Source: Maribacter sp.
Lineage (GTDB): Bacteria; Bacteroidota; Bacteroidia; Flavobacteriales; Flavobacteriaceae
Length of the DNA: 64,000 nucleotides
NCBI GenBank assembly: GCA_011050675.1
Contig: DRFI01000023.1
Location: 394,079 to 458,078 of the forward strand
Direction: 5' to 3'
Positions within the stretch are counted from its first letter, which is position 1. The number at the start of each line of letters is the position of its first letter. The position numbers were made by a program, and so were the translations under genes. Of the stretch, positions 1 through 64,000 are shown piece after piece. The notes beneath the pieces are model-generated. The model searched no databases. It was not told the origin of the DNA and worked only from the letters and a program-made list of their open reading frames with translations.

Positions 1-77
1 CTCTGTTAAGCGAGTAGGCGGATAAACCGACAAAAATACCTTCATTAAAAGTTCTATTTGTTTTCTGTTAAATAATT

Positions 78-94
78 TTATAACGTTGTTATAA
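78..94. promoter_or_regulatory. 17-bp inverted repeat upstream of the first gene
   Basis: Arms TTATAAC and GTTATAA flank a 3-base spacer, 40 bp ahead of the DUF1835 start. It could be an operator or a weak hairpin. The first 134 bases hold no other feature I can support, and the gene to the left lies outside the window. Confidence 0.25.
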
Positions 95-134
95 GTGTTA
101 TTTTTAATCTAATCAAACTAAAATCAAACCTGGT

Positions 135-1067
135 ATGAGTTCTCTCTTGCACATTACCAATGGAGACGTTTTCACCGAACGACTTCAAAAACTAAACTTA
201 AGTGGTGATGTTATCACATGGCGCGAAATGCTATGCGAAGGACAGACATTACCGACAGTTGGTACTGAAACATTTTGGAAGGCTCGTTTTGAGTTTCTCC
301 ATAAAAATTATAAAGTCTCAAAATCGTGGTTTATTGAAAAGACCTTAAAGGAATATAGGTCGTTATGTAGCCATAAACAACAAGATCATATCGTGCTTTG
401 GTTCGAGTATGATCTTTTTTGTCAAGTGAATATGCTTGCCGTTATAAGTTGGCTGTTAACGCACCGAAAATATGCTCAAATATCTTTAGTATGTAGCGGA
501 AAAGAAGATGATACAGACAAAATGTACAGCCTTAACGAGCTTACAGATGAGCAGCTTTTAGACCTTTACAACAACAAGAAAGTTTTAACCCAAGATGATG
601 CTGAATATGCAGATTATGTGTGGCAATTATATTGCAGCAATAATCCTATTCGATTAGAAAACTTGACGGATTTTAACGATTACCAATTTGATTATTTAGG
701 TAATGCCGTTAAATCTCATTTAAAACGTTTTCCAAGTATTAACAACGGTTTAAATGAAATGGAAAATACCATTTTACAACTTGCACTTGACAAGAAGCCG
801 AAGTCAAAAACGGAATACATGAATATATTGCTTAAAAACCAAGGTAATCTTGGTTTTTCCAATACGCAGTACGATCGTGCGTTAACAAGATTGAAACCGT
901 TGATTACCAGTCTAAATCCTGTACGTTTATCTAAAAAAGGGAAAGAGATTTTAGATGGAAAAACAAGTTACTACTCTTGTATTCAAGATAATGATGTGTA
1001 TTTAGGAGGTGCATTAAAATATAACTTCCTTTACAATACTACTACTAACCGAATTTTAAAATTATAG
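135..1067 (+). CDS. DUF1835 domain-containing protein
   Basis: The N-terminal ~120 residues match the DUF1835 pattern: an opening LLHITNGDVF strand and a later HIVLWFEYDLFCQ strand (about residues 85-97). The remaining ~190 residues are charged and mostly helical, with a basic region near the C-terminus (RLSKKGKEIL). No signal peptide or membrane segment is visible, so it should be cytosolic. The family has no established biochemical role. The stop is one base before the ATG of the nucleoside phosphorylase, so the two are almost certainly co-transcribed and may be translationally coupled; ppk1 and the next gene follow in the same direction. The ATG at 135 is the first start in frame and gives a complete domain. 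Confidence 0.72.
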   Translation: MSSLLHITNGDVFTERLQKLNLSGDVITWREMLCEGQTLPTVGTETFWKARFEFLHKNYKVSKSWFIEKTLKEYRSLCSHKQQDHIVLWFEYDLFCQVNMLAVISWLLTHRKYAQISLVCSGKEDDTDKMYSLNELTDEQLLDLYNNKKVLTQDDAEYADYVWQLYCSNNPIRLENLTDFNDYQFDYLGNAVKSHLKRFPSINNGLNEMENTILQLALDKKPKSKTEYMNILLKNQGNLGFSNTQYDRALTRLKPLITSLNPVRLSKKGKEILDGKTSYYSCIQDNDVYLGGALKYNFLYNTTTNRILKL

Positions 1068-1068
1068 C

Positions 1069-1935
1069 ATGCAACTAAAGCCTGCTGAGCTAATCATAAA
1101 TGAAGATGGCAGTATTTACCATCTTAATTTATTACCAGAAGAAATCGCAACAACCATTATAACTGTAGGCGACCCAGATAGGGTTAGTCAGGTATCTCGT
1201 CACTTTGATACTATAGAGGTCAAAAAAGGCAAACGCGAATTCCATACACATACCGGACATTTAAACGGTAAGAGAATTTCGGTAATTTCTACCGGAATTG
1301 GTACAGACAATATTGATATTGTATTAAATGAATTAGACGCATTAGTCAATATCGATTTTAATACCAGGTCCCTAAAAGAAAACCATACTTCTCTTAATAT
1401 AATTAGAATAGGCACAAGTGGCGCTATTCAACCAGATATACCTATAGATTCTTTTCTTATAAGTAAATACTCCATTGGCTTTGACGGACTATTACACTTC
1501 TACGAGCATGATGAAATTAACCATCCTAAGATAGAAGATGAATTTATTGCTCATACCGAATGGAGTTCTGAAAAAGCAAGACCTTATGTGCTTTCCTATT
1601 CAGAAAAACTAGGCGAATTGTTCAGTGATAATCGTATACGATTAGGATTTACAGCAACAAATACGGGATTCTATGGACCACAACAACGTCAGTTAAGGAT
1701 AAAACCAAGTCAAATAGAATTAATGGAGAAATTATCTTCATTTAATTATAATGACCTAAAATTAACTAATCTGGAAATGGAAACTTCGGGTATTTATGCC
1801 CTTGCCCAGATGTTAGGACACCAAGCAGTATCTCTTAATTGTATTTTAGCAAACAGATCCACGGGAGAATTTTCCACCACCCCTACGGAATCTGTTGATA
1901 AGCTAATTGAATTTTGCTTGCAAAGGTTGGCTTAA
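1069..1935 (+). CDS. Nucleoside phosphorylase (uridine phosphorylase-like)
   Basis: It should catalyse phosphorolysis of a nucleoside to a free base and (deoxy)ribose-1-phosphate in the cytosol. The PNP/UDP family signature is visible: VGDPDRV near residues 33-39 (phosphate binding), an RIGTSGAIQP segment near 112-121, and NLEMETSGIYAL near 233-244, where the Met-Glu pair contacts ribose. At 288 residues it is slightly longer than the hexameric UDP family (~250), because of an N-terminal extension and inserts. Base specificity cannot be read from the sequence; Bacteroidota homologues are usually labelled uridine or general nucleoside phosphorylase. It sits in the first operon, 1 bp after the DUF1835 gene and 54 bp before ppk1. 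Confidence 0.85.
   Translation: MQLKPAELIINEDGSIYHLNLLPEEIATTIITVGDPDRVSQVSRHFDTIEVKKGKREFHTHTGHLNGKRISVISTGIGTDNIDIVLNELDALVNIDFNTRSLKENHTSLNIIRIGTSGAIQPDIPIDSFLISKYSIGFDGLLHFYEHDEINHPKIEDEFIAHTEWSSEKARPYVLSYSEKLGELFSDNRIRLGFTATNTGFYGPQQRQLRIKPSQIELMEKLSSFNYNDLKLTNLEMETSGIYALAQMLGHQAVSLNCILANRSTGEFSTTPTESVDKLIEFCLQRLA
1629..1644. repeat. 16-bp perfect palindrome, copy 1
   Basis: TAATCGTATACGATTA lies inside the nucleoside phosphorylase coding region. The identical 16-mer recurs at 8439-8454, and its 12-bp core recurs at 8880-8891. Confidence 0.6.
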
Positions 1936-1989
1936 CAAACAATTACAATATTTTAATATTGTACTTCTTATTTTTACTGAAACCTTATC

Positions 1990-4026
1990 ATGAAAAAAGA
2001 CAACTTGAAGCATAGAGACATTAATTGGCTCTACTTTAATGAACGTGTTTTACTTGAAGCCAAAAGCAAAGACACTCCTTTATTGGAACGCTTAAAGTTT
2101 TTGGCCATATTCTCATCTAACCTCGATGAATATTTTAAAGTACGTGTTTCTCAACTTCGACAAATAAAGCAACTTGACAAGAAACTTCGAAAGAAGTTGA
2201 TGTTTAAGGCGAATAGCACCTTAAAACATATTCTAAAAACTATCAACGAACAACAGGTACAGTTCGGAAACGTAATAGCAGCAACTTTAGCCGAGTTAGA
2301 AGAGCATGATATCTATATTCGAAACACCAGTAACTTTACTGATGAGCAAAAGAAGTTTATAGAACGGCTGTTTGATGAATCCATCAAAGACGCTTGCGAA
2401 GTTCACAAAGAGCATTTAGATTTAATCGATGGTGCACTTTACCTAGCTATTGCACACCCAAATAATGAGTATAGCATTGTTGAAATACCCACCGAAGATC
2501 AAAATAGATTTATAACCTTACCCGGTAATGGTCATCAATTTTGTTATATAGACGATGCTATTAGGTTAAATATTAAAAAGCTAATACCAAACAAGGAAGT
2601 TGTTGATTGCTATTCCATAAAACTTTCGAGAGATGCGGAATTATATCTAGATGATGACTATTCTGATATAGAACTTGTACAAAAAATATATAATTCCTTG
2701 GATAAACGTCTATCTGGTCAAGCGACACGTCTTCTCTATGACGAATCGATGCCTATTTGGCTTGTTGATACACTAAAGAAGGATTTAAAATTAGGTGAGG
2801 TAGATTTATCCCCTGGCGGAGCATATCACAACTTATCAGATTTTTTCTCTTTTCCTCTTCCAAAGGGAACTGAACATCTACAATATCAGGAAAAGCAAGG
2901 ATTACCACATCCAGAGCTATCCTATTCAGAAAACATTTTTGACAGCATAGCTAAAAAAGACCAGTTGGTACATTTTCCGTATCAAGACTTTAAAGTTGTC
3001 GAAGAATTTCTTTCTACTGCAGCTACAGACCCTCAAGTGAGTGCCATTAAAATGACAATTTATCGAATTGCAAAATCATCATCTCTTGCAGATGCTATTT
3101 TGACTGCATTAGATAATAACAAGGAGGTTACCTTGTTTGTTGAGGCACAAGCTCGGTTCGATGAAGCTAATAATATTAAATGGGGGCGGATTTTTGAAGA
3201 GAAAGGTGCTAAAGTCATATTTAGTATACCACAAGTTAAGGTGCATTCTAAGATAGCCATGGTAAATAGAACTGAAGGCACTATTGAAAAACGATATGCC
3301 TATATAGGAACTGGTAATTTTAATGCAAAGACCTCTAAAATTTACTGTGATCACGGACTATTTACTGCTAACAAGAAAATTACCAAAGATTTAGGACAGG
3401 TATTCCAAGTTTTAGAACGTAAACTTATTGTGCCAAAGCTAAAACGATTAATGGTTTCGCCATTTACAACTAGAATTACATTTCTTAATCTAATTCAAAA
3501 TGAAATCAATGCCGCCTTAGAAGGTAAAAAAGCCGCTATCACAGCAAAAATGAACAGTCTTGAAGATTCTGACATGATCAAAGCGTTGTACCGAGCTGTA
3601 AATGCAGGTGTTAATGTTAGACTTATTGTTAGAGGATTCTGTTGCTACCTAAAGGCTAATAATGATCCTAATACAGGAATGAAAGAAAATATTTTCATTA
3701 CGAGTATTATAGATCGTTATTTGGAACATGGACGAATTTATCTATTTGAAAATGGTGGAGATGAGCTAATGTATATTGGTTCTGCTGATTGGATGACTCG
3801 TAACTTAGATCGCCGTATTGAAGTGCTTACCCCTATTCTTGATAAAGATATTTTTGATGAGCTGAAACATATATTGAACCTTCAACTCAATGACAACCAA
3901 AAAGCACGCGTATTGGACCTTGAAAACTCCAATCGAAAAGTGATACAAAACAAAGAAGACAAGGCTTTACGATCGCAATACGCCATTTACGATTACCTTA
4001 AAAACAAACTAGATGAAAACCGTTAA
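1990..4026 (+). CDS. ppk1: Polyphosphate kinase 1
   Basis: Makes inorganic polyphosphate reversibly from ATP. All four PPK1 domains fit within 678 residues: the N-terminal helical domain opens with INWLYFNERVL, then SNLDEYFKVRVSQL. The two phospholipase-D-like C-terminal domains carry His419 in KVHSKIAM, which corresponds to the autophosphorylated His of the family, then YIGTGNFNAKTSKIYCDHG with His455, and later HGRIYLFENGG and YIGSADWMTRNLDRR. Length is normal for the family (~690). The 3' end overlaps the next gene by 14 bp, so translation of the two is likely coupled. The sequence upstream contains an AT-only inverted repeat (1945-1962) but no clear promoter, which fits transcription from further up. 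Confidence 0.97.
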   Translation: MKKDNLKHRDINWLYFNERVLLEAKSKDTPLLERLKFLAIFSSNLDEYFKVRVSQLRQIKQLDKKLRKKLMFKANSTLKHILKTINEQQVQFGNVIAATLAELEEHDIYIRNTSNFTDEQKKFIERLFDESIKDACEVHKEHLDLIDGALYLAIAHPNNEYSIVEIPTEDQNRFITLPGNGHQFCYIDDAIRLNIKKLIPNKEVVDCYSIKLSRDAELYLDDDYSDIELVQKIYNSLDKRLSGQATRLLYDESMPIWLVDTLKKDLKLGEVDLSPGGAYHNLSDFFSFPLPKGTEHLQYQEKQGLPHPELSYSENIFDSIAKKDQLVHFPYQDFKVVEEFLSTAATDPQVSAIKMTIYRIAKSSSLADAILTALDNNKEVTLFVEAQARFDEANNIKWGRIFEEKGAKVIFSIPQVKVHSKIAMVNRTEGTIEKRYAYIGTGNFNAKTSKIYCDHGLFTANKKITKDLGQVFQVLERKLIVPKLKRLMVSPFTTRITFLNLIQNEINAALEGKKAAITAKMNSLEDSDMIKALYRAVNAGVNVRLIVRGFCCYLKANNDPNTGMKENIFITSIIDRYLEHGRIYLFENGGDELMYIGSADWMTRNLDRRIEVLTPILDKDIFDELKHILNLQLNDNQKARVLDLENSNRKVIQNKEDKALRSQYAIYDYLKNKLDENR

Positions 4027-4858
4027 GATTATTGGAGTGCCAGAACATTTTAATCTTCCTTGGCATTTAGCTATTGAAGAAGGCGCTTTTGAAGAAAGAG
4101 GTATCAATCTAGAATGGACCGATGTACCCGAAGGGACTGGTAAAATGAGCGAGCTTCTTAAAAATAAGGAGACCGACCTTGCGATTATTTTAACCGAAGG
4201 CATTGTAAAAAGTATTACCGAAGGCAATGAAGTTAAAATTGTTCAGGAATTTATTGCTTCGCCTCTACTCTGGGGAATTCATGTAGATGTAAGCAGTTCG
4301 CATAGGTCTCTAGAGGATTTAAAAGACACTACAGCAGCTATTAGTCGTTTTGGTAGCGGTAGTCACCTAATGTCTTATATACAAGCTACAGAGATGGGCT
4401 GGGACACCGAGAAACTAAAATTTAATTTAATAAATAATCTGGATGGTGCTGTTGAAGGTTTAGCAACGGGTACCGCAGATTATTTTATGTGGGAGCGATT
4501 TACAACGAAACCATTGGTAGACAACGGTACTTTTAAACACCTAGGAAATTGTCCTACGCCATGGCCATGCTTTATGGTAGTTAGTACAAACGAATTTGTT
4601 ACAGAAAATAACAGATTACTTAAGCATATTCTTGAAGTCATCAATACTTATACCGTTGAATTCAAGCAAATACCTAGAATAGATTCTACCTTAGCAAATA
4701 GATACCATCAAAAATTAGAGGATATACAAGAATGGCTACAACTAACAGAATGGAGCCAGAAACAATTACCAAAAGAAACCTTGGTTAAAGTTCAAACTAC
4801 GTTAAAAGAATTGAGTTTAATAGATAGAATTATACCTGCATCAGATATCCTCAGATAA
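4013..4858 (+). CDS. Cytosolic NMT1/THI5-like binding-protein-fold protein
   Basis: The sequence resembles periplasmic substrate-binding proteins of the NMT1/THI5-like class: a first strand with KIIGVPEHFNLPWHLAIEEGAFEERG, a TDLAIILTEG segment, then SRFGSGSHLMSYIQA at the usual ligand-loop position and a DYFMWERFTTKPL segment. No signal peptide or lipobox is present; the protein starts directly in the first strand. It therefore probably acts inside the cell rather than feeding a transporter, and no permease or ATPase is nearby. The ATG lies inside the 3' end of ppk1. The ligand is unknown. It converges on the receiver gene with a single base between the two stop codons, leaving no room for a terminator. 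Confidence 0.65.
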   Translation: MKTVKIIGVPEHFNLPWHLAIEEGAFEERGINLEWTDVPEGTGKMSELLKNKETDLAIILTEGIVKSITEGNEVKIVQEFIASPLLWGIHVDVSSSHRSLEDLKDTTAAISRFGSGSHLMSYIQATEMGWDTEKLKFNLINNLDGAVEGLATGTADYFMWERFTTKPLVDNGTFKHLGNCPTPWPCFMVVSTNEFVTENNRLLKHILEVINTYTVEFKQIPRIDSTLANRYHQKLEDIQEWLQLTEWSQKQLPKETLVKVQTTLKELSLIDRIIPASDILR

Positions 4859-4859
4859 A

Positions 4860-5288
4860 TTAAATTGTCGCTAAACTATAATGCTTTTGAATTAAAGCTT
4901 TAAATGTTTCATCAGAAAGTGGTTTCTGTGCGAAGTCTGCTATATACTTATTAGAGATAGCACGCTCTTTGTCCTCTTTGTTATCACTAATCGTTACAAG
5001 AACAATTGTAATTTGATTTTTCAATTTTTTAGGCACAAGTTCCTCGTATGCCTTCATAAATTGCCATCCGTCCATTACAGGCATTCTTAAGTCTAACATG
5101 ACCATGCATGGCAATTCCAATTCTTCTTGACCTTTACCTAGAATAAAATCTATAGCCTCTTGACCGTTTAAAGCCGAATTGATATTAACATCCATATCCA
5201 ATTTATTAATGAAAATGGAATGTAAAAAGTTACTTGCATCATCATCGTCTACCAATAAAATGGTATTTAGCCTATCTAAGTTATTCAT
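4860..5288 (-). CDS. Single-domain response regulator (CheY-like)
   Basis: The protein is a lone receiver domain of 142 residues with no output domain. The phosphorylation site is intact: acidic cluster Asp14-Asp17 in LLVDDDDASN, phosphoacceptor Asp66 in MLDLRMPVMDGW, Thr99 in VLVTIS and Lys122 in AQKPLS. Such proteins relay phosphate from a histidine kinase to a phosphotransfer protein or bind a target directly. No kinase gene is adjacent, so the partner is unknown. The gene stands alone between the ppk1 operon, which it meets head-on, and ung. Confidence 0.9.
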   Translation of the reverse strand: MNNLDRLNTILLVDDDDASNFLHSIFINKLDMDVNINSALNGQEAIDFILGKGQEELELPCMVMLDLRMPVMDGWQFMKAYEELVPKKLKNQITIVLVTISDNKEDKERAISNKYIADFAQKPLSDETFKALIQKHYSLATI

Positions 5289-5369
5289 TTTGAGCTGTTA
5301 TTTAAGTTATTTTTCCAGACCCTGTGTTGAGGCAAGGTCTAAATTTAAAGCGTTTATTATTATCTAAAC

Positions 5370-6035
5370 TTACCACGTGATAATTTTATTGCCTAAATCT
5401 TCCAATATTTTGTTACAAGATGAAAAATGTTGATTATTAAACCAATATCCGCGATTTGCACTAAGCGGTGATGGATGACCAGATACCAAAAGACTGTGCT
5501 TTTTTGAATCTATAAGTTTTACTTTCTTTTTAGCGAAGCCACCCCACAAAATAAATACTAAATGTTCCTTATTTTTTGATAGAATTGAAATTACAGCATC
5601 AGTAAAATCTTCCCATCCTTTTTTCTGGTGACTACCTGCCTCATGTGCTCTAACTGTAAGTGTTGCGTTTAAAAGTAGTACGCCTTGTTTTGCCCATCTT
5701 TCTAGATTACCACTTTCTGGATATTCTTTTCCTGTATCAGATTCAATTTCTTTAAAAATATTAATTAACGATGGCGGATGTTTTATGCCATCCTTTACCG
5801 AAAAACATAATCCATTAGCTTGATCGGGTCCATGATAAGGGTCTTGACCAATAATAACCACTTTGGTATTTTCAAATGAGCAATGATTGAATGCAGCAAA
5901 AATATCCGTAGCGTTTGGGTAGCAGGTATTTTCTGCATATTCCTTGTCTACAAAGTTCATTAGTTCTTTAAAATAGGGTTTATCAAATTCTTCTTTTAAT
6001 TGACTCTCCCAACCTTCACTTAAATTGATATCCAT
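5370..6035 (-). CDS. ung: Uracil-DNA glycosylase (family 1)
   Basis: Excises uracil from DNA at the start of base excision repair. Both family-1 signature motifs are present: GQDPYHG, which holds the catalytic Asp, and HPSPLSANRGYW, which holds the catalytic His. I place the start at the ATG at 6035, giving 221 residues beginning MDINLSEGW, which matches the usual N-terminus of the family. An upstream ATG at 6053 would add six residues, but it lies only 8 bases after a perfect -7 element (minus-strand TAACTTTG at 6062-6069), so its transcript would have almost no leader. The gene is monocistronic and divergent from mutS2, so two DNA-maintenance genes share this intergenic region. Confidence 0.96.
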   Translation of the reverse strand: MDINLSEGWESQLKEEFDKPYFKELMNFVDKEYAENTCYPNATDIFAAFNHCSFENTKVVIIGQDPYHGPDQANGLCFSVKDGIKHPPSLINIFKEIESDTGKEYPESGNLERWAKQGVLLLNATLTVRAHEAGSHQKKGWEDFTDAVISILSKNKEHLVFILWGGFAKKKVKLIDSKKHSLLVSGHPSPLSANRGYWFNNQHFSSCNKILEDLGNKIITW

Positions 6036-6061
6036 AAAATTTGCATTAAACATCTAACAAA

Positions 6062-6069
6062 CAAAGTTA
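6062..6069 (-). promoter_or_regulatory. -7 element for ung
   Basis: The minus strand reads TAACTTTG, an exact match to the Bacteroidota -7 consensus TAnnTTTG. The expected transcription start is about 6056, only a few bases before the ATG at 6053 and about 20 bases before the ATG at 6035. Confidence 0.55.
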
Positions 6070-6215
6070 GTCTTAACATAAGAACAAGTCAATTCTTTAA
6101 TAAAACATCATTTCAATTAATACTAAAAATGGTAGTCAGCCAATAACAATTGTTTTACGGTCAAAATTATATGTTCCTAAGGTATTGGCATTTTCAAAAT
6201 ATAAATGTCAATGCG

Positions 6216-6223
6216 TACCTTTG
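6216..6223 (+). promoter_or_regulatory. -7 element for mutS2; decides the mutS2 start
   Basis: TACCTTTG matches TAnnTTTG exactly. It lies inside the longest open frame, which could begin at a TTG at 6150. Transcription would start near 6230, so that upstream start is excluded and the GTG at 6243 is favoured. The -33 is weak (TTTTC at 6191-6195 or TTGG at 6185-6188). Confidence 0.6.
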
Positions 6224-6242
6224 CAGCTTATTTAAGCATAAC

Positions 6243-8414
6243 GTGGCTAACATACATTCCAAAACATTACAAGACCTAGAATTTCCATCTGTATTAAAAC
6301 AAGTATCCGCTCGTTGCCGTACTGAATTAGGTAAGGAGGTAGCATTAGAAATTGCTCCTTATATAACTGAAGAAGTAATAAAAATCGAGCTAGGTAAAAC
6401 AGCTGAATACCTATCCTCATTAATAAGTGAGAACCGTATACCGAATCATGGTTTTGATAGTATTAATGGCGATTTAAAGCTTTTAAAAATAGAGAACACT
6501 ACGCTAGAACTGCAAGGCTTCAAAAGAATTGCTAGTATCTGTACCACAGTAGCCGAACATCAGAAATTTTTTAAAAAATTTAAAGAATACTATCCGCTGT
6601 TCTATGACTTTGCTTTAAAACTTGAATCAAATACAGAAATTCCGGTTTTAATAAACAATGTAATTGATCGTTTTGGTGAGGTAAAAGATAACGCCTCTGA
6701 TCAACTGTTTGGGATTAGAAGGCAAATTAATGTGGTACGTGGAAAAATCAGCCAAAGTTTTGGTTCTGCTTTAAACACCTATCAATCTTCCGATTATTTA
6801 GATGAAATTAGAGAATCTGTCGTAGAAAACAGGCGTGTTTTAGCGGTAAAGGCTATGTACCGTAAAAAGGTGAAGGGCGCCGTAATGGGTACATCAAAGA
6901 CCGGAAGCATTGTTTATATAGAACCTGAAGCCGCTTTGAAGTATAGTCGGGAACTTAATAATTTAGAGTTTGAGGAAAAAGAAGAAGTACAACGTATTCT
7001 TAAGCAGCTAACCGCTCAAATAAGACCATTTAGAGCTCTTTTAAGGGGTTATCAAGAGTTTCTAACACAAGTTGACGTTATTGCTGCAAAAGCTAAGTAC
7101 GCAGAAGATATTGACGCTTTGTTACCGAAGATTAACGCTAACAATAGACTTTATCTTAGAGATGCCTATCATCCATTATTGTTTTTAAACAATAAGCGTA
7201 AAGGTGAAAAGACATTTCCACAAACAATTGAGTTACATGATGAAAACAGAATAATAGTCATTTCTGGACCCAATGCCGGTGGTAAAAGCATTACCCTTAA
7301 AACCATTGGTTTACTTCAAGTAATGCTTCAAAGTGGTATGCTGATACCCGTACATGAAAGAAGTGAAGTTTGTTTCTTTAAAAAGATTCTAACAGACATC
7401 GGAGATAATCAAAGTATTGAAAATCATCTAAGTACATACAGTTATCGTCTTAAGAACATGAATCAATTTTTAAAACGATGTGACAGCGATACACTATTCT
7501 TGATTGATGAATTCGGTACTGGTAGTGATCCGGAATTAGGTGGAGCACTAGCAGAAGCTTTCTTAGAAGTTTTTTATGAGCGTGGTTCATACGGAGTTAT
7601 TACAACCCACTATGCAAATTTAAAAGCGCTTGCCAATGAATTGCCTCATGTAACCAATGCAAACATGTTATTTGATGGAAAAACATTAGAACCAACTTTT
7701 CAATTAATCTTAGGTCAAGCCGGTAGCTCCTTTACTTTTGAGGTTGCACAAAAGAACGGAATCCCCTACTCGCTTATAAATAAGGCAAAGAAGAAGATAG
7801 AGCGCGGTAAGGTTCGTTTTGACGCCACCATCGCTAAGCTACAGAAAGAGCGCAGTAAAATGGCAGAAACTGGATCAAGACTTAAAGAAGAAGAAGTTAA
7901 AGCCAGAGAAGAAAATGAGCGTTTAGAGAAATTGAATGCAAAGGTAAAATCAAAATTAGAGAATTATCAAGAGCTATATGATCATGACCAACGTATGATA
8001 CTGTTGGGTAACAAAATTAATGTAGCAGCAGACAAATATTTTCAAGACAACAAAAAACGCCCATTGGTTTCTGAGCTTTTAAGAATTGTAGAAACCGAAA
8101 ATAGTAAGCGTAAAAAGAAAACTGCAAATGAAGCTAAGGCAGAACGATCTAAAAAAGTCAAAGTAGCACAAGAGGTACAAAAAGAGGTCAAGGTTATTCG
8201 AGAGAAAAAGAAGGTTGAAAAGAAAAAGGCAATCTTTAAAGAAAAGAATAAGCCAAAACCTATTTTTAATATTGGCGATAGGGTTCGTATGGTTGACGGC
8301 AAAGCCGTTGGAAGTATAGATTCACTTGAAAAAGGCAAAGCAATTGTCAATTATGGCATATTCACTACAAACGTTAGCGTCGACCAATTAGAACTGGTCG
8401 AAAGAAAAAAATAG
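6243..8414 (+). CDS. mutS2: MutS2 family protein lacking the Smr domain
   Basis: MutS2 is a MutS-like ATPase linked to suppression of recombination and, in Firmicutes, to rescue of collided ribosomes. The ATPase domain shows Walker A (GPNAGGKSIT, about residues 342-351) and Walker B (FLIDEFGTGSDPE, about 419-431), followed by a long charged coiled coil and a basic Lys/Glu-rich linker. The C-terminus is a small KOW-like barrel beginning IGDRVRMVDGKAVG and ending QLELVERKK; there is no Smr nuclease domain after it. The GTG start at 6243 gives 723 residues and the usual HSKTLQDLEFP N-terminus; a -7 element sits 20 bases upstream. Confidence 0.92.
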   Translation: MANIHSKTLQDLEFPSVLKQVSARCRTELGKEVALEIAPYITEEVIKIELGKTAEYLSSLISENRIPNHGFDSINGDLKLLKIENTTLELQGFKRIASICTTVAEHQKFFKKFKEYYPLFYDFALKLESNTEIPVLINNVIDRFGEVKDNASDQLFGIRRQINVVRGKISQSFGSALNTYQSSDYLDEIRESVVENRRVLAVKAMYRKKVKGAVMGTSKTGSIVYIEPEAALKYSRELNNLEFEEKEEVQRILKQLTAQIRPFRALLRGYQEFLTQVDVIAAKAKYAEDIDALLPKINANNRLYLRDAYHPLLFLNNKRKGEKTFPQTIELHDENRIIVISGPNAGGKSITLKTIGLLQVMLQSGMLIPVHERSEVCFFKKILTDIGDNQSIENHLSTYSYRLKNMNQFLKRCDSDTLFLIDEFGTGSDPELGGALAEAFLEVFYERGSYGVITTHYANLKALANELPHVTNANMLFDGKTLEPTFQLILGQAGSSFTFEVAQKNGIPYSLINKAKKKIERGKVRFDATIAKLQKERSKMAETGSRLKEEEVKAREENERLEKLNAKVKSKLENYQELYDHDQRMILLGNKINVAADKYFQDNKKRPLVSELLRIVETENSKRKKKTANEAKAERSKKVKVAQEVQKEVKVIREKKKVEKKKAIFKEKNKPKPIFNIGDRVRMVDGKAVGSIDSLEKGKAIVNYGIFTTNVSVDQLELVERKK

Positions 8415-8438
8415 CACTGTTATTCAGCTATTTACAAA

Positions 8439-8454
8439 TAATCGTATACGATTA
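8439..8454. repeat. 16-bp perfect palindrome, copy 2
   Basis: TAATCGTATACGATTA, identical to 1629-1644, lies in the intergenic region 25 bp after the mutS2 stop. No T-run follows, so it is not a standard terminator. Confidence 0.6.
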
Positions 8455-8540
8455 TTTTAATGTATTCACAGTGTAATCACTTTGCTAATTTGATTTATAT
8501 TGTAAATTTAAGTTCTTTAATTATTATAACATTCTTATGA

Positions 8541-8569
8541 TTTGCTCATCTAATAATTATATAATTTTG
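8541..8569 (+). promoter_or_regulatory. Promoter of the DCC-family gene
   Basis: TTTG at 8541-8544 and TAATTTTG at 8562-8569 are separated by 17 bases, a consensus Bacteroidota promoter. The expected transcription start coincides with the GTG start codon at 8574, so the message may be leaderless. Confidence 0.7.
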
Positions 8570-8573
8570 TAAA

Positions 8574-8978
8574 GTGGAATCAGATAAAAAAATCATTCTT
8601 TTTGATGGGGTTTGCAACTTATGCAACAGCACTGTGCAATTTGTAATAAAGCGAGATGTTAATGATATCTTTCGTTTTACTCCTTTACAAAGTGATACAG
8701 CAAAAAAGTTACTACACGAACGGAATATTGACATCGACGATATCGATTCAATTATTCTTATTGAGCCGAATGTAGCATACTACACAAAATCTACTGCAGC
8801 GTTGGAAATTGGAAAAGAATTAAAAGGTTATGATGCGGTATCATTGATTTTACAATGGCTTCCAGAGTCTTTTAGAAACATCGTATACGATTATATTGCC
8901 AAGAATAGATATAAATGGTACGGTAAAAAAGAATCATGCATGATACCTACCGAAGAATTGAAGAGTAAATTCATTTAA
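8574..8978 (+). CDS. DCC-family thiol-disulfide oxidoreductase-like protein (DUF393)
   Basis: A thioredoxin-like protein of 134 residues from the DCC/DUF393 family, which takes its name from the conserved Asp-x-x-Cys-x-x-Cys segment. Here it reads DGVCNLCN at residues 11-18, with Cys14 and Cys17. A second family block, DDIDSIILIE, follows near residue 55, and KSTAALEIGKELKGY near 75. The redox partner is unknown. Translation must begin at the GTG at 8574, because no other start codon precedes the essential motif. That GTG is only 5 bases after the -7 element. The coding sequence contains a 12-bp palindrome at 8880-8891 shared with two other sites. Confidence 0.88.
   Translation: MESDKKIILFDGVCNLCNSTVQFVIKRDVNDIFRFTPLQSDTAKKLLHERNIDIDDIDSIILIEPNVAYYTKSTAALEIGKELKGYDAVSLILQWLPESFRNIVYDYIAKNRYKWYGKKESCMIPTEELKSKFI
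8880..8891. repeat. 12-bp core of the repeated palindrome, copy 3
   Basis: ATCGTATACGAT lies inside the DCC-family gene. The flanks differ from copies 1 and 2 by one base on the left side only (C for A), with TA preserved on the right. Confidence 0.5.
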
Positions 8979-9109
8979 TTTTTAAAAATTAAAATACCGT
9001 AAACTACTTTTAATCTGAATACATATTCTTTTACCTCTAACCATTACTTAAACTCAAATTCTTAGATCTATCACTTAACTTCTCAACGTTTGATTAAAAC
9101 ATTGAAAGC

Positions 9110-10213
9110 ATGAGTGAAGTAAAACGGAATCGATATAAGAAAAAAAGATACTTTGTACCTATTGCTACCGTAGTTCTGCTTATAGTAATTCGCCTTTCCC
9201 TACCCTTCTTTATAAAGAATTATGTTAACAAAGTTCTTGCCGATATTCCTGGATATTATGGTCAAGTTGAGGATATCGACTTATCAATCATCAGAGGGGC
9301 GTATACTATTCATGGCATGTATTTAAATACGGTGAACGCAAATACAGAAATTCCTTTCTTAGATTTTAAACAAACTGATATCTCTATTGAATGGAACGCG
9401 CTATTTCATGGAAGAATAGTTAGTGAGATAGAAATGTTAGAGCCTACGATAATCTATGTTTTTGAGGATCAACAACAAGATACTACAGGACAAGCAAATA
9501 CAGATGACTGGTCTAAAGCGCTTACAAATTTAGTGCCTATTGATATTAACAGATTAACTATTGAAAATGGAAAGTTTGCTTTTTTACAATTACAAGCAGA
9601 CCCTAATATAGATTTAAATCTTTCTAATGTTCAACTAACTGCGTCTAACCTAAGAAACGTCGTTGAAAAAGCAAGGACATTACCTTCTACAGTACAAGCA
9701 ACAGCTACCTCTATTGGTAACGGTAAAGTAATCTTAAACGGTGATATGAACCTAGTAAAGGAAATTCCTGACATGGACATTACCTTTAGTTTAGAAAATG
9801 CCAACGCTACAGCTCTTAATGATTTCACCAATTACTATGCAGGTATTGATTTTGACGAAGGTACTTTTGATCTTTTCGGCGAGCTTGCCATTGCTGATGG
9901 GTATTTGAAAGGTTCTTTTAAGCCCATTCTTAAAAATACTAAGCTTATAGGTGAAGATAATGGGTTTCTAAAAACACTATGGGAAGGGTTTGTAGGCTTC
10001 TTTAAGTTTGTACTTAAAAACCATAAACAAGACACCTTGGCTACTAAAATTCCCATTGAAGGAGACCTCAATAGTGTAAAAACAAAAGTCTGGCCTACCG
10101 TTACCCGAATATTCAGAAATGCCTGGATTAAAGCTTATAAGGGAGTTATAGATGATGATTTAAATTACCAAGACGCCACTGAAGGAGCCGATAAACAAAA
10201 TGACAAAAAGTAG
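9110..10213 (+). CDS. DUF748-type inner-membrane anchored periplasmic protein
   Basis: A basic N-terminus (KRNRYKKKRYF) is followed by a single membrane helix at about residues 16-36, then a large beta-rich region with the DUF748/AsmA-like style of alternating strands (NIDLNLSNVQLTASNL, KVILNGDMNLV, TFSLENANATALNDF, FDLFGELAIADGYLKGSFKP). It should be anchored in the inner membrane with its bulk in the periplasm. AsmA-like proteins are linked to envelope lipid transport, but a role for DUF748 proteins is not established. The C-terminal ~30 residues are acidic and probably disordered. The DUF1206 gene follows after 28 bp. Confidence 0.72.
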   Translation: MSEVKRNRYKKKRYFVPIATVVLLIVIRLSLPFFIKNYVNKVLADIPGYYGQVEDIDLSIIRGAYTIHGMYLNTVNANTEIPFLDFKQTDISIEWNALFHGRIVSEIEMLEPTIIYVFEDQQQDTTGQANTDDWSKALTNLVPIDINRLTIENGKFAFLQLQADPNIDLNLSNVQLTASNLRNVVEKARTLPSTVQATATSIGNGKVILNGDMNLVKEIPDMDITFSLENANATALNDFTNYYAGIDFDEGTFDLFGELAIADGYLKGSFKPILKNTKLIGEDNGFLKTLWEGFVGFFKFVLKNHKQDTLATKIPIEGDLNSVKTKVWPTVTRIFRNAWIKAYKGVIDDDLNYQDATEGADKQNDKK

Positions 10214-10241
10214 ACAATGAGCAGTTTAAAGATGGAACGTA

Positions 10242-11036
10242 ATGAATGATGTATTAAAAAAAGTCGCATTTACAGGATATATCGCCAAAGGGGTTGTTTA
10301 TGGTATTACCGGCATTTTAACCTTTTTAACCACTATTAATATGGGGGGCGAAAAAGTTGGAAAATTATCTGTAATCGATTATTTAGAACAACAAAAATTT
10401 GGTGCTTTTATTGTTATTTTTCTTGGACTTGGATTGTTATGTTACGGCTCTTGGCGATTAATACAGGGCATACTAGATCCCGAAGATATTGGCTCTAAAC
10501 CTAAAGACATCGCAAAACGAATTGGTTTTTCAATTAGCGGTATAATCTATACTGTCTTAGGTGTAATTGCTATTTTCGATGCTCTTGATATTAGTTCCTT
10601 TTTTAGTGGTAACAGAAATTCCGAAAATTCTATATTGACGGGTACTAGTGGTTCAATATTACTATTGGTAGTTGGTATAGGATTAGCTTTTAAAGGTATT
10701 TATCAATTTATAAAAGCCTATAAAGGAGACTTCCTTAGTAAGTTTCACATTCAATCTATTTCATCTATCAACAAGCAAAAGTATATCAAAAGGATTGGTT
10801 ATGCTGGCCTACTATCTAGAGGAGTTGTTGTTAGCATTGTTTCTTATTTTTTCATTACTGCTGGTATAAATTTAAAAGGAGCAACATCCCAAAAAATGAA
10901 AGGAACCTCCGAAGCCTTTTCGTTCATACAAAATCAAGTGTATGGCAAATGGCTACTAGGTATCGTTGCCTTAGGTTTAGTTTGCTACGGACTATTTATG
11001 TTTAGTACAGCTGCTTATCGTAAGTATAAAAACTGA
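10242..11036 (+). CDS. DUF1206 integral membrane protein
   Basis: Six predicted membrane helices form three tandem pairs, each opening with a related Gly-rich motif: GYIAKGVVYGITG near residue 12, RIGFSISGIIYTVLG near 96, and RIGYAGLLSRGVVVS near 184. This threefold internal repeat is the hallmark of DUF1206. Function is unknown. It follows the DUF748 gene by 28 bp and likely shares its transcript. The stop is 8 bp from the stop of the symporter on the other strand, so there is no room for a terminator. Confidence 0.8.
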   Translation: MNDVLKKVAFTGYIAKGVVYGITGILTFLTTINMGGEKVGKLSVIDYLEQQKFGAFIVIFLGLGLLCYGSWRLIQGILDPEDIGSKPKDIAKRIGFSISGIIYTVLGVIAIFDALDISSFFSGNRNSENSILTGTSGSILLLVVGIGLAFKGIYQFIKAYKGDFLSKFHIQSISSINKQKYIKRIGYAGLLSRGVVVSIVSYFFITAGINLKGATSQKMKGTSEAFSFIQNQVYGKWLLGIVALGLVCYGLFMFSTAAYRKYKN

Positions 11037-11043
11037 AATAAGA

Positions 11044-12345
11044 TTATTTTTTATAATTATCATCCCAGTTTTTAACTTTTGGTTCATGTAGTTTATCTAC
11101 TGATTTAGCCACCATCATAGATACGGCAGCATCTCCAGAAACGTTAATTACCGTTCTACACATATCCAATGGTCTATCAACTGCAAATATTAAAGCTAAT
11201 CCTGCTTCTGGTATCCCTGCCTGAGCAAGTACAATAACAAGCATAACCATACCAGCTCCTGGCACAGCGGCACTTCCTATAGATGCAAGCGTAGCTGTAA
11301 CAATAATTCCTAATTGCGCAGATAGGCTTAGATCCATTCCAAATGCTTGAGCGATGAAAACAGCGGCAATAGCTTGATAAAGGCTTGTACCATCCATATT
11401 TATGGTTGCCCCAATAGGTAAGACAAAACTTGTCACCTCTTCATCAACACCTAAATGTTCTTCAACCCTTTCCATAGTTACAGGTAATGTAGCTGCACTT
11501 GAACTTGTTGAAAATGCCAGTAGTTGAGCTGGTGACATTCCTTTCATAAAAGTACTTGGAGATGTTTTAGTAAACACCCAAACCAATAATAAATATACTC
11601 CTAGCATTAAGGAAAGCCCTAATAATACACAGAATGCATACCACGCCAAAGCTTTAAATAAATCTAGACTCGGCGATTCTACTACCAATGCCGCTAATAA
11701 AGCAAATACTCCGTATGGTGCAGCCAACATTATCAAATCAATCATTTTTAAAATGACTTCATTGAATCCATCAAAAAACTTTTTAACGGGTGTAGCCTGT
11801 TCTTCTGGTATAAGTATTAGACCTATTCCAAAAAATATTGCGAAGAAAATAACCTGCAACATATTTCCATTATCTGAAGCTGCAGCAAAAATATTGCTTG
11901 GCACCAAATCTTCTAGTGCTTGTAACGGTCCTGCTTCTTGCTGCTTATCTGCCTGAGATTTTATTGCATCCGCATCACCTTTATAATTATCAACAAGTTC
12001 TGTTCTGGTCGCTTCTGTTATTGATGCACCAGGTTTTACAATATTTACAACTCCCAAACCTATAGTTACGGCAATAACTGTTGTTGCGATGTATATTCCT
12101 ATTGTTCGCCCACCCATTTGGGAAAGCTTAGAGATATCTTTTAAATCTGAAACTCCTTTTATTAATGAACCTAAGATAAGTGGTACTGCTATAAGTTTTA
12201 AAGAGTTGATGAAAATGTTACCAAATGGCTTAATCCAATCTGAAATAAATTGCGGTCCCCATTCCAACTGAACCATGGCTAAAGCGAATAAAACCCCTAC
12301 CAACATTCCTATTAGAATTTGCCAATGCAACTCAAGCTTCCTCAT
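11044..12345 (-). CDS. Dicarboxylate/amino acid:cation symporter (DAACS family)
   Basis: A GltP/DctA-like secondary transporter that couples uptake of glutamate, aspartate or C4-dicarboxylates to cations. Signature segments are clear: the serine-rich re-entrant hairpin (FSTSSSAATLPVTMERVEE), NMDGTSLYQAIAAVF in helix 7 and AAVPGAGMVML in the second hairpin, then the helix-8 segment DRPLDMCRTVINVSGD. In that segment Arg precedes Thr in the position that often selects acidic amino acids, but I would not assign the substrate. A hydrophilic insert between helices 3 and 4 (about residues 115-145) is rich in Asp/Lys/Gln. Length 433 is normal. It is transcribed alone. Confidence 0.93.
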   Translation of the reverse strand: MRKLELHWQILIGMLVGVLFALAMVQLEWGPQFISDWIKPFGNIFINSLKLIAVPLILGSLIKGVSDLKDISKLSQMGGRTIGIYIATTVIAVTIGLGVVNIVKPGASITEATRTELVDNYKGDADAIKSQADKQQEAGPLQALEDLVPSNIFAAASDNGNMLQVIFFAIFFGIGLILIPEEQATPVKKFFDGFNEVILKMIDLIMLAAPYGVFALLAALVVESPSLDLFKALAWYAFCVLLGLSLMLGVYLLLVWVFTKTSPSTFMKGMSPAQLLAFSTSSSAATLPVTMERVEEHLGVDEEVTSFVLPIGATINMDGTSLYQAIAAVFIAQAFGMDLSLSAQLGIIVTATLASIGSAAVPGAGMVMLVIVLAQAGIPEAGLALIFAVDRPLDMCRTVINVSGDAAVSMMVAKSVDKLHEPKVKNWDDNYKK

Positions 12346-12406
12346 ATATAAATTAGTTTAGGGAAGTAAGATAGTATTTTGCTTGGAAAAGTGCTAAAAA
12401 CGCAAC

Positions 12407-13471
12407 CTATAATTTAATGGTGCGGTTAATTAGGGCATAGTCCGCCAAAACCAAAGCGGTCATAGCTTCTACAATAGGTACTGCTCTTGGCACTACACAC
12501 GGGTCATGCCTACCTTTACCCTGTGCTTGAACCTTATTACCCTCTTTATCAATTGTTTCATACCCTTGTATGACTGTAGCTACAGGTTTAAAAGCAACGT
12601 TGAAATAGATATCCATACCATTACTTATCCCCCCTTGAATACCGCCGCTATAGTTGGTTTTTGTAGAACCGTCACTATTAAACTGGTCGTTGTGTTCACT
12701 ACCTTTCATTTTAACACCTTCAAACCCACTACCATATTCAAAGCCTTTAACAGCATTTATAGACAGCATAGCCTTACCTAATTCTGCATGAAGTTTATCA
12801 AAAACAGGTTCTCCTAAACCAATCGGTACATTTTTTGCAACACAAGTAATAACACCGCCTATGGTATCGCCTTCTTTTTTAATGGATTTTATATAATCTT
12901 CCATCTTAGCAGCCATTTCAATATCTGGACAACGAACCGCATTAGATTCGGTTAACGATAAATCTAGTTCGGTATAATGTTTCCCTAAGTTCATATCTCC
13001 TACTTGAGATACAAATGCTTGTATTTCTATTCCTTTTAAAAATTGTTTTGCAATAGCCCCTGCCACTACTCTACTTGCTGTTTCTCTTGCAGAACTTCTA
13101 CCCCCTCCACGATAATCTCTAAAACCATATTTCTGGTCATACACATAATCTGCATGAGATGGTCTATACGAGTCTTTAATATGCCCGTAATCTTTAGATT
13201 TTTGATTTGTATTATGAATTGCAAAGCCAATTGGTGTTCCCGTAGTTTTTCCTTCAAAGATGCCTGAATAAAATTCTACTTCATCTGGCTCTTTTCTTTG
13301 AGTTACAATAGCAGATTGACCTGGTTTACGACGATTTAGATCATTTTGTATCGCATCGAAATCTATTTCAATTTCTGACGGACAGCCATCAATTACACCT
13401 CCAATTGCTTTTCCATGGGATTCCCCATAAGTGCTTACCCTAAATATATTTCCAAAGGTATTTCCGGCCAT
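12407..13471 (-). CDS. aroC: Chorismate synthase
   Basis: Last step of the shikimate pathway: converts 5-enolpyruvylshikimate-3-phosphate to chorismate using reduced FMN. All three family signatures are present: [16 protein letters not shown] (residues ~16-31), [18 protein letters not shown] (~120-137) and [17 protein letters not shown] (~322-338). Length 354 is standard. The ATG at 13471 gives the usual [17 protein letters not shown] start. The gene is separate from other aromatic genes here, 61 bp downstream of the symporter start on the same strand; no terminator or clear promoter is visible between them. Confidence 0.98.
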
Positions 13472-13673
13472 AATAAATACATTCTAAATTACGCTTAACG
13501 ATTGTAAAGCTTACAAATTCACAGTCTTCAAAGATAAATGTTAAATGCTTGAAAGAAAAATTTAAAAAACGCATAATATTAGCTTAACCTTAGTCAATTA
13601 CCGTAATAATTTCTTAACGTAATGATTATATATTATTGACCTACTAAATAACTGATTAGAATGTCTTTAGGTT

Positions 13674-13681
13674 TAATTTTG
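13674..13681 (+). promoter_or_regulatory. -7 element for the LpxH-like gene
   Basis: TAATTTTG is an exact TAnnTTTG match, 18 bases before the TTG start at 13699. No convincing -33 lies at the usual distance. The rest of the 13472-13673 gap shows nothing else. Confidence 0.5.
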
Positions 13682-13698
13682 ATATAAAAATTAGCCTC

Positions 13699-14559
13699 TT
13701 GAAAAAGCGTCGTCTTGAAATAGCTGTTTTATCGGATGTTCATTTGGGTTCTTATGCATGTCATGCGGAGGAATTACTAACATATTTATCTAGTATTGAC
13801 CCAAAAATGCTAATTCTCAATGGTGATATATTAGATGCTGGAAAAATGCGTAATAATTATTTTCCTCCTTCGCATTTGAAAGTGGTTAAGAAATTATTTT
13901 CAATGGCTTCTAGAGGGACTGTTGTTCACTTCATTACTGGTAACCGAGATAAGCCTTTTCGTAAGATTGATAATATTTATATGGGCACCATTAAGATTTC
14001 CAACCGCCTCATTTTAAAACTTGACGGGAAAAATACATTGTTTTTTCATGGTGATATTTTTGATTTCTCCTTTCGTCACTCCCACTGGCTATTGAATTTT
14101 GGTGAAATTGGCTTTGATTCATTATTGAAACTAGCCAAATTAAAAACGAAACTGTTTAAATCGTTCGGTAAGAAAAATAAACCTTTTTCTAATCCAGAAT
14201 TAGACCATGGTGAACGTGACCCTAAACAAATTGAATCATTTGAAAACAATGTAGCCAAAATGGCTATTAGCCAACATTACGACCATGTAGTTTGCGGACA
14301 TAGCCATGCACCCAAAAAACAATATTTTCAAACTAAAAAAGGAGAATGTCTTTACTTAAATTCAGGCGATTGGGTAAAACACATGACTGCTTTAGAATAC
14401 TCCTTTAAACGCTGGAAGCTTTACCGTTACGAAAATGATAAATTGGCTTCGTTTTATATGGACGAGGAGCTAAAGTCGATGGACATGAATGAACTCATTG
14501 CAACCATCACTCATAGAAAAGCTAGAGAAAAAGAAAAAGGTGGCTTTACCGATAATTAA
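13699..14559 (+). CDS. LpxH-like UDP-2,3-diacylglucosamine pyrophosphatase / calcineurin-like phosphoesterase
   Basis: A metallophosphoesterase whose metal ligands follow the LpxH order: Asp13 and His15 in SDVHLGS, Asp43 in NGDILDAGK, Asn82 in TGNRDK, then FFHGDIFDF and the paired His of VCGHSHAPK, with a closing YLNSGDWV. In lipid A synthesis the enzyme splits UDP-2,3-diacylglucosamine to lipid X and UMP; Bacteroidota homologues of this ~285-residue type are often annotated so, but other phosphoesterase roles remain possible. Translation starts at TTG 13699; no ATG precedes the first metal ligand. Its TAA stop overlaps the stop of the oxidoreductase on the opposite strand. Confidence 0.8.
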   Translation: MKKRRLEIAVLSDVHLGSYACHAEELLTYLSSIDPKMLILNGDILDAGKMRNNYFPPSHLKVVKKLFSMASRGTVVHFITGNRDKPFRKIDNIYMGTIKISNRLILKLDGKNTLFFHGDIFDFSFRHSHWLLNFGEIGFDSLLKLAKLKTKLFKSFGKKNKPFSNPELDHGERDPKQIESFENNVAKMAISQHYDHVVCGHSHAPKKQYFQTKKGECLYLNSGDWVKHMTALEYSFKRWKLYRYENDKLASFYMDEELKSMDMNELIATITHRKAREKEKGGFTDN

Positions 14560-17474
14560 TTTAATAATGCTTCTTTCAATATACTTACTGGATGTTTAGC
14601 TATCCTTTTTGTACCATCAAATATTTGATGTCTACAACTAGTACCATTCGCAGCAATTATAGTCTCAGTAGAAGATTTAGACACTGCAGGAAATAATTTC
14701 AATCCTCCAATTTTCATACTAGTCTCATAATGTTCTTCTTCATAACCAAAGGAACCAGCCATACCACAACAACCCGAAGCTATAATGGTAACCTTATAAT
14801 TTGCTGGTAGATTTAATACGTCAAACGTTACTTTCTGATTGCTTAAAGCTTTTTGATGACAGTGATTATGAATTTTTATATCTCTTGCTTCTTGGGTAAA
14901 ATCGGAAGAACTCAAATTACCATCAGCTATTTCCTTTGCCAAAAATTCTTCTATTAAAAACGAATGGTCTGCAATTTTTTGAGCTGTGGTTTTATCCGAA
15001 GTCATTCTCTTGTACTCATCTCTAAAAGATAGAATAGCAGATGGTTCCAACCCTAAAATAGGCAAACCGGCTTCAGCAAACTTCTTAAGTTCTTTAGTGT
15101 TCTTAATGGCTAGCTTTTGAGCTTGTTTCAAAAACCCTTTGGAAAGAAAAGTTCGTCCACTTTCAGCATAAAACAACTCCACATCATAACCCAATCTAGT
15201 TAATAATTCTATGGCATCTTTACCTACCTCAATATCTAAGTATTTGGTAAATTCATCTATATATAAAACTACTTTCTTCTTTGATTTAGTATTTTGAAGA
15301 TTAGATTTTTGAAGGTGCTTATCGAAATTAAAACTATAAACCTTTGGTAAGCTTCTTTCTTTGGCAACACCACTCGACTTTTTTAACAAACCACCTAAAA
15401 ATTTGGACTCATAAATGGCATTGGTCAACCCAGAAACCTTACTTCCCAATCCGTTGAGTTTCGTGTTGTAAGCAAACAACTTTCCTCTTAAAGGATAGCC
15501 GTTAGCCTCTTGGTATTGATATAAAAATTCCGCCTTTAAAGTTGATACATCTACATTACTTGGGCATTCGCTTGCACATGCTTTACAGCTTAAACACAAA
15601 TCGAAAGCTTCTTTAATTTCGGGACTGTCAAAACTATTTTTAGCTGTGCTATTTGGGTTAGTTAAAAACTCTCTTAACGTATTTGCTCTACCCCTAGTAG
15701 TATCCTTTTCATTTTTGGTTACATGGTAGCTTGGACACATACCACCATTCATATGATGGGTTTTTCTACAGTCTCCACTTCCATTGCACTTTTCTGCAGC
15801 CTTCAGTATACCCTCACTATCAGAAAAATCCATTAAAGTCATTATCTCTGGCTCTTCACGATCAATTTCATACCTAAAGGATTTATCCATCGGGTATGCA
15901 TCAACTATTTTACCAGGGTTAAAAATACCTTTAGGATCAAAGTAAGACTTAATACGTCTTAACAGCTGGTAGTTCTTATCGCCAATCATTATAGGAATAA
16001 ACTCGGCACGAACAATACCATCGCCATGCTCCCCACTAAAAGAACCTTTGTATTTTTTAGTCAGTTTGGCAACGTCGGTTGTTATACTCCTGAACAAACC
16101 AACATCGGTAGATTTTTTCAGATTCAAAATTGGTCGTAAATGCAACTCACCTGCACCCGCATGCGCATAATACACAGCGCTTTGACCGTAGCCCTTCATA
16201 ATTTCGGAAAATTCGGCTATAAAGTTCTTCAAATCCGGGAGCGCTACTGCTGTATCTTCTATACAAGCTACAGCTTTCATATCTCCTACTATATTTCCTA
16301 ACAAACCAAGACCAGCTTTACGCAACTCAATGGCTTTTGCTATTTGGTCTCCAAAAAGAACCGGGTTGGAATAGCTTAATCCAGATTTTTCAATTGTAGC
16401 TATCAATGATGCGACAACTACCTTTAGTTCTTCTTCTGTATGCGCTGAAACCTGCAACATTAATAAGGCTGCCGGATCACCCTCAACAAAGAATCGATTC
16501 GCCAATTGGGTTCTATTACTCTTTGTACAATCCAAAATAACCTTATCCATCATCTCACACAAATGCAATGGATGTTCCATCACTGGAACTACATCCATTA
16601 AACAATCTTCTAAAGACGTGTAATGTGTAATTACCATTGCAGATAATGCTGGAGGTAAATCATCTAATTGAACTGTAATTTCTGTAGTAAAAGCCAATGT
16701 ACCTTCACTACCACACAGCAATTCTGCCATGTTAAAATATGTTTCACGCCCTCCAAAAATTTCTGACTTCAATAATTCATCAACAGCGTAACCAGTATTT
16801 CTTCTATGTATTTCTGGCTTCGGAAAATGCTCAATAATTTCTGAAGCTATTTCTTTATCAACTAACTCTTTAAATACATTATTATAAAGTGATGCTTCAA
16901 GAGTATTGCCTTGCTGTTTTTTCTTAAAATCTTCAGCGGTAATCCTTCCGAATTCAGCCTCACTTCCATCCGATAAAATGGTTTTCATCGAAATAATCTT
17001 ATCTCGAGTTACACCATATTGAATGGAGGTGGTACCAGATGAATTATTACCCACCATACCCCCCATCATACATCTATTTGATGTAGATGTATTGGGTCCA
17101 AAGAATAATCCATAAGGTTTTAGATATTGGTTTAGCTCATCTCTAATTACACCGGGTTGTACAGTTACCTGTTTATTAACTTCATCAACACTAATGATAT
17201 TCGTAAAATGTTTGGACACATCTACGACCAGACCATCACCTACACATTGCCCTGCCAATGACGTACCTGCCGTTCTTGGTATAAGACCAATATTTTTATT
17301 GTTTGCAAACCTTACTATGGTTTTTATATCATCAACAGTTTTAGGAAATGCAGCACCTAAAGGTATTTTTCTATAAACGGAAGCATCTGTAGCATAAATA
17401 GTCTTAGTAAGATTATCAAATCGTACATCTCCCTCTAAATCTTGTCGTAACTTTAACAGCAAATTATTATCCAC
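14556..17474 (-). CDS. FAD-linked oxidase fused to 4Fe-4S and CCG domains (YdiJ/GlcDF type)
   Basis: A 972-residue fusion oxidoreductase. An FAD-binding type-4 domain comes first (RTAGTSLAGQCVGDGLVVD; GPNTSTSNRCMMGGMVGNNSSGT), then the FAD-oxidase C-terminal domain ending FDPKGIFNPGKI, then an Fe-S region with NGSGDCRKTHHMNGGMC and CLSCKACASECPSNVD, and finally a CCG-type domain with NHCHQKAL and ASGCCGMAGSFGY. Members oxidise D-2-hydroxy acids such as D-lactate or D-2-hydroxyglutarate and pass electrons to quinone or a carrier; the substrate here cannot be read. All cysteine clusters are intact and the length matches YdiJ (~1000). It ends overlapping the LpxH-like gene by four bases. Confidence 0.92.
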   Translation of the reverse strand: MDNNLLLKLRQDLEGDVRFDNLTKTIYATDASVYRKIPLGAAFPKTVDDIKTIVRFANNKNIGLIPRTAGTSLAGQCVGDGLVVDVSKHFTNIISVDEVNKQVTVQPGVIRDELNQYLKPYGLFFGPNTSTSNRCMMGGMVGNNSSGTTSIQYGVTRDKIISMKTILSDGSEAEFGRITAEDFKKKQQGNTLEASLYNNVFKELVDKEIASEIIEHFPKPEIHRRNTGYAVDELLKSEIFGGRETYFNMAELLCGSEGTLAFTTEITVQLDDLPPALSAMVITHYTSLEDCLMDVVPVMEHPLHLCEMMDKVILDCTKSNRTQLANRFFVEGDPAALLMLQVSAHTEEELKVVVASLIATIEKSGLSYSNPVLFGDQIAKAIELRKAGLGLLGNIVGDMKAVACIEDTAVALPDLKNFIAEFSEIMKGYGQSAVYYAHAGAGELHLRPILNLKKSTDVGLFRSITTDVAKLTKKYKGSFSGEHGDGIVRAEFIPIMIGDKNYQLLRRIKSYFDPKGIFNPGKIVDAYPMDKSFRYEIDREEPEIMTLMDFSDSEGILKAAEKCNGSGDCRKTHHMNGGMCPSYHVTKNEKDTTRGRANTLREFLTNPNSTAKNSFDSPEIKEAFDLCLSCKACASECPSNVDVSTLKAEFLYQYQEANGYPLRGKLFAYNTKLNGLGSKVSGLTNAIYESKFLGGLLKKSSGVAKERSLPKVYSFNFDKHLQKSNLQNTKSKKKVVLYIDEFTKYLDIEVGKDAIELLTRLGYDVELFYAESGRTFLSKGFLKQAQKLAIKNTKELKKFAEAGLPILGLEPSAILSFRDEYKRMTSDKTTAQKIADHSFLIEEFLAKEIADGNLSSSDFTQEARDIKIHNHCHQKALSNQKVTFDVLNLPANYKVTIIASGCCGMAGSFGYEEEHYETSMKIGGLKLFPAVSKSSTETIIAANGTSCRHQIFDGTKRIAKHPVSILKEALLN

Positions 17475-17564
17475 CTTAACACAATTTTGACCGCTAAATT
17501 AAGTTTTATTGTGTGAGCCACATTACAAATCGGCTCATTTTTCATCACAAAAAAGAAGAACTAT

Positions 17565-18044
17565 ATGAAGATTTTAAAAGGTTTTACTGTATTATTATTT
17601 ATGGCGACCTGCTCGCTTTCCGCTCAAGAAATAGCTGACCACGCCTTAGGACTAAGACTAGGTGATAGTGACGGCTTTGGTGCTGAAATTAGTTATCAGA
17701 AATCATTGACACGAGACAACAGGTTGGAATTTGACTTAGGCTGGAGGGATAGTAGAAATTTTAGCGCCTTTAAATTAGCCGGTCTTTACCAATGGGTCAG
17801 ACCTATTGAAGGTGATTTTAACTGGTACTACGGTGTTGGTGGTGGTTTAGGTAGTGTAGATTTTCCTGGTAATGATGGCGGCTTATTTGTTTTTGCTGCA
17901 GGTGATATAGGAATTGAGTATAATTTTGATATTCCATTAATACTCTCCTTAGACTTTAGACCTGAACTAGGAGTTACGGGATATAATGGGTTCTCTGATA
18001 ATTTTGATTTTGATATAGGACTTGGTATTCGATACCAGTTTTAA
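17565..18044 (+). CDS. Small secreted outer-membrane beta-barrel-like protein
   Basis: A signal peptide (MKILKGFTVLLFMATCSLSAQE, cleavage likely after SAQ) precedes about 138 residues with alternating hydrophobic/aromatic strands: GAEISYQKSL, RLEFDLGW, FKLAGLYQWV, WYYGVGGGLG, GLFVFAAGDIGIEYNF, FDFDIGLGIRYQF. The terminal Phe after a strand (GIRYQF) is typical of outer-membrane barrels. At this size it would form a six- to eight-stranded barrel. Function is not recognised. A strong terminator follows 25 bp after the stop, so it is a single-gene unit. Confidence 0.7.
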   Translation: MKILKGFTVLLFMATCSLSAQEIADHALGLRLGDSDGFGAEISYQKSLTRDNRLEFDLGWRDSRNFSAFKLAGLYQWVRPIEGDFNWYYGVGGGLGSVDFPGNDGGLFVFAAGDIGIEYNFDIPLILSLDFRPELGVTGYNGFSDNFDFDIGLGIRYQF

Positions 18045-18068
18045 ACAGAAACAAATCATTATAATAAA

Positions 18069-18101
18069 GACCTCTAACCATTGCGTTAGAGGTCTTTTTT
18101 T
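18069..18101 (+). terminator. Rho-independent terminator
   Basis: A perfect 10-bp stem (GACCTCTAAC with GTTAGAGGTC) closes a 6-base loop and is followed by seven T. Confidence 0.92.
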
Positions 18102-18117
18102 ATATCCTATATATAAG

Positions 18118-18125
18118 TACATTTG
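18118..18125 (+). promoter_or_regulatory. -7 element for the TlpA/DUF4369 lipoprotein
   Basis: TACATTTG fits TAnnTTTG. The start would be near 18131, ahead of the GTG at 18139 and the ATG at 18148. Confidence 0.5.
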
Positions 18126-18147
18126 CAACTTAACCTAAGTGAAATTT

Positions 18148-19266
18148 ATGAAAAATAGTATTGTAATACTACTAGCCGGAATCTTATTATTCAGTTGTAA
18201 CACTAAACCGGAAGGCTTTACCCTTAATGGGAAATTAAGAGGAGAAATGACCGATGGCACTCGCGTTTTCCTTAAGAAAATTGGAGAAAACAATCAACCT
18301 ATAGAAGTAGACACTGCTACTACAACCAATGGTGAATTTACTTTTTCAGGGAAGTCTGATATACCTGAACTACATTATATTTTCGTTGAACAATTACCTG
18401 GATATACAGCGGTAATCTTGGAAAACGGAGAAATACAGTTTAGTGCACAAAGAGACAGTATGGGTTTTGCTGAAATCAGCGGAACATTTCAAAATGATTC
18501 TTTTTCCGATTATATGGAACAATCAAGAGAAATCTCTCAACAGGCTCAATCTATTCAGCAGGACATGAAAGCAGCATCTGGCGAAGCTGCACTAGCACTT
18601 CAAGATGAAATGAAGGAATTGCAAGAGGAATACAAGACTTTTGAGCTAGACTACGTTAAAAGTCACCCTAACGCTTTAATATCTGCACTTGTACTGGATA
18701 GAGCTGTTGCAACAAAAGCGGTTAGCCTTGAAGAAGTTGAAGAAATCTACAAGACTTTATCTGAAGAAATCAAAAATTCTAAACCAGGAAAACAAATTCT
18801 TGATGGAATTGAAAAATTAAAAGCTTCTGAAGCTGCAGGAAAAAATTCTAGTATCGGTGCAAAAGCACCTGATTTTTCTGGACCAAGTCCTGATGGTAGC
18901 GTAATCGCTCTTAAAGATGTTATGGGAAAAGTAACATTAATTGACTTTTGGGCAGGATGGTGCAGACCTTGTAGAGCTGAAAACCCAAACATTGTTGCTG
19001 TTTACAATAAATACCACGATAAAGGCTTAAATGTTTTAGGTGTTTCTTTAGACAGAACAGAAGAGGCTTGGAAAAAAGCAATTGCAGAAGATGGTTTAGA
19101 ATGGAACCACATTTCTAACATTGCATATTTTGACGATAAAATTGCTAAATTATATAATGTAGAAGCTATACCCGCTGCATTCTTATTAGATGAGAACGGT
19201 GTTATTGTAGCTAAAAATTTAAGAGGTCCCGCCTTAGAAGCGAAAGTGGCAGAGTTACTGAATTAG
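18148..19266 (+). CDS. DUF4369/TlpA-like thiol-disulfide lipoprotein
   Basis: Lipoprotein signal peptide with lipobox LLFSC; after it comes a DUF4369-type beta domain (TLNGKLRGEMTDGTRVFLKK, residues ~25-120), a helical linker, and a C-terminal thioredoxin domain of the AhpC/TSA-TlpA type starting IGAKAPDFSGPSPDG. The active site WCRPC is intact, and the cis-Pro loop reads YNVEAIPAAFLLD. It likely reduces or exchanges disulfides in the periplasm, attached to a membrane. The ATG at 18148 is preferred over the in-frame GTG at 18139 because it gives the standard MKNSIVILLAG signal. It is flanked by terminators on both sides and so is monocistronic. Confidence 0.9.
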   Translation: MKNSIVILLAGILLFSCNTKPEGFTLNGKLRGEMTDGTRVFLKKIGENNQPIEVDTATTTNGEFTFSGKSDIPELHYIFVEQLPGYTAVILENGEIQFSAQRDSMGFAEISGTFQNDSFSDYMEQSREISQQAQSIQQDMKAASGEAALALQDEMKELQEEYKTFELDYVKSHPNALISALVLDRAVATKAVSLEEVEEIYKTLSEEIKNSKPGKQILDGIEKLKASEAAGKNSSIGAKAPDFSGPSPDGSVIALKDVMGKVTLIDFWAGWCRPCRAENPNIVAVYNKYHDKGLNVLGVSLDRTEEAWKKAIAEDGLEWNHISNIAYFDDKIAKLYNVEAIPAAFLLDENGVIVAKNLRGPALEAKVAELLN

Positions 19267-19290
19267 ATTTTAAAATTAAGTACATAAAAA

Positions 19291-19321
19291 AGCCCGAACA
19301 ATGTTGTTCGGGCTTTTTTTA
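19291..19321. terminator. Bidirectional Rho-independent terminator
   Basis: An 11-bp stem (AGCCCGAACAA with TTGTTCGGGCT) with a 2-base gap has A-runs on the left and T-runs on the right, so it can end the TlpA gene on plus and the propeller lipoprotein on minus. Confidence 0.92.
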
Positions 19322-19339
19322 TAAGTGTATAACATCTAA

Positions 19340-20998
19340 TTAAAATGCTCCTCGAACATCTCTAAAAGTACCTTCTACCGTTGTATTTGAACCCCTATTA
19401 ACACTTCCAAAGATATTTACAACTGAATCGTCACCGATGAATTCTATAGTAGCTCCTTCATTTAGAACTAAATCACCATAAATAGTTAAATTACCTTCTA
19501 TTCTAAGTGTCGCCCCAGAGTTTATTGTAACGTTTCTTTGCCTATTGTTTCTACCTATTACAATAGTTCCGTTCATTTCGAACAAACCATCTGCGTTGAT
19601 GTTTACACCATCTTTCACAGTCCAAGAACCGCAAAGCAATAGATTACCACCAATATTTAGATTGTTGAATCTTTTTGAACCTCTATAGGCAAGGTCATCA
19701 CCCGTATTTACGTTCAAATTTGAACTTCCAGAATACGCGGTTAAATCTTCACAACGTGTTACCAAACTTTCATCTGGTCTATTCAATTTTATAATTTGAA
19801 ATCCTTTCTTACCTGAAGCGGCAAAAATGTAATCTCCTTTAGATGTCACGTAATTAATAGAACCTGTTAGTTCAATTACACCAACACCTACAGTATTACC
19901 ATCTTTACTTTCTGAAAGACTTAATCCGCCAGCACCATTCGCCATTAAAAGAACATCTTCATTAACCGCAACTCCATTAGTTACAATTTCGCCTGGTTCA
20001 GCATTTTCCGGATTCGATAATATTGGCAAGTATTCTACAAAACTACCAGAAGCAGCATTATATACTCCAGCTCCTTTCGTACCCTCGGCAACAACAATAT
20101 TTTCATTTGAAAAATCTAATGTACGCTTGGCATCTATACCAAAATCAGATTCAATATTTATACTTCTAGTTACATTTAAATTTTGATCTAAGAAAGTAAC
20201 ACCTTGCGCAGCATCTAAAACAGCAATTTCAGTACCACTATAAGCTACAGAACGTAAATCTGCAAAAGCAGCCTCGTTCAAGGCACTCAAATCATTTTTA
20301 TCATAAACCACAACAAATCCATCTTGACCACTAGTTACAATAACTTTGTTATCAACAATGCGAACATCTGTAGCGTTAAATCCTTCTTGAAAACCATAAG
20401 TAATGTCAGAAGTATTCATTCTACCACCACTAACAGCTATTTTAGCAATTAGAGAATTTGCCGTCGCTGTAACTGATTGTTCTGAATCTACACCACCAGC
20501 AACATATACATACCCATTATCATAGGCAATTGAATTTAAATCTGCATTTGTGTAATACAATCTAGAAGTAACTCTAGGATCGGTTGGATCACTAATATCT
20601 ATTACATCGATGGCACCAACATAGTCTTCACCGACAGTATTGTAGGATACATAACCATAATCACCATCTAAGGCAACATGGGTTGCCGCTAAATTTTCAC
20701 CATTAGCAAATGATGGAGGTGAAATTTGAGCAACTAAAGAAAGTGGATAGTCACCAGCTTCCTCCGTTTTTCCAGTAAGATTAAATCTTTTAGCCGTTGC
20801 TATTGGATCTTCGTAAATATCAAGAACACCAGCGCGCTCAAAGCTTACGCTATTGTCTAATTTTGACTGATTGGTTTCATTAACCAAGTTATCTTCTGGA
20901 TTTTCAAAAACTGTAGTTTCATCACTACAACTTGCTACAAAAAAAGTAACAGCTATGGCCATAAGCCAAGTTTTTTTGATAGATAGGGTTGATTTCAT
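19340..20998 (-). CDS. LVIVD-repeat beta-propeller lipoprotein with C-terminal bactofilin-like beta solenoid
   Basis: Signal peptide with lipobox FVASC followed by Ser-Asp-Glu, an acidic stretch after the Cys that in Bacteroidota can direct lipoproteins to the cell surface. Residues ~70-410 contain LVIVD/propeller-type repeats (GDYGYVSYN, GAIDVIDISDPTDPRV, GYVYVAGGV, GDYIFAASGKKGFQIIKL). The last ~110 residues change style to a repeating solenoid of short strands (GGNLLLCGSWTVKDGV, NINADGLFEMNGTIVIG, LRIEGNLTIYGDLVLNEGATIEF), like a polymer-forming bactofilin domain. Role unknown, perhaps surface adhesion. I use the ATG at 20998 rather than the one 7 codons upstream because it gives the canonical basic start of the signal peptide. 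Confidence 0.75.
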   Translation of the reverse strand: MKSTLSIKKTWLMAIAVTFFVASCSDETTVFENPEDNLVNETNQSKLDNSVSFERAGVLDIYEDPIATAKRFNLTGKTEEAGDYPLSLVAQISPPSFANGENLAATHVALDGDYGYVSYNTVGEDYVGAIDVIDISDPTDPRVTSRLYYTNADLNSIAYDNGYVYVAGGVDSEQSVTATANSLIAKIAVSGGRMNTSDITYGFQEGFNATDVRIVDNKVIVTSGQDGFVVVYDKNDLSALNEAAFADLRSVAYSGTEIAVLDAAQGVTFLDQNLNVTRSINIESDFGIDAKRTLDFSNENIVVAEGTKGAGVYNAASGSFVEYLPILSNPENAEPGEIVTNGVAVNEDVLLMANGAGGLSLSESKDGNTVGVGVIELTGSINYVTSKGDYIFAASGKKGFQIIKLNRPDESLVTRCEDLTAYSGSSNLNVNTGDDLAYRGSKRFNNLNIGGNLLLCGSWTVKDGVNINADGLFEMNGTIVIGRNNRQRNVTINSGATLRIEGNLTIYGDLVLNEGATIEFIGDDSVVNIFGSVNRGSNTTVEGTFRDVRGAF

Positions 20999-21125
20999 GT
21001 TTAATTCGGGTTTCAGCAATAACGACCCCTAGTGTGTGATTGTTGTCTATACCCAGAGAAAACCGATGAAATGCACTATATCTCAGGTCATTTTATCAAA
21101 GATTCTTAAAATCTTTGACAAAAGC

Positions 21126-21776
21126 TTAAATTTTACCCATTTTACCAAGAACAAATAGTAGAATAATTGGAAGTGCTAATAACCCAACCATTAGCGTTTC
21201 GGTTTGTAAAAGACTAGGCATAAATAATAATGTACAGGCATAACCACCAATTGCGCCACCAAAGTGTGCTGTATGACCAATATTGCCCAACCGCTTTTTC
21301 ATTCCATAAATAGAATAAAGCAAATAACCGATACCAACGATATACGCAGGAACCGGAATAGGAATAAACATTATTCCCAATTGCATAGTTGGTTGCAATA
21401 GTATAGCGGCATACAAAATTCCTGTAACCGCACCACTTGCGCCTACAGCAGAATAATATGGCTCATCTTTATGAAAACTCAACGCCAATAAACTACCACC
21501 TATAAGACTAACCGCATAAATAACTAAAAACTGAATGGTACCAAACCAATTTATAACCACACCCGCAAAGAAATATAGCGTAAGCATGTTGAATAATAAA
21601 TGCGAAACATCTACATGTAAAAAACCAGATGTTGCCATACGTTCTTTCTGCCCTGCCTTGATTGCTCCAATACTAAATTTGTAACGCTCAAAAAAAGTAG
21701 TATCACTAAATCCCTTCATTGATACTAATACATTTGCCGCAATTATTGCTATGGTCGCTATATCAAGGTTATACAT
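21126..21776 (-). CDS. Rhomboid family intramembrane serine protease
   Basis: Cleaves membrane proteins within the bilayer. The catalytic Ser114 lies in GASGAVTG and the catalytic His171 in GHTAHFGGAIGG; the family's HLLFN segment (residues 59-63) is also present. Six hydrophobic segments fit the minimal rhomboid core at 216 residues. Substrates are unknown. A minus-strand -7 element lies 22 bases upstream of the ATG, overlapping the region that drives the divergent acyltransferase. Confidence 0.92.
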   Translation of the reverse strand: MYNLDIATIAIIAANVLVSMKGFSDTTFFERYKFSIGAIKAGQKERMATSGFLHVDVSHLLFNMLTLYFFAGVVINWFGTIQFLVIYAVSLIGGSLLALSFHKDEPYYSAVGASGAVTGILYAAILLQPTMQLGIMFIPIPVPAYIVGIGYLLYSIYGMKKRLGNIGHTAHFGGAIGGYACTLLFMPSLLQTETLMVGLLALPIILLFVLGKMGKI

Positions 21777-21797
21777 TATCTGTCATTTATTTGGCGT

Positions 21798-21805
21798 CAA
21801 ATATA
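21798..21805 (-). promoter_or_regulatory. -7 element for the rhomboid gene
   Basis: The minus strand reads TATATTTG; the expected start is near 21792, 16 bases ahead of the ATG at 21776. It sits 2 bp from the -7 element of the divergent gene. Confidence 0.5.
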
Positions 21806-21807
21806 AC

Positions 21808-21815
21808 TATATTTG
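21808..21815 (+). promoter_or_regulatory. -7 element for the acyltransferase gene; decides its start
   Basis: TATATTTG fits TAnnTTTG. An in-frame TTG at 21813 falls inside this element, so the real start must be the ATG at 21834. A TTTG at 21790-21793 is a possible -33 at a short spacing of 14. Confidence 0.55.
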
Positions 21816-21833
21816 CCCATAATTTTTTTGAGA

Positions 21834-22730
21834 ATGCAACTATTGGCCTTTGTTTTGATTTACCCATTTCTATGGGTGGTTTCCATTTTGCCACATCGCT
21901 TATTTTACGGATTATCTGATATTGCTTGTTTTTTTATCTACCGTGTTTTTGGTTATCGAAGAAAAGTGGTACAAGAAAACCTAAACTTGGTTTTCCCCGA
22001 AAAATCACAAGAAGAAATTCATAGAATTGAAAAAGACTTCTATAAGCATCTTTGTGATATGTTCTTAGAGATGGTAAAGACGATGAACTTAAGTAAGGAT
22101 GCCGTTGCAAAAAAGTATAAAGTTGTAAACCCAGAAGTTTTACTTGAGATAGAAAAAGAGCGCAGTATAATTATCTTATGTGCGCACTATGCAAATTGGG
22201 AATGGAACGTAAGCATAAACAATTACGTAAACTCCAAAGGGTATGCGGTTTATCAAAAAATAAATAATTCTTATTTTGACAATTTTATTAGAAAAGTAAG
22301 AGCACGTTGGAACACTACTTTAATTACCCAAGGCCAAACAGCTAAAACGGTTATTCTTAATTTCAGAAATAATGTACGCGCTACTTATGGTATGGTAAGC
22401 GATCAATCGCCACAAGCACATAGAGCTCATTACTGGACCGATTTTATGGGAATAACAGTTCCTATTTTCAATGGTGGAGAAGCATTAGCTAGAAAAACAG
22501 GATTAGCTACAGTATTTTTAAAAGTAAGCAAAGTAAAACGAGGTCACTATAAAGCTGAATTTATACCAATAGCAATAAATAGTAAGGAAACCAAAGAACA
22601 CGAAATAACAGATACCTTTTTAAGGCTTACTGAAGAACAGATAAAAGACCAACCGGAATATTATTTATGGACTCACAAACGCTGGAAACATAGAGGTAAG
22701 AAACCCGCAGCTTTTGCCGAAGTAAGTTAA
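21834..22730 (+). CDS. Lipid A biosynthesis-type acyltransferase (LpxL/HtrB family)
   Basis: Membrane-bound acyltransferase that adds a secondary acyl chain to a lipid A precursor or related lipid. The catalytic HX4(D/E) motif is CAHYANWEWN, and the downstream block DQSPQAHRAHYWTDFMGITVPIFNGGEALARKTG matches the family's substrate site. A single N-terminal membrane helix (LAFVLIYPFLWVVSILP) anchors it to the inner membrane. At 298 residues it is of normal length. An upstream TTG would add seven residues but lies inside the promoter. A bidirectional terminator closes the gene. Confidence 0.88.
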   Translation: MQLLAFVLIYPFLWVVSILPHRLFYGLSDIACFFIYRVFGYRRKVVQENLNLVFPEKSQEEIHRIEKDFYKHLCDMFLEMVKTMNLSKDAVAKKYKVVNPEVLLEIEKERSIIILCAHYANWEWNVSINNYVNSKGYAVYQKINNSYFDNFIRKVRARWNTTLITQGQTAKTVILNFRNNVRATYGMVSDQSPQAHRAHYWTDFMGITVPIFNGGEALARKTGLATVFLKVSKVKRGHYKAEFIPIAINSKETKEHEITDTFLRLTEEQIKDQPEYYLWTHKRWKHRGKKPAAFAEVS

Positions 22731-22742
22731 TATAATAAAAAG

Positions 22743-22778
22743 AAAAACCGGAAACAGTTAAACTGCTTCCGGTTTTTT
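22743..22778. terminator. Bidirectional terminator between the acyltransferase and glmM
   Basis: Stem CCGGAA with TTCCGG is extended by CAG/CTG across one mismatch, with an A-run on the left and T-run on the right. Confidence 0.85.
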
Positions 22779-22799
22779 ATGCTTCTTGTATTTTAAAAT

Positions 22800-24188
22800 T
22801 TACAATCCTGCTATAGATTTTATTTCTTCAATAATTCTATCTGCCAATTCATCAGCTTCAGTTTGACTTTTAGCTTCTGTATAAATTCTTATTATTGGCT
22901 CTGTATTCGATTTACGAAGATGTACCCAATTTTCCGCAAAATCGATTTTTACACCATCAATAGTAGATAATTCTTCATCAGCATACTTTTCAGCCATAGA
23001 TTTTAAAATACCATCCACATCTAAACCTGGTGTCAATTGTATTTTCTTTTTGCTCATAAAATAGCTTGGATAGCTAGCTCTTAGTTCAGCTACTGTACCG
23101 CCCTTTTCTGCCATAAGCATTAAGAATAGCGCAGTACCAACTAAAGAATCGCGACCATAATGACTTTCTGGGTAAATAATACCTCCATTACCTTCGCCTC
23201 CAATAATTGCATTATTGGCTTTCATTTTAGTAACCACATTTACTTCACCTACTGCGGCAGCTTCATAAGTACCACCATGCTTTTGAGTGATATCTCTTAA
23301 TGCACGTGAAGAGGAAAGGTTAGAAACAGTGTTCCCTTTTGTTTTCCCTAAAACATAATCTGCACAAGCTACTAATGTATATTCTTCCCCAAACATTTCG
23401 CCATCATTACTAATAAAGGCTAAACGGTCAACATCTGGATCTACCACAATACCGAAATCTGCTTTTTCCTTAACAACTAATTCACTGATATCCTTTAAGT
23501 GCTCTTTTAAAGGTTCTGGATTATGAGGAAAATGACCTGTTGGTTTACAATATAGCTCAACAACTTCTACTCCAAATTCTTTTAAAAGTTTAGGTATTGC
23601 AATTCCTCCTGTAGAATTCACACCATCCACTACGACTTTAAATTTCGCCTTTTTCACTACTTCAGCATCAACTAAAGAAAGGTTTAAAACTTCATCTATA
23701 TGAATATCAATGTAACTATCGTTTCTGTTTATTACTCCAAGATCATCAACATCAGAGAAATCGAAATCTTCTTTTTCTGCAATTTCTAAAATTTTAGCGC
23801 CTTGTGCAGCATCAAGAAATTCTCCTTTCTCATTTAATAATTTAAGGGCATTCCATTGTTTTGGATTATGACTTGCCGTCAATATTATTCCACCATCGGC
23901 ATTTTCCATCGGCACCGCTATTTCAACTGTTGGTGTTGTTGATAGATCTAAATCAACCACATCAATTCCTAAACCTATTAAAGTAGAAACTACAAGGTTC
24001 TGAATCATTTCCCCAGACAAACGAGCATCACGACCAATTACAACTTTCAACTTATCCTTTTTAGAATAATCCTTTAACCAGATTCCGTAAGATGCCGCAA
24101 ACTTGACAGCATCGATCGGAGTAAGATTATCTCCTGGCTTACCTCCAATTGTTCCTCGTATTCCTGAAATAGATTTTATTAGTGTCAT
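22800..24188 (-). CDS. glmM: Phosphoglucosamine mutase
   Basis: Converts glucosamine-6-phosphate to glucosamine-1-phosphate for UDP-GlcNAc, peptidoglycan and lipid A. Four alpha-D-phosphohexomutase loops are present: the phosphoserine loop TASHNP with Ser106, the Mg-binding DPDVDRLAF, the sugar-binding GEGNGGIIYPESHYGRDS, and the phosphate-binding RKSNTEPIIRIY. Length 462 is usual for Bacteroidota. Phosphomannomutase activity cannot be excluded from sequence alone, but the GEGNGG loop and N-terminal SGIRGTIGG agree with GlmM. The gene is transcribed alone from its own promoter. Confidence 0.9.
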   Translation of the reverse strand: MTLIKSISGIRGTIGGKPGDNLTPIDAVKFAASYGIWLKDYSKKDKLKVVIGRDARLSGEMIQNLVVSTLIGLGIDVVDLDLSTTPTVEIAVPMENADGGIILTASHNPKQWNALKLLNEKGEFLDAAQGAKILEIAEKEDFDFSDVDDLGVINRNDSYIDIHIDEVLNLSLVDAEVVKKAKFKVVVDGVNSTGGIAIPKLLKEFGVEVVELYCKPTGHFPHNPEPLKEHLKDISELVVKEKADFGIVVDPDVDRLAFISNDGEMFGEEYTLVACADYVLGKTKGNTVSNLSSSRALRDITQKHGGTYEAAAVGEVNVVTKMKANNAIIGGEGNGGIIYPESHYGRDSLVGTALFLMLMAEKGGTVAELRASYPSYFMSKKKIQLTPGLDVDGILKSMAEKYADEELSTIDGVKIDFAENWVHLRKSNTEPIIRIYTEAKSQTEADELADRIIEEIKSIAGL

Positions 24189-24209
24189 ATACTCTTAATA
24201 AGTTTTTTG

Positions 24210-24217
24210 CAAATATA
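24210..24217 (-). promoter_or_regulatory. -7 element for glmM
   Basis: The minus strand reads TATATTTG, 22 bases upstream of the ATG. Confidence 0.5.
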
Positions 24218-24283
24218 AAGGTATCATACTTATCACTATAGCCCTTCTTTGTAAATTCGATTTATGAAGCATAATTTAGTTCA

Positions 24284-24880
24284 ATGAATTTTTTAGCCCA
24301 TATTTACCTGTCTTTTAACGATAAAGAAATCACCATCGGTAATTTTATTGCCGACAGTATACGTGCCAATAAATTTCAGCATTTGCCCATTAAAGTGCAG
24401 AAAGGCATAAAGCTTCATCGATTTATTGATACGTATACAGATTCCCACGCCATACCAAAAATTAGCAGCAAAAGACTTCATGCAAACTACAGTCATTATA
24501 GTAGGGTAATCGTTGATATCTACTACGATCATTTTCTTGCTAAAAACTGGTCTAAATATTCTGATATTCCACTAGATGTTTTTGTTGATGATTTTTATGA
24601 TCTCTTAGAAGACAATTATGAAATTTTACCAGAAGGAGTAAAAAGAATGATGCCCTATATGATAGCTGATAATTGGATATTCAACTACTCCAAAATGGAT
24701 GGTATTGCACGTGTACTAAATGGCATGAACCGTAGAACAAAAAACAAATCTAAAATGAATTTTGCCATTTTAGACCTTGAAGAACATTACGATGAATTCG
24801 AAAAAGAATTTACTGAGTTTTTTGAGGAACTTATTACGTTTTCGAAACATAAATACGTTTCCTTAACTACAAAAAAATAA
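24284..24880 (+). CDS. Acyl carrier protein phosphodiesterase (AcpH family)
   Basis: AcpH (DUF479) removes 4'-phosphopantetheine from holo-ACP. The N-terminal MNFLAHIYLSFNDKEITIGNFIAD holds the conserved His and Asp; RFIDTYTDSHAI and SRVIVDIYYDHFLAKNW give the other metal-binding positions. At 198 residues the length matches E. coli AcpH (193). It is a single-gene unit between divergent glmM and the gamma-glutamyltransferase gene 63 bp downstream. Confidence 0.87.
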   Translation: MNFLAHIYLSFNDKEITIGNFIADSIRANKFQHLPIKVQKGIKLHRFIDTYTDSHAIPKISSKRLHANYSHYSRVIVDIYYDHFLAKNWSKYSDIPLDVFVDDFYDLLEDNYEILPEGVKRMMPYMIADNWIFNYSKMDGIARVLNGMNRRTKNKSKMNFAILDLEEHYDEFEKEFTEFFEELITFSKHKYVSLTTKK

Positions 24881-24943
24881 TATTTTTATTACTATATACC
24901 AATGCTTTATATATTATTACTTAAATAATTAATACAACTTACT

Positions 24944-26635
24944 ATGAACCAACTAAAACTATTATTTACGCTGACAATATTGCTAGTATTAAGCAGTTGT
25001 AAAGAGAATTCGGCAACACCAACAGGCACTGTTACCGATAATGCAATGGTAGTATCTGCTAGAGAAGAAGCTTCTAAAATTGGTAGTGATATCATGCAAA
25101 AAGGAGGTAACGCTTTCGATGCAATGGTTGGCACGCAATTAGCTCTTGCTGTGGCATACCCACGAGCAGGAAATATTGGCGGTGGAGGATTCATGGTTTA
25201 CCGAAATGCAAATGGTGAAATTGGCTCTTTAGATTTTAGGGAGAAAGCACCAAAATCTGCTTATAGAGATATGTATTTGGATTCTTTAGGTAATGTAATA
25301 CCTGATTTGAGCACATTAGGCGCTACTTCTGTTGGCGTGCCCGGTTCAGTTGCTGGTATTTTAGAAGTACATAAGAAATTAGGGAAACTTCCTTTAAAGG
25401 ACATTTTTGACCCTGTAATTGCCATGGCCGAAAATGGTGTTGCAGTTACTGCCAAGCAAGCTGAAATGCTTGACAATTATCGTGAGGTTTTTATTAAAGT
25501 AAATAGTGATAGTTCAAAATTTGCCTCAACTTACAAAGTAGGTGATATTATTAAGTACCCTAAACTCGCACAAACACTTCGTACAATTGCCAAAAAAGGA
25601 AGAGATGGTTTTTACAAAGGTGAAATTGCTCAAAAATTAGCAAGCTTCATTCAAGCAAATGGCGGATTTGTAACCGAAGAAGATTTAGAAGATTACCAGG
25701 CTGTTTGGAGAAAGCCAGTTACATTTAAATATAGAGATTTAAATATCATTTCAATGAGTCCTCCAAGTAGCGGTGGTGTTACTATGAATCAGATTTTTAA
25801 AATGATCGAACCTTATGATATCGCCTCTTTCGGTCATAATTCCGAAAAAACTATACAACTATTCACTGAAGCATCGCGACGTGCCTATGCTGATAGGAAT
25901 TACTATTTAGGGGACCCTGATTTTGTTGAAATTCCTTTAGATGTTTTACTTGATGACGAATACATGAAAGAAAGAATGTCCGATTTCTCTTTTGAGAAAG
26001 CTACAAAGTCAGACGATGTTTCTCACGGGCAAGTAGAAATTGTGGAAAGCATGGAAACAACCCACTACTCTATAATTGATACAGAAGGTAATGCAGTTTC
26101 TGTGACTACAACGTTAAATGGTAATTTTGGCTCTAAACTTTATTCTGATGAACTTGGTTTCTTCCTTAATAACGAAATGGACGATTTTAGCTCGAAAGCC
26201 GGCATACCCAACATGTTTGGTCTTATAGGTGCTGAAGCTAATAGTATTGTGGCAGATAAGAGAATGCTTAGCAGCATGACACCAACCATTGTAGAACGCG
26301 ATGGCAAATTATGGATGGTTGTTGGCACACCAGGTGGTTCCACTATTATTACCGCAGTTGCACAAACAATTTTAAACGGATATGAATTTAAAATGAGCAT
26401 GCAAGATGCTGTGAATGCCCCACGTTTCCACCATCAATGGCTACCAGATGTTGTTGTTTTTGAACCCAACGGATTTTCCTCTATACTGAAAGACGATTTA
26501 AAGGCTAAAGGTTATATCATAAACGAAGAAAGAACTCCAATTATAGGCAAAGTAGACGCCATTAGAGTACTACCTAACGGCAAACTTGAAGGTGGTGCAG
26601 ATAAACGAGGTGATGATGCCGCAGTTGGGTTTTAG
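24944..26635 (+). CDS. ggt: Gamma-glutamyltransferase (glutathione hydrolase) lipoprotein
   Basis: Cleaves gamma-glutamyl bonds (for example in glutathione) and self-processes into two subunits. The nucleophile is Thr372 in METTHYSIID, the expected N-terminus of the small subunit; downstream NNEMDDFS, SSMTPTIV and GTPGGSTIITAV match the active site and glycine-rich oxyanion region. In the large subunit, GGNAFDAMVGTQLAL, GGGGFMVYRN and DFREKAP are family blocks. The signal peptide ends VLSSC, making it a lipoprotein; many homologues are free periplasmic enzymes. Length 563 is typical. Confidence 0.95.
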   Translation: MNQLKLLFTLTILLVLSSCKENSATPTGTVTDNAMVVSAREEASKIGSDIMQKGGNAFDAMVGTQLALAVAYPRAGNIGGGGFMVYRNANGEIGSLDFREKAPKSAYRDMYLDSLGNVIPDLSTLGATSVGVPGSVAGILEVHKKLGKLPLKDIFDPVIAMAENGVAVTAKQAEMLDNYREVFIKVNSDSSKFASTYKVGDIIKYPKLAQTLRTIAKKGRDGFYKGEIAQKLASFIQANGGFVTEEDLEDYQAVWRKPVTFKYRDLNIISMSPPSSGGVTMNQIFKMIEPYDIASFGHNSEKTIQLFTEASRRAYADRNYYLGDPDFVEIPLDVLLDDEYMKERMSDFSFEKATKSDDVSHGQVEIVESMETTHYSIIDTEGNAVSVTTTLNGNFGSKLYSDELGFFLNNEMDDFSSKAGIPNMFGLIGAEANSIVADKRMLSSMTPTIVERDGKLWMVVGTPGGSTIITAVAQTILNGYEFKMSMQDAVNAPRFHHQWLPDVVVFEPNGFSSILKDDLKAKGYIINEERTPIIGKVDAIRVLPNGKLEGGADKRGDDAAVGF

Positions 26636-26709
26636 ACTCGTCTAAATAACATTTTTATATTGAATCGAACATTTTATATATATTTATTAATGAATTATTT
26701 AAGTAGTAT

Positions 26710-27411
26710 ATGCTAAAGAAATTATTTAAGTTTTTAGGTATTGTTATTTTACTCCTGATTATTGCATATGGAGTCTTGTATTATCTCTATAATAAACCAA
26801 TACCTACGGGGGAATCTGGTCCTGAAGCAGATGCATTAGCGTATAGAATGTTAGATGCTTTAAACTACAAGGATTTCAATAACACCAAAATACTGGAATG
26901 GTCTTTTCGCGGGGATCATCACTATAAATGGGATAAAGAAAAAGAAATTGTTACTGTAAGGTGGGATAATATAATCGTTCATTTAGATTTAATCACTCCT
27001 CAATCAAGTATAGCAACAGTAAACAATGTAACAACTTCTTATGAGGAGACGCAAAATTTAATTGAGAAAGCACAAAACTATTTTAATAATGACTCGTTTT
27101 GGTTAGTTGCTCCATTTAAAGCATTTGATCGCGGTACCGAACGGTATTTAGTAGATATGGAAGATGGCTCAGAAGCCCTTTTAGTTACTTACACTCTAGG
27201 TGGCGACACTCCTGGCGATTCTTACCTATGGATTATAGAACCAAGCGGTAGACCCAAAAGTTTTAAACTATGGACTCAAATAATTCCTATTGGTGGCGTA
27301 GAAGCTTCTTGGGAAGAATGGACTGAAACAGAAAGTGGCGTTATCCTACCTACTCTTCACAAACTTGGACCATTTTCTATATCCATGGGAGAAGTCAAAG
27401 GACTTAAATAA
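26710..27411 (+). CDS. Membrane-anchored conserved protein of unknown function
   Basis: I do not recognise the family. An uncleaved N-terminal helix (FLGIVILLLIIAYGVLYYL, residues 8-26) anchors a soluble domain rich in Trp and beta strands (ILEWSFRGDHHYKWDKEKEIVTVRWDN; DSYLWIIEPSGRPKSFKLWT). The pattern of aromatic strands recalls LolA-like or lipid-binding folds, but that is only a visual impression. The gene lies 74 bp after ggt and 36 bp before the LURP-one-like gene in the same direction, so the three could form a transcript. No cysteine or catalytic signature is visible. Confidence 0.6.
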   Translation: MLKKLFKFLGIVILLLIIAYGVLYYLYNKPIPTGESGPEADALAYRMLDALNYKDFNNTKILEWSFRGDHHYKWDKEKEIVTVRWDNIIVHLDLITPQSSIATVNNVTTSYEETQNLIEKAQNYFNNDSFWLVAPFKAFDRGTERYLVDMEDGSEALLVTYTLGGDTPGDSYLWIIEPSGRPKSFKLWTQIIPIGGVEASWEEWTETESGVILPTLHKLGPFSISMGEVKGLK

Positions 27412-27447
27412 TTTACAGTAAAAGAATTCAACCACTAAAAATTAATA

Positions 27448-28044
27448 ATGCAAGATTATAAATTTCCACTAGACTTCACTTTTCATATCGGTACATTATC
27501 TAATGATTTTTCGGCTGTAGATGCCAATGGAAAAATGGTAGCATACGTTAAGCAAAAGCTCTTTAAATTTAAAGAGAATGTTGGGGTATACCAAAACGAC
27601 AGTAAAACCGAATTACTATATAATATTAAAGCAGATAAGTGGATTGATTTCTCTGCATGTTATTCCTTTTCTGACCGTTCTGGTCAGGAACTTGGTAAAA
27701 TTGGTCGAAAAGGCTGGGCTTCTCTATGGAAAGCACATTACAAAATATTCGATAAGAACAAACAATTAAAATACACTATTAGGGAAGAAAACGCATGGGT
27801 AAAGGTATTAGATGGGATGGTTGGTCAAATACCCATAATAAATCTATTTACTGGCTTATTTTTAAACCCTGCCTATATTGTAATCAATGGTAATAATGAA
27901 ACTGTAGTGCGTTTATCTAAAGAGAAATCGTTAGTTGGTCGTCGTTTTAAAGTGAGTGAATTAAAGAAATTGAATGGTAATGATGACGACATCATTATTC
28001 TAGGCCTAATGATGATGATTTTGTTAGAACGCCGTAAAGGCTAA
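27448..28044 (+). CDS. LURP-one-related / scramblase-like fold protein
   Basis: The 198-residue protein has the alternating strand pattern of tubby-like/LURP-one proteins: FHIGTLSNDFSAVDANGKMVAYVKQK, YNIKADKWIDFSACYSFSD, GQELGKIGRKGWASLWKAHYKIFDKN and LKYTIREENAWVKVLDGM. A hydrophobic segment at IINLFTGLFLNPAYIVI and a final hydrophobic helix (IIILGLMMMILLERRKG) suggest membrane contact. Homologues of this layout are common in Flavobacteriia and their function is unknown. No signal peptide is present. Confidence 0.55.
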   Translation: MQDYKFPLDFTFHIGTLSNDFSAVDANGKMVAYVKQKLFKFKENVGVYQNDSKTELLYNIKADKWIDFSACYSFSDRSGQELGKIGRKGWASLWKAHYKIFDKNKQLKYTIREENAWVKVLDGMVGQIPIINLFTGLFLNPAYIVINGNNETVVRLSKEKSLVGRRFKVSELKKLNGNDDDIIILGLMMMILLERRKG

Positions 28045-28128
28045 ACAATGAAATTCAAGCATAGCTTTAATTATAGATTATTACAATTACACTAAATGAA
28101 GTAATTTTAAGTATAAATAAGATATACT

Positions 28129-28554
28129 ATGATTATAAAACTAATTTCTTTTAACGAGGTTACTACAGACTTACAAACTCAATTAACGGAGCTTTATAAG
28201 CAACTAAATTCTGAATTAACACAACTAGACTTAGCTTCTGCCCTATCTGATTATAACACCACAGATGTGGTAATATGTTTGGATGACAAAAGCTTAGTAG
28301 GTATTGCCATGATGGCTAAATACAAGGTGGTTTCTGGGCACAAAGGAATGATTGAGGATGTGGTTGTTTCTTCTGATTACAGAGGTAAAGGAATTGGCAG
28401 AAAGCTTATGGAAAAACTTTTAGAACAAGCGGAAAAAGAAAAACTAGATGACGTATTATTGTTTAGTGGTCACCACAGAACAGCTGCAATTTCACTTTAT
28501 AAAAGTCTTGGATTTAAACTAAAAGAGAGCGGAATGTATATTAAAAAATATTAA
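28129..28554 (+). CDS. GNAT family N-acetyltransferase
   Basis: Transfers an acetyl group from acetyl-CoA to an unknown amine. The acetyl-CoA pyrophosphate loop reads YRGKGIGRKLMEKLL (residues ~84-98), preceded by the beta-4 strand GMIEDVVVSSDY, and the C-terminal HHRTAAISLYKSLGF helix matches the family. A 141-residue single domain is normal. The substrate cannot be inferred. It lies convergent with the S24 regulator, 9 bp apart. Confidence 0.9.
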   Translation: MIIKLISFNEVTTDLQTQLTELYKQLNSELTQLDLASALSDYNTTDVVICLDDKSLVGIAMMAKYKVVSGHKGMIEDVVVSSDYRGKGIGRKLMEKLLEQAEKEKLDDVLLFSGHHRTAAISLYKSLGFKLKESGMYIKKY

Positions 28555-28563
28555 AGTATTAGT

Positions 28564-29331
28564 TTAATTAACCTTTTTAACATGCTGTAATTGATCTTTT
28601 AACTCTTTCATCGATTCTTGTAATTGACGTAAAAGTCCGTTATCTGTAGTTGCGTCAACATTAAAAGTTATTTTACTACTTACCTCCCAAATTTCTTGAA
28701 TTTGAAATGGCTTAATATCATAGGGCGGATACGTTTCGTTCAATGATATTAAAGTGATATTATTAGAATTAGGTCGCTTTTCAACTTTCTTGACCATGAT
28801 GGAATCTTGCAGTACAACAACATACATTTTATTTGCACTAACATAATCAATATGTTCAATAGCTCTTGCCAAAACCCATTCGCCAGGATTTAGATTTGGA
28901 AGCATACTGTCCCCTTCTACTTGAAACCCTCTATACGTTGCATTTCTAAATTCTGGAATCGGAAAATCAAAAGCCGGTAATTGTTGATACCAACTGGTAT
29001 CTGAAATATTTTGCGGATAACCAGCTGCTGCTTTAGCGTTAACCAATACCATGTTATCTCGATTAGCAGAATCTACTGTAACCACTTTTGGAATAACACT
29101 TGTTCTAGAAGTCTCCAAGTATTGCTCATCACTTTCACCAAATAACCAAAGCGGATTAATCTTAAACTGTTTTAATAATTCTGACACCACTTTTCCTGAA
29201 AGCTTGGTTCGCCCACGTTCAATATCTGCAGTAGTATTAGATACTCCAATAAGTGCAGCAAAATCAGCCTGAGTATAACCCAGATCTCTTCGTAAATCAG
29301 TAAATCGTTTTAATGTCAATTCATTTTCCAT
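28564..29331 (-). CDS. HTH-S24 (LexA/CI-like) transcriptional regulator
   Basis: An XRE-type helix-turn-helix (residues ~7-62: RFTDLRRDLGYTQADFAALIGVS) is joined to an S24 peptidase domain. The self-cleavage machinery is visible: an Ala103-Gly104 site in KAAAGYP, Ser142 in VEGDSMLPNL and a Lys at 181/182 in IMVKKVEK, spaced about as in LexA (Ala84-Gly85, Ser119, Lys156). A C-terminal ~30-residue coiled coil (LLRQLQESMKELKDQLQHV) is an addition to the basic layout. It likely represses DNA and cleaves itself when activated by RecA filaments or another signal; I infer this from the residues. The gene is divergent from a radical SAM DNA-metabolism gene, with three operator copies between. Confidence 0.88.
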   Translation of the reverse strand: MENELTLKRFTDLRRDLGYTQADFAALIGVSNTTADIERGRTKLSGKVVSELLKQFKINPLWLFGESDEQYLETSRTSVIPKVVTVDSANRDNMVLVNAKAAAGYPQNISDTSWYQQLPAFDFPIPEFRNATYRGFQVEGDSMLPNLNPGEWVLARAIEHIDYVSANKMYVVVLQDSIMVKKVEKRPNSNNITLISLNETYPPYDIKPFQIQEIWEVSSKITFNVDATTDNGLLRQLQESMKELKDQLQHVKKVN

Positions 29332-29375
29332 AATGCATTCCGCTTAAATTTAAGATTAAAGAAATCTCAACACCT

Positions 29376-29383
29376 CAAATATA
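29376..29383 (-). promoter_or_regulatory. -7 element for the S24 regulator
   Basis: The minus strand reads TATATTTG; transcription would begin near 29370, about 39 bases before the ATG. Operator site 1 covers the region between this element and its -33. Confidence 0.5.
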
Positions 29384-29387
29384 GTCA

Positions 29388-29406
29388 TTATGGATTATAT
29401 CCATAA
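29388..29406. promoter_or_regulatory. Putative S24-regulator operator, site 1
   Basis: TTATGGATTATATCCATAA is an inverted repeat of 8-bp arms around TAT. It lies upstream of the regulator's -7 element, so binding here would give autoregulation. Confidence 0.65.
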
Positions 29407-29410
29407 TATA

Positions 29411-29429
29411 ATTTGGAATATTTCCATAA
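29411..29429. promoter_or_regulatory. Putative S24-regulator operator, site 2
   Basis: ATTTGGAATATTTCCATAA, centred on GGAAtatTTCC, matches site 1 at most positions and is 23 bp from it centre to centre. Confidence 0.65.
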
Positions 29430-29447
29430 TTAGGAATATTTCCATAA
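29429..29447. promoter_or_regulatory. Putative S24-regulator operator, site 3
   Basis: ATTAGGAATATTTCCATAA differs from site 2 at one base and directly abuts it (centres 18 bp apart). Its right end overlaps the -7 element of the radical SAM gene. Confidence 0.65.
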
Positions 29448-29452
29448 ATTTG
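29445..29452 (+). promoter_or_regulatory. -7 element for the radical SAM gene
   Basis: TAAATTTG fits TAnnTTTG and lies 19 bases before the ATG at 29471. It is partly covered by operator site 3. Confidence 0.55.
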
Positions 29453-29470
29453 GATTAATTACAAGTTGCT

Positions 29471-30730
29471 ATGGATTTTAATCGAATTAAGGAGAAATTA
29501 AATATTTTGGCTGATGCTGCCAAATACGATGTATCGTGTTCAAGTAGCGGTAGTAATCGTAAAAATAAAGACAAAGGTTTGGGTGATGCTGGAAATGGAA
29601 TCTGCCACACCTATACCGAAGATGGACGATGTGTTTCTCTTTTAAAAATTCTCTTAACCAACCATTGCATTTTTGATTGCGCCTATTGCGTAACCCGTAA
29701 AAGCAACGATATAAAACGAGCTGCCTTTAAAATTCAAGAGGTGGTAGACTTAACCATTAATTTTTACAGAAGAAACTATATTGAAGGGTTATTCTTAAGT
29801 TCCGGAATTTTTAAGAGCCCAGATCACACGATGGAACGATTGATAGCTGTAGCTAAAAAACTACGCTTAGAAGAAAATTTTAATGGGTACATCCATTTAA
29901 AATCAATACCAGGTGCAAGTGATGAGTTAATGTACGAGGCCGGATTATATGCTGATCGTTTATCGGTTAATATTGAAATCCCCACAATATCCGGTCTTAA
30001 ACTATTAGCTCCAGATAAAAAGCATGAAGATTTCATTAAGCCAATGCTGAAAGTTAAAAATGAAATCATACGTTATTCAGAAGAGCGTAAAATCATAAAA
30101 AGCACACCAAAGTACGCACCTGCAGGACAAAGTACTCAAATGGTTATTGGAGCTACTGGTGAGAGCGATAAGGATATTATGTATTCTGCTACCCACTTCT
30201 ATAAAAATTTTAAAATGAAACGGGTGTACTACTCCGGGTATGTTCCTATTTCTACCGATAGTCGATTACCTTCTTTAGGATCAGAAGTACCAATGCTTCG
30301 AGAAAATAGATTGTATCAAACAGATTGGCTTCTTCGTTTTTATGGTTTTAGTGTTCACGAAATATTAGACGCTGACAATCCAAATCTTGAAATGGATATT
30401 GATCCAAAATTAATGTGGGCACTTCGTAATCTAAATCATTTCCCTGTTGATATAAATAAGGCAGATACGCGAATGTTAGCACGAATTCCAGGAATTGGTA
30501 TGGGCTCTGTACATAAGATTATTAGTGGCAGAAAATATAGAAATTTAAACTGGGAACATTTGAAAAAAATGGGTGTTGCTCTTAACCGTGCAAAATATTT
30601 TATCATCTGTAATTCTAATGACTGGGAGCGAAGAGATTTAGATGCTTCAAAGATAAAAGGAATGATTTTACAATCCCAAAATGGAAAATTCAAAAATCAT
30701 TATTCCAATCAATTATCATTGTTTAACTAA
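29471..30730 (+). CDS. Radical SAM/HhH putative DNA modification or repair protein (TIGR03916 type)
   Basis: The radical SAM cluster motif is Cys66-x3-Cys70-x2-Cys73 in NHCIFDCAYCVTRK, followed by a TIM-barrel-like body. Three more cysteines precede it (Cys23, Cys45, Cys54) and may hold a second cluster or a structural metal. Near the C-terminus a helix-hairpin-helix (LARIPGIGMGSVHKIISGR, about residues 336-354) implies binding to DNA. This combination is that of the 'putative DNA modification/repair radical SAM' family, whose reaction is not established. Its usual partner (TIGR03915/DUF4130) is the next large gene downstream. Control by the divergent S24 regulator is strongly suggested by the operators. 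Confidence 0.9.
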   Translation: MDFNRIKEKLNILADAAKYDVSCSSSGSNRKNKDKGLGDAGNGICHTYTEDGRCVSLLKILLTNHCIFDCAYCVTRKSNDIKRAAFKIQEVVDLTINFYRRNYIEGLFLSSGIFKSPDHTMERLIAVAKKLRLEENFNGYIHLKSIPGASDELMYEAGLYADRLSVNIEIPTISGLKLLAPDKKHEDFIKPMLKVKNEIIRYSEERKIIKSTPKYAPAGQSTQMVIGATGESDKDIMYSATHFYKNFKMKRVYYSGYVPISTDSRLPSLGSEVPMLRENRLYQTDWLLRFYGFSVHEILDADNPNLEMDIDPKLMWALRNLNHFPVDINKADTRMLARIPGIGMGSVHKIISGRKYRNLNWEHLKKMGVALNRAKYFIICNSNDWERRDLDASKIKGMILQSQNGKFKNHYSNQLSLFN

Positions 30731-30758
30731 AGTAATACTTAATAAAAAATTAAAGACT

Positions 30759-30929
30759 ATGGAGAACATCAATAACATCTCGAATTCGGTAAATTTTTCA
30801 ACATTTAATGCCGTTATTGACCGTAGTCAAAGTCAATTATTATCATTAGGATACCAAGTGGTATTTATTAAAAGTAAAATTAAAAAAAGGATAAAAATTA
30901 TAACCAAAATATTCTTCTTCAACTTCTAA
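30759..30929 (+). CDS. Possible small ORF between the radical SAM and DUF4130 genes
   Basis: A 56-codon frame starting at ATG 30759 (MENINNISNSVNFSTFNAV) ends 10 bp before the next start. The C-terminal third is strongly basic and hydrophobic. No family is recognised and the composition is partly that of AT-rich non-coding DNA, so it may be untranslated leader for the next gene. It is listed because the spacing would fit a gene in this operon. Confidence 0.25.
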   Translation: MENINNISNSVNFSTFNAVIDRSQSQLLSLGYQVVFIKSKIKKRIKIITKIFFFNF

Positions 30930-30939
30930 AACTATTATT

Positions 30940-31716
30940 ATGAATTCTATAAAGACGTTGGTTTACGATGGTAGTTTTAATGGGTTTTTAACTGCTGTTT
31001 TTATTGGTTTCGAACAAAAGCTTACCCACGCAGATATTCAAAAAAAAGGGCAATTACAAAGTGGACTTTTTGCTGAGACAGAAACAATTTTCACCAATAT
31101 AGAAAAAGCACAACGTGTTTGGAACGGTGTTAGAAACAAAAGTAGTTCTGCTATCAAGAATATTTACTTTGCTTTTTTAAGTGAACAAAATAATATGGAG
31201 GGACTACTCTACCGTTATATTCAAAAATTAATGGGTAGTACATATAAGGGCGCTACAGACTATAGCGATGATTGTGTTTTAAAGATAAATTCATTAGCGC
31301 AAAAGGTTGGTAGAGAAAAGCACAGAATGGAAGCTTTTGTTCGCTTTCAATTAACTAAAGACGAAGTTTATTTCGCTAATATAGAACCAGATTTTGATGT
31401 CTTACCATTAATATCTAAACACTTTAGAAATCGATACGCAGATCAACCTTGGATTATTTATGACGTTAAGCGTAAATACGGACTTTACTATGATTTACAG
31501 ACGGTTGAAATAATTTCGCTGGACTTAACTGATATACATACCAATAGTCTTGAAAAAAGTGCGGTCTTCACTGATTCGGAATACGAATACCAAGACCTTT
31601 GGAACAATTACTTTAAAAGCACTACGATTAAGTCAAGAATAAATACCAAGCTTCATGTACAACATGTACCTAAGCGTTACTGGAAGTATCTATCAGAGAA
31701 AAAAGAAGCTGTTTAA
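30940..31716 (+). CDS. DUF4130 (TIGR03915-type) DNA-metabolism partner protein
   Basis: The family is defined by its location next to the TIGR03916 radical SAM protein and by its fusion, in other bacteria, to a uracil-DNA glycosylase-like domain. Visible blocks are LVYDGSFNGFLTAVF at the N-terminus, ENNMEGLLYRYIQ-like helices, REKHRMEAFVRFQLTKD, and IEPDFDVLPLISKHFRNRYADQPWIIYD; the C-terminal HVPKRYWKYLSEK is also typical. It has 258 residues with no signal peptide. It probably handles the DNA substrate or product of the radical SAM enzyme; this is inference from linkage. The gene follows within the same likely operon. Confidence 0.85.
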   Translation: MNSIKTLVYDGSFNGFLTAVFIGFEQKLTHADIQKKGQLQSGLFAETETIFTNIEKAQRVWNGVRNKSSSAIKNIYFAFLSEQNNMEGLLYRYIQKLMGSTYKGATDYSDDCVLKINSLAQKVGREKHRMEAFVRFQLTKDEVYFANIEPDFDVLPLISKHFRNRYADQPWIIYDVKRKYGLYYDLQTVEIISLDLTDIHTNSLEKSAVFTDSEYEYQDLWNNYFKSTTIKSRINTKLHVQHVPKRYWKYLSEKKEAV

Positions 31717-31840
31717 TAGTAATGTTACTATTTGAGATTATCAAACTGAATTAGGTAATCATAAAATATGCCGTATATAAAATTCTTATCTCTCCTTGCC
31801 ACTCTAATTTTAGTATTATTAAATTATTAAATAAAAATAG

Positions 31841-31854
31841 ACAGACTTGTCTGT
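31841..31854. promoter_or_regulatory. TetR-type operator at the tetR promoter
   Basis: ACAGAC-TT-GTCTGT is an inverted repeat identical in its core to the one at 32465-32482. The TTG at its centre (31847-31849) is the -33 element of the tetR promoter. Confidence 0.75.
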
Positions 31855-31878
31855 ATTTGAAATTTTTAATTACATTTG
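31847..31878 (+). promoter_or_regulatory. tetR promoter
   Basis: TTG at 31847-31849, 21-base spacer, TACATTTG at 31871-31878. The ATG at 31883 begins 5 bases after the -7, so the transcript is probably leaderless. An in-frame TTG at 31847 is therefore not the start. Confidence 0.65.
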
Positions 31879-31882
31879 CATT

Positions 31883-32446
31883 ATGAAACATGCAGAGGTT
31901 AAAAATAGAATTATTGAAACTGCGTCATTTTTATTTTATAAGAATGGCTATAATTCTACTGGTATAAACCAAATTATTGCTGAAGCAGGAATTGCTAAGG
32001 CAACCCTCTACAATCATTTTAAGTCTAAAGAAGAAATTTGCTTGGCATATCTCCAATATAAAAATATAGGCTTTCTTGAAGATTTTGAAAATTTCACAAC
32101 CTCTAGACCAAAGGGTAAAGAGCAAATTTTATCCATTTTCGATTTTCTAAAATTGTTTTATCAAGATAAAGACTTCAATGGTTGTTGGTGTATTAAGACA
32201 GTATCAGAAATACCTAAGGATAATGAGATAATTAGAAATGAGATACAATCTCAAAAAAACGATTTCATTGCTCTTATCGCAAAATTAATCATCAATAATT
32301 TAGAAGAAATTAAAAGTGAGCAAGTTAATTCTCTGGCAAGACAAATTTACTTGTTATATGAAAGTGCAGTTGGCGAAAGCCATCTTCACCAACAAGACTG
32401 GCCAATTCAAGAGTCTAAAAATTTATGTGAAAAAATAATAACTTAA
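31883..32446 (+). CDS. TetR/AcrR family transcriptional regulator
   Basis: Residues ~5-52 form the TetR DNA-binding domain (RIIETASFLFYKNGYNSTGINQIIAEAGIAKATLYNHFKSKEEI). The remaining ~135 residues are helical ligand-binding sequence of the TetR_C type with Trp/Cys (CWCIKTVSEIPKD) near the middle. 187 residues is normal. It is expected to be a repressor released by a small molecule. The same 14-bp palindrome lies in its own promoter and in the promoter of the SDR gene 61 bp downstream, so autoregulation plus control of the cluster is likely. The ligand is unknown; the neighbouring SDR and alpha/beta hydrolases suggest an organic aldehyde, ester, epoxide or halide. Confidence 0.92.
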   Translation: MKHAEVKNRIIETASFLFYKNGYNSTGINQIIAEAGIAKATLYNHFKSKEEICLAYLQYKNIGFLEDFENFTTSRPKGKEQILSIFDFLKLFYQDKDFNGCWCIKTVSEIPKDNEIIRNEIQSQKNDFIALIAKLIINNLEEIKSEQVNSLARQIYLLYESAVGESHLHQQDWPIQESKNLCEKIIT

Positions 32447-32464
32447 AAAAATTTGAATTTACAA

Positions 32465-32482
32465 AGACAGACTTGTCTGTCT
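32465..32482. promoter_or_regulatory. TetR-type operator at the SDR promoter
   Basis: AGACAGAC-TT-GTCTGTCT is an 18-base inverted repeat. Its centre supplies the TTG (-33) of the SDR promoter, as in the tetR promoter. Confidence 0.75.
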
Positions 32483-32505
32483 ATTTTAATAATTAAATAT
32501 AATTG
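32473..32505 (+). promoter_or_regulatory. SDR gene promoter
   Basis: TTG at 32473-32475, 22-base spacer, TATAATTG at 32498-32505 (one mismatch to TAnnTTTG). The ATG at 32508 starts 2 bases later, so the message should be leaderless. Confidence 0.5.
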
Positions 32506-32507
32506 CA

Positions 32508-33254
32508 ATGAAAGAATTTGAAAACAAAGTAGCCTTAGTAATTGGAGGAACAAGTGGTATTGGTAATGCAACAACAAATGCATTGTTAGATGGTGGAGCA
32601 ACCGTACATGTTGTTGGTAGAAACACAGATAAAATCGCTGATGCACCCAACTTAATAAAACACACGGCAAACATATCTAACACTGCTGATGTAGATGCTT
32701 TAATCGCTAAAATTGACACCTTAGAGAATTTGGACTACTTGGTAAATGCCTCAGGTATATTCGGACCTAAACCATTTTTAGATCACACTATGGAAGATTA
32801 CAATTCTTACCAAGATTTAAATAGAGGTTTCTTTTTTATTACACAAAGTGTTGTAAAAAAAATGAAAGCAACTAAAGGTGGATCTATTGTAAATGTAGGG
32901 TCTATGTGGGCAAAACAAGCCGTAAAAGCAACACCTTCATCAGCGTATTCTATGCAAAAAGCAGGTTTACACTCCTTAACACAACATTTAGCTATGGAAT
33001 TGGCAGATGATAATATTCGTGTAAACGCAGTATCCCCTGCCCTTGTCAACACACCAGTTTATCATGGTGTTTTTGGTGGTGAAGAAGCAGCTAAAGAAGC
33101 ACTAGTTGGTTTTAACGGTTTTCACCCAATTGGACGCTTTGGAGAGTCTGAAGATATTGCAAATAGTATTGTCTTTCTATTATCAGACAAAGCTGCATGG
33201 GTTACAGGTGCTATCTGGGATACTGATGGTGGTGTAATGGCTGGTAGAAATTAA
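32508..33254 (+). CDS. SDR family oxidoreductase (TetR-controlled)
   Basis: A classical short-chain dehydrogenase/reductase: nucleotide loop [11 protein letters not shown] near residues 12-22, NASG segment at [10 protein letters not shown], Ser-Tyr-Lys triad with VGSMWAKQA and YSMQK, and the [11 protein letters not shown] substrate loop. The VVGRNTDKI segment after beta-2 carries Arg, which favours NADP(H). The C-terminal [11 protein letters not shown] ending is standard. A terminator follows 17 bp after the stop, so this gene can be made as a single-gene message; the two hydrolases come after it. Confidence 0.93.
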
Positions 33255-33270
33255 TAAACAACATATATGA

Positions 33271-33308
33271 AGCCACGATTTAATTAAAAATTAAGGTCGT
33301 GGCTTTTA
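33271..33308 (+). terminator. Rho-independent terminator after the SDR gene
   Basis: Stem AGCCACGA with TCGTGGCT, further paired by AT-rich inner sequence, followed by TTTTATT. Confidence 0.75.
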
Positions 33309-33325
33309 TTCACAATTTCAAAAAT

Positions 33326-33343
33326 CCTTTTAGAACTAAAAGG
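33326..33343 (+). promoter_or_regulatory. 18-bp inverted repeat ahead of the hydrolase pair
   Basis: CCTTTTAG-AA-CTAAAAGG ends 10 bp before the ATG at 33354. Its transcript would fold over the ribosome entry region, or it may be an operator. No promoter consensus is seen between the terminator and the hydrolase. Confidence 0.4.
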
Positions 33344-33353
33344 TATTCTAACT

Positions 33354-34334
33354 ATGAAAAAATTAGTAGTAACACTAAGTATCATTTTACTTTTTATTTC
33401 CTGTAATGAAAAGCAAACATCAGAAACTAAAAGTATTTCTACAGCTAAAGCACATATGTACAATAATAAAACACCATCAATAAAATTCAAAACCCTAGGT
33501 GTAAACGGAATTAGCATTGCCTATAGAGAAGCTGGTAACCCTAAGAATCCTACTATCGTTTTATTACATGGTTTTCCTGCATCATCTTTTCAATATAGAA
33601 AAGTACTAAATGAATTATCAGATGAGTATCATTTAATTGCTCCTGACTATCCAGGTTTCGGAAATAGTGATTTTCCAAGTTCTGAAACTTTCACGTATAC
33701 TTTCGATAATATTGCAACTGTAGTAAATTTATTTTTAGAGCAAAAGAAGATTGATTCTTACGCTATTATGATTCAAGATTATGGAGCTCCAATTGGGTTT
33801 AGATTAGCAACAGCACATCCTGAAAGAATTACCGCTATAATAAACCAAAACGGAAATGCTAACGAAGAAGGTTTGGGCGATGCATGGGAAGGTATTAGAG
33901 ATCTCTGGAAAAATAGAAACAAACAGACCGAAGACGCCTTATTACCTGCCTTTTCATTAGAAGGTTTAAAATGGCAATATACACATGGTGTTAGAGATAT
34001 TGAAACAATAGACCCAGACAGTTATCATTTAGATTATTTAAGACTGTCTAGACCTACCGCACATGCTGTTAACTTAGATTTATTTTATGATTACGAAAAT
34101 AATGTGAAGTTATATCCAAAATGGCAACAATATTTAAGGGACAATCAACCACCATTACTAATTGTTTGGGGTAAAAACGATGCATTTTTTCCTGAAAGTG
34201 GTGCTGAAGCGTTCAAAAAAGATGTAAAAAATATCGATTACAACATTTACGATACAGGTCATTTTGCCTTGGAAGAGGATGGTGCTGCTATAATTCAGAA
34301 AATTAGAAGCTTCATGAAAAATCAAAAGAAATAA
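33354..34334 (+). CDS. Alpha/beta hydrolase lipoprotein, Asp-nucleophile type (copy 1)
   Basis: Lipobox FISC shows export as a lipoprotein. The fold is haloalkane dehalogenase/epoxide hydrolase-like: oxyanion segment LLHGFPASSFQYR, the nucleophile elbow MIQDYGAPIG with Asp142 instead of the Ser of esterases, acid in VWGKNDAFFP, and the general base in DTGHFALEED. In the best known members Trp follows the nucleophile; here it is Tyr, so halide binding is doubtful and an epoxide or other ester may be the substrate. A near relative lies 9 bp downstream. The protein would act in the periplasm or at the outer membrane. Confidence 0.88.
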   Translation: MKKLVVTLSIILLFISCNEKQTSETKSISTAKAHMYNNKTPSIKFKTLGVNGISIAYREAGNPKNPTIVLLHGFPASSFQYRKVLNELSDEYHLIAPDYPGFGNSDFPSSETFTYTFDNIATVVNLFLEQKKIDSYAIMIQDYGAPIGFRLATAHPERITAIINQNGNANEEGLGDAWEGIRDLWKNRNKQTEDALLPAFSLEGLKWQYTHGVRDIETIDPDSYHLDYLRLSRPTAHAVNLDLFYDYENNVKLYPKWQQYLRDNQPPLLIVWGKNDAFFPESGAEAFKKDVKNIDYNIYDTGHFALEEDGAAIIQKIRSFMKNQKK

Positions 34335-34343
34335 AGATCAAGT

Positions 34344-35303
34344 ATGAAACAAATAGTAATCATTGTTCTAATAACATTATGTTTTTATGGATGTAACAGT
34401 TCTGTAAAAGAGGATAAGAATCAATTCTTTTTACCTCCCCCTACAACGTACAATTACATTCAAATAGACAGTGTAAATCTATTTTATAGAGAAGCTGGTA
34501 ATCTATATAACCCAACCATAGTGTTGTTACACGGTTACCCCTCCTCTTCTCATTCTTACCGAAATCTAATACCAATATTGTCTACGCATTACCACGTTAT
34601 TGCGCCAGACAATGTAGGTTCTGGTTACAGCACCCATTTAGACCCAACCTCTACAAAGTATACTTTTGATTTATTGGCAAATTATACAGAGAAGCTTATC
34701 AACAAACTTCAAATCAAAAACTATGTTATGTACATGCAAGATTTTGGAGCACCGGTAGGTTACCGTATGATGATGAAAAATCCACAACGTATAAATGCTT
34801 TAATAATTCAAAATGCCAATGCGTATTTAGATGGATTAACACCTGCAAGGCAAGATTTCTTTAGAACTGCACAAACTGATAAATCACAAGAGAAACACGA
34901 TTTGCTATATAGTTTAACTGGTGAAGACGCTATAATTAATAAGCAGTACTTATTCGATTTAGATGCCACCAACTATAACACTCAAAGTCCTGATGCATGG
35001 ACCCATGATTTGGCTTTTCTAACCTCGGAAAAGGATAGGGAGATTCAAGTGCAACTTTTTCAAGATTATAATACCAATTTACTTCGATACCCTAAATGGC
35101 AACAAATGCTGAAAGAAAATCAGCCAAAAACACTTATTACTTGGGGTAAAAAAGACTTAAAATTCAATTATAAAGGTGCCGAAGCTTACTTAAGGGATTT
35201 GCCCAATGCCAAGTTATATTTGCTAGATGCTGGACATTTTGCCGCTGAAGAAAAAACTAGAGAAATTGGAAAACTTATTTTGCAGTTTCTTTGTAAAGAT
35301 TAA
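34344..35303 (+). CDS. Alpha/beta hydrolase lipoprotein, Asp-nucleophile type (copy 2)
   Basis: A paralogue of the gene just upstream. The lipobox is FYGC; oxyanion LLHGYPSSSHSYR; nucleophile elbow MYMQDFGAPVG with Asp133; acid WGKKDLKFN; base DAGHFAAEEK. The matching YPKWQQ segments near the C-terminus (YPKWQQYLRDNQPP versus YPKWQQMLKENQPK) show an old tandem duplication. The cap domains differ most, so the two probably have different substrates. Only 9 bp separates the genes, so they are one transcript. Confidence 0.88.
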   Translation: MKQIVIIVLITLCFYGCNSSVKEDKNQFFLPPPTTYNYIQIDSVNLFYREAGNLYNPTIVLLHGYPSSSHSYRNLIPILSTHYHVIAPDNVGSGYSTHLDPTSTKYTFDLLANYTEKLINKLQIKNYVMYMQDFGAPVGYRMMMKNPQRINALIIQNANAYLDGLTPARQDFFRTAQTDKSQEKHDLLYSLTGEDAIINKQYLFDLDATNYNTQSPDAWTHDLAFLTSEKDREIQVQLFQDYNTNLLRYPKWQQMLKENQPKTLITWGKKDLKFNYKGAEAYLRDLPNAKLYLLDAGHFAAEEKTREIGKLILQFLCKD

Positions 35304-35346
35304 TGCCTACAATTAGAAATAATATTATCATCTAAATAGAACTAAA

Positions 35347-35724
35347 ATGAAATCTGCAATTATTCATAAATTAATTGAGCGACCGTTTAATGATGTGTAT
35401 GAAATTATACTTAAGAATATCATCGCACATGGTTTTCTGGTGCTTCATGAGATTAATACTCAAAGTATAGTCGGTAAGCATGGGATAACTATAAAACCAC
35501 TTAAGCAAATACTATTCTTCCATCCAGATTATATTAAAAAAATTACGAATCAAGACATTTTAGCTATAAATGAAATTCCCATTAAAATAGTAATATCAGA
35601 AGAAAAAAATGGTGTCGTCAACGTAAGCTTCCCCAACCCAGAAACAAATTTGAGAGATTACAATCTAGATCTCGACATTGGTAATGAACTACTGAATAGA
35701 ACATTGAGTATTTTGGAAATATAA
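35347..35724 (+). CDS. DUF302 domain-containing protein
   Basis: The 125-residue sequence has the DUF302 layout: an N-terminal helix with FNDVYEIILKNIIAHGF, a strand with VLHEINTQ, a central ILFFHPDYIKKI segment at the position of the family's 'FCNP' block, and a strand pair with IKIVISEEKNGVVNVSF. No signal peptide. The family's function is unknown. It is 43 bp downstream of the second hydrolase and probably belongs to the same accessory unit. Confidence 0.7.
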   Translation: MKSAIIHKLIERPFNDVYEIILKNIIAHGFLVLHEINTQSIVGKHGITIKPLKQILFFHPDYIKKITNQDILAINEIPIKIVISEEKNGVVNVSFPNPETNLRDYNLDLDIGNELLNRTLSILEI

Positions 35725-35844
35725 ATTTTGCCCTATTACAGAATTACTTCAAATACAGTAGTTTTTTTGAGGCAGTTGAAGATGATGTATTATCTATAAA
35801 TATTAATACATATATCTATTAATCCTGTTGTTCGATTTAGTAAT

Positions 35845-36849
35845 TTATCGAAGTAAGCGTCCTGTAATATTACCTGCTATAATATTGTTTACTTCGTCTA
35901 CAGTAGCAAAATTTACATCCCCTTCATAAGTATGTTTTAATGCACACGCAGCACTTGCAAACTCCATTGCCTTGTAATCATCGTATTTCTGTAAACCATA
36001 AATTAATCCCGCTGCAAAAGCGTCACCGGTACCAATACGGTCTACCACATGAGTAATATCAATATCTTCAGTTTCTCTAAACTCATTGCTATTCCACATT
36101 CTAGCTCTTATTTTATGCCAAGAAGAATTCAATGAAGTTCTTATTTTATCGAACACCTTTTCAATGGTAGGAAACTCTTCAATAAGCTGCTTACTTGCCG
36201 CTATAAAATCGTCATTACTATAACCATATTCTGTACCTAGTACTTCATTAATTTCATTTACACCACCTATGAAAATTGTAGAATAATGTAATAGTTCTAT
36301 TAAAGCTTCTTTAGGATCTTGACCGTATTTCCATAAACCACTACGATATGTTGGGTCTGCAGAAACAGCAATCCCTTTTTGCCTTGCCAGCTTTAATCCG
36401 TCTTTAAGGACGTCAAAAGCTCCTTGAGATAATGCAGGTGTAATTCCTGTCCAATGCATCCATTCTCCATCTTCCAAAGCATTTTCCCAATTTACCTTAG
36501 TGGGTTCAATTTCAGAAAATGCTGAATGTGATCGGTTATATGAAATCATACTTGGTCTAATGACCGCACCTACTTCTAAAAAATATACTCCTAGTGGTCG
36601 TTTAGATTTAACAATACAAGAAGTATCTACACCAAACTTTCGTATGTAAGTCATAGCAGTATCTCCAATAAAATCATCAGATACAGAACTGATATGCTTT
36701 ACATTACCTCCAAAATTAGAAATCGAGATACCAACATTTAATTCTGTTCCGCCAAAATAAAACTCAACAATATTAGATTGAACAAACTTCTTGTTACCAC
36801 GAGGAGAAATACGCATTAATACTTCACCGAAGGTTATAATCTGACCCAT
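35845..36849 (-). CDS. kdgK: PfkB-family sugar kinase (2-keto-3-deoxygluconate kinase-like)
   Basis: A ribokinase-type fold with the N-terminal GGTELNVGISISNFGG, the sugar-site FGEVLMRISPRG start, and the C-terminal PfkB signature DRIGTGDAFAAGLIYGLQ, which contains the catalytic Asp. The mid segment ADPTYRSGLWKYG is characteristic of KDG kinases. Such kinases phosphorylate 2-keto-3-deoxygluconate from pectin, alginate or uronate breakdown. No KDPG aldolase or uronate gene is adjacent, so the assignment rests on sequence only. It is monocistronic, facing the DUF302 gene. Confidence 0.8.
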   Translation of the reverse strand: MGQIITFGEVLMRISPRGNKKFVQSNIVEFYFGGTELNVGISISNFGGNVKHISSVSDDFIGDTAMTYIRKFGVDTSCIVKSKRPLGVYFLEVGAVIRPSMISYNRSHSAFSEIEPTKVNWENALEDGEWMHWTGITPALSQGAFDVLKDGLKLARQKGIAVSADPTYRSGLWKYGQDPKEALIELLHYSTIFIGGVNEINEVLGTEYGYSNDDFIAASKQLIEEFPTIEKVFDKIRTSLNSSWHKIRARMWNSNEFRETEDIDITHVVDRIGTGDAFAAGLIYGLQKYDDYKAMEFASAACALKHTYEGDVNFATVDEVNNIIAGNITGRLLR

Positions 36850-37226
36850 ATTATAATTTTAAACCTAAAATAGCCAATGTGAAATAAAAAAACTATGGTT
36901 ATTAAAAATATATCAAAACAGAACTGAATTGAATAATTATGAAGATGATGGTTACTATACCATACTTACTTAATTATTTATTATAAAAATAAGTGTTCCT
37001 AAATGCAACCTTCTCATATTTTTTACGACTATAAATAACCGAACTAATTATTCGAAAGGACATTAAGTGAAAAAATTGAAAATCATATTACCATTTTTCG
37101 AATCGTATAGAAAATATTAATTAGAACATATACCTAGACATAATAACAGAGTTTAGAATTAATATTAAATCTAAACCGATGAATATCTTCGTATATTAAT
37201 TATTCATCATTCAACCTTCAATAAAC
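36850..37226. other. Gene-poor stretch between the sugar kinase and the S33 hydrolase
   Basis: The 377 bases are extremely AT-rich and hold no convincing reading frame. The only structure I can point to is the dyad ATGGT-N6-ACCAT at 36948-36963, a possible operator for the kinase gene or the hydrolase. No terminator hairpin with T-run is seen and neither of the flanking genes has a clear -7 element here. Confidence 0.5.
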
Positions 37227-38267
37227 ATGCAAATTAGACACCTCTTTTTTCTTACTATTTTTCTAGTTTCGAACGCATCTTATAATCAAGATAAAATATC
37301 TGAAGAAAAGTTTGTAAACATTGAAGGTATTGATCAATGGATAACTATTAAAGGAAATGATAATAGCAATCCGGTAATCCTACTAATTCATGGTGGTCCA
37401 GGAAGCACTATGAGCCAATACAAAGATGATATTTATGCTGATTGGTTGAAGGATTTTACTATAGTTCATTGGGACCAACGAGGTGCCGGAAAAACATTTG
37501 GAAAAAATCACCCTAAAGAAATAACTGAAGATTTTTATTTAAAAAACCCACTTTCCGTTGAAAAGATGACTAACGATGGTATTGCCGTCACGCAATATTT
37601 AATTAAGCATTTAAACAAAAATAAAGTTATTCTAATGGGTACTTCTTGGGGTTCTATTTTAGCAACACAAATGGCTCAAAAGAATCCTAACATATTTCAT
37701 GCTTATATAGGTCATGCGCAATTTGTAAATTTTGATAACAATATTAAAAACGCCTATTCCCAAGTTTATGAAATGGCAGAAGCCAAAGAGAACAAATCAA
37801 CATTAACGAAACTAGGAGAACTAGGAGCCCCTCCTTATAAAAGAGCAAAAAATTACGGACAATTATTACGTGTAATTAAACAATTTGAGAAAGAGAGCGC
37901 TACCCCAGCTCCTACTTCTTGGTGGGAAATAGCAGATTCCTATGAGAATAACGAAGATAGTAGAGATAGATATAATGGAGATGATTATTCTTTTTTGAAC
38001 CTTGTGGGTGATGAAACCATGGGTATTAAATCAATGGTAAGTAATATCAATTTCGATAAAACCGGACTCATTTTTCGTTTACCCGTTTTTATGATACAGG
38101 GTGAAAATGATATTTTGTGCTCTAAAGAATTGAACAAACCATATTTTGAAAAAATTAGGGCCCCAAGAAAAGAGTATGTAGTCGTTTCTAAAGCAGCCCA
38201 TGGTTTCAATGAAGCAATTATTAAAAAACAATATGAAATTGTTAAATCGCTTCAAGTTCAAAATTAA
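37227..38267 (+). CDS. Secreted alpha/beta hydrolase (prolyl aminopeptidase, S33-like)
   Basis: A signal peptide (MQIRHLFFLTIFLVSNASYNQD) implies export to the periplasm. The fold matches S33 aminopeptidase-type hydrolases: LLIHGGPGSTMSQY (oxyanion HGGPG motif), WDQRGAGKTFG, nucleophile Ser in LMGTSWGSILA, acid in QGENDILC and His in KAAHGFNE. The HGGPG and DQRGAGKS-like motifs favour proline iminopeptidase-type specificity, though other hydrolases share them. Length 346 is normal. Unlike the pair at 33-35 kb, this one uses a Ser nucleophile. It meets the next gene head-on, 26 bp apart. Confidence 0.85.
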   Translation: MQIRHLFFLTIFLVSNASYNQDKISEEKFVNIEGIDQWITIKGNDNSNPVILLIHGGPGSTMSQYKDDIYADWLKDFTIVHWDQRGAGKTFGKNHPKEITEDFYLKNPLSVEKMTNDGIAVTQYLIKHLNKNKVILMGTSWGSILATQMAQKNPNIFHAYIGHAQFVNFDNNIKNAYSQVYEMAEAKENKSTLTKLGELGAPPYKRAKNYGQLLRVIKQFEKESATPAPTSWWEIADSYENNEDSRDRYNGDDYSFLNLVGDETMGIKSMVSNINFDKTGLIFRLPVFMIQGENDILCSKELNKPYFEKIRAPRKEYVVVSKAAHGFNEAIIKKQYEIVKSLQVQN

Positions 38268-38293
38268 ATGGTTGGCTTAGTATAACCCAGAAC

Positions 38294-38824
38294 TTATTTC
38301 GCTCCTTTATCACCAATAAAATGATCGCTTTTTGCTTTAAAAAGAACATTAAATGTAGTTAAGCTTCCATATATACGTGTAATATACTGCTGTAAATCTA
38401 TTTTTTCTTGATCATCTAAATTCTTGCTAGAATTTATTTTTTGCTCCATAACACGTATGCGATCACGCACCATTACAATTTTATGAAAGAACGTATTAAT
38501 AGGAATTTCTTTATTGCTCATACCTGCTTCGCCAGGTTCTAAAATTAAGTTACCACCTTTCCATTTATCTGCAATGGCTACACGCTGGGTAGCATCGCTC
38601 CATTTCTGCAAAATAGCGACTAATGAGCTTTCTACATCAAAAAAACTAACGGTATCTACCTCATTATCAATCGCTTCAATTACTTCGTATTCAGAATCTA
38701 TTTCAATGGTCTCTAATCCTTTATCCATAAAGGTCACCCAATACATATTACTGGATACGTTAGTAATTACACCTTTACCAAATTCAGCATGCGTAATTCT
38801 TGATCCTATTCCCAATATTTTCAT
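38294..38824 (-). CDS. Conserved protein with a tudor/CarD-like N-terminal domain
   Basis: The first ~50 residues (GIGSRITHAEFGKGVITNVSS, then YWVTFMDKGLETIEI) have the look of the small barrel seen in CarD and in the C-terminal domain of UvrD, which binds RNA polymerase or DNA in those proteins. The rest (176 residues total) is helical, with a conserved-looking GNLILEPGEAGMSNKEIPINTFFHKIVMVRDRIRVMEQKI. No signal peptide. Proteins of this size are common in Flavobacteriia. Function unknown; transcription-related interaction is only a guess. Confidence 0.6.
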   Translation of the reverse strand: MKILGIGSRITHAEFGKGVITNVSSNMYWVTFMDKGLETIEIDSEYEVIEAIDNEVDTVSFFDVESSLVAILQKWSDATQRVAIADKWKGGNLILEPGEAGMSNKEIPINTFFHKIVMVRDRIRVMEQKINSSKNLDDQEKIDLQQYITRIYGSLTTFNVLFKAKSDHFIGDKGAK

Positions 38825-38980
38825 CTTATTTATCTTTTTAACGAGCTGCTAAATTAATAGCACTTTTCCTCATCCGCAAAAAGAATTTTGTTTTTAATGC
38901 CCAAGTTATCCTTAGTTCGCTTTTGCCATCTTAACTAGTTCTTGTACATTTAATGTTAACAATTTCAAGTAATCATCAAC

Positions 38981-40024
38981 ATGAAAAATTTATTGGCAGT
39001 TGTTTTATTTTGTCTAGCACTTATTTCTTGTGGAGAAAAGAAGAAAGAAATTGTTGAACAAGAACAAATACCAACAAAGTTGAGAGCTTTAATAATTGAC
39101 GGACAGAACAATCATTACGTTTGGCCCAAGACCACCATGATGATGAAAGATTATTTGGAAAGAACTGATCTTTTCACAGTTGATATTAAAAGAACGGATT
39201 CTGTTTGGTTAGGTATTAAATACAACCAAACAAGACCAGAAGCTTATAACTCATTTATAGAAAACTACGCTTTAACAGATAAAATATATCAAATTTCTGA
39301 CACTCCTATTAAAACTTCAGATTTTACACTTGATTTCAATAACTACGATGTCATTATTTCTAATCTTGGAGCAGAATCTCCCCTTTGGCCAGAAAAAACA
39401 AGAAAAGACTTTGAAACTTACATGCAAAACGGAGGGGGCTTGGTTGTTATTCATGCTGCTAACAATGCTTGGGGAGAATGGGAAGAATTCAATAAAATGA
39501 TAGGTTTGGGTGCTTGGGGAAATCGCGATGAGAGTTCTGGACCTTACGTATATTACAATGATGAAGGTGAATTAATAAAGGACCCTATTGAAGGTGTTTG
39601 TGGATCTCACGGTCCTGAATATGAATTTCAATTAACGACAAGAGCACCAGAACATCCTATAATGAAAGGTATACCTGAAAAATGGCTTCATACTCCAGAT
39701 GAATTATATGAGCGTATGAGAGGTCCTTTTGAAAATGCCACTATTTTAGCCACAGCTTTTGCAGATGTTAAGAAAAATGCACCACCTTGGGATCAAAATG
39801 TTACCGGCTTAGGACAAAATGTTCCACAACTTATGGCTATCAATTACGGTAAGGGTCGCGTGTTTCATTCAACCTTAGGTCATTTTGACTATTCCATGGA
39901 ATGTGTAGGGTTTATTACTACACTTCAAAGAGGTGCAGAATGGGCTGCTTCAGGTAAGGTAACACAAGAAATTCCTGAAGATTTCCCTTCGCCAGAAGTT
40001 TCAAGTTCAAGATTTTGGAAATAG
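38981..40024 (+). CDS. ThuA-like domain lipoprotein
   Basis: Lipobox LISC follows a standard signal peptide. The body is a ThuA-like class I glutamine amidotransferase-like fold: LRALIIDGQNNHYVWPKTTMMMKDYLE at the start, VIISNLGAESPLWPEKTRKDFETYMQNGGGLVVIHAANN, a central ISTRAPEHPIMKG-like block (TTRAPEHPIMKGIPEKW), ELYERMRG and YGKGRVFHSTLGHFDYS. ThuA proteins are associated with trehalose or other sugar utilisation, but their reaction is unsettled. It stands alone here, with no sugar dehydrogenase beside it. It converges with the NTF2-like gene, 10 bp apart. Confidence 0.88.
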   Translation: MKNLLAVVLFCLALISCGEKKKEIVEQEQIPTKLRALIIDGQNNHYVWPKTTMMMKDYLERTDLFTVDIKRTDSVWLGIKYNQTRPEAYNSFIENYALTDKIYQISDTPIKTSDFTLDFNNYDVIISNLGAESPLWPEKTRKDFETYMQNGGGLVVIHAANNAWGEWEEFNKMIGLGAWGNRDESSGPYVYYNDEGELIKDPIEGVCGSHGPEYEFQLTTRAPEHPIMKGIPEKWLHTPDELYERMRGPFENATILATAFADVKKNAPPWDQNVTGLGQNVPQLMAINYGKGRVFHSTLGHFDYSMECVGFITTLQRGAEWAASGKVTQEIPEDFPSPEVSSSRFWK

Positions 40025-40034
40025 AATGTTATAT

Positions 40035-40490
40035 TTATTCTGAAACATGATTGCAATCTTCTTTTCTTCTTGAATCAATTAAGTAAATAATTTCCCAGGT
40101 ATCTTCTTCTTTAAACAGTTGAAAAGAATTAACCCCACAATGACTAAATTCACCATTATACCAAAATTCATACGGTGCCCAAACGTGTGCCATACCACCA
40201 TCTATTAGTATTTTATAATCTAATATTTTTTCTTGAAAACTTATGGAATCCGGTGTGGTAATCATGAAGTTTATTAAATCATTAAAATTGTTATTACGTA
40301 CGGTCATTTTGCCTAGCGTATTTAAACCTACGGTCTGCATTAAAATATCAGGGCTTACAACACGCTTTATCGCGAATTCATTTTTATCATGAAAAGCGTA
40401 AAAAAAAGTCTCTACTTTTACTTCTTCTTCAATTTGTGCGCTAACCAAAGTGACGCTTAATAGTGTCATTAGAAAACAGAAATTTTTCAT
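40035..40490 (-). CDS. Secreted NTF2-like protein
   Basis: A signal peptide (MKNFCFLMTLLSVTLVSAQ) precedes a ~130-residue domain of the SnoaL/NTF2-like type: helices VETFFYAFHDKNEFAIKRVV, then strands ISFQEKILDYKILIDGGMAHVWAPYEFWYNGEFSHCGVNSFQLFKEEDTWEIIYL. Many Bacteroidota proteins of this layout are secreted and of unknown function. The ATG at 40490 is preferred over the one four codons upstream because it gives the standard signal peptide start. Confidence 0.78.
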   Translation of the reverse strand: MKNFCFLMTLLSVTLVSAQIEEEVKVETFFYAFHDKNEFAIKRVVSPDILMQTVGLNTLGKMTVRNNNFNDLINFMITTPDSISFQEKILDYKILIDGGMAHVWAPYEFWYNGEFSHCGVNSFQLFKEEDTWEIIYLIDSRRKEDCNHVSE

Positions 40491-40626
40491 GTAATATCTC
40501 ATGTTAAGTTAATCCTGTAAAAATAGATAAATTCTAAATTATTCACTTTTAAATGGATTCTATTCTATGAGGGTTAAATCTCATTAAAACTCCTTACTTT
40601 TATGGCACTTAATCAAAAAACAGACT

Positions 40627-41445
40627 ATGTCAGTAGCAAAGAAAGAATATAAAAGAGTCACGGTTAAATCACTAGTGGATATGAAGAAGAATGGAGAAAA
40701 AATCTCTATGCTTACTGCATACGACTATTCTATGGCTAAAATTGTTGATGCCGCAAAGGTTGATGTTATTTTGGTTGGCGATTCTGCTAGTAATGTTATG
40801 GCAGGTCATGAAACTACTTTGCCTATTACATTAGACCAAATGATTTATCATGCTTCTTCTGTAATTAGAGCTATTGACAGAGCTTTAGTGGTTGTTGACT
40901 TACCATTTGGTAGCTACCAGAGTGACCCTAAGGAAGCTTTACGTTCTGCTATTAGAATTATGAAAGAAAGTGGCGCACATGCTGTAAAGTTAGAGGGTGG
41001 AGCAGAAATTAAGGAATCTGTCAAAAGAATTTTAGCTGCTGGTATTCCGGTTATGGGTCACTTAGGTTTAACCCCGCAATCCATATATAAATTTGGCACA
41101 TATACTGTTCGTGCAAAAGAAGAAGAGGAAGCAGAAAAATTAATGGAAGACGCCAAATTACTTGAAAAACTTGGCTGTTTTGGAATCGTTGTTGAGAAAA
41201 TTCCTGCTGAGCTTACAAAAAAAGTTTCTGAAAGTTTGACCATACCTACCATTGGTATTGGAGGTGGAAAATATGCAGACGGACAGGTTTTAGTTGTTCA
41301 TGATCTATTAGGAATGACACATGAATTCAACCCACGTTTTTTACGCAGATACATGAATTTATACGAAGAAATGGGTAATGCTATTTCTAATTACGTGAGC
41401 GATGTAAAAAGCCAAGATTTCCCCAATGATGAGGAGCAATATTAA
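40627..41445 (+). CDS. panB: 3-methyl-2-oxobutanoate hydroxymethyltransferase
   Basis: First committed step of pantothenate synthesis: adds a hydroxymethyl group from 5,10-methylene-THF to 2-oxoisovalerate. Family blocks are [40 protein letters not shown] with the Mg-binding Asp, [20 protein letters not shown], and [27 protein letters not shown] with the catalytic Glu. 272 residues is standard. The next gene, a pseudouridine synthase, starts 18 bp after the stop and is likely co-transcribed. Confidence 0.97.
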
Positions 41446-41463
41446 TTAATATTACCCTACTCT

Positions 41464-42162
41464 TTGTCTAAAAAAGTACACTCTACATTAGAAAATCTTC
41501 AAGTTTTATTTGAAGACAACCATCTTATTGTAATAAATAAGCGTCCTGGTGATATCGTTCAAGGCGATAAAACCGGAGACGAGCCACTTAGCGATACGGT
41601 TAAAGCTTTTATAAAAAAGAAATATAATAAGCCGGGCAACGTTTATTTAGGTGTAGTACACCGTTTAGATCGCCCAACTTCAGGCATCGTGGTATTTGCA
41701 AAAACCTCTAAAGCACTGCCAAGATTAAATAAGATGTTCGCTGAAAAAGATGCTAAAAAAACCTACTGGGCAATTGTAAAAAATAGTCCAGAAGAACCAG
41801 AAAAAAGATTAGTTCATTGGATGAAGCGGAATACAAAACAAAACAAATCTTACGCACACATAAAAGAGGTTACAGAAAGTAAGAAAGCAATTTTAACTTA
41901 TAGAACGTTGAAAAAGCTTGACCGTTATTTTCTATTGGAAGTTGACCTTGAAACTGGACGACATCATCAAATACGATCACAACTAACTGCTATTGGTTGC
42001 CCAATAAAAGGTGATTTAAAATACGGATTCAATAGAAGTAACGAGGATGGTAGCATTCACTTACACGCAAGAAAACTAAGGTTGATGCATCCTGTAAAAA
42101 AAGAGCCTTTAGAAATTATTGCACCACCACCAAATGACCCTATTTGGAATGCATGCATTTAA
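41464..42162 (+). CDS. RluA-family 23S rRNA/tRNA pseudouridine synthase
   Basis: Isomerises uridine in RNA. The catalytic Asp lies in VVHRLDRPTSGIVVFAKT; other blocks are FEDNHLIVINKRPGDIVQGD and DLETGRHHQIRSQLTAIGCPIKGDLKYG. At 232 residues it has no S4 domain, so it is of the short RluA type; the target site cannot be read. Translation probably starts at TTG 41464, because no ATG precedes the conserved N-terminal block. It follows panB in what is likely one operon. Confidence 0.9.
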   Translation: MSKKVHSTLENLQVLFEDNHLIVINKRPGDIVQGDKTGDEPLSDTVKAFIKKKYNKPGNVYLGVVHRLDRPTSGIVVFAKTSKALPRLNKMFAEKDAKKTYWAIVKNSPEEPEKRLVHWMKRNTKQNKSYAHIKEVTESKKAILTYRTLKKLDRYFLLEVDLETGRHHQIRSQLTAIGCPIKGDLKYGFNRSNEDGSIHLHARKLRLMHPVKKEPLEIIAPPPNDPIWNACI

Positions 42163-42193
42163 TTTCCTTACTTTTAACAGAAACACTATCACC

Positions 42194-42724
42194 ATGTTAA
42201 AGAAAATTTGCATCCTAGGTTTGTTCATAGTAATTACATCGTGCAGTAGCTATAATTCTATTGACACCTTTTACAATGCACACAAAAACGACAACCAAGT
42301 TACTGCTGTTCGTGTACCACAATTTATGCTAACCATGATCAGTGAAGTTTCTCCTGAAATGAAAGCTATGGTTGGGAATACTAAAGATTTAAGATACATG
42401 CAGTTTCCAAGTACAACAGATAGTAAAACACAATTTCTAAATCAGCAAATGAATGGTATCACAGGTAATTCATTTATTGAAGTTTTTAGAAAAAATGATG
42501 AACTAAAACGTAATGTGGTATCTGTAAGAGAAAAAAAGAACTTGGTAAAAGAAATATTAATTTATAATAATGATAACCGAACGGGTTCCTTTTTATATTT
42601 CAATGGAGATTTCGATCCTATAAAGGTTAGAGAAATGGCTAAAAATGAACAATTCACCAAATTTGGAGATAATATAATTAGTCAATTTGGCGCAAGCACC
42701 CCTGGTATTAATTCTCAAAATTAA
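42194..42724 (+). CDS. DUF4252 lipoprotein
   Basis: A lipobox (VITSC) and ~155-residue body with the DUF4252 pattern: SIDTFYNAHKNDNQVTAVRVPQFMLTM, then a MEAFR-like (FIEVFRKNDEL) and VREKKNLVKEILIYNNDNRTGSFLYFNGDFDPIKV. Many Bacteroidetes genomes carry such small lipoproteins; function unknown. The ATG at 42194 gives the normal signal peptide; an upstream ATG at 42119 lies inside the preceding gene. It could be co-transcribed with panB-rluA. Confidence 0.8.
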   Translation: MLKKICILGLFIVITSCSSYNSIDTFYNAHKNDNQVTAVRVPQFMLTMISEVSPEMKAMVGNTKDLRYMQFPSTTDSKTQFLNQQMNGITGNSFIEVFRKNDELKRNVVSVREKKNLVKEILIYNNDNRTGSFLYFNGDFDPIKVREMAKNEQFTKFGDNIISQFGASTPGINSQN

Positions 42725-42734
42725 TTGAACAGTT

Positions 42735-43595
42735 TTAAGTTTTCTTTTTTGAGCGAACACTTTCTATAACTACCGAACTTAAAATTAATACTCCTCCAAG
42801 AATTGTAGTTCCTTTAGGGATTTCAGATAAAAATATAGCACCTATTAAAATTCCATATACTGGTTGCACACTGCTTAATATACTTACCGTGGTAATATTA
42901 AAGTGCTTAAAGGTCATTAAAAACATAGTATGCCCAATTGCGGTAGTCAAAACAGCCAAAGCAACTAGTACTTGCCATTGCTCAATTATTACATCTGGCG
43001 AAACTGTAAACAAAAATGGAAATAATAAAATACCAACAATAGCTGTTTGGTATGTCATTAGCACAGATCCATTATACTTTTCTACCTTCTTTTTCAGTAC
43101 TATATTTCTTAATGCATAGGCAAAAGCAGAAAATACCCCGAAACAAATTGCGATGGTATAGGAATTTTCAAAATCTAAAGACGGACTAAGAAAGTACATA
43201 CCTGTTAATACTAGAAAAGCAAGAAGTAAATGCGCTAATTGAAACTTCGTCTTTAAAAGAATTGGCTCTAAAAATGCAGTAATTACTGGGTATGTAAATA
43301 TGGAAAGCATGCCTATAGCTACATTTGATAATTTTAAAGCGTAGAAATAGGTGACCCAATGTACTCCCATTAAAACACCACTAAATAAAATTACACCGGC
43401 ATCTTTTGCTTCTATTTTTAAACTAAACTTTTTATATCTACAGTATAGAAATAAAGCTAAAAATGCCAGTAACGCCCTTGTACCAATTGTTACTGGTACC
43501 GGCAGTTGCACATAGCGACCAAGAGCACCAGAAGTGGCTATAAACAACATAGCCAAGTTAATTTCTAATAAATGTTTTATATGGTTACTTTTCAT
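42735..43595 (-). CDS. EamA/DMT family transporter
   Basis: Ten hydrophobic helices in two similar halves of five (each an EamA unit), 286 residues. The first half reads NLAMLFIATSGALGRYVQLPVPV and the second includes IVGILLFPFLFTVSP and SSVQPVYGILIGAIFLSEIP, typical of RhaT/EamA exporters. The C-terminus is basic (RSKKKT), as expected for the cytoplasmic side. The substrate is unknown. It stands 15 bp upstream of the stop of the next gene on the same strand. Confidence 0.92.
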   Translation of the reverse strand: MKSNHIKHLLEINLAMLFIATSGALGRYVQLPVPVTIGTRALLAFLALFLYCRYKKFSLKIEAKDAGVILFSGVLMGVHWVTYFYALKLSNVAIGMLSIFTYPVITAFLEPILLKTKFQLAHLLLAFLVLTGMYFLSPSLDFENSYTIAICFGVFSAFAYALRNIVLKKKVEKYNGSVLMTYQTAIVGILLFPFLFTVSPDVIIEQWQVLVALAVLTTAIGHTMFLMTFKHFNITTVSILSSVQPVYGILIGAIFLSEIPKGTTILGGVLILSSVVIESVRSKKKT

Positions 43596-43610
43596 CTAAC
43601 AAAAGTTTCT

Positions 43611-45155
43611 TTAGCGTGTTTTCGCCAAAGCCTTCTCCCTCATTATTTGAGAAACCGGTTTATTTTGCAAATGACTCTCTAACCATGAAATGATATCTAA
43701 ATATAAGAACGCCCTTTTCTCATATGGGTGGTCCTCATACTTTTTCAATTCAGTATATAATTTCTGAAATTCTGCTTTTAATTGATTAGGATAAATACCT
43801 CCAAGACTTCTTAAAAACTTAATCATCTCTTTCTGGACCGCATGCATATCGTTCATTTTCAACAAAAACTTATAGGTGCTTTTTAATTGAACTTCTAAAT
43901 GATAATCCATACCAGCCTCATAATGCGCCACTAAACTTAAAACACGAGCAAAACACATTAAGTCTTCACGCATTTTTAAATTCTTGTTATCTATAATTTT
44001 TTTAAGATATTGAATACAGGTTTTATTATCCCCTATTCCAAAATACAAACAGGCAATTTTGTAATAAAGAACCATAACATGATGTACATCAATTCTGTCT
44101 CTATGCTTATTTATTCCGTATTCAACAATCTTTACTAGATAAAGTCCTTTTTCAAAAGTTCCTTCTAGAAAATGCAAATTCAATTTATTTGCATTTAAAT
44201 ACATAAATACTAATGAATTAATATTATCGTTATCTGGAAATTCTTTTTCCTTAATTGTTAACTCTAATCGCTCAAGAACTTCCTTAAATTGAGAGCTATA
44301 TTGAACATAAAAAAGTGATTCTAATAAGTAATGATTACCCTTTAAAAAGAATACCGGGTTAAGATAAATCATGTCTTTATGATCGTAGAAAAGATCTACC
44401 CACTTACTAGCGTATTTAAAACAGGACAAGAAATCTTGAGTCAGAAAACTGTACCACAAATAGGCTTTATACAACCATAATTTTTCTCTAAATCCTAAAT
44501 CCTCAATGTTATATAGCGGTAAATGATCATTAAAATAAGTTTTTACTTTTTGATAATCTTCATCACTACGCACATAACCTACCTTCAACATCATACCATA
44601 AAGCTGTAGAGAAAGGTTAGATAATTTACTGGTCATTACATTATGTCCAGATAATTCTTTTGCCTGTATAGCTAATTCATCTGCGCGATCAGGTATACTT
44701 CGTGTAATGTATTGGGTTTCAATAATTTTCTCTAACTCAACAATCTCATAAGCAATATTCTTTTCCTCATTCTCAATTGCAATCCCCTTAACTTTATCTA
44801 GAATTTTTAAACTCTGCTTATAAAGTCCTTTTTGATATAAAATTGTGGCAAAATCTAATTGCTCTCGTATTTGAACCCTTATATTCTGGTTAACTGGATT
44901 TAATCTTAGACTGACTAAAATCTGTTTATATAGGTGTGCTTTTAGATTAGAAAGTTGCGCTTTCTTAACAATACCACTTTCTAGTATGGTTTTCTCATCA
45001 TATTGCTTAATTTTATCCAATAGATTGAATAGTGCTAAAAACTTAGCATCGGTATTCACCCCTAATCTGCCCACATAGAGCTTAAATTGACGCTTTTCAG
45101 ATTTAGAAAGTGATTTAACCAAAACGAACAAAGCATCTTTATGCGCATTTGTCAT
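43611..45155 (-). CDS. Helical (TPR-like) cytosolic protein of unknown function
   Basis: A 514-residue all-helical protein opening ALFVLVKSLSKSEKRQFKLYVGR. The body has repeated helical hairpins that resemble degenerate TPRs (LYKQSLKILDKVKGIAIENEEKN; KTCIQYLKKIIDNKNLKMRED), and no signal peptide. It is of a kind often seen in Flavobacteriia without a name. Its ATG at 45155 is 146 bp from leuA on the other strand. It shares its transcript direction with the EamA gene. Confidence 0.7.
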   Translation of the reverse strand: MTNAHKDALFVLVKSLSKSEKRQFKLYVGRLGVNTDAKFLALFNLLDKIKQYDEKTILESGIVKKAQLSNLKAHLYKQILVSLRLNPVNQNIRVQIREQLDFATILYQKGLYKQSLKILDKVKGIAIENEEKNIAYEIVELEKIIETQYITRSIPDRADELAIQAKELSGHNVMTSKLSNLSLQLYGMMLKVGYVRSDEDYQKVKTYFNDHLPLYNIEDLGFREKLWLYKAYLWYSFLTQDFLSCFKYASKWVDLFYDHKDMIYLNPVFFLKGNHYLLESLFYVQYSSQFKEVLERLELTIKEKEFPDNDNINSLVFMYLNANKLNLHFLEGTFEKGLYLVKIVEYGINKHRDRIDVHHVMVLYYKIACLYFGIGDNKTCIQYLKKIIDNKNLKMREDLMCFARVLSLVAHYEAGMDYHLEVQLKSTYKFLLKMNDMHAVQKEMIKFLRSLGGIYPNQLKAEFQKLYTELKKYEDHPYEKRAFLYLDIISWLESHLQNKPVSQIMREKALAKTR

Positions 45156-45300
45156 CGTAATAATAAGAGTTTAAATAATTGTAATTCAATGTTTTATACA
45201 CCTAAAAAACTGACTTAACGTTGTAAACATGTTAACAAAATTCGAGTATTTTGTGTTTTAGGTTATATATTCGTTTGACGAGTAAAACTACGTAAATATA

Positions 45301-46473
45301 ATGAGTAAAGAGATAGTACAAATATTTGACACTACTTTAAGAGATGGAGAGCAAGTTCCGGGCTGTAAATTAGACCGTGAGCAAAAATTGGTAATAGCTG
45401 AGCGCCTAGATTTACTAGGGGTAAATGTTATTGAAGCCGGTTTTCCTGTTTCTAGCCCTGGAGATTTCCAATCTGTAGAGGCGATAGCCAAACTCGTTAA
45501 AAATGCGACTGTTTGTGGATTAACCCGTGCGGTGAGGAATGATATAGAAGTTGCTGCCGAAGCACTGAAATATGCAAAAATGCCTCGAATTCATACAGGT
45601 ATTGGCACATCTGACTCTCACATAAAATATAAATTCAATTCTAATAGAGAAGCTATCATAGAGCGTGCAGTTGCTGCCGTTACCTATGCTAAGACTTTTG
45701 TGGAAGATGTTGAGTTTTATGCTGAAGATGCAGGTCGTACGGATAATGAATTTTTAGCACGTGTTTGTGAGGCCGTTATAAAAGCAGGTGCAACAGTACT
45801 GAATATTCCAGATACAACTGGTTACTGCCTACCGGATGAATATGGCGCCAAAATGAAGTATTTACGTGAAAACGTAAAGGGTATACACAAAGCAATACTT
45901 TCTTGTCATTGTCATAATGATTTAGGTTTAGCTACGGCAAACTCAATTGCAGGTGTTCTAAATGGAGCAAGACAAATTGAGTGTACTATAAACGGTATTG
46001 GTGAACGTGCAGGTAATACTTCTTTAGAAGAAGTGGTAATGATTATGCGCCAACACCCAGATTTAAACTTAGATACCAACATCAATAGTAAATTACTTTA
46101 TGATACCAGTTTAATGGTATCTCAAAAAATGGGTATGATGGTACAACCAAACAAAGCGATTGTAGGTGCTAACGCATTTGCACATAGTTCTGGTATTCAT
46201 CAAGATGGTGTTATAAAAAATAGAGAAACATACGAAATTATTGATCCAGCCGAAGTTGGTGTTACCGAATCCTCTATAATATTAACAGCTAGAAGTGGTA
46301 GAGCCGCACTAGCCTACAGAGCAAAAATTGTTGGTTACGAACTTACCAAAACTCAATTGGACCAAGTTTATCAAGAGTTTTTAAAGTACGCAGACACGAG
46401 GAAAGAAGTCAAAGACGATGATATTCATCAAATTATAGAGACTTCTAATATAGACTTACAAAGTATTAGCTAA
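45301..46473 (+). CDS. leuA: 2-isopropylmalate synthase, short form
   Basis: First step of leucine synthesis: condenses 2-oxoisovalerate with acetyl-CoA. The catalytic TIM barrel is complete: [12 protein letters not shown] near residue 10, [40 protein letters not shown] (~200), and [18 protein letters not shown]. The protein ends at residue 390, shortly after the subdomain II segment, without the ~130-residue leucine-binding regulatory domain of E. coli-type LeuA. Short forms like this are common in Flavobacteriia. Its stop is 2 bp before the leuB start, so the two genes are one operon; leuC and leuD are not adjacent. Confidence 0.92.
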
Positions 46474-46475
46474 CT

Positions 46476-47594
46476 ATGCATTTAAATATTGCTGTTTTAG
46501 AAGGAGATGGTATAGGACCCGAGGTCGTTGCACAATCCATTAAATGTTTACGATCGGTTGAAGAAACTTTTGGTCATAGTTTTACTTTTGAAAAAGGACT
46601 TATTGGTGCTTCTGCTATTAAAAAAACAGGTAACCCGCTACCAAAAGAAACTCTGGAACTTTGTAAAAGAACAGATGCAACTTTGTTTGGTGCTTTAGGC
46701 TTACCAGAATTTGATGATAATCCGAAAGCAAAAGTTTGGCCAGAGCAAGGTCTTTTACGATTACGTAAAGAACTAGGTCTTTTTGCTAATATTAGACCTG
46801 TAAAGGTTTTTCCTTCACTTGTAAAGCAATCTCCCCTTTCTAAAGCGCAGGTTCAAAATACTGACCTTGTAATTTTCAGAGAACTGGCCGGTGGAATTTA
46901 TTATGGCATAAAAACCGTTGATGAAGAAGCAAATTCTGCTACTGATACATGCACATATACAGAAGCTGAAATTAGTAGAATTACACATTTAGCTTTTAAA
47001 TCTGCTCGTTCAAGAAAAAAGAAAGTTACATTGGTAGACAAAGCCAATGTACTTGAAACATCACGTTTATGGAGGCGTGTAGTAAGATCAATTTCTGAAA
47101 GCTACCCAGATGTGGAGTTAAATTGCTTATTTATAGACAATGCCGCTATACAAATGGTTTTAGACCCGTCGCAATTCGATGTTATTTTAACGGATAATAT
47201 GTTTGGAGACATCCTTTCTGATCAAGGTAGTGTTATCGCTGGCTCTATAGGGCTTTTACCTTCTGCTTCAGTAGGATTAGAACATGCAATGTTCGAACCC
47301 ATACACGGCTCATACCCAGATGCTGCAGGTAAAAATATTGCTAACCCGGTTGCTTCCATTTTAAGTATGGCTATGTTACTGCAACACTTTAAAATGAATG
47401 AAGAATCTGATGCTGTTGTAGCTGCCGTTCTAAAATCATTTTCTAAAAAGATAGTTACTGCAGATATTTTAGGCAGCTCTAAATATGGAACTAATTATGT
47501 AGGGGATTTTATTGCCGATAACATAATGGAACTTGATGGTAGCTTTAACATAAACGATGAAAATATTGGGTTAGGAAAATCTACCATTATCTAA
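46476..47594 (+). CDS. leuB: 3-isopropylmalate dehydrogenase
   Basis: Oxidative decarboxylation of 3-isopropylmalate to 2-oxoisocaproate with NAD+. Family blocks: LEGDGIGPEV at the N-terminus, LGLFANIRPVKVFPSL, the substrate-binding VIFRELAGGIYYG, DKANVLETSRLWRRVV and LTDNMFGDILSDQGSVIAGSIGLLPSAS, where the metal-ligand Asp residues lie. 372 residues is normal. It follows leuA immediately. Confidence 0.97.
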   Translation: MHLNIAVLEGDGIGPEVVAQSIKCLRSVEETFGHSFTFEKGLIGASAIKKTGNPLPKETLELCKRTDATLFGALGLPEFDDNPKAKVWPEQGLLRLRKELGLFANIRPVKVFPSLVKQSPLSKAQVQNTDLVIFRELAGGIYYGIKTVDEEANSATDTCTYTEAEISRITHLAFKSARSRKKKVTLVDKANVLETSRLWRRVVRSISESYPDVELNCLFIDNAAIQMVLDPSQFDVILTDNMFGDILSDQGSVIAGSIGLLPSASVGLEHAMFEPIHGSYPDAAGKNIANPVASILSMAMLLQHFKMNEESDAVVAAVLKSFSKKIVTADILGSSKYGTNYVGDFIADNIMELDGSFNINDENIGLGKSTII

Positions 47595-47595
47595 G

Positions 47596-48825
47596 TTACT
47601 CATTACTAAGCTGCGTAATTAACGCGTTAAAACCCTTTTTAAATTCAACATACTTTTCTCCCGTTGCAGGACCGTTAAATCCTGTATGAATTTTTCTTAC
47701 ATCACCTTTTTTATCAATAAATATGGTAGTTGGGTAAGAAAGTATATGATTTAACATGGGTAGTTTTTCTTGCGCCTCTTTCTTATCATAGCTTCCAAAC
47801 TGAGCTAGTAATATAGGATAATTCACCGCTACTCTATCTTTCAATCGCTCTATAGCTTTAAATGCTATTTCTTTAGTTTTTGCAGATTCAAAAGCTAGAC
47901 CAATGACTTCAATATTAGTATCTTGTTTAAGATAATCTACTAAAAACTTAGTCTCATCTAAACAATTTGGACACCAAGTCCCCATTAACTGAACAATAAC
48001 AACTTTGTCTTGATACTTTTTATCAGCCAAGGATATCATATTTCCATCAGAATCAGGAAAAGAGAAGGCAAGCTTGTCATAACCTTCATTTAAAAAAGTC
48101 AAGGAATCTGGATCAGGCAGTTCAAATCCGTCATTTCTAGCCGCTACAAAAGGTTCTTTAAAATGATTACCTGAATAAAAAACACCATTCATACTTGAAT
48201 CTGTAACTTTCGCTGTAAACAGAAAAGCATGGGCGCCATCAAAAGAAGACAACTTTAAAGAGTCACCATCAAGTATACCTTCAAGAAATCTATAATCACC
48301 AGTAGTTGTTCTAAAAGTTCCCGTCACCTTATTATCATCCTGTAAAAAAATTCCTTTTCCAACATACTCTTCCTCTAAATCTGGACTAAAATAAGTCTCC
48401 CAAATTCCAGTTACGTTTCTTTCTGTTTGCTCTAATTTGGCAGAAAATCTATCCTCAGTACCATAAACGGCCGTAAACGGTACAATCCTATCTAAACTTT
48501 CTTTAATAAATTGTCCCTGTATTTTATTTTCAGTAAAAGTACCTGCTAGATATCCTTCAAAAACTGGAGTTTGCATGCGTATAGAATCTCCTTTAATTTC
48601 TATTTCATCTACGTCAATAACTTCTTCCGCATTATAAATTTGCATTTTATAGCTACCATCGCCGTCTTTAGCAACTGCAAGGTTAAAAGGTAGTGCTTGG
48701 TTATCCATAACATCTAACTCTACAAGCCATATTCCTTCTGATAGGTTATTGGTTTGTTCTTTCTCCTTACACCCAACAATTAATAGTAAAGCGGATAATA
48801 TTGCTAACCCAAATCTCATATTCAT
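47596..48825 (-). CDS. TlpA-family disulfide reductase lipoprotein
   Basis: The signal peptide ends with a lipobox at LLIVGC. A long N-terminal region (~240 residues) of beta strands with repeating 'TGTF' segments (LAGTFTENKIQGQF; NVTGIWETYF; VTGTFRTTTGDYRFLEG) precedes a thioredoxin domain with the redox site GTWCPNC and cis-Pro region SYPTTIFIDKKG. It likely serves thiol-disulfide exchange in the periplasm or outer envelope. The repeat-like N-terminal part differs from the DUF4369 module of the TlpA protein at 18 kb. Its stop converges on leuB with one base between. Confidence 0.88.
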   Translation of the reverse strand: MNMRFGLAILSALLLIVGCKEKEQTNNLSEGIWLVELDVMDNQALPFNLAVAKDGDGSYKMQIYNAEEVIDVDEIEIKGDSIRMQTPVFEGYLAGTFTENKIQGQFIKESLDRIVPFTAVYGTEDRFSAKLEQTERNVTGIWETYFSPDLEEEYVGKGIFLQDDNKVTGTFRTTTGDYRFLEGILDGDSLKLSSFDGAHAFLFTAKVTDSSMNGVFYSGNHFKEPFVAARNDGFELPDPDSLTFLNEGYDKLAFSFPDSDGNMISLADKKYQDKVVIVQLMGTWCPNCLDETKFLVDYLKQDTNIEVIGLAFESAKTKEIAFKAIERLKDRVAVNYPILLAQFGSYDKKEAQEKLPMLNHILSYPTTIFIDKKGDVRKIHTGFNGPATGEKYVEFKKGFNALITQLSNE

Positions 48826-48895
48826 TTCTAATTTAATTGGTAAGAAACAATTAAATATGCATAATTAAAAATTTAAATAAAGACTTCATAGCTTA

Positions 48896-48926
48896 TTGAA
48901 TGTATACAGGCATTGTTTTATCTTTG
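48896..48926 (+). promoter_or_regulatory. pheT promoter
   Basis: TTG at 48896-48898, 20-base spacer, TATCTTTG at 48919-48926: a consensus pair with a predicted start near 48932 and a 14-base leader. Confidence 0.65.
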
Positions 48927-48945
48927 CGCACTATAAATGTTTTGA

Positions 48946-51390
48946 ATGAAAATATCATATAACTGGCTTAAACAGTTCATACAAATAGATTGGGAATCAC
49001 AGAAAACCGGAGAACTTTTAACCGATTTAGGTTTAGAGGTAGAAGGTGTTGAAAAATTTGAATCTGTTAAAGGCGGATTGAAAGGTATTGTTGTTGGTCA
49101 CGTATTAAGTTGCGTAAAACATACTAATGCCGATAAGCTAAATGTTACCATGGTCGATATAGGCCTAGATGCTCCTGTACAAATTGTATGTGGCGCTAAG
49201 AATGTTGCAGAAGGGCAAAAAGTACCTGTAGCTACCATTGGCACAACTTTGTATACTGCCGAAGGAGAAGCCTGGACAATTAAGAAAGGTAAAATTAGAG
49301 GCGAAGAGAGTTTTGGAATGATCTGCGCTGAAGATGAACTAGGTCTTGGTTCTAGCCATGACGGAATAATGGTCTTGAATGAAGATTTAAAAGTAGGTAC
49401 ACCTTGTGCTGAAATTTTCAATGTTGAAGAGGATGAAGTTTTTGAAATAGGACTTACCCCTAACCGTGCTGATGCTATGAGCCATTTTGGTGTAGCTAGA
49501 GATTTAAAAGCCGGGCTGAAGCAAAAGGAAATCACAAAAGAATTGATTACCCCATCAACCAGTCACTTTAATATTAATGACCGTTCATTAAAAATTGATG
49601 TAGACGTCATAAAAACTGAACTTGCTCCAAGATATTGTGGTGTAACGCTTAGTAATTTAATTATTCAACCCTCCCCTACTTGGCTTCAAAATAGATTAAA
49701 ATCTATTGGTTTAACTCCAAAAAACAATGTTGTAGACGCTACTAATTATGTGCTTCATGAACTAGGGCAACCTTTACATGCATTTGATGCAGCAAAAATA
49801 AAGGGTAATAAAATAATTGTTCAAACACTACCTAAAGGCACTAAGTTTACTACACTTGACGGTGTAGAAAGAACGTTACACGAAGATGATTTAATGATTT
49901 GCGACAACGAAAAACCGTTGTGTTTGGCTGGTGTGTTCGGAGGTATAGGATCCGGTGTAACCGAAGAAACTACTTCTATCTTTTTAGAAAGTGCCTATTT
50001 TAATCCAGTTTCTATTAGAAAATCAGCTAAAAGACATGCTTTAAATACAGATGCATCTTTTAGATTTGAACGTGGTATTGACATAGAGAATGTTGAGTTC
50101 AGTTTAAAACGTGCTGCTTTGTTAATAATAGAAATAGCTGGTGGAGAAATCACTTCAGACATTTATGATCTATACCCTAAGAAGCAACCAAATTTTGAAG
50201 TTTTTCTTGCTTTTGAAAAAATAAACAAGCTTATAGGTCAAGCCATCCCACAAGATACTATCAAATCTATTTTAGCATCTTTAGATATTAAGGTTAAAAA
50301 CGTTACCGAAGCAGGTATGGGTCTTGAAGTACCGTCTTACAGAGTTGACGTACAAAGACAAGTAGATGTTATAGAAGAAATCTTAAGAGTCTATGGGTAT
50401 AACAATGTAGATTTTAGCCAAAAACTGAATGCCTCTGTTGCAACTACCGAAGCAACAGCAGACCATACCATACAAACAACAATTGGCAATGCTTTAGCTT
50501 CAAAAGGCTATTTTGAAATTTTAACCAATAGCTTAACAAACCCTGATTATGCTGCGTTATTAGATTCTGATGACGAGGAAAATAAATCTATAGAAATAAT
50601 AAATCCATTAAGTGGTGATTTATCTATTTTAAGAAGGACCTCATTATTCTCTGCATTAGAAACTGCTAGCTATAATATTAACCGCAGAAGAGCTAATCTT
50701 AAATTGTTCGAATTTGGAAAAACATACTATGCAAAAGGAGACAAAAGGATAGAGCCAAAATATCTAAGTATCTTATTAAGTGGAGATTCTACACAAGCTA
50801 GTTGGACAAACAAGGCTGTATCGACCAAGCCTGTATCGACTAATTTTTACGAATTAAAGTCTATTGTTGAAACAGTTCTATTAAGATTGGGAATCACAGA
50901 TTTAAAGAGTGAACCTATTAGCTCTTCTATTTTCTCAGAAGGCTTAACTTTTACTCACAAGAAGAAAGAATTAGTTTCTTTCGGATTGATTAAAAAGTCA
51001 ATTCTTAAACATTTTGATATTAAGCAAGATGTACTGTATGCAGATTTTGATTGGGGAGCTGTTTTAAAACACTTAGAGACAACTCCTGTAATTTTTAAGG
51101 AAATACCTAAATACCCAGAAGTTAAGAGAGATTTCGCGCTATTACTAGACAATAAAGCTACGTATCGCGAACTTTACGATCTTGCTTTTGGAACTGAGCG
51201 TAAGTATTTAAAAGATATGACACTTTTTGATGTATACGAAGGCAAGAACTTACCAGAGGGTAAAAAATCTTATGCAGTCAGTTTTACATTGCAAGATGAC
51301 AAAAGCACGCTAACTGAAAAGCAAATTGAAAAGATTATGTCTAAGCTGCAAAGTACTTACGAACGTAGTTTAGGAGCAACGCTTCGTTAA
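48946..51390 (+). CDS. pheT: Phenylalanine-tRNA ligase beta subunit
   Basis: Large subunit of the alpha2-beta2 PheRS. Domains in order: tRNA-binding OB fold (KGGLKGIVVGHVLSC, residues ~43-57 on), B3/B4 editing region (EIGLTPNRADAMSHFGVARDL; NVVDATNYVLHELGQPLHAFD), B5 domain (IGQAIPQDTIKSILASLDIKV), the catalytic-like core (NPLSGDLSILRRTSLFSAL) and the C-terminal anticodon-recognition FDX-ACB domain (FDVYEGKNLPEGKKSYAVSFTLQ). 814 residues is normal. pheS is not adjacent; here pheT is transcribed from its own promoter. Confidence 0.97.
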   Translation: MKISYNWLKQFIQIDWESQKTGELLTDLGLEVEGVEKFESVKGGLKGIVVGHVLSCVKHTNADKLNVTMVDIGLDAPVQIVCGAKNVAEGQKVPVATIGTTLYTAEGEAWTIKKGKIRGEESFGMICAEDELGLGSSHDGIMVLNEDLKVGTPCAEIFNVEEDEVFEIGLTPNRADAMSHFGVARDLKAGLKQKEITKELITPSTSHFNINDRSLKIDVDVIKTELAPRYCGVTLSNLIIQPSPTWLQNRLKSIGLTPKNNVVDATNYVLHELGQPLHAFDAAKIKGNKIIVQTLPKGTKFTTLDGVERTLHEDDLMICDNEKPLCLAGVFGGIGSGVTEETTSIFLESAYFNPVSIRKSAKRHALNTDASFRFERGIDIENVEFSLKRAALLIIEIAGGEITSDIYDLYPKKQPNFEVFLAFEKINKLIGQAIPQDTIKSILASLDIKVKNVTEAGMGLEVPSYRVDVQRQVDVIEEILRVYGYNNVDFSQKLNASVATTEATADHTIQTTIGNALASKGYFEILTNSLTNPDYAALLDSDDEENKSIEIINPLSGDLSILRRTSLFSALETASYNINRRRANLKLFEFGKTYYAKGDKRIEPKYLSILLSGDSTQASWTNKAVSTKPVSTNFYELKSIVETVLLRLGITDLKSEPISSSIFSEGLTFTHKKKELVSFGLIKKSILKHFDIKQDVLYADFDWGAVLKHLETTPVIFKEIPKYPEVKRDFALLLDNKATYRELYDLAFGTERKYLKDMTLFDVYEGKNLPEGKKSYAVSFTLQDDKSTLTEKQIEKIMSKLQSTYERSLGATLR

Positions 51391-51963
51391 TTAAAACAAT
51401 ATTTCTGGAACAAAAACGGTGTCAATCTCATGAATGATACCGTTAGATTGATTTGAGTCTGCAGTTACTATAACGGCACTATTGCCAGATTTATCTGTGA
51501 GAACAATATCTATACCTTTCATTGTTGCAGTAATTTTTTCTCCTTGTATTGTGGTAAATTTCGCTACACCGTTTCCTCTACACATTGCCCTTAATATTGT
51601 GGACGCAGATAATTTATCTGCGATAATATGATAAGAAAGCATGGCCTTTAACACTCTTCTATTTTCTGGGTCAAATAATTTATCAATTGTAGCTTGTGAT
51701 AGTTTTTCAAACGCAAGATTAGAGGGAGCAAAAACTGTAAATTCTCCTTTATAATTCAATACCTTATCTAAGTTGGTAACTCTAAGCGCGTTCAAAAGTC
51801 TAGAATGGTTTTCAAAAGATGCAGTGCGTTCTAAAATAGACTTTTGTGGTTGAATACTAGAAATTAAACGCTCAAACTGTAATTCAATTACATTATCCTG
51901 GGCATAGGTATGAACCCCTATAAACAGGGCATACAGGGACACGAGGGCTGTCCATTTTTTCAT
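51391..51963 (-). CDS. Secreted fasciclin (FAS1) domain protein
   Basis: A signal peptide (cleavage near TYAQ) is followed by one FAS1 domain: FENHSRLLNALRVTNLDKVL, GEFTVFAPSNLAFEKLSQATIDKLFDPENRRVLKAMLSYHII (H1 region), and TADSNQSNGIIHEIDTVFVPE (H2 region). FAS1 domains mediate adhesion; a single small domain in a 190-residue secreted protein is common in Bacteroidetes. Its stop codon directly abuts the pheT stop. Confidence 0.92.
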   Translation of the reverse strand: MKKWTALVSLYALFIGVHTYAQDNVIELQFERLISSIQPQKSILERTASFENHSRLLNALRVTNLDKVLNYKGEFTVFAPSNLAFEKLSQATIDKLFDPENRRVLKAMLSYHIIADKLSASTILRAMCRGNGVAKFTTIQGEKITATMKGIDIVLTDKSGNSAVIVTADSNQSNGIIHEIDTVFVPEILF

Positions 51964-52138
51964 AATAGTTGGTTCTTAAAGGGCAAATGTTCTAGAAATC
52001 GACAAACGGCTCAATTTCTCCGTTAATATACAATTAGATGTCATTTACACCTAGTTCGATTTAAGTAATAAATTAATTTTAACATTTCATTAACTTTTAA
52101 TTAAGTTAAACAAGAATTTCATCAAATCACTAATTCAT

Positions 52139-52146
52139 TAACTTTG
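52139..52146 (+). promoter_or_regulatory. -7 element for the two-helix membrane protein gene; decides its start
   Basis: TAACTTTG fits TAnnTTTG and contains an in-frame TTG at 52144, so that codon cannot be the start. The ATG at 52171 is 24 bases after the element. Confidence 0.5.
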
Positions 52147-52170
52147 AGTGTATTGCAAAAAAATAAAAGT

Positions 52171-52893
52171 ATGTTGTTACCCAAAACGAACATTGAAACC
52201 AAATTAACAGAAGTCAAAAAGAAAAGCGTTTTATCTGATAAACAAAGACTTAATGAAGTTTATGAAATCTTGTCTAATCTGGATAATGAACTTAATAGAA
52301 TTGAAGAAAATATAACAAGTAGTAAAGGAGTACCAAATAATAATTTCAACATTGATTTATTAGATAGTTCTAAGATTTATCACATAGATGAAATTAAACA
52401 AATTTGCATAGACTATAGATTACGCTTCTTAGATGCAAAGTATTTCAAAGGCACCATACCCGCTGAAGCCTTATCAAAAATTAAAGCAATAGAAAAAGAA
52501 CATAACTTAGAAGTAAATGGTTTTAAAATTATCGCACCTTCTAAACTTTTTAAATTAGAAGATAAAGATGATCCGCTTTTGTTCGCCCCTATAGGCAACG
52601 GTTACCACTATCTTATACATCAGTGGGGGAATGACCTTCACCCTTTGCGTAAAATGTTGATGTGGCCTTTTAAAAGCCTTGTTAATATTGTTATTTTAAT
52701 ATTGATAATGAGTTTTTTAATTACATTGTTAATCCCTGAAGGGCTTTTCTCAAAAACGAATTCAAATGCTCAATTTTGGATTCTAAATTTCTTTATGTTT
52801 AAATGTATTGCCTCTGTAGTAATAATTTACGGCTTTTCTATGGGCAAAAACTTTAATCCTGCTATTTGGAATAGCAAATACTTTAATAGTTAG
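52171..52893 (+). CDS. Membrane protein of unknown function with an N-terminal soluble domain
   Basis: Not recognised. The first ~165 residues are soluble and charged (an N-terminal coiled coil with EVYEILSNLDNELNRIEENI), with a segment LRFLDAKYFKGTIPAEALSKIKAIEKEHNL; two membrane helices follow (SLVNIVILILIMSFLITLLI and WILNFFMFKCIASVVIIYGF). GNGYHYLIHQWGNDLHPLRKMLMWP before the first helix is distinctive. Length 240 from the ATG. It is transcribed alone. Confidence 0.65.
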   Translation: MLLPKTNIETKLTEVKKKSVLSDKQRLNEVYEILSNLDNELNRIEENITSSKGVPNNNFNIDLLDSSKIYHIDEIKQICIDYRLRFLDAKYFKGTIPAEALSKIKAIEKEHNLEVNGFKIIAPSKLFKLEDKDDPLLFAPIGNGYHYLIHQWGNDLHPLRKMLMWPFKSLVNIVILILIMSFLITLLIPEGLFSKTNSNAQFWILNFFMFKCIASVVIIYGFSMGKNFNPAIWNSKYFNS

Positions 52894-52899
52894 ATACTC

Positions 52900-54024
52900 T
52901 TATTTAACGAATATAGTTTGCGGAACTCCTTCTAAATTTAAATTATCAATTAATTTAAAATCGGGAGATGGGGTAATTCTTAGAATACCTCCTTTATCTG
53001 TGGTGCCATTCTCTTTATAACCTATAAGTACATAATTGTTTTTATCATCGTACGCGATTGCCGTTGTTTCGGCAATGTTATATTTGACATTCAATTCAGT
53101 TTCAGTTAAGAAGTTTTCAAATAGATAAACTACGGTACTATTTTTTTCAAAATCATAAATAGCTGGAACTTCAGAAACTGTAGCCGATGGCATATTTTTA
53201 TGAAAATAAAACTTACCGGTACCATCCATGTAAAAATCTTTCGTAGTAATGAATCCTGGTTCTGTATTTTCTCCGTAGGTTGTATACTCCTTATCCAAAG
53301 ACACAGGGTCAATAGTAGTATGTAATTCTGGATAGCTGACAATAACTTTACCTGAATTATTGGTAAACAACCTTAAGGCATCAATACCTAGATCTAACTC
53401 CATTATAATAACATCCGTATCTAAATCTATCACGGATAAATAATAGGTATTAGTAACAAATTCATCTAAGGTCAATACAAATAACCTATCACTAGATGCA
53501 ATTATGTCAACTGGCTTTTTATCTAATATAATTTCAGTATAATTATTCGTTGTTTGGGCAAGGGAATTTACTCTTACAACAAATTGCTTGTCTTTACCTA
53601 GCAACTCTCTTTCATACGCTATAAAGGCAGATTCAATAGAATGTGCCGTTGCCATTACATTTATTACACAAGAATTTAAATCATTAAAAAGTTGAATTGA
53701 TTTTGTCGTCGCACTACTTGCATCATACCATTGAAAATGCGATTGGCAATTAGTAATATAAAAATAACTAATATCTAATGGTGTGCGATACTTTAAAGAA
53801 TTTGAAGGAATATTATTAAATGAAATCAAAGCACTTTCCACGCTTATATCCTCTCCAGTAGAATTAACTACAACCGCATTAAGCTGATTGTTGTTTTGCA
53901 TAAAAACAGTATAATCTGAGACTATACTAGTTTTAATTTCTTCCGTGCTAGTATCCGTAGATTTTTCGCATGCAACGAAACTGAAGGCCAGCATTAAGCA
54001 GGCCACAAAATTGTAGGTTTTCAT
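52900..54024 (-). CDS. Lipoprotein of unknown function (propeller-like)
   Basis: A lipobox (SFVAC) followed by ~355 residues of beta-rich sequence with repeated 'LFVLTLDEFV..YYLSVIDLDTDVIIMELDLG' style strands, suggesting a six- or seven-bladed propeller. The post-Cys residues are Glu-Lys-Ser-Thr-Asp. No catalytic motif is visible. It faces the membrane protein gene and lies 32 bp beyond the ABC-F gene on the same strand. Confidence 0.62.
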   Translation of the reverse strand: MKTYNFVACLMLAFSFVACEKSTDTSTEEIKTSIVSDYTVFMQNNNQLNAVVVNSTGEDISVESALISFNNIPSNSLKYRTPLDISYFYITNCQSHFQWYDASSATTKSIQLFNDLNSCVINVMATAHSIESAFIAYERELLGKDKQFVVRVNSLAQTTNNYTEIILDKKPVDIIASSDRLFVLTLDEFVTNTYYLSVIDLDTDVIIMELDLGIDALRLFTNNSGKVIVSYPELHTTIDPVSLDKEYTTYGENTEPGFITTKDFYMDGTGKFYFHKNMPSATVSEVPAIYDFEKNSTVVYLFENFLTETELNVKYNIAETTAIAYDDKNNYVLIGYKENGTTDKGGILRITPSPDFKLIDNLNLEGVPQTIFVK

Positions 54025-54056
54025 AAAACATCGATTTGGGTTAATCTATTCTATGT

Positions 54057-55679
54057 TTATTCAGTGTACATCTTGTTACGCTGATCTTTTAATGTCTTGT
54101 CAGACATATATTCATCAAACGTAGAATACCTATCAATGTTGCCTTTAGGCGTTAGTTCAATGATTCTATTTGCTACTGTTTGCGCAAATTCATGATCATG
54201 AGTAGTCAGCATCACTGTTCCTTTAAAATTTTTCAAAGAATTGTTAAATGCTGTAATACTTTCTAAATCTAAGTGGTTTGTTGGCTCATCTAGCATTAAC
54301 ACGTTAGCACGCATTAACATCATTCTACTTAACATGCAGCGAACTTTTTCTCCACCAGATAAAACTGTACACTTCTTAAGCGCTTCTTCTCCACTAAATA
54401 ACATCTTACCTAAGAATCCACGTATGTATACTTCTTCTCGCTCTTCTTCGGTTTTTGCATACTGTCGTAGCCAGTCTACTAGATTTATATTATCGGTAAA
54501 GAAATCGGCATTATCGGAAGGTAAATATGATTGTGTAGTGGTAACACCCCATTGAAAAGTGCCTTTGTCAGCTTTTTTATTGCCATTGATAATTTCATAG
54601 AAAGCCGAAGTAGCCCTAGAATCTCTAGAAATTATAGCTACTTTGTCACCTTTAGCAAGGTTTATATTTACGTTATCAAACAATAACTCTCCTTCATCGG
54701 TAGATGCAGAAAGACCCTCTACATTTAATATTTGGTCTCCCGCTTCTCGCTCCCTATCAAAAATTATTGCGGGATATCTACGGCTAGATGGTTTAATATC
54801 ATCAACCTTTAGTTTTGAAAGCATCTTTTTACGAGAAGTTGCTTGTTTACTTTTTGCAACGTTTGCACTAAAACGCGCAATAAATTCTTGTAATTCTTTA
54901 GCTTTTTCTTCTGACTTCTTATTTTGTTGTGCACGTTGGCGAGCAGCTAACTGGCTACTTTCGTACCAAAACGTATAGTTACCTGAATAAAGGTTCAATT
55001 TACCAAAATCAATATCACCAATATCTGTACATACCGTATCTAAGAAGTGACGGTCATGACTAACAACTATTACCGTATTTTCATAATCGGCTAAAAAGTT
55101 TTCTAACCAACTAATTGTTTCATAATCCAAGTCGTTGGTAGGTTCATCCATAATTAAAACATCAGGATTACCAAACAATGCTTGTGCTAAAAGTACACGT
55201 ACCTTTAATTTCGAATCAAGTTCTGACATCAAAGTAAAATGCAAATCGGCATTAATACCTAAGTTGGATAGTAATGCAGCAGCGTTACTATCTGCGTTCC
55301 AGCCATTCATTTCTTCGAACTTCACCTGTAACTCCCCTATTCTATCTGCATTTTTATCATCGTAATCTGCATATAGGTCATCGATTTCTTTTTTAATTTT
55401 ATATAATGGTTTATTACCCATCACTACAGCTTCTAACACTGTAAAATCATCTGCAGAGTTATGATTTTGCTCTAAGATGGACATCCTTTTACCTGGCTCT
55501 AAATGTACATGACCAGAAGTTGGATCCGTTTGACCAGCAAGTATTTTTAAAAAAGTAGATTTACCAGCACCGTTGGCACCAATAATACCATAACAGTTAC
55601 CTTGGGTAAAAGCAACGTTTACTTCATCAAACAAAACTCTTTTTCCAAATTGAACAGAAAGATTAGAAACAGATAACAT
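54057..55679 (-). CDS. ABC-F family ATPase (YbiT-like) with one degenerate composite site
   Basis: A soluble protein of two fused ABC ATPase domains, of the class that acts on ribosomes; it has no membrane domain. The first domain has a full Walker A (GANGAGKST, residues 34-42) and Walker B (LIMDEPTND) but a degenerate signature (MSELDSKLKVR). The second has an intact signature (LSGGEKVRCML, ~440) and Walker B (LMLDEPTNH) but its Walker A region reads IISRDSRATSAF, without GKS/T. Site 1 (Walker A of domain 1 plus signature of domain 2) is thus complete and site 2 is not. The interdomain linker is basic (SKQATSRKKMLSKLK). Length 540 fits ABC-F proteins. Confidence 0.92.
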   Translation of the reverse strand: MLSVSNLSVQFGKRVLFDEVNVAFTQGNCYGIIGANGAGKSTFLKILAGQTDPTSGHVHLEPGKRMSILEQNHNSADDFTVLEAVVMGNKPLYKIKKEIDDLYADYDDKNADRIGELQVKFEEMNGWNADSNAAALLSNLGINADLHFTLMSELDSKLKVRVLLAQALFGNPDVLIMDEPTNDLDYETISWLENFLADYENTVIVVSHDRHFLDTVCTDIGDIDFGKLNLYSGNYTFWYESSQLAARQRAQQNKKSEEKAKELQEFIARFSANVAKSKQATSRKKMLSKLKVDDIKPSSRRYPAIIFDREREAGDQILNVEGLSASTDEGELLFDNVNINLAKGDKVAIISRDSRATSAFYEIINGNKKADKGTFQWGVTTTQSYLPSDNADFFTDNINLVDWLRQYAKTEEEREEVYIRGFLGKMLFSGEEALKKCTVLSGGEKVRCMLSRMMLMRANVLMLDEPTNHLDLESITAFNNSLKNFKGTVMLTTHDHEFAQTVANRIIELTPKGNIDRYSTFDEYMSDKTLKDQRNKMYTE

Positions 55680-55704
55680 AGAAATAAAATTTTAAAAATC
55701 CGTG

Positions 55705-55712
55705 CAAAAATA
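55705..55712 (-). promoter_or_regulatory. -7 element for the ABC-F gene
   Basis: The minus strand reads TATTTTTG, a fit to TAnnTTTG, with its start expected near 55699 and 20 bases of leader. Confidence 0.45.
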
Positions 55713-55826
55713 CTGAATTTATAGGCTTACTCTACTTAGTTTACCATCAAATTCGACAAAAGATACTTAAGTTAGCGCTTCACAACATTTAACTAGCTAT
55801 TAACAACATCTGGCAATTAGGTTTAT

Positions 55827-55834
55827 TATTTTTG
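55827..55834 (+). promoter_or_regulatory. -7 element for the thioredoxin-like lipoprotein; decides its start
   Basis: TATTTTTG fits TAnnTTTG; the in-frame TTG at 55832 lies inside it. The ATG at 55859 is 25 bases after and gives a proper lipoprotein signal. Confidence 0.5.
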
Positions 55835-55858
55835 GCTAACACCAGTCCCATTAACTAT

Positions 55859-57241
55859 ATGATAAGATTTTTACTCTCTACATGCGTAGCCTTATTAGTA
55901 GGTTGTTCCTCCACAAAAAAAGATTCAGAAACTGTATTATTTGCTGGTGAAATCGTGAACCCTACAAGCGACCAGGTTGTTTTAATGAAGGGCGGACTAA
56001 AAATAGACTCTGCCAAGCTAGACGATAAAAATCGATTTAAGTTTAAATTACCCTCTATTGAAAATGGATTGTACCATTTTAATTTAGCGCCAGAACACCA
56101 ATATGTATATTTAGAAAAGGGCGATAGCTTAATGGTTCGACTTAATACCATTTATTTTGATGAGTCTTTGGTTTTCTCAGGAAGTAATGAAGAGACTAAT
56201 AATTTTCTTTTAGAGCTTTTCTTATCTACTGAAGATGAAGATTCTGCCATGTATTCTGACTACTATGAGTTAGAACCTAAAGATTTTTTAGAAAAGATTG
56301 AATCTCTAAAACATGATAAAGTCTCAAGATTAAAAGAATTAAGTACTGATAATTTAATTTCTGACGAGGCTATTAAATTATTGAACGGAAGTATAGATTA
56401 TACCTATAATAGATATAAAGAAATTTACCCTTTTTACCATAAAAGAAAGAAAGCAGAGGAAAACTTCCATGATTTACCTAAAAATTTCTACTCCTATAGA
56501 AATCAAATAAATTATGGCGACCATACACTTACTTACCTAAGACCTTATTACGACTTCATGAAGGCGCATTTTGGCAACTTATCTTACATGAACTGTTTAA
56601 AGGATTGTAAAAAAAGCAGTAAAGAAGAAAGTAAGCAACTGCATTACAAAAAGCACAAGCTACATTTAATAGATAGCCTGGTTATAGAAAAAGAATTGAG
56701 AGACAATCTTTTTAGAAATGTTGCTTTTGATTATTTATTAAAAAGGAAAGACGCTCCAGAAAACACAGAAATCTTTTTGAAGGAATTCAAGAATGTGTCT
56801 AAAAATAACATACATATTGATGAGATTGAAAATCTTTATCAAGGTATAGTAAATCTTCAACCTCAAAAGGTTATTCCAGATTTGGATGTTATTTCATTCG
56901 CCAATGAAAACAAAACACTTACCGAAATTGCAGCGAATAAGAAAGTAATGTTCTATTTCTGGTCTGGTACGAATAAAAAGCAATACCAAGAAATTTTTAA
57001 AAGAGTAGCTATTCTTAAGGAAAAGAAACCGGAACTAGAATTAATAGGAATAAATATTAAAACCGATTTTGATCAGTGGAAGATTATCTTAAACAATCTT
57101 GGTGTAGACGAGTCTCTTCAATACCACAGTAACGATTTTAAAGAGCTTACCGAGAAATTAGTACTCTACCCTATGAACAAGGCTATTATTACTGAAAATG
57201 CTGTAATTGTAGATGGGTTTTCTAATATCTACTATAATTAG
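55859..57241 (+). CDS. Thioredoxin-fold lipoprotein without the CxxC active site
   Basis: Lipobox LLVGC after MIRFLLSTCVALLVG. The N-terminal half resembles the DUF4369-type beta domain of the TlpA lipoproteins (FAGEIVNPTSDQVVLMKGGLKIDSAKLDDKNRFKFKLP). The C-terminal ~110 residues keep the thioredoxin strand pattern (KKVMFYFWSGTNKKQYQEIF; LELIGINIKTDFDQWK; YPMNKAIITENAVIV) but the WCxxC position reads WSGTNK, with both cysteines missing. It therefore cannot act as a disulfide reductase and may have a structural or binding role. Length 460. The 3' end carries a 9-bp stem-loop across the stop. Confidence 0.8.
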   Translation: MIRFLLSTCVALLVGCSSTKKDSETVLFAGEIVNPTSDQVVLMKGGLKIDSAKLDDKNRFKFKLPSIENGLYHFNLAPEHQYVYLEKGDSLMVRLNTIYFDESLVFSGSNEETNNFLLELFLSTEDEDSAMYSDYYELEPKDFLEKIESLKHDKVSRLKELSTDNLISDEAIKLLNGSIDYTYNRYKEIYPFYHKRKKAEENFHDLPKNFYSYRNQINYGDHTLTYLRPYYDFMKAHFGNLSYMNCLKDCKKSSKEESKQLHYKKHKLHLIDSLVIEKELRDNLFRNVAFDYLLKRKDAPENTEIFLKEFKNVSKNNIHIDEIENLYQGIVNLQPQKVIPDLDVISFANENKTLTEIAANKKVMFYFWSGTNKKQYQEIFKRVAILKEKKPELELIGINIKTDFDQWKIILNNLGVDESLQYHSNDFKELTEKLVLYPMNKAIITENAVIVDGFSNIYYN

Positions 57242-57249
57242 TAGATATT
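57224..57249. terminator. Possible weak hairpin at the end of the lipoprotein gene
   Basis: AATATCTAC pairs with GTAGATATT around an 8-base loop that holds the stop codon. No T-run follows, so termination is uncertain. Confidence 0.3.
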
Positions 57250-57274
57250 TAAATTTATAAGCTGGTAATAAAAC

Positions 57275-58084
57275 TTAATGACTACTGTGGCTCTCTAACA
57301 ATTTTTCGAACCAACTACCTGGTAGCAGGTTTTTAAGCGTCAAAGAAAACTTTTGAATAAAAGTTCCAACTTTATAATGTGGCTTAGGGTTTTTTGTCTC
57401 TATAATTTGAGCAATTTTTTTACCAACTTCAGAAGGATCTCCACCACTATCAACATCTGCGTCTATGGCTTCTAAAGTAGCTCTATAAGCTTCCCTATAT
57501 GGAGAATTATCAAAAACCGGTGTATGGTATCTGCCATAAGCAATATTAGTAGCAAAATCACCTGGCGCCAAAGTTGTAAGCTTTATACCAAAAGATTTTG
57601 TTTCCATTCTATAACTCTCCGTAACTATTTCAAGAGCTCCTTTCGAAGCAGAATAAATTCCCCTGTAAGGCAAGCCCATATAACCAGCTATCGAAGTAAT
57701 ATTAATAATCAATCCGCCCTTTTGCTTACGCATTACCGGTAGAACTTGATTCATTACGTTTAATGGCCCATTAAAGTTGGTGGCAAATGCTTTTAAAACT
57801 TCATCATGCGGTGTTTCTTCCATTGGTCCGGTTATACCAACACCAGCGTTATTAACAAGCACATCAATTCTTTCTTCCTTCTCTAGCAAAGAAGCAATAC
57901 AACTTTTAATAGTGGCTTCATTTCTAACATCCAACTCTAAAAGAGGAAATTCTGAAAATGATGGATATTTATTTTTGTCACGGGTAGTACCGTAAACTTT
58001 ATACCCTAATTTCTTTAAATGTATACCTATTGCTTTACCAATACCTGAAGACCCACCTGTAATTAGAACTACTTTTGTTTTCAT
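57275..58084 (-). CDS. SDR family oxidoreductase
   Basis: A classical SDR with GGSSGIGKAIG (residues ~9-19), GTTRDKNKYP after beta-2, NNAGVGITG, the catalytic YSASKGALEI with Tyr and Lys, and PGDFATNIAYGR. The C-terminal 45 residues (KIAQIIETKNPKPHYKVGTFIQKFSLTLKNLLPGSWFEKLL) form the extension seen in short-chain enzymes acting on lipids or retinol-like compounds. No operon partner. It is unrelated in sequence detail to the TetR-controlled SDR. Confidence 0.9.
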   Translation of the reverse strand: MKTKVVLITGGSSGIGKAIGIHLKKLGYKVYGTTRDKNKYPSFSEFPLLELDVRNEATIKSCIASLLEKEERIDVLVNNAGVGITGPMEETPHDEVLKAFATNFNGPLNVMNQVLPVMRKQKGGLIINITSIAGYMGLPYRGIYSASKGALEIVTESYRMETKSFGIKLTTLAPGDFATNIAYGRYHTPVFDNSPYREAYRATLEAIDADVDSGGDPSEVGKKIAQIIETKNPKPHYKVGTFIQKFSLTLKNLLPGSWFEKLLESHSSH

Positions 58085-58177
58085 TTTATAGAAAATAAGC
58101 TATACTAAACGTTATATAGAATTGGCTTTGAATATGTTACCTTACGTTAAGTGATTTCACTATAAGGCACAAAAAAA

Positions 58178-58271
58178 GGCAAGCTACCTACATCGCACCG
58201 CTACGACTATATACCCTTGCTGTGTTCCCACCCTGGGGGATTCTACAGGAGCTGGTCGTGTAGGACTTGCC
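58178..58271 (-). ncRNA. ffs: Small SRP RNA (4.5S type)
   Basis: On the minus strand the RNA reads 5' GGCAAGTCC...GTAGCTTGCC 3' with a closed hairpin. The apical domain holds GUG-GGAA-CAC followed by AGCA, the characteristic GGAA tetraloop with the asymmetric internal loop bound by Ffh. The ends pair as GGCAAG/CTTGCC and CCTACA/TGTAGG. The 3' arm followed by seven T on the minus strand also works as its terminator. The promoter directly upstream places the transcription start at the first G. The RNA would form the signal recognition particle with Ffh. It is about 94 nt long. Confidence 0.92.
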
Positions 58272-58276
58272 AGGTG

Positions 58277-58306
58277 CAAATATACAATCTTTTAAAACTT
58301 TGACAA
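58277..58306 (-). promoter_or_regulatory. SRP RNA promoter
   Basis: On the minus strand TTG (58306-58304), 19-base spacer, TATATTTG (58284-58277): a full consensus, with the first RNA base 5 to 6 nt downstream at about 58271. Confidence 0.7.
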
Positions 58307-58406
58307 TCCTTTTACTTTCTAATTTTTATGAATTAAATTGCCTATTAATAGCAAGAGACTCCTCTTGTACACGATTACTAAGCAAACTTTAACACCCATT
58401 TTCTTA

Positions 58407-59462
58407 ATGAGAATTGTAAAAATTATTTGTATCACTCTTATTACCAGTTTATTCGCTGCATGCGGCAGTGGTAACCAAAAAGCATCTTCTCTATTCGAAA
58501 TTACTCTAGAAAAAAATGCAAATCAGGTTAACCAGAACCAAGAAATTGGTGTTAGTATTAAAAATAAAAAGGAAAAAGACATAGAAAGCGTTCAATATAG
58601 TATTGATGGCAATGTTATTCCGGTTAAAAATGATAAAATACATATCAACTTACCTACACTTGGTAACAAGATTTTGACAGCTAAAATTACCTTTGATGGT
58701 GAAACTGTCGATATTAATAAAAACCTAAAAGTACTTTCAGAAAAAGCTCCTGAGATATACACCTACACCATTATTAATGAATACCCACACGACACAAAGG
58801 CTTACACCCAAGGTTTAGAATTTTACAACGACACATTATATGAATCTACAGGAAAAAAAGGGCAGTCCTTTTTAAGAAAGTTAGATTTTAAAACCGGTGA
58901 GGTTTTTGAGCAAATAGATTTAGATGAAACTTACTTTGGTGAAGGAATTACCATTTTAAATAATAAAATATACCACCTTACCTGGCAAAGTGGACTTGGC
59001 TTTATTTATGATTTAGATACTTTTAAAAAAATAGACAACTTTCAATATGGAAAAAGTCGCGAAGGTTGGGGCTTAACTAATGATGGTTCTAAAATATTTA
59101 AAAGTGATGGAACCGAAAAAATATGGTTTATGAACCCAGATACCATGACGGAGGATGGCTATATAGAAACAGTAACCAATTCATCAATTTTTAATTCTGC
59201 TAACGAACTAGAGTATGTAGATGGTAAAATCTATGCTAATGTTTACCAAAAACCTAGTGTTATGATTATTGATAGCAAAACCGGAGCTATTGAAGGCGTT
59301 ATTAATTTTAGCGGATTAAGTGATATTATCACCAAAACCGATAATTGGGATAAAACTAATTATGTACTTAACGGTATAGCCTATCACCCAGAGCGTAAGA
59401 CATTTTTTGTTACTGGAAAATTTTGGAACAAAATGTTTGAAGTTCAAATACAGAAAAAATAA
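58407..59462 (+). CDS. Glutaminyl-peptide cyclotransferase (glutamine cyclase) lipoprotein
   Basis: Bacterial beta-propeller glutaminyl cyclase that makes N-terminal pyroglutamate. Blocks: YTQGLEFYNDTLYESTGKKGQS, YFGEGITILNNKIYHLTW, EGWGLTNDGSKIFKSDG and ANELEYVDGKIYANVY, each near a conserved Glu or Trp of the family. The lipobox (LFAAC) shows export. The ATG at 58407 is preferred over the in-frame TTG at 58338 because it starts the signal peptide. A ~105-residue region between the signal and the propeller is an extra N-terminal domain. Its stop overlaps the ATG of the thioesterase (TAATG). Confidence 0.9.
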   Translation: MRIVKIICITLITSLFAACGSGNQKASSLFEITLEKNANQVNQNQEIGVSIKNKKEKDIESVQYSIDGNVIPVKNDKIHINLPTLGNKILTAKITFDGETVDINKNLKVLSEKAPEIYTYTIINEYPHDTKAYTQGLEFYNDTLYESTGKKGQSFLRKLDFKTGEVFEQIDLDETYFGEGITILNNKIYHLTWQSGLGFIYDLDTFKKIDNFQYGKSREGWGLTNDGSKIFKSDGTEKIWFMNPDTMTEDGYIETVTNSSIFNSANELEYVDGKIYANVYQKPSVMIIDSKTGAIEGVINFSGLSDIITKTDNWDKTNYVLNGIAYHPERKTFFVTGKFWNKMFEVQIQKK

Positions 59463-59851
59463 TGAATGCATTTCAAAAGGAAATTGTTGTTTCAAGTGAT
59501 GATATAGACGATTTAAACCACGTTAACAACGTACGTTATGTTCAGTGGATTCAAGATATCTCAAAAGAACATTGGCAAACAACGGCTACTACTAAAATGC
59601 AGGAAGAAGTTATTTGGGTCGTACTTAGTCATCATATAGAGTACAAAAGAGCTGCACTTTTAAATGACCCTATTATTATTTCTACAAATATTGAGTCTAG
59701 CTCTGGTGCTAAATGCATCAGAATTGTAGAAATGATAAACGGTAAGACCAATAAATTACTAGTTCGTTCAAGTACAGAGTGGTGCTTATTAAATAGTAAA
59801 TCTTATAGACCTGTAAGAATTCCCGAAGAGATAAAAGAAATTTTCCTCTAA
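59462..59851 (+). CDS. Hotdog-fold acyl-CoA thioesterase
   Basis: A 129-residue hotdog-fold protein: VSSDDIDDLNHVNNVRYVQWIQDISKEHW carries the Asp-x-x-x-His-Val-Asn motif of the 4-hydroxybenzoyl-CoA thioesterase-like family. The substrate is unknown. It is translationally coupled to the glutaminyl cyclase gene by a TAATG overlap. Confidence 0.87.
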   Translation: MNAFQKEIVVSSDDIDDLNHVNNVRYVQWIQDISKEHWQTTATTKMQEEVIWVVLSHHIEYKRAALLNDPIIISTNIESSSGAKCIRIVEMINGKTNKLLVRSSTEWCLLNSKSYRPVRIPEEIKEIFL

Positions 59852-59877
59852 CTTAGTAAAGCAAAAAGAATGTAATC

Positions 59878-61410
59878 GTGCGTATTAGAATATTAATTAC
59901 TCTCTCTGTTTTATTTACTATTTTATGGGGCTCTTCTTGTAGAAAAGATTTTGATTATACCGCAAGTAATGGTCATTTATCCTTTTCTAAAGATACCGTT
60001 TACTTAGACACCGTTTTCACAAATATAGGTAGTAGCACCTATACATTAAAGGTTTATAACGATACTAAAGATGATATCATTATACCAAGCATAACTCTTA
60101 GAAATGGCACTGAGAGCTTTTACAGACTAAATGTTGACGGAGTTGCCGGTAATAGTTTTACCGATATTCCCATTTACGCAAAGGATAGCCTATTTGTTCT
60201 TATTGAAACAACAATAGATATAACAGACAACTCTGTAAATGAGCTGTTATATACCGATGCAATTCAATTTAACAACGAACCCAATCTACAATCTGTTGAA
60301 TTAGTAACACTAGCAAAAGATGCCGTATTTCTTTTTGCCAATAAAAATACTGAGCGAATTGATTTATATGATGATGAAACCGGAAACCCTATTCAGATAG
60401 AAGGGTTTAATATACCAAATGAAAATTTGAATTTCACAAAAGGTAAATCTTATGTAATCTATGGATACGCTATGGTCCCTGAGGACAAAGAATTAGTTAT
60501 AGATGCAGGTGCACGTGTTCACTTCCATCAAAATTCTGGAATTTTAGTAAAAAATAAAGCTACACTAACCATAAATGGCGAACTAAGTGATAGTAATAAA
60601 TTATTAGAAGGAGAAGTTATTTTTGAGGGTGATAGATTAGAGCCAGAATTTGCTAGTATACCTGGGCAATGGGGTGCTATTTGGATTAGTGCAGGTAGTA
60701 TTAATAATACCATAAATCATCTAACTATTAAAAATGCAGCACTTGGATTGTTCGTTGAGGGTAAAGTAAATGAATCTGAAATATCATTAGACATTTCAAA
60801 CAGCCGTATATATAATAGTTCTAGATATAATCTATGGGCAAATAATGCCAAAATAGAAGCTGAGAATATTGTTTTAGGCGGATCGGGTAGCTCTTCACTA
60901 TTCATAGAAAATGGTGGCGCATATTCTTTTACACACGCTACAATTGCAAATTACTGGAACAAAGGCTTTAGGTTTAACCCTGCTGTAGCTATAAGTAACA
61001 CAACTAGCAACAACAATGGGTTTGGGCTTGATTTAGTAAAGGCAGATTTTAAAAATTGTATTATTGATGGTAATATTCAAAATGAAATCTCACTTCAATC
61101 TAACAATGAAAATAGCCTCAACTATACCTTTCAAAATTGTTTCATCAAATTCAACAAAAATCAATCTTCTATCATTGATAGTTCGCTCTACGAATTTGAT
61201 AATGTCACCCACTACTCCAACATCATAACTAATGGAAGTTTAGATTATTATTTTCCTTATGAAAATGATTTTAGGATTGGATTAAATTCTGAAATAATTA
61301 ATAAAGGGGATGTAAATTCAGCAAATTTTACACCCTTAGACATATTAGGAATAACACGAATTCCGCAGCCAGATTTAGGCGCTTTTCAAGCTAAAGACAA
61401 CGAATTTTGA
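59878..61410 (+). CDS. Parallel beta-helix lipoprotein
   Basis: A lipobox at GSSC follows a GTG-started signal peptide. After a ~150-residue N-terminal domain (LSFSKDTVYLDTVFTNIGSSTYTLKVYN), repeated short strands such as HLTIKNAALGLFVEGKVN, NSRIYNSSRYNLWANNAKIEAEN and HATIANYWNKGFRFNPAVAISNTTSNNNGFGLDLV indicate a right-handed parallel beta-helix of the pectate-lyase/PbH1 type without a lyase signature. Such secreted lipoproteins bind or expose surface structure. No enzyme residues are evident. It is followed by the LytTR gene after a 144-bp gap. Confidence 0.82.
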   Translation: MRIRILITLSVLFTILWGSSCRKDFDYTASNGHLSFSKDTVYLDTVFTNIGSSTYTLKVYNDTKDDIIIPSITLRNGTESFYRLNVDGVAGNSFTDIPIYAKDSLFVLIETTIDITDNSVNELLYTDAIQFNNEPNLQSVELVTLAKDAVFLFANKNTERIDLYDDETGNPIQIEGFNIPNENLNFTKGKSYVIYGYAMVPEDKELVIDAGARVHFHQNSGILVKNKATLTINGELSDSNKLLEGEVIFEGDRLEPEFASIPGQWGAIWISAGSINNTINHLTIKNAALGLFVEGKVNESEISLDISNSRIYNSSRYNLWANNAKIEAENIVLGGSGSSSLFIENGGAYSFTHATIANYWNKGFRFNPAVAISNTTSNNNGFGLDLVKADFKNCIIDGNIQNEISLQSNNENSLNYTFQNCFIKFNKNQSSIIDSSLYEFDNVTHYSNIITNGSLDYYFPYENDFRIGLNSEIINKGDVNSANFTPLDILGITRIPQPDLGAFQAKDNEF

Positions 61411-61554
61411 ATATTTCACCTTACAAAATGAAAGATTTTTCGCTCACAAGCCCTATAAACACTCATTATATAAATATGTCCTTGGTTTTTATAAGGATAT
61501 TCTAGGTCTACTTTTTATTACCTATGTTTAATTTCGTTGTATACATTATTTTTT

Positions 61555-62286
61555 TTGAACTATACATACACCATAATAGACTCTGATGCTGTCTCAAATT
61601 TGCAGTTGCATGCATTTTTAGACGAATATGGCGACTTTGAATGTATAAATACTACCACCAACCCTACAGATGGCTTAAACGATATTCTAAAATACTCTCC
61701 TGATATTGTTTTTATTAATCTAAATAACGACTATTCATCTGTTTTTTTAATGGTGACCGAGATTCACCAATATATGAGTCAATTACCCATACTAATTGGT
61801 ATTGCTTCAACCAAAAATTACGCATACGACGCCATAAAAAATGGTTTTTTTGATTATTGGCTACAACCCTTTAATGAATTTGATATTCGTAAATCTTTGT
61901 TGAAGCTTCAAAAAAGAATGCCAAAAGAAAAGGCTCCTGCAACTTTATGTCTTAAATCTTACAATGATTTTCAATACTTAAATACCAATGATATTCTTTA
62001 TTTAAAAGCAGATAACAACACCACTGAATTTTTCATGAAAGATGGTACAATTATTAATGCTTTTAAAACGTTAAAAACTTTTGAGAAAACATTGCCAGAT
62101 AACTTTATGCGTATACACCAAAGTTATATTGTAAATACTAGCTATGTCTCTCGCATAAACTTTGGTAAATCTATCTGCGCCTTAAAAGCGGTGAATGAGA
62201 ATATTCCCTTCTCAAAATCGTACCGCGAGAATATGAATAATCTAAAAACTATTCTCTCAAAAAACACGCTTTCCGCTTTAAATTAA
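61555..62286 (+). CDS. LytTR regulator with a degenerate receiver domain
   Basis: Two domains: residues 1-115 are receiver-like (YTIIDSDAVS; PDIVFINLNN; DYWLQPFNEFDI) and residues ~128-240 are a LytTR DNA-binding domain (LCLKSYNDFQYLNTNDILYLKADN; FMRIHQSYIVNTSYVSRI). The receiver lacks the phosphoacceptor Asp (Asn55 in FINLNN) and the conserved Lys (Gln104 in DYWLQPF), so it should not be phosphorylated. The start is a TTG (61555); a longer frame from TTG 61537 is possible. Two 9-bp direct repeats spaced as known LytTR sites lie just downstream of the gene, ahead of the peptide gene. Confidence 0.85.
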   Translation: MNYTYTIIDSDAVSNLQLHAFLDEYGDFECINTTTNPTDGLNDILKYSPDIVFINLNNDYSSVFLMVTEIHQYMSQLPILIGIASTKNYAYDAIKNGFFDYWLQPFNEFDIRKSLLKLQKRMPKEKAPATLCLKSYNDFQYLNTNDILYLKADNNTTEFFMKDGTIINAFKTLKTFEKTLPDNFMRIHQSYIVNTSYVSRINFGKSICALKAVNENIPFSKSYRENMNNLKTILSKNTLSALN

Positions 62287-62306
62287 AGAATTCTCTCACA
62301 ATTGGT

Positions 62307-62336
62307 TCATATACTAGCAGAATTAGGTCATATACT
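62307..62336 (+). promoter_or_regulatory. Putative LytTR binding site (direct repeats)
   Basis: TCATATACT occurs at 62307-62315 and again at 62328-62336, separated by 12 bases (21-bp period, two helical turns); similarity continues upstream (AATT.G). AgrA/LytTR-type regulators recognise paired 9-bp direct repeats 12-13 bp apart. The site is about 50-70 bp upstream of the likely promoter of the peptide gene. Confidence 0.6.
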
Positions 62337-62377
62337 TAAGACTTAAAATACTGCGACTGTTACTTGAGGAACAATAG

Positions 62378-62384
62378 TACTTTG
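62378..62384 (+). promoter_or_regulatory. Weak -7 element for the peptide gene
   Basis: TACTTTG has one base too few between TA and TTTG. A weak -7 preceded by paired regulator sites fits an activator-dependent promoter. Confidence 0.35.
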
Positions 62385-62426
62385 GCTATAGAATAAACCA
62401 AAGAACCCCTAAAAAACAGGAACAGT

Positions 62427-62609
62427 ATGAAAAAAGTAACAAGTATCTTAGCAGTAGCAGTAATGACATTAGGAATAGCAACAGCAGCTATTCAAAATAT
62501 AGACAGTGAATTTGATTTCTTGAACGATATTTCTAAGGCACTTGCTTGTGATGATTGCTCTACGTCTCCCGATGATAGAGGAGGAAGACCTATAGGTAAA
62601 ATCGCATAA
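62427..62609 (+). CDS. Small secreted peptide with a CxxC core
   Basis: Sixty residues: a signal peptide (MKKVTSILAVAVMTLGIATA), an acidic spacer (FDFLNDISKALA) and a short C-terminal part with Cys41-Asp-Asp-Cys44 and Asp/Arg/Gly-rich residues (PDDRGGRPIG). This size and layout resemble the NVEALA-type small peptides of Bacteroidetes, but the named motif is not present, so I leave the family open. It could be a secreted signal, a bacteriocin-like or a structural peptide. It follows the LytTR gene and putative LytTR sites, and is closed by a strong hairpin terminator. Confidence 0.7.
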   Translation: MKKVTSILAVAVMTLGIATAAIQNIDSEFDFLNDISKALACDDCSTSPDDRGGRPIGKIA

Positions 62610-62630
62610 GATTATAAAGAACATTTTACA

Positions 62631-62668
62631 AAAAAGCTTTTAACATTAATGTTAAAAGCTTTTTTTTT
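62631..62668 (+). terminator. Rho-independent terminator after the peptide gene
   Basis: A long perfect stem (AAGCTTTTAACATT with its complement) followed by eight T. Confidence 0.85.
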
Positions 62669-62701
62669 ATACCTTGGTTTTCTATCTCCAAATAATTTTT
62701 T

Positions 62702-64000
62702 TTGAACAAATATTATTTTTCAATATTAGTACTAATTATATTTTGCGCCAGTTGCGCAAAAACAAAACCTTCCTCAAAAACAACCACAATAACTAAATTA
62801 GAAAATGATAGTATTTCTATCTGGTCCGCAAAAAGTCAAAAACTTACCACAACAAAGGAAGAAAAGTTAAAACTACAATTAAAAGCATATGATATTGCTG
62901 AAAACTCAAGTAACGACTCCTTAAAAGCCAGTTATTTTTCTACCCTTTCGTTTAATCAAAATTTTATAACTGATAGTTCTTTATTTCGTAAAATAAACAA
63001 AAGAGCCATTACCATAAATGAAAAAATTCAAGATTCTTCCGCATTAGGTATGGCCTATTGGGATATGGGCTATTTTCTTCAAGGTAAAGTCGTTAAGGAT
63101 AGTGCTTTCTATTATTACTCAGAAGCTTTAAATATATTCGAAAACCTTAAGGATCATAATCTCACAGGAGGATTGTATTTACAAATGGCTGGCATTCAAA
63201 TGAAAATTAAAGATTATAGTGGCAGTGAAGCAAATACTATAAAAGCTATTGAAAATTTTAAAATAGAAAATAATAATAAAAAACTATTCAACTCCTATAA
63301 TCTACTTGGTATAGTTTTAGGTGATTTAGAGGAATATGATAAATCATTAACATATTATAACGAAGCGCTCTATTATTTAAGAAAAACAGAAGACAAACTA
63401 TTTGGGGAAGAACAACTAATAAATAATATTGGAGTTATTTATAGAAACACCAAAAAATATGATAAAGCAATTGAAAATTTTGAAAGTGTTATAAATGCCA
63501 ATAAAATCTTCATCAAAAATCCGAATTTATACTCAAAAGCCTTAAGCAACCTAGCTACTACCAAGCTCTACAACGAAGATACACTTGGTATACATAACTT
63601 ATTAATCGAAGCTATTGATATAAAGCACCAAGAGAAAGAATTAGGAAGCTTAGCATCAAGCTACTATGGTTTAGCGGAATACAACCTTTATGCAAAAGAC
63701 ACTTTAAATGCTCTCGCTAATGCCAAAAAGGCCATAAAATTTTCGATTGAAAGTAATAATAATGAACGATTACTTAAAACTTGGTCTTTTCTTGCAGGCA
63801 TAGATAACGCGAATGCTACTGAATATTTTCAAAAATTCACCACACTTAATGACAGCCTTCAAAAAGAAGAACGAAAGCAACAGAATAAATTTGCACGTAT
63901 ACGCTTTGAAACAGATGAATTTATAGCAGAAAACATAGAATTAGAAAGTGAAAAAGAAGTACTTTCTAAACAAAAGCAAATGTGGATCGGTATTGCTACG
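62702..64000 (+). CDS. TPR-containing signalling protein, partial at the 3' end
   Basis: The frame is open to the end of the window (433 codons). A hydrophobic leader with Cys residues (ISILVLIIFCASC-like, weak lipobox) precedes six or more tetratricopeptide-like repeats (LTYYNEALYYLRKTEDKLFGEE; YDKAIENFESVINANK; AYYGLAEYNLYAKDTLNAL type), then a charged coiled coil (ESEKEVLSKQKQ) and the start of a hydrophobic segment WIGIAT. This is the layout of Bacteroidota TPR-plus-membrane sensor proteins whose missing C-terminus is a histidine kinase, LytTR or LuxR domain. Its TTG start lies in the same T8-GAAC context as the LytTR gene. Confidence 0.75.
   Translation, partial: MNKYYFSILVLIIFCASCAKTKPSSKTTTITKLENDSISIWSAKSQKLTTTKEEKLKLQLKAYDIAENSSNDSLKASYFSTLSFNQNFITDSSLFRKINKRAITINEKIQDSSALGMAYWDMGYFLQGKVVKDSAFYYYSEALNIFENLKDHNLTGGLYLQMAGIQMKIKDYSGSEANTIKAIENFKIENNNKKLFNSYNLLGIVLGDLEEYDKSLTYYNEALYYLRKTEDKLFGEEQLINNIGVIYRNTKKYDKAIENFESVINANKIFIKNPNLYSKALSNLATTKLYNEDTLGIHNLLIEAIDIKHQEKELGSLASSYYGLAEYNLYAKDTLNALANAKKAIKFSIESNNNERLLKTWSFLAGIDNANATEYFQKFTTLNDSLQKEERKQQNKFARIRFETDEFIAENIELESEKEVLSKQKQMWIGIAT

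Follow-up and report, generated by a model that had tools for sequence, protein, structure and literature searches.

Do three adjacent genes at the end of the 64,000-nucleotide stretch of DNA from a marine Maribacter analysed here (the window) form a peptide-signalling circuit? All three lie on the forward strand, between positions 61555 and 64000. According to Pfam, the first (61555..62286) encodes a LytTR transcription factor with a degenerate receiver, 243 amino acids long when read from the TTG at 61555; an in-frame TTG at 61537 offers an alternative start upstream. An ORF that starts with an ATG follows (62427..62609) and encodes a 60-residue precursor of a predicted secreted peptide, with a conserved signal or leader and a variable tail, CDDCSTSPDDRGGRPIGKIA. 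The third gene (62702..64000, continuing past the window) has a TTG start and encodes a TPR sensor histidine kinase with an N-terminal signal and a TPR ectodomain (TPR_12, HisKA_3 and HATPase_c). In the genome, where it extends beyond the window, the kinase gene is complete (L003:2781-4859, 692 amino acids), and the next gene (L003:4899-5567) encodes a response regulator whose layout resembles NarL.

The adjacency of LytTR regulator, secreted peptide and TPR protein, from which the original prediction started, was confirmed and proved stronger than first stated. Among 80 regions around LytTR orthologues, 78 contained the kinase and 77 the peptide, and both were present in 19 of 20 and 80 of 80 regions of further sets. 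The test set beforehand, on which the prediction could fail, was whether the peptide also stands beside LytTR and TPR genes in relatives; a signal-bearing peptide was indeed found between both genes in 77/80, 19/20 and 80/80 regions. Because the order LytTR-peptide-kinase recurs in many genomes across the Flavobacteriaceae, in several genomic contexts, the arrangement is not due to chance. Of 299 Flavobacteriaceae genomes sampled, 85 contain a LytTR orthologue. When 395 genomes from elsewhere in the phylum were searched with the LytTR profile, scores among the matches listed fell from 156 to 121 bits; the 156-bit match comes from a single genome, which belongs to the order but to a different family, and neither kinase nor peptide was found downstream of LytTR at that locus (L169). 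In the ORF lists of 13 and 56 loci, no further gene recurred within the stretch from LytTR to the response regulator. In the Maribacter-type context the flanking genes, a thioesterase and a glyA-like gene, are conserved too, as would be expected if the cassette genes were unrelated neighbours within a conserved housekeeping stretch. However, outside this context the cassette genes stay together with different flanks, and we regard that explanation as extremely improbable.

The original prediction also placed a binding site ahead of the peptide gene. LytTR sites are direct repeats with a spacing of about 21 bp, and promoter alignment and a repeat-lag test revealed a triple direct repeat with a 21-bp spacing (62293..62336, forward strand), the putative operator through which LytTR would control the peptide gene. 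The repeat is conserved in an alignment of 47 promoters, 21 bp was the top repeat lag in four of four promoter groups, and the exact pattern (0 mismatches) occurs once in the 4.7-Mb genome. These results support the proposed site; that LytTR binds it, and that the peptide gene depends on LytTR, we infer from the site itself. Two more genomic matches carry two mismatches each, giving three in total versus 22 for a reversed-pattern control, and therefore no regulon was inferred. Downstream of the repeats, a conserved block of columns in the promoter alignment, TA-TTT-g (62378..62384, forward strand), is what we take to be the flavobacterial -7 box. Behind the peptide gene, an inverted repeat followed by a T run (62630..62668, forward strand), read by eye, is the probable terminator of a short peptide transcript.

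The regulator was described beforehand as having a pseudo-receiver, and this description held. Its LytTR DNA-binding domain is present (PF04397, 66.4 bits against a cut-off of 22.6), and the receiver (PF00072, 21.5 bits) falls under its cut-off of 30.2. In an alignment to the receiver motif, Asn55 takes the place of the phospho-acceptor and Gln104 that of the conserved Lys. Of 57 Maribacter-type relatives, 49 have N at position 55 and two have D; in other groups the phospho-site is E in 19 of 19 and D in 7 of 31. These residues support a degenerate LytTR receiver, but not in every relative.

The third gene product had been predicted to be a membrane-linked TPR protein. The TPR part stands and a signal and membrane segment can be read by eye from the sequence, but the description was too modest, since extension past position 64,000, as had been proposed, identified the C-terminus as HisKA_3 plus HATPase_c and thus a complete histidine kinase, with the response regulator beyond. 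PF07730 (HisKA_3) scored 25.1 bits (cut-off 24) and PF02518 40.4 bits. The phospho-acceptor His is present in 107 of 108 aligned kinases, the remaining row being a gap, so that the protein has both the H-box His and the HATPase domain of HisKA_3 (NarL-type) kinases. The receiver of the response regulator scored 26.7 bits (cut-off 30.2) with no Pfam HTH match, and its NCBIfam matches to MctR, MadR and NarL were below cut-off. The TPR solenoid was modelled with a mean pLDDT of 83.4, and LGN/Pins, NprR and Rap, all TPR proteins that bind peptides, are among the Foldseek matches.

The peptide ORF is as originally described, with a signal-like N-terminus, from which secretion was judged, and a Cys-Asp-Asp-Cys core. 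Relatives of the window peptide were found at 13 loci, all in records titled Maribacter; across loci the precursors share a common signal sequence and have variable tails. The Cys-x-x-Cys core did not survive as their defining feature, as it occurs in 39 of 179 unique precursors and is absent from 140. It is lineage-specific (31/31 in the window's genus group, 8/75 in others and 0/73 in genus g127). On a quick LytTR plus kinase tree of 57 loci the label is clustered, with 7 changes compared to a mean of 17 in shuffles, at least three of them forced by well-supported branches. A loose core motif of the TDG/TGG/TDD/TGD type is found in 68 of 179 precursors, and 72 contain neither core type; therefore we claim no universal core.

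Cores rich in acidic DGD and in CxxC could act as metal ligands, and autoinduced peptide bacteriocins of Firmicutes employ LytTR regulators. The peptide might thus be an effector, bacteriocin-like or metal-binding, with its production regulated by LytTR and the two-component system. We consider this very unlikely: the ORF lists of the cassette show no gene for immunity, transport or modification, and the tails co-diverge with the sensor ectodomain (see below). In addition, a Pfam scan of five peptide relatives (four without match, one match under cut-off) and the NCBIfam matches of seven peptides (all under cut-off) gave nothing above threshold. Nor was a RiPP-type modifying enzyme noticed when the cassette gene lists were read by eye.

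A tail built of one repeated unit is found in 53 of the 179 unique precursors: 36 have two or more complete units in direct succession, and in 17 the core recurs across a spacer. In an earlier set, repeats were found in 46 of 152 precursors versus 2 of 154 other ORFs of 80-210 amino acids from the same loci, and in none of the 152 peptides when each was shuffled once. Adjacent repeat units differ at 495 synonymous versus 99 nonsynonymous positions (pN/pS 0.059); judged by this ratio, purifying selection between the repeat copies is strong.

Outside Maribacter and g127, the signal ends in a lipoprotein box in 69 of 75 unique precursors, and a precursor that carries a lipid may remain anchored to its cell. 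The lipobox would suit a cell-autonomous envelope sensor, in which the TPR kinase has the peptide or small lipoprotein as an accessory subunit in the periplasm, which occupies or releases the kinase upon disturbed secretion, lipoprotein sorting or proteolysis, with no message between cells. It would also fit that no dedicated exporter was seen in the ORF lists of the cassette; these lists showed no dedicated protease or peptide processor either, and the missing exporter and protease count against a released pheromone. On the other hand, arrays of one conserved unit are easier to reconcile with the release of several peptide copies than with a subunit of fixed stoichiometry, and the tails change fast. 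We therefore consider an envelope sensor unlikely, though less so than an effector.

Co-divergence of peptide and receptor was studied by partial correlation of peptide core distance with TPR distance, controlling for LytTR and kinase distance (1000 permutations). The correlation was 0.26 in the window's genus (29 loci) and 0.28 in g127 (69 loci), with 0/1000 permutations in both, although Mantel tests such as these may be inflated by shared ancestry. With the kinase domain, the peptide core gave r 0.15 (26/1000) in the window's genus and 0.02 (298/1000) in g127. The residual Spearman correlation was 0.57 in both 14 and 32 independent pairs (p 0.034 and 0.0007). By these distances, divergence of the peptide tails follows that of the TPR ectodomain more closely than that of the kinase domain, although this was not seen in smaller samples. 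There, with kinase control, significance was missed both at n=13 (r 0.10, p 0.22) and at n=18 (r 0.13, p 0.10), and in the set of 13 the peptide correlated better with the kinase (0.42, p 0.003). Plain linkage contributes as well, since in g127 there is also a correlation between the peptide and its neighbour LytTR (0.14, 6/1000; whole tails 0.33, 0/1000). An accessory subunit predicts co-divergence equally well.

The closely related pair L005/L006 shares 97-100% identity as far as the end of LytTR, 68-88% between the peptide tail and the end of the TPR region, and 98-99% immediately beyond. The pair thus differs mainly in the peptide tail-TPR part, an apparent allele-swap-like pattern that speaks against the envelope sensor. 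The cores of L006 and L007 are nearly identical, yet their TPR likeness (0.76) is lower than that of L005/L007 (0.85). For L154/L163, the peptide/TPR part is similar, but no more so than the upstream flank, so the exchange may instead have concerned LytTR and kinase. In seven Maribacter pairs, omega was 0.13-0.26 for the TPR domain versus 0.02-0.05 for the kinase; three g127 pairs were without TPR excess and two other pairs were saturated. We also considered whether A helices of the TPR domain are more variable than B helices, which was rejected (0.92 vs 0.95 bits).

Since gene order is kept over contexts and repeated units, co-divergence, the L005/L006 pattern, TPR omega, operator-like repeats and Foldseek matches point the same way, the interpretation of the locus as a peptide-signalling circuit is supported. 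We think it probable that the cassette represents an uncharacterised family of peptide-pheromone two-component systems with the TPR ectodomain as receptor. The pseudo-receiver LytTR would bind the three 21-bp repeats and drive a short transcript of the secreted precursor, which would be exported via its signal sequence, as a lipoprotein in most other genera. Proteases would free a core of perhaps 12-20 residues, in several copies from array precursors, and the core, acting between cells, would bind the periplasmic TPR solenoid of the neighbouring kinase. Peptide binding by the candidate TPR receptor is suggested by co-divergence and predicted fold similarity. The kinase would then signal to the adjacent response regulator and its regulon, perhaps with feedback on LytTR, and joint diversification of peptide tail and TPR ectodomain would yield signal types particular to a species or strain.

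Gram-positive bacteria are the best-known users of peptide pheromones. In agr, ComCDE and Blp of Firmicutes, peptide, membrane kinase and LytTR protein are encoded in one locus, and peptide and sensor domain diversify rapidly; the cassette resembles them in both respects, but its sensor ectodomain is a TPR solenoid joined to HisKA_3. In agr- and ComCDE-type systems an AgrC/ComD-type kinase phosphorylates a LytTR regulator and the locus contains a dedicated peptide processor or exporter. Here, by contrast, the kinase is of the HisKA_3 type with a TPR ectodomain, the LytTR phospho-site is mostly non-Asp, the pseudo-receiver LytTR is not an evident partner of the kinase, and the ORF lists of 13 and 56 loci contain no such processor or exporter. 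In yeast alpha-factor-type precursors a signal sequence is followed by a short peptide in multiple copies, as in the arrays here, which is meant as an analogy and not as descent.

In the RRNPPA systems of Bacillota (Rap-Phr, NprR-NprX, PlcR-PapR, AimR), the part of the literature consulted describes TPR receptor genes that adjoin the gene of a secreted propeptide (PMC11343458). Likewise, a propeptide gene with a signal-like N-terminus here adjoins a TPR gene, and the modelled TPR fold appears similar. Whereas RRNPPA receptors are cytoplasmic proteins of 250-500 aa, the candidate receptor of the cassette is a histidine kinase of 692 aa whose TPR domain is predicted to be periplasmic. No peptide re-import need be assumed, the phylum is Bacteroidota, and LytTR and a response regulator are added. 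An RRNPP survey covered, in the portion available to us, Firmicutes plus their phages and plasmids (PMC10075063). FimS of Porphyromonas gingivalis, a Bacteroidota kinase with a TPR ectodomain, shares the periplasmic TPR sensor domain joined to a histidine kinase; the match of our kinase to the NCBIfam FimS model is weak, far under the family cut-off (40 vs 600 bits). The FimS signal is described as unknown, and the accessible part of that description mentions neither a peptide gene nor a LytTR partner (PMC11053733). No literature on the present system was recognisable among the matches listed from open-access PMC, preprints being outside this scope. If true, the Flavobacteriaceae gain a coded peptide signal, a natural ligand class is suggested for Bacteroidota TPR kinases of unknown signal, and a recurrent case of ligand-receptor co-divergence becomes directly testable with synthetic peptides. 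We give even chances to the wider reading of an unrecognised pheromone language widespread in the Flavobacteriaceae, with secreted, often multi-copy precursors, TPR kinases, co-swapping signal types and a pheromone-dedicated LytTR, in which other Bacteroidota TPR kinases may also be peptide receptors.

Finally, we considered a type II secretion or type IV pilus-like system as the output. A GspE-like ATPase was found in 33 of 85 genomes with the LytTR protein versus 27 of 214 without (Fisher p 1.7e-6, kinship ignored). Because relatedness is uncontrolled and the window's genome contains no GspE-like ATPase at E <= 1e-60, this association is a lead only. At L111 and L122, which are without kinase and peptide, LytTR and regulator genes precede a type II secretion/type IV pilus-like operon (Pfam for L111), and at L133 the cassette itself adjoins such an operon.

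Three adjacent plus-strand genes occupy the end of the window: LytTR at 61555-62286, a gene of 60 codons at 62427-62609 whose product is a secreted peptide, and, from 62702, a TPR gene that continues past the window edge. The original prediction had placed these genes in one direction and proposed that they form a signalling circuit. Their arrangement was confirmed, and the proposed circuit is supported and extended. In the sequence past 64,000, the TPR protein ends in HisKA_3 and HATPase_c domains, making it a histidine kinase, and a response regulator gene is next. Completed from its genome (G000, contig C23), the TPR protein is 692 aa long; as judged by eye, its N-terminus is signal-like and a membrane segment is present. 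The response regulator (222 aa) directly follows the kinase gene; its receiver scored 26.7 bits, under the cut-off of 30.2, and NarL-like NCBIfam matches were likewise below cut-off. The best explanation of this four-gene cassette is a peptide-pheromone two-component family, for which we propose cell-to-cell signalling: peptide released by a producer would signal between cells through the TPR histidine kinase, the main unproven step of the proposal. The gene behind the response regulator (5713-6351 of L003, the window's locus extended past its edge) encodes 212 aa that matched neither Pfam nor NCBIfam families, as in most Maribacter-type loci, and beyond it lies an opposite-strand gene that we take to be glyA-like.

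A peptide-similarity search returned 13 loci, all in records that bear the title Maribacter, a genus of Flavobacteriaceae. The LytTR protein query matched 85 of 299 sampled family genomes (E <= 1e-25), and LytTR matches were found in 32 of 36 genomes of the window's genus (E <= 1e-60). With a query from g127, a second genus sampled in depth and taken to be Flavobacterium, 126 of 199 g127 genomes were matched (E <= 1e-40). Strong LytTR profile scores among 395 phylum genomes were confined to the family and one genome of the same order, and the cassette family was found only in Flavobacteriaceae among the genomes examined here. In 80 regions fetched around LytTR matches in family genomes, the kinase follows LytTR in 78 (absent from loci L111 and L122), a regulator match is present in 79 (L099 stops short of this position) and 77 were judged to encode a peptide with a signal (absent from L111, L122 and L116, the last having a signal-like frame of 27 residues instead). 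A second set of 20 regions contained kinase and peptide in 19 (absent from L169), 18 of these with a regulator match (absent from L159). The third set, picked from the better LytTR matches (28 from the window's genus, 52 from g127), had both in 80/80, a count covering these two genes only, and short loci had both in 56/57, the exception being L198 with just 334 bases beyond LytTR. Some species are present more than once among the fetched regions. The predicted order LytTR-peptide-TPR is therefore conserved in relatives, and it is constant while the flanks differ (a thioesterase/glyA type, several others and a g127 type). Single loci had more than one gene of a kind: two tandem TPR kinase genes behind one peptide gene in L093, apparently three in L016 (6392-12171, the third truncated where the locus stops), and a second LytTR gene (L110) or response regulator gene (L132) in or beside the cassette.

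The LytTR domain is clear (66.4 bits), while the receiver is weak (21.5 bits against a Pfam cut-off of 30.2). Aligned to what we take to be the receiver motif, the protein has N55 at the acceptor Asp position and Q104 at the Lys position. At position 55, 49 of 57 Maribacter-type proteins carry N, the rest being 4 H, 2 D, 1 S and 1 R; g127 proteins have E in 19/19, and the 31 others include 18 with N, 7 with D and 4 with E. The Lys is retained in 4/57, 17/19 and 23/31, respectively. These tallies indicate a pseudo-receiver in most members, not all. The predicted non-phosphorylatable regulator is thus supported here and for most members, but not for those relatives that retain the Asp (2/57 and 7/31).

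In 47 aligned promoters, direct repeats occur just after the LytTR stop codon, with a TA-TTT element further downstream. A 21-bp lag was strongest in all four promoter groups (n=52, 27, 48 and 20; z 3.5-4.5; 151 promoters, four near-duplicates dropped). The three-repeat pattern at 62293-62336, a putative operator, is the sole mismatch-free occurrence in the 4.7-Mb genome. A binding site had been predicted ahead of the peptide gene, and these genome-unique repeats are the putative LytTR site; judging from the sequence, the simplest reading would be a LytTR regulator dedicated to the peptide gene. A stem and T run lie downstream of that gene. In L011, the LytTR 3' end and first operator part are apparently duplicated as a short direct repeat between the LytTR stop and the peptide gene.

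From 244 fetched precursors, 179 unique ones remained after duplicate removal, with a signal-like N-terminus in common. A lipobox at the signal end occurs in 69/75 from other genera (including L016, Maribacter by title), 0/31 from the window's genus and 1/73 from g127. The predicted cysteine core holds for part of the family: 39/179 have CxxC, but the other tails lack it, 68 having a TDG/TGG/TDD/TGD-type motif and 72 neither. A loose motif, picked after inspection, was present in 56/108 peptides versus 11.9 expected from shuffling. Repeated units with periods of 12-50 residues were found in 53/179 precursors (40/73 g127, 2/31 window's genus, 11/75 others), 36 as two or more complete units side by side and 17 with the core repeated across a spacer; a similar rule gave 46/152 in an earlier set. 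As controls, this rule picked out 2/154 non-precursor ORFs (80-210 aa, taken from 56 of the loci) and 0/152 once-shuffled peptides. Adjacent units differ by 495 synonymous versus 99 nonsynonymous changes (pN/pS 0.059; 0.150 for the two arrays of the window's genus), and in L165, L166 and largely L100 the amino-acid changes are, by eye, located in the spacer. Together these observations show that selection preserves the unit, the pattern to be anticipated if several copies of a peptide are released.

The TPR ectodomain is the candidate receptor. Structure modelling gave a TPR solenoid (mean pLDDT 83.4) whose Foldseek matches include LGN/Pins, NprR and Rap, a likeness that lends weak support because TPR folds are generic. 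Co-divergence was assessed in the window's genus (29 loci) and in g127 (69 loci). Once LytTR and kinase distances were controlled for, core distance correlated with TPR distance (r 0.26 and 0.28, respectively; 0/1000 permutations each), as did whole tails (r 0.29 and 0.41). Against the kinase domain, the values were 0.15 (26/1000) and 0.02 (298/1000) for the core and -0.12 and -0.10 for whole tails; against LytTR, -0.14 and 0.14 (6/1000) for the core and 0.20 (44/1000) and 0.33 (0/1000) for whole tails, so linkage to LytTR contributes too. Independent pairs concur (residual Spearman 0.57 in 14 pairs, p 0.034, and in 32 pairs, p 0.0007). An initial test that left kinase distance uncontrolled yielded 0.35 (n=28) and 0.32 (n=44); a smaller-sample test with this control (n=13, n=18) was not significant, which counts against co-divergence. 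So do the lack of excess variability of TPR helix A over helix B, and L006/L007, whose cores are near-identical, yet whose TPR parts resemble each other less (0.76) than do those of L005/L007 (0.85). In 12 pairs compared for omega, seven Maribacter pairs had 0.13-0.26 in the TPR part versus 0.02-0.05 in the kinase domain; this excess was absent in three g127 pairs, and two further pairs were saturated. Between loci L005 and L006, identity is 97-100% as far as the end of LytTR, falls to 68-88% over the stretch from peptide tail to TPR end, returns to 98-99% immediately afterwards and is 88-100% beyond. L154 and L163 resemble each other in peptide and TPR part (0.85-0.93) but not in LytTR and kinase; since their upstream flanks are just as similar, what was exchanged may be LytTR and kinase.

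In several RRNPPA subfamilies, the mature peptide is reported to be often present in more than one copy (PMC9765709; PMC11343458), and RRNPP_detector seeks a TPR receptor of 250-500 aa adjoining a secreted propeptide (PMC10075063). The present system may work alike, but its candidate receptor falls outside that TPR definition; from agr/ComCDE it differs in kinase type and in showing no processor gene among the ORFs listed for the loci. FimS, a kinase from Bacteroidota whose TPR domain is periplasmic, is described as having an unknown signal (PMC11053733). N-acyl-cyclolysines, also known from Bacteroidota, belong to another family of signals that are not peptides (cited in PMC13419125). The cassette locus was not recognised in the available portions of PMC10352776, PMC10197871 and PMC12487129; PMC10197871 does list F. 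johnsoniae mutations that hit a LytTR gene and the histidine kinase gene beside it, a pair known here from that listing alone.

In L111 and L122, a type II secretion/type IV pilus-like cluster directly follows the LytTR and response regulator genes, and in L133 the whole cassette adjoins one. The L111 cluster encodes T2SSF, T2SSE, a secretin and a pilin whose ComP match fell short of the cut-off, and such a cluster is a possible output of the system. Upstream of LytTR in g127 cassettes (L139, L151-L168), a presumably glyS-like gene is often adjacent (18/56 listed loci), as is a presumably ComF-like gene in 14 loci, both named by us from the sequence; this adjacency is perhaps a coincidence.
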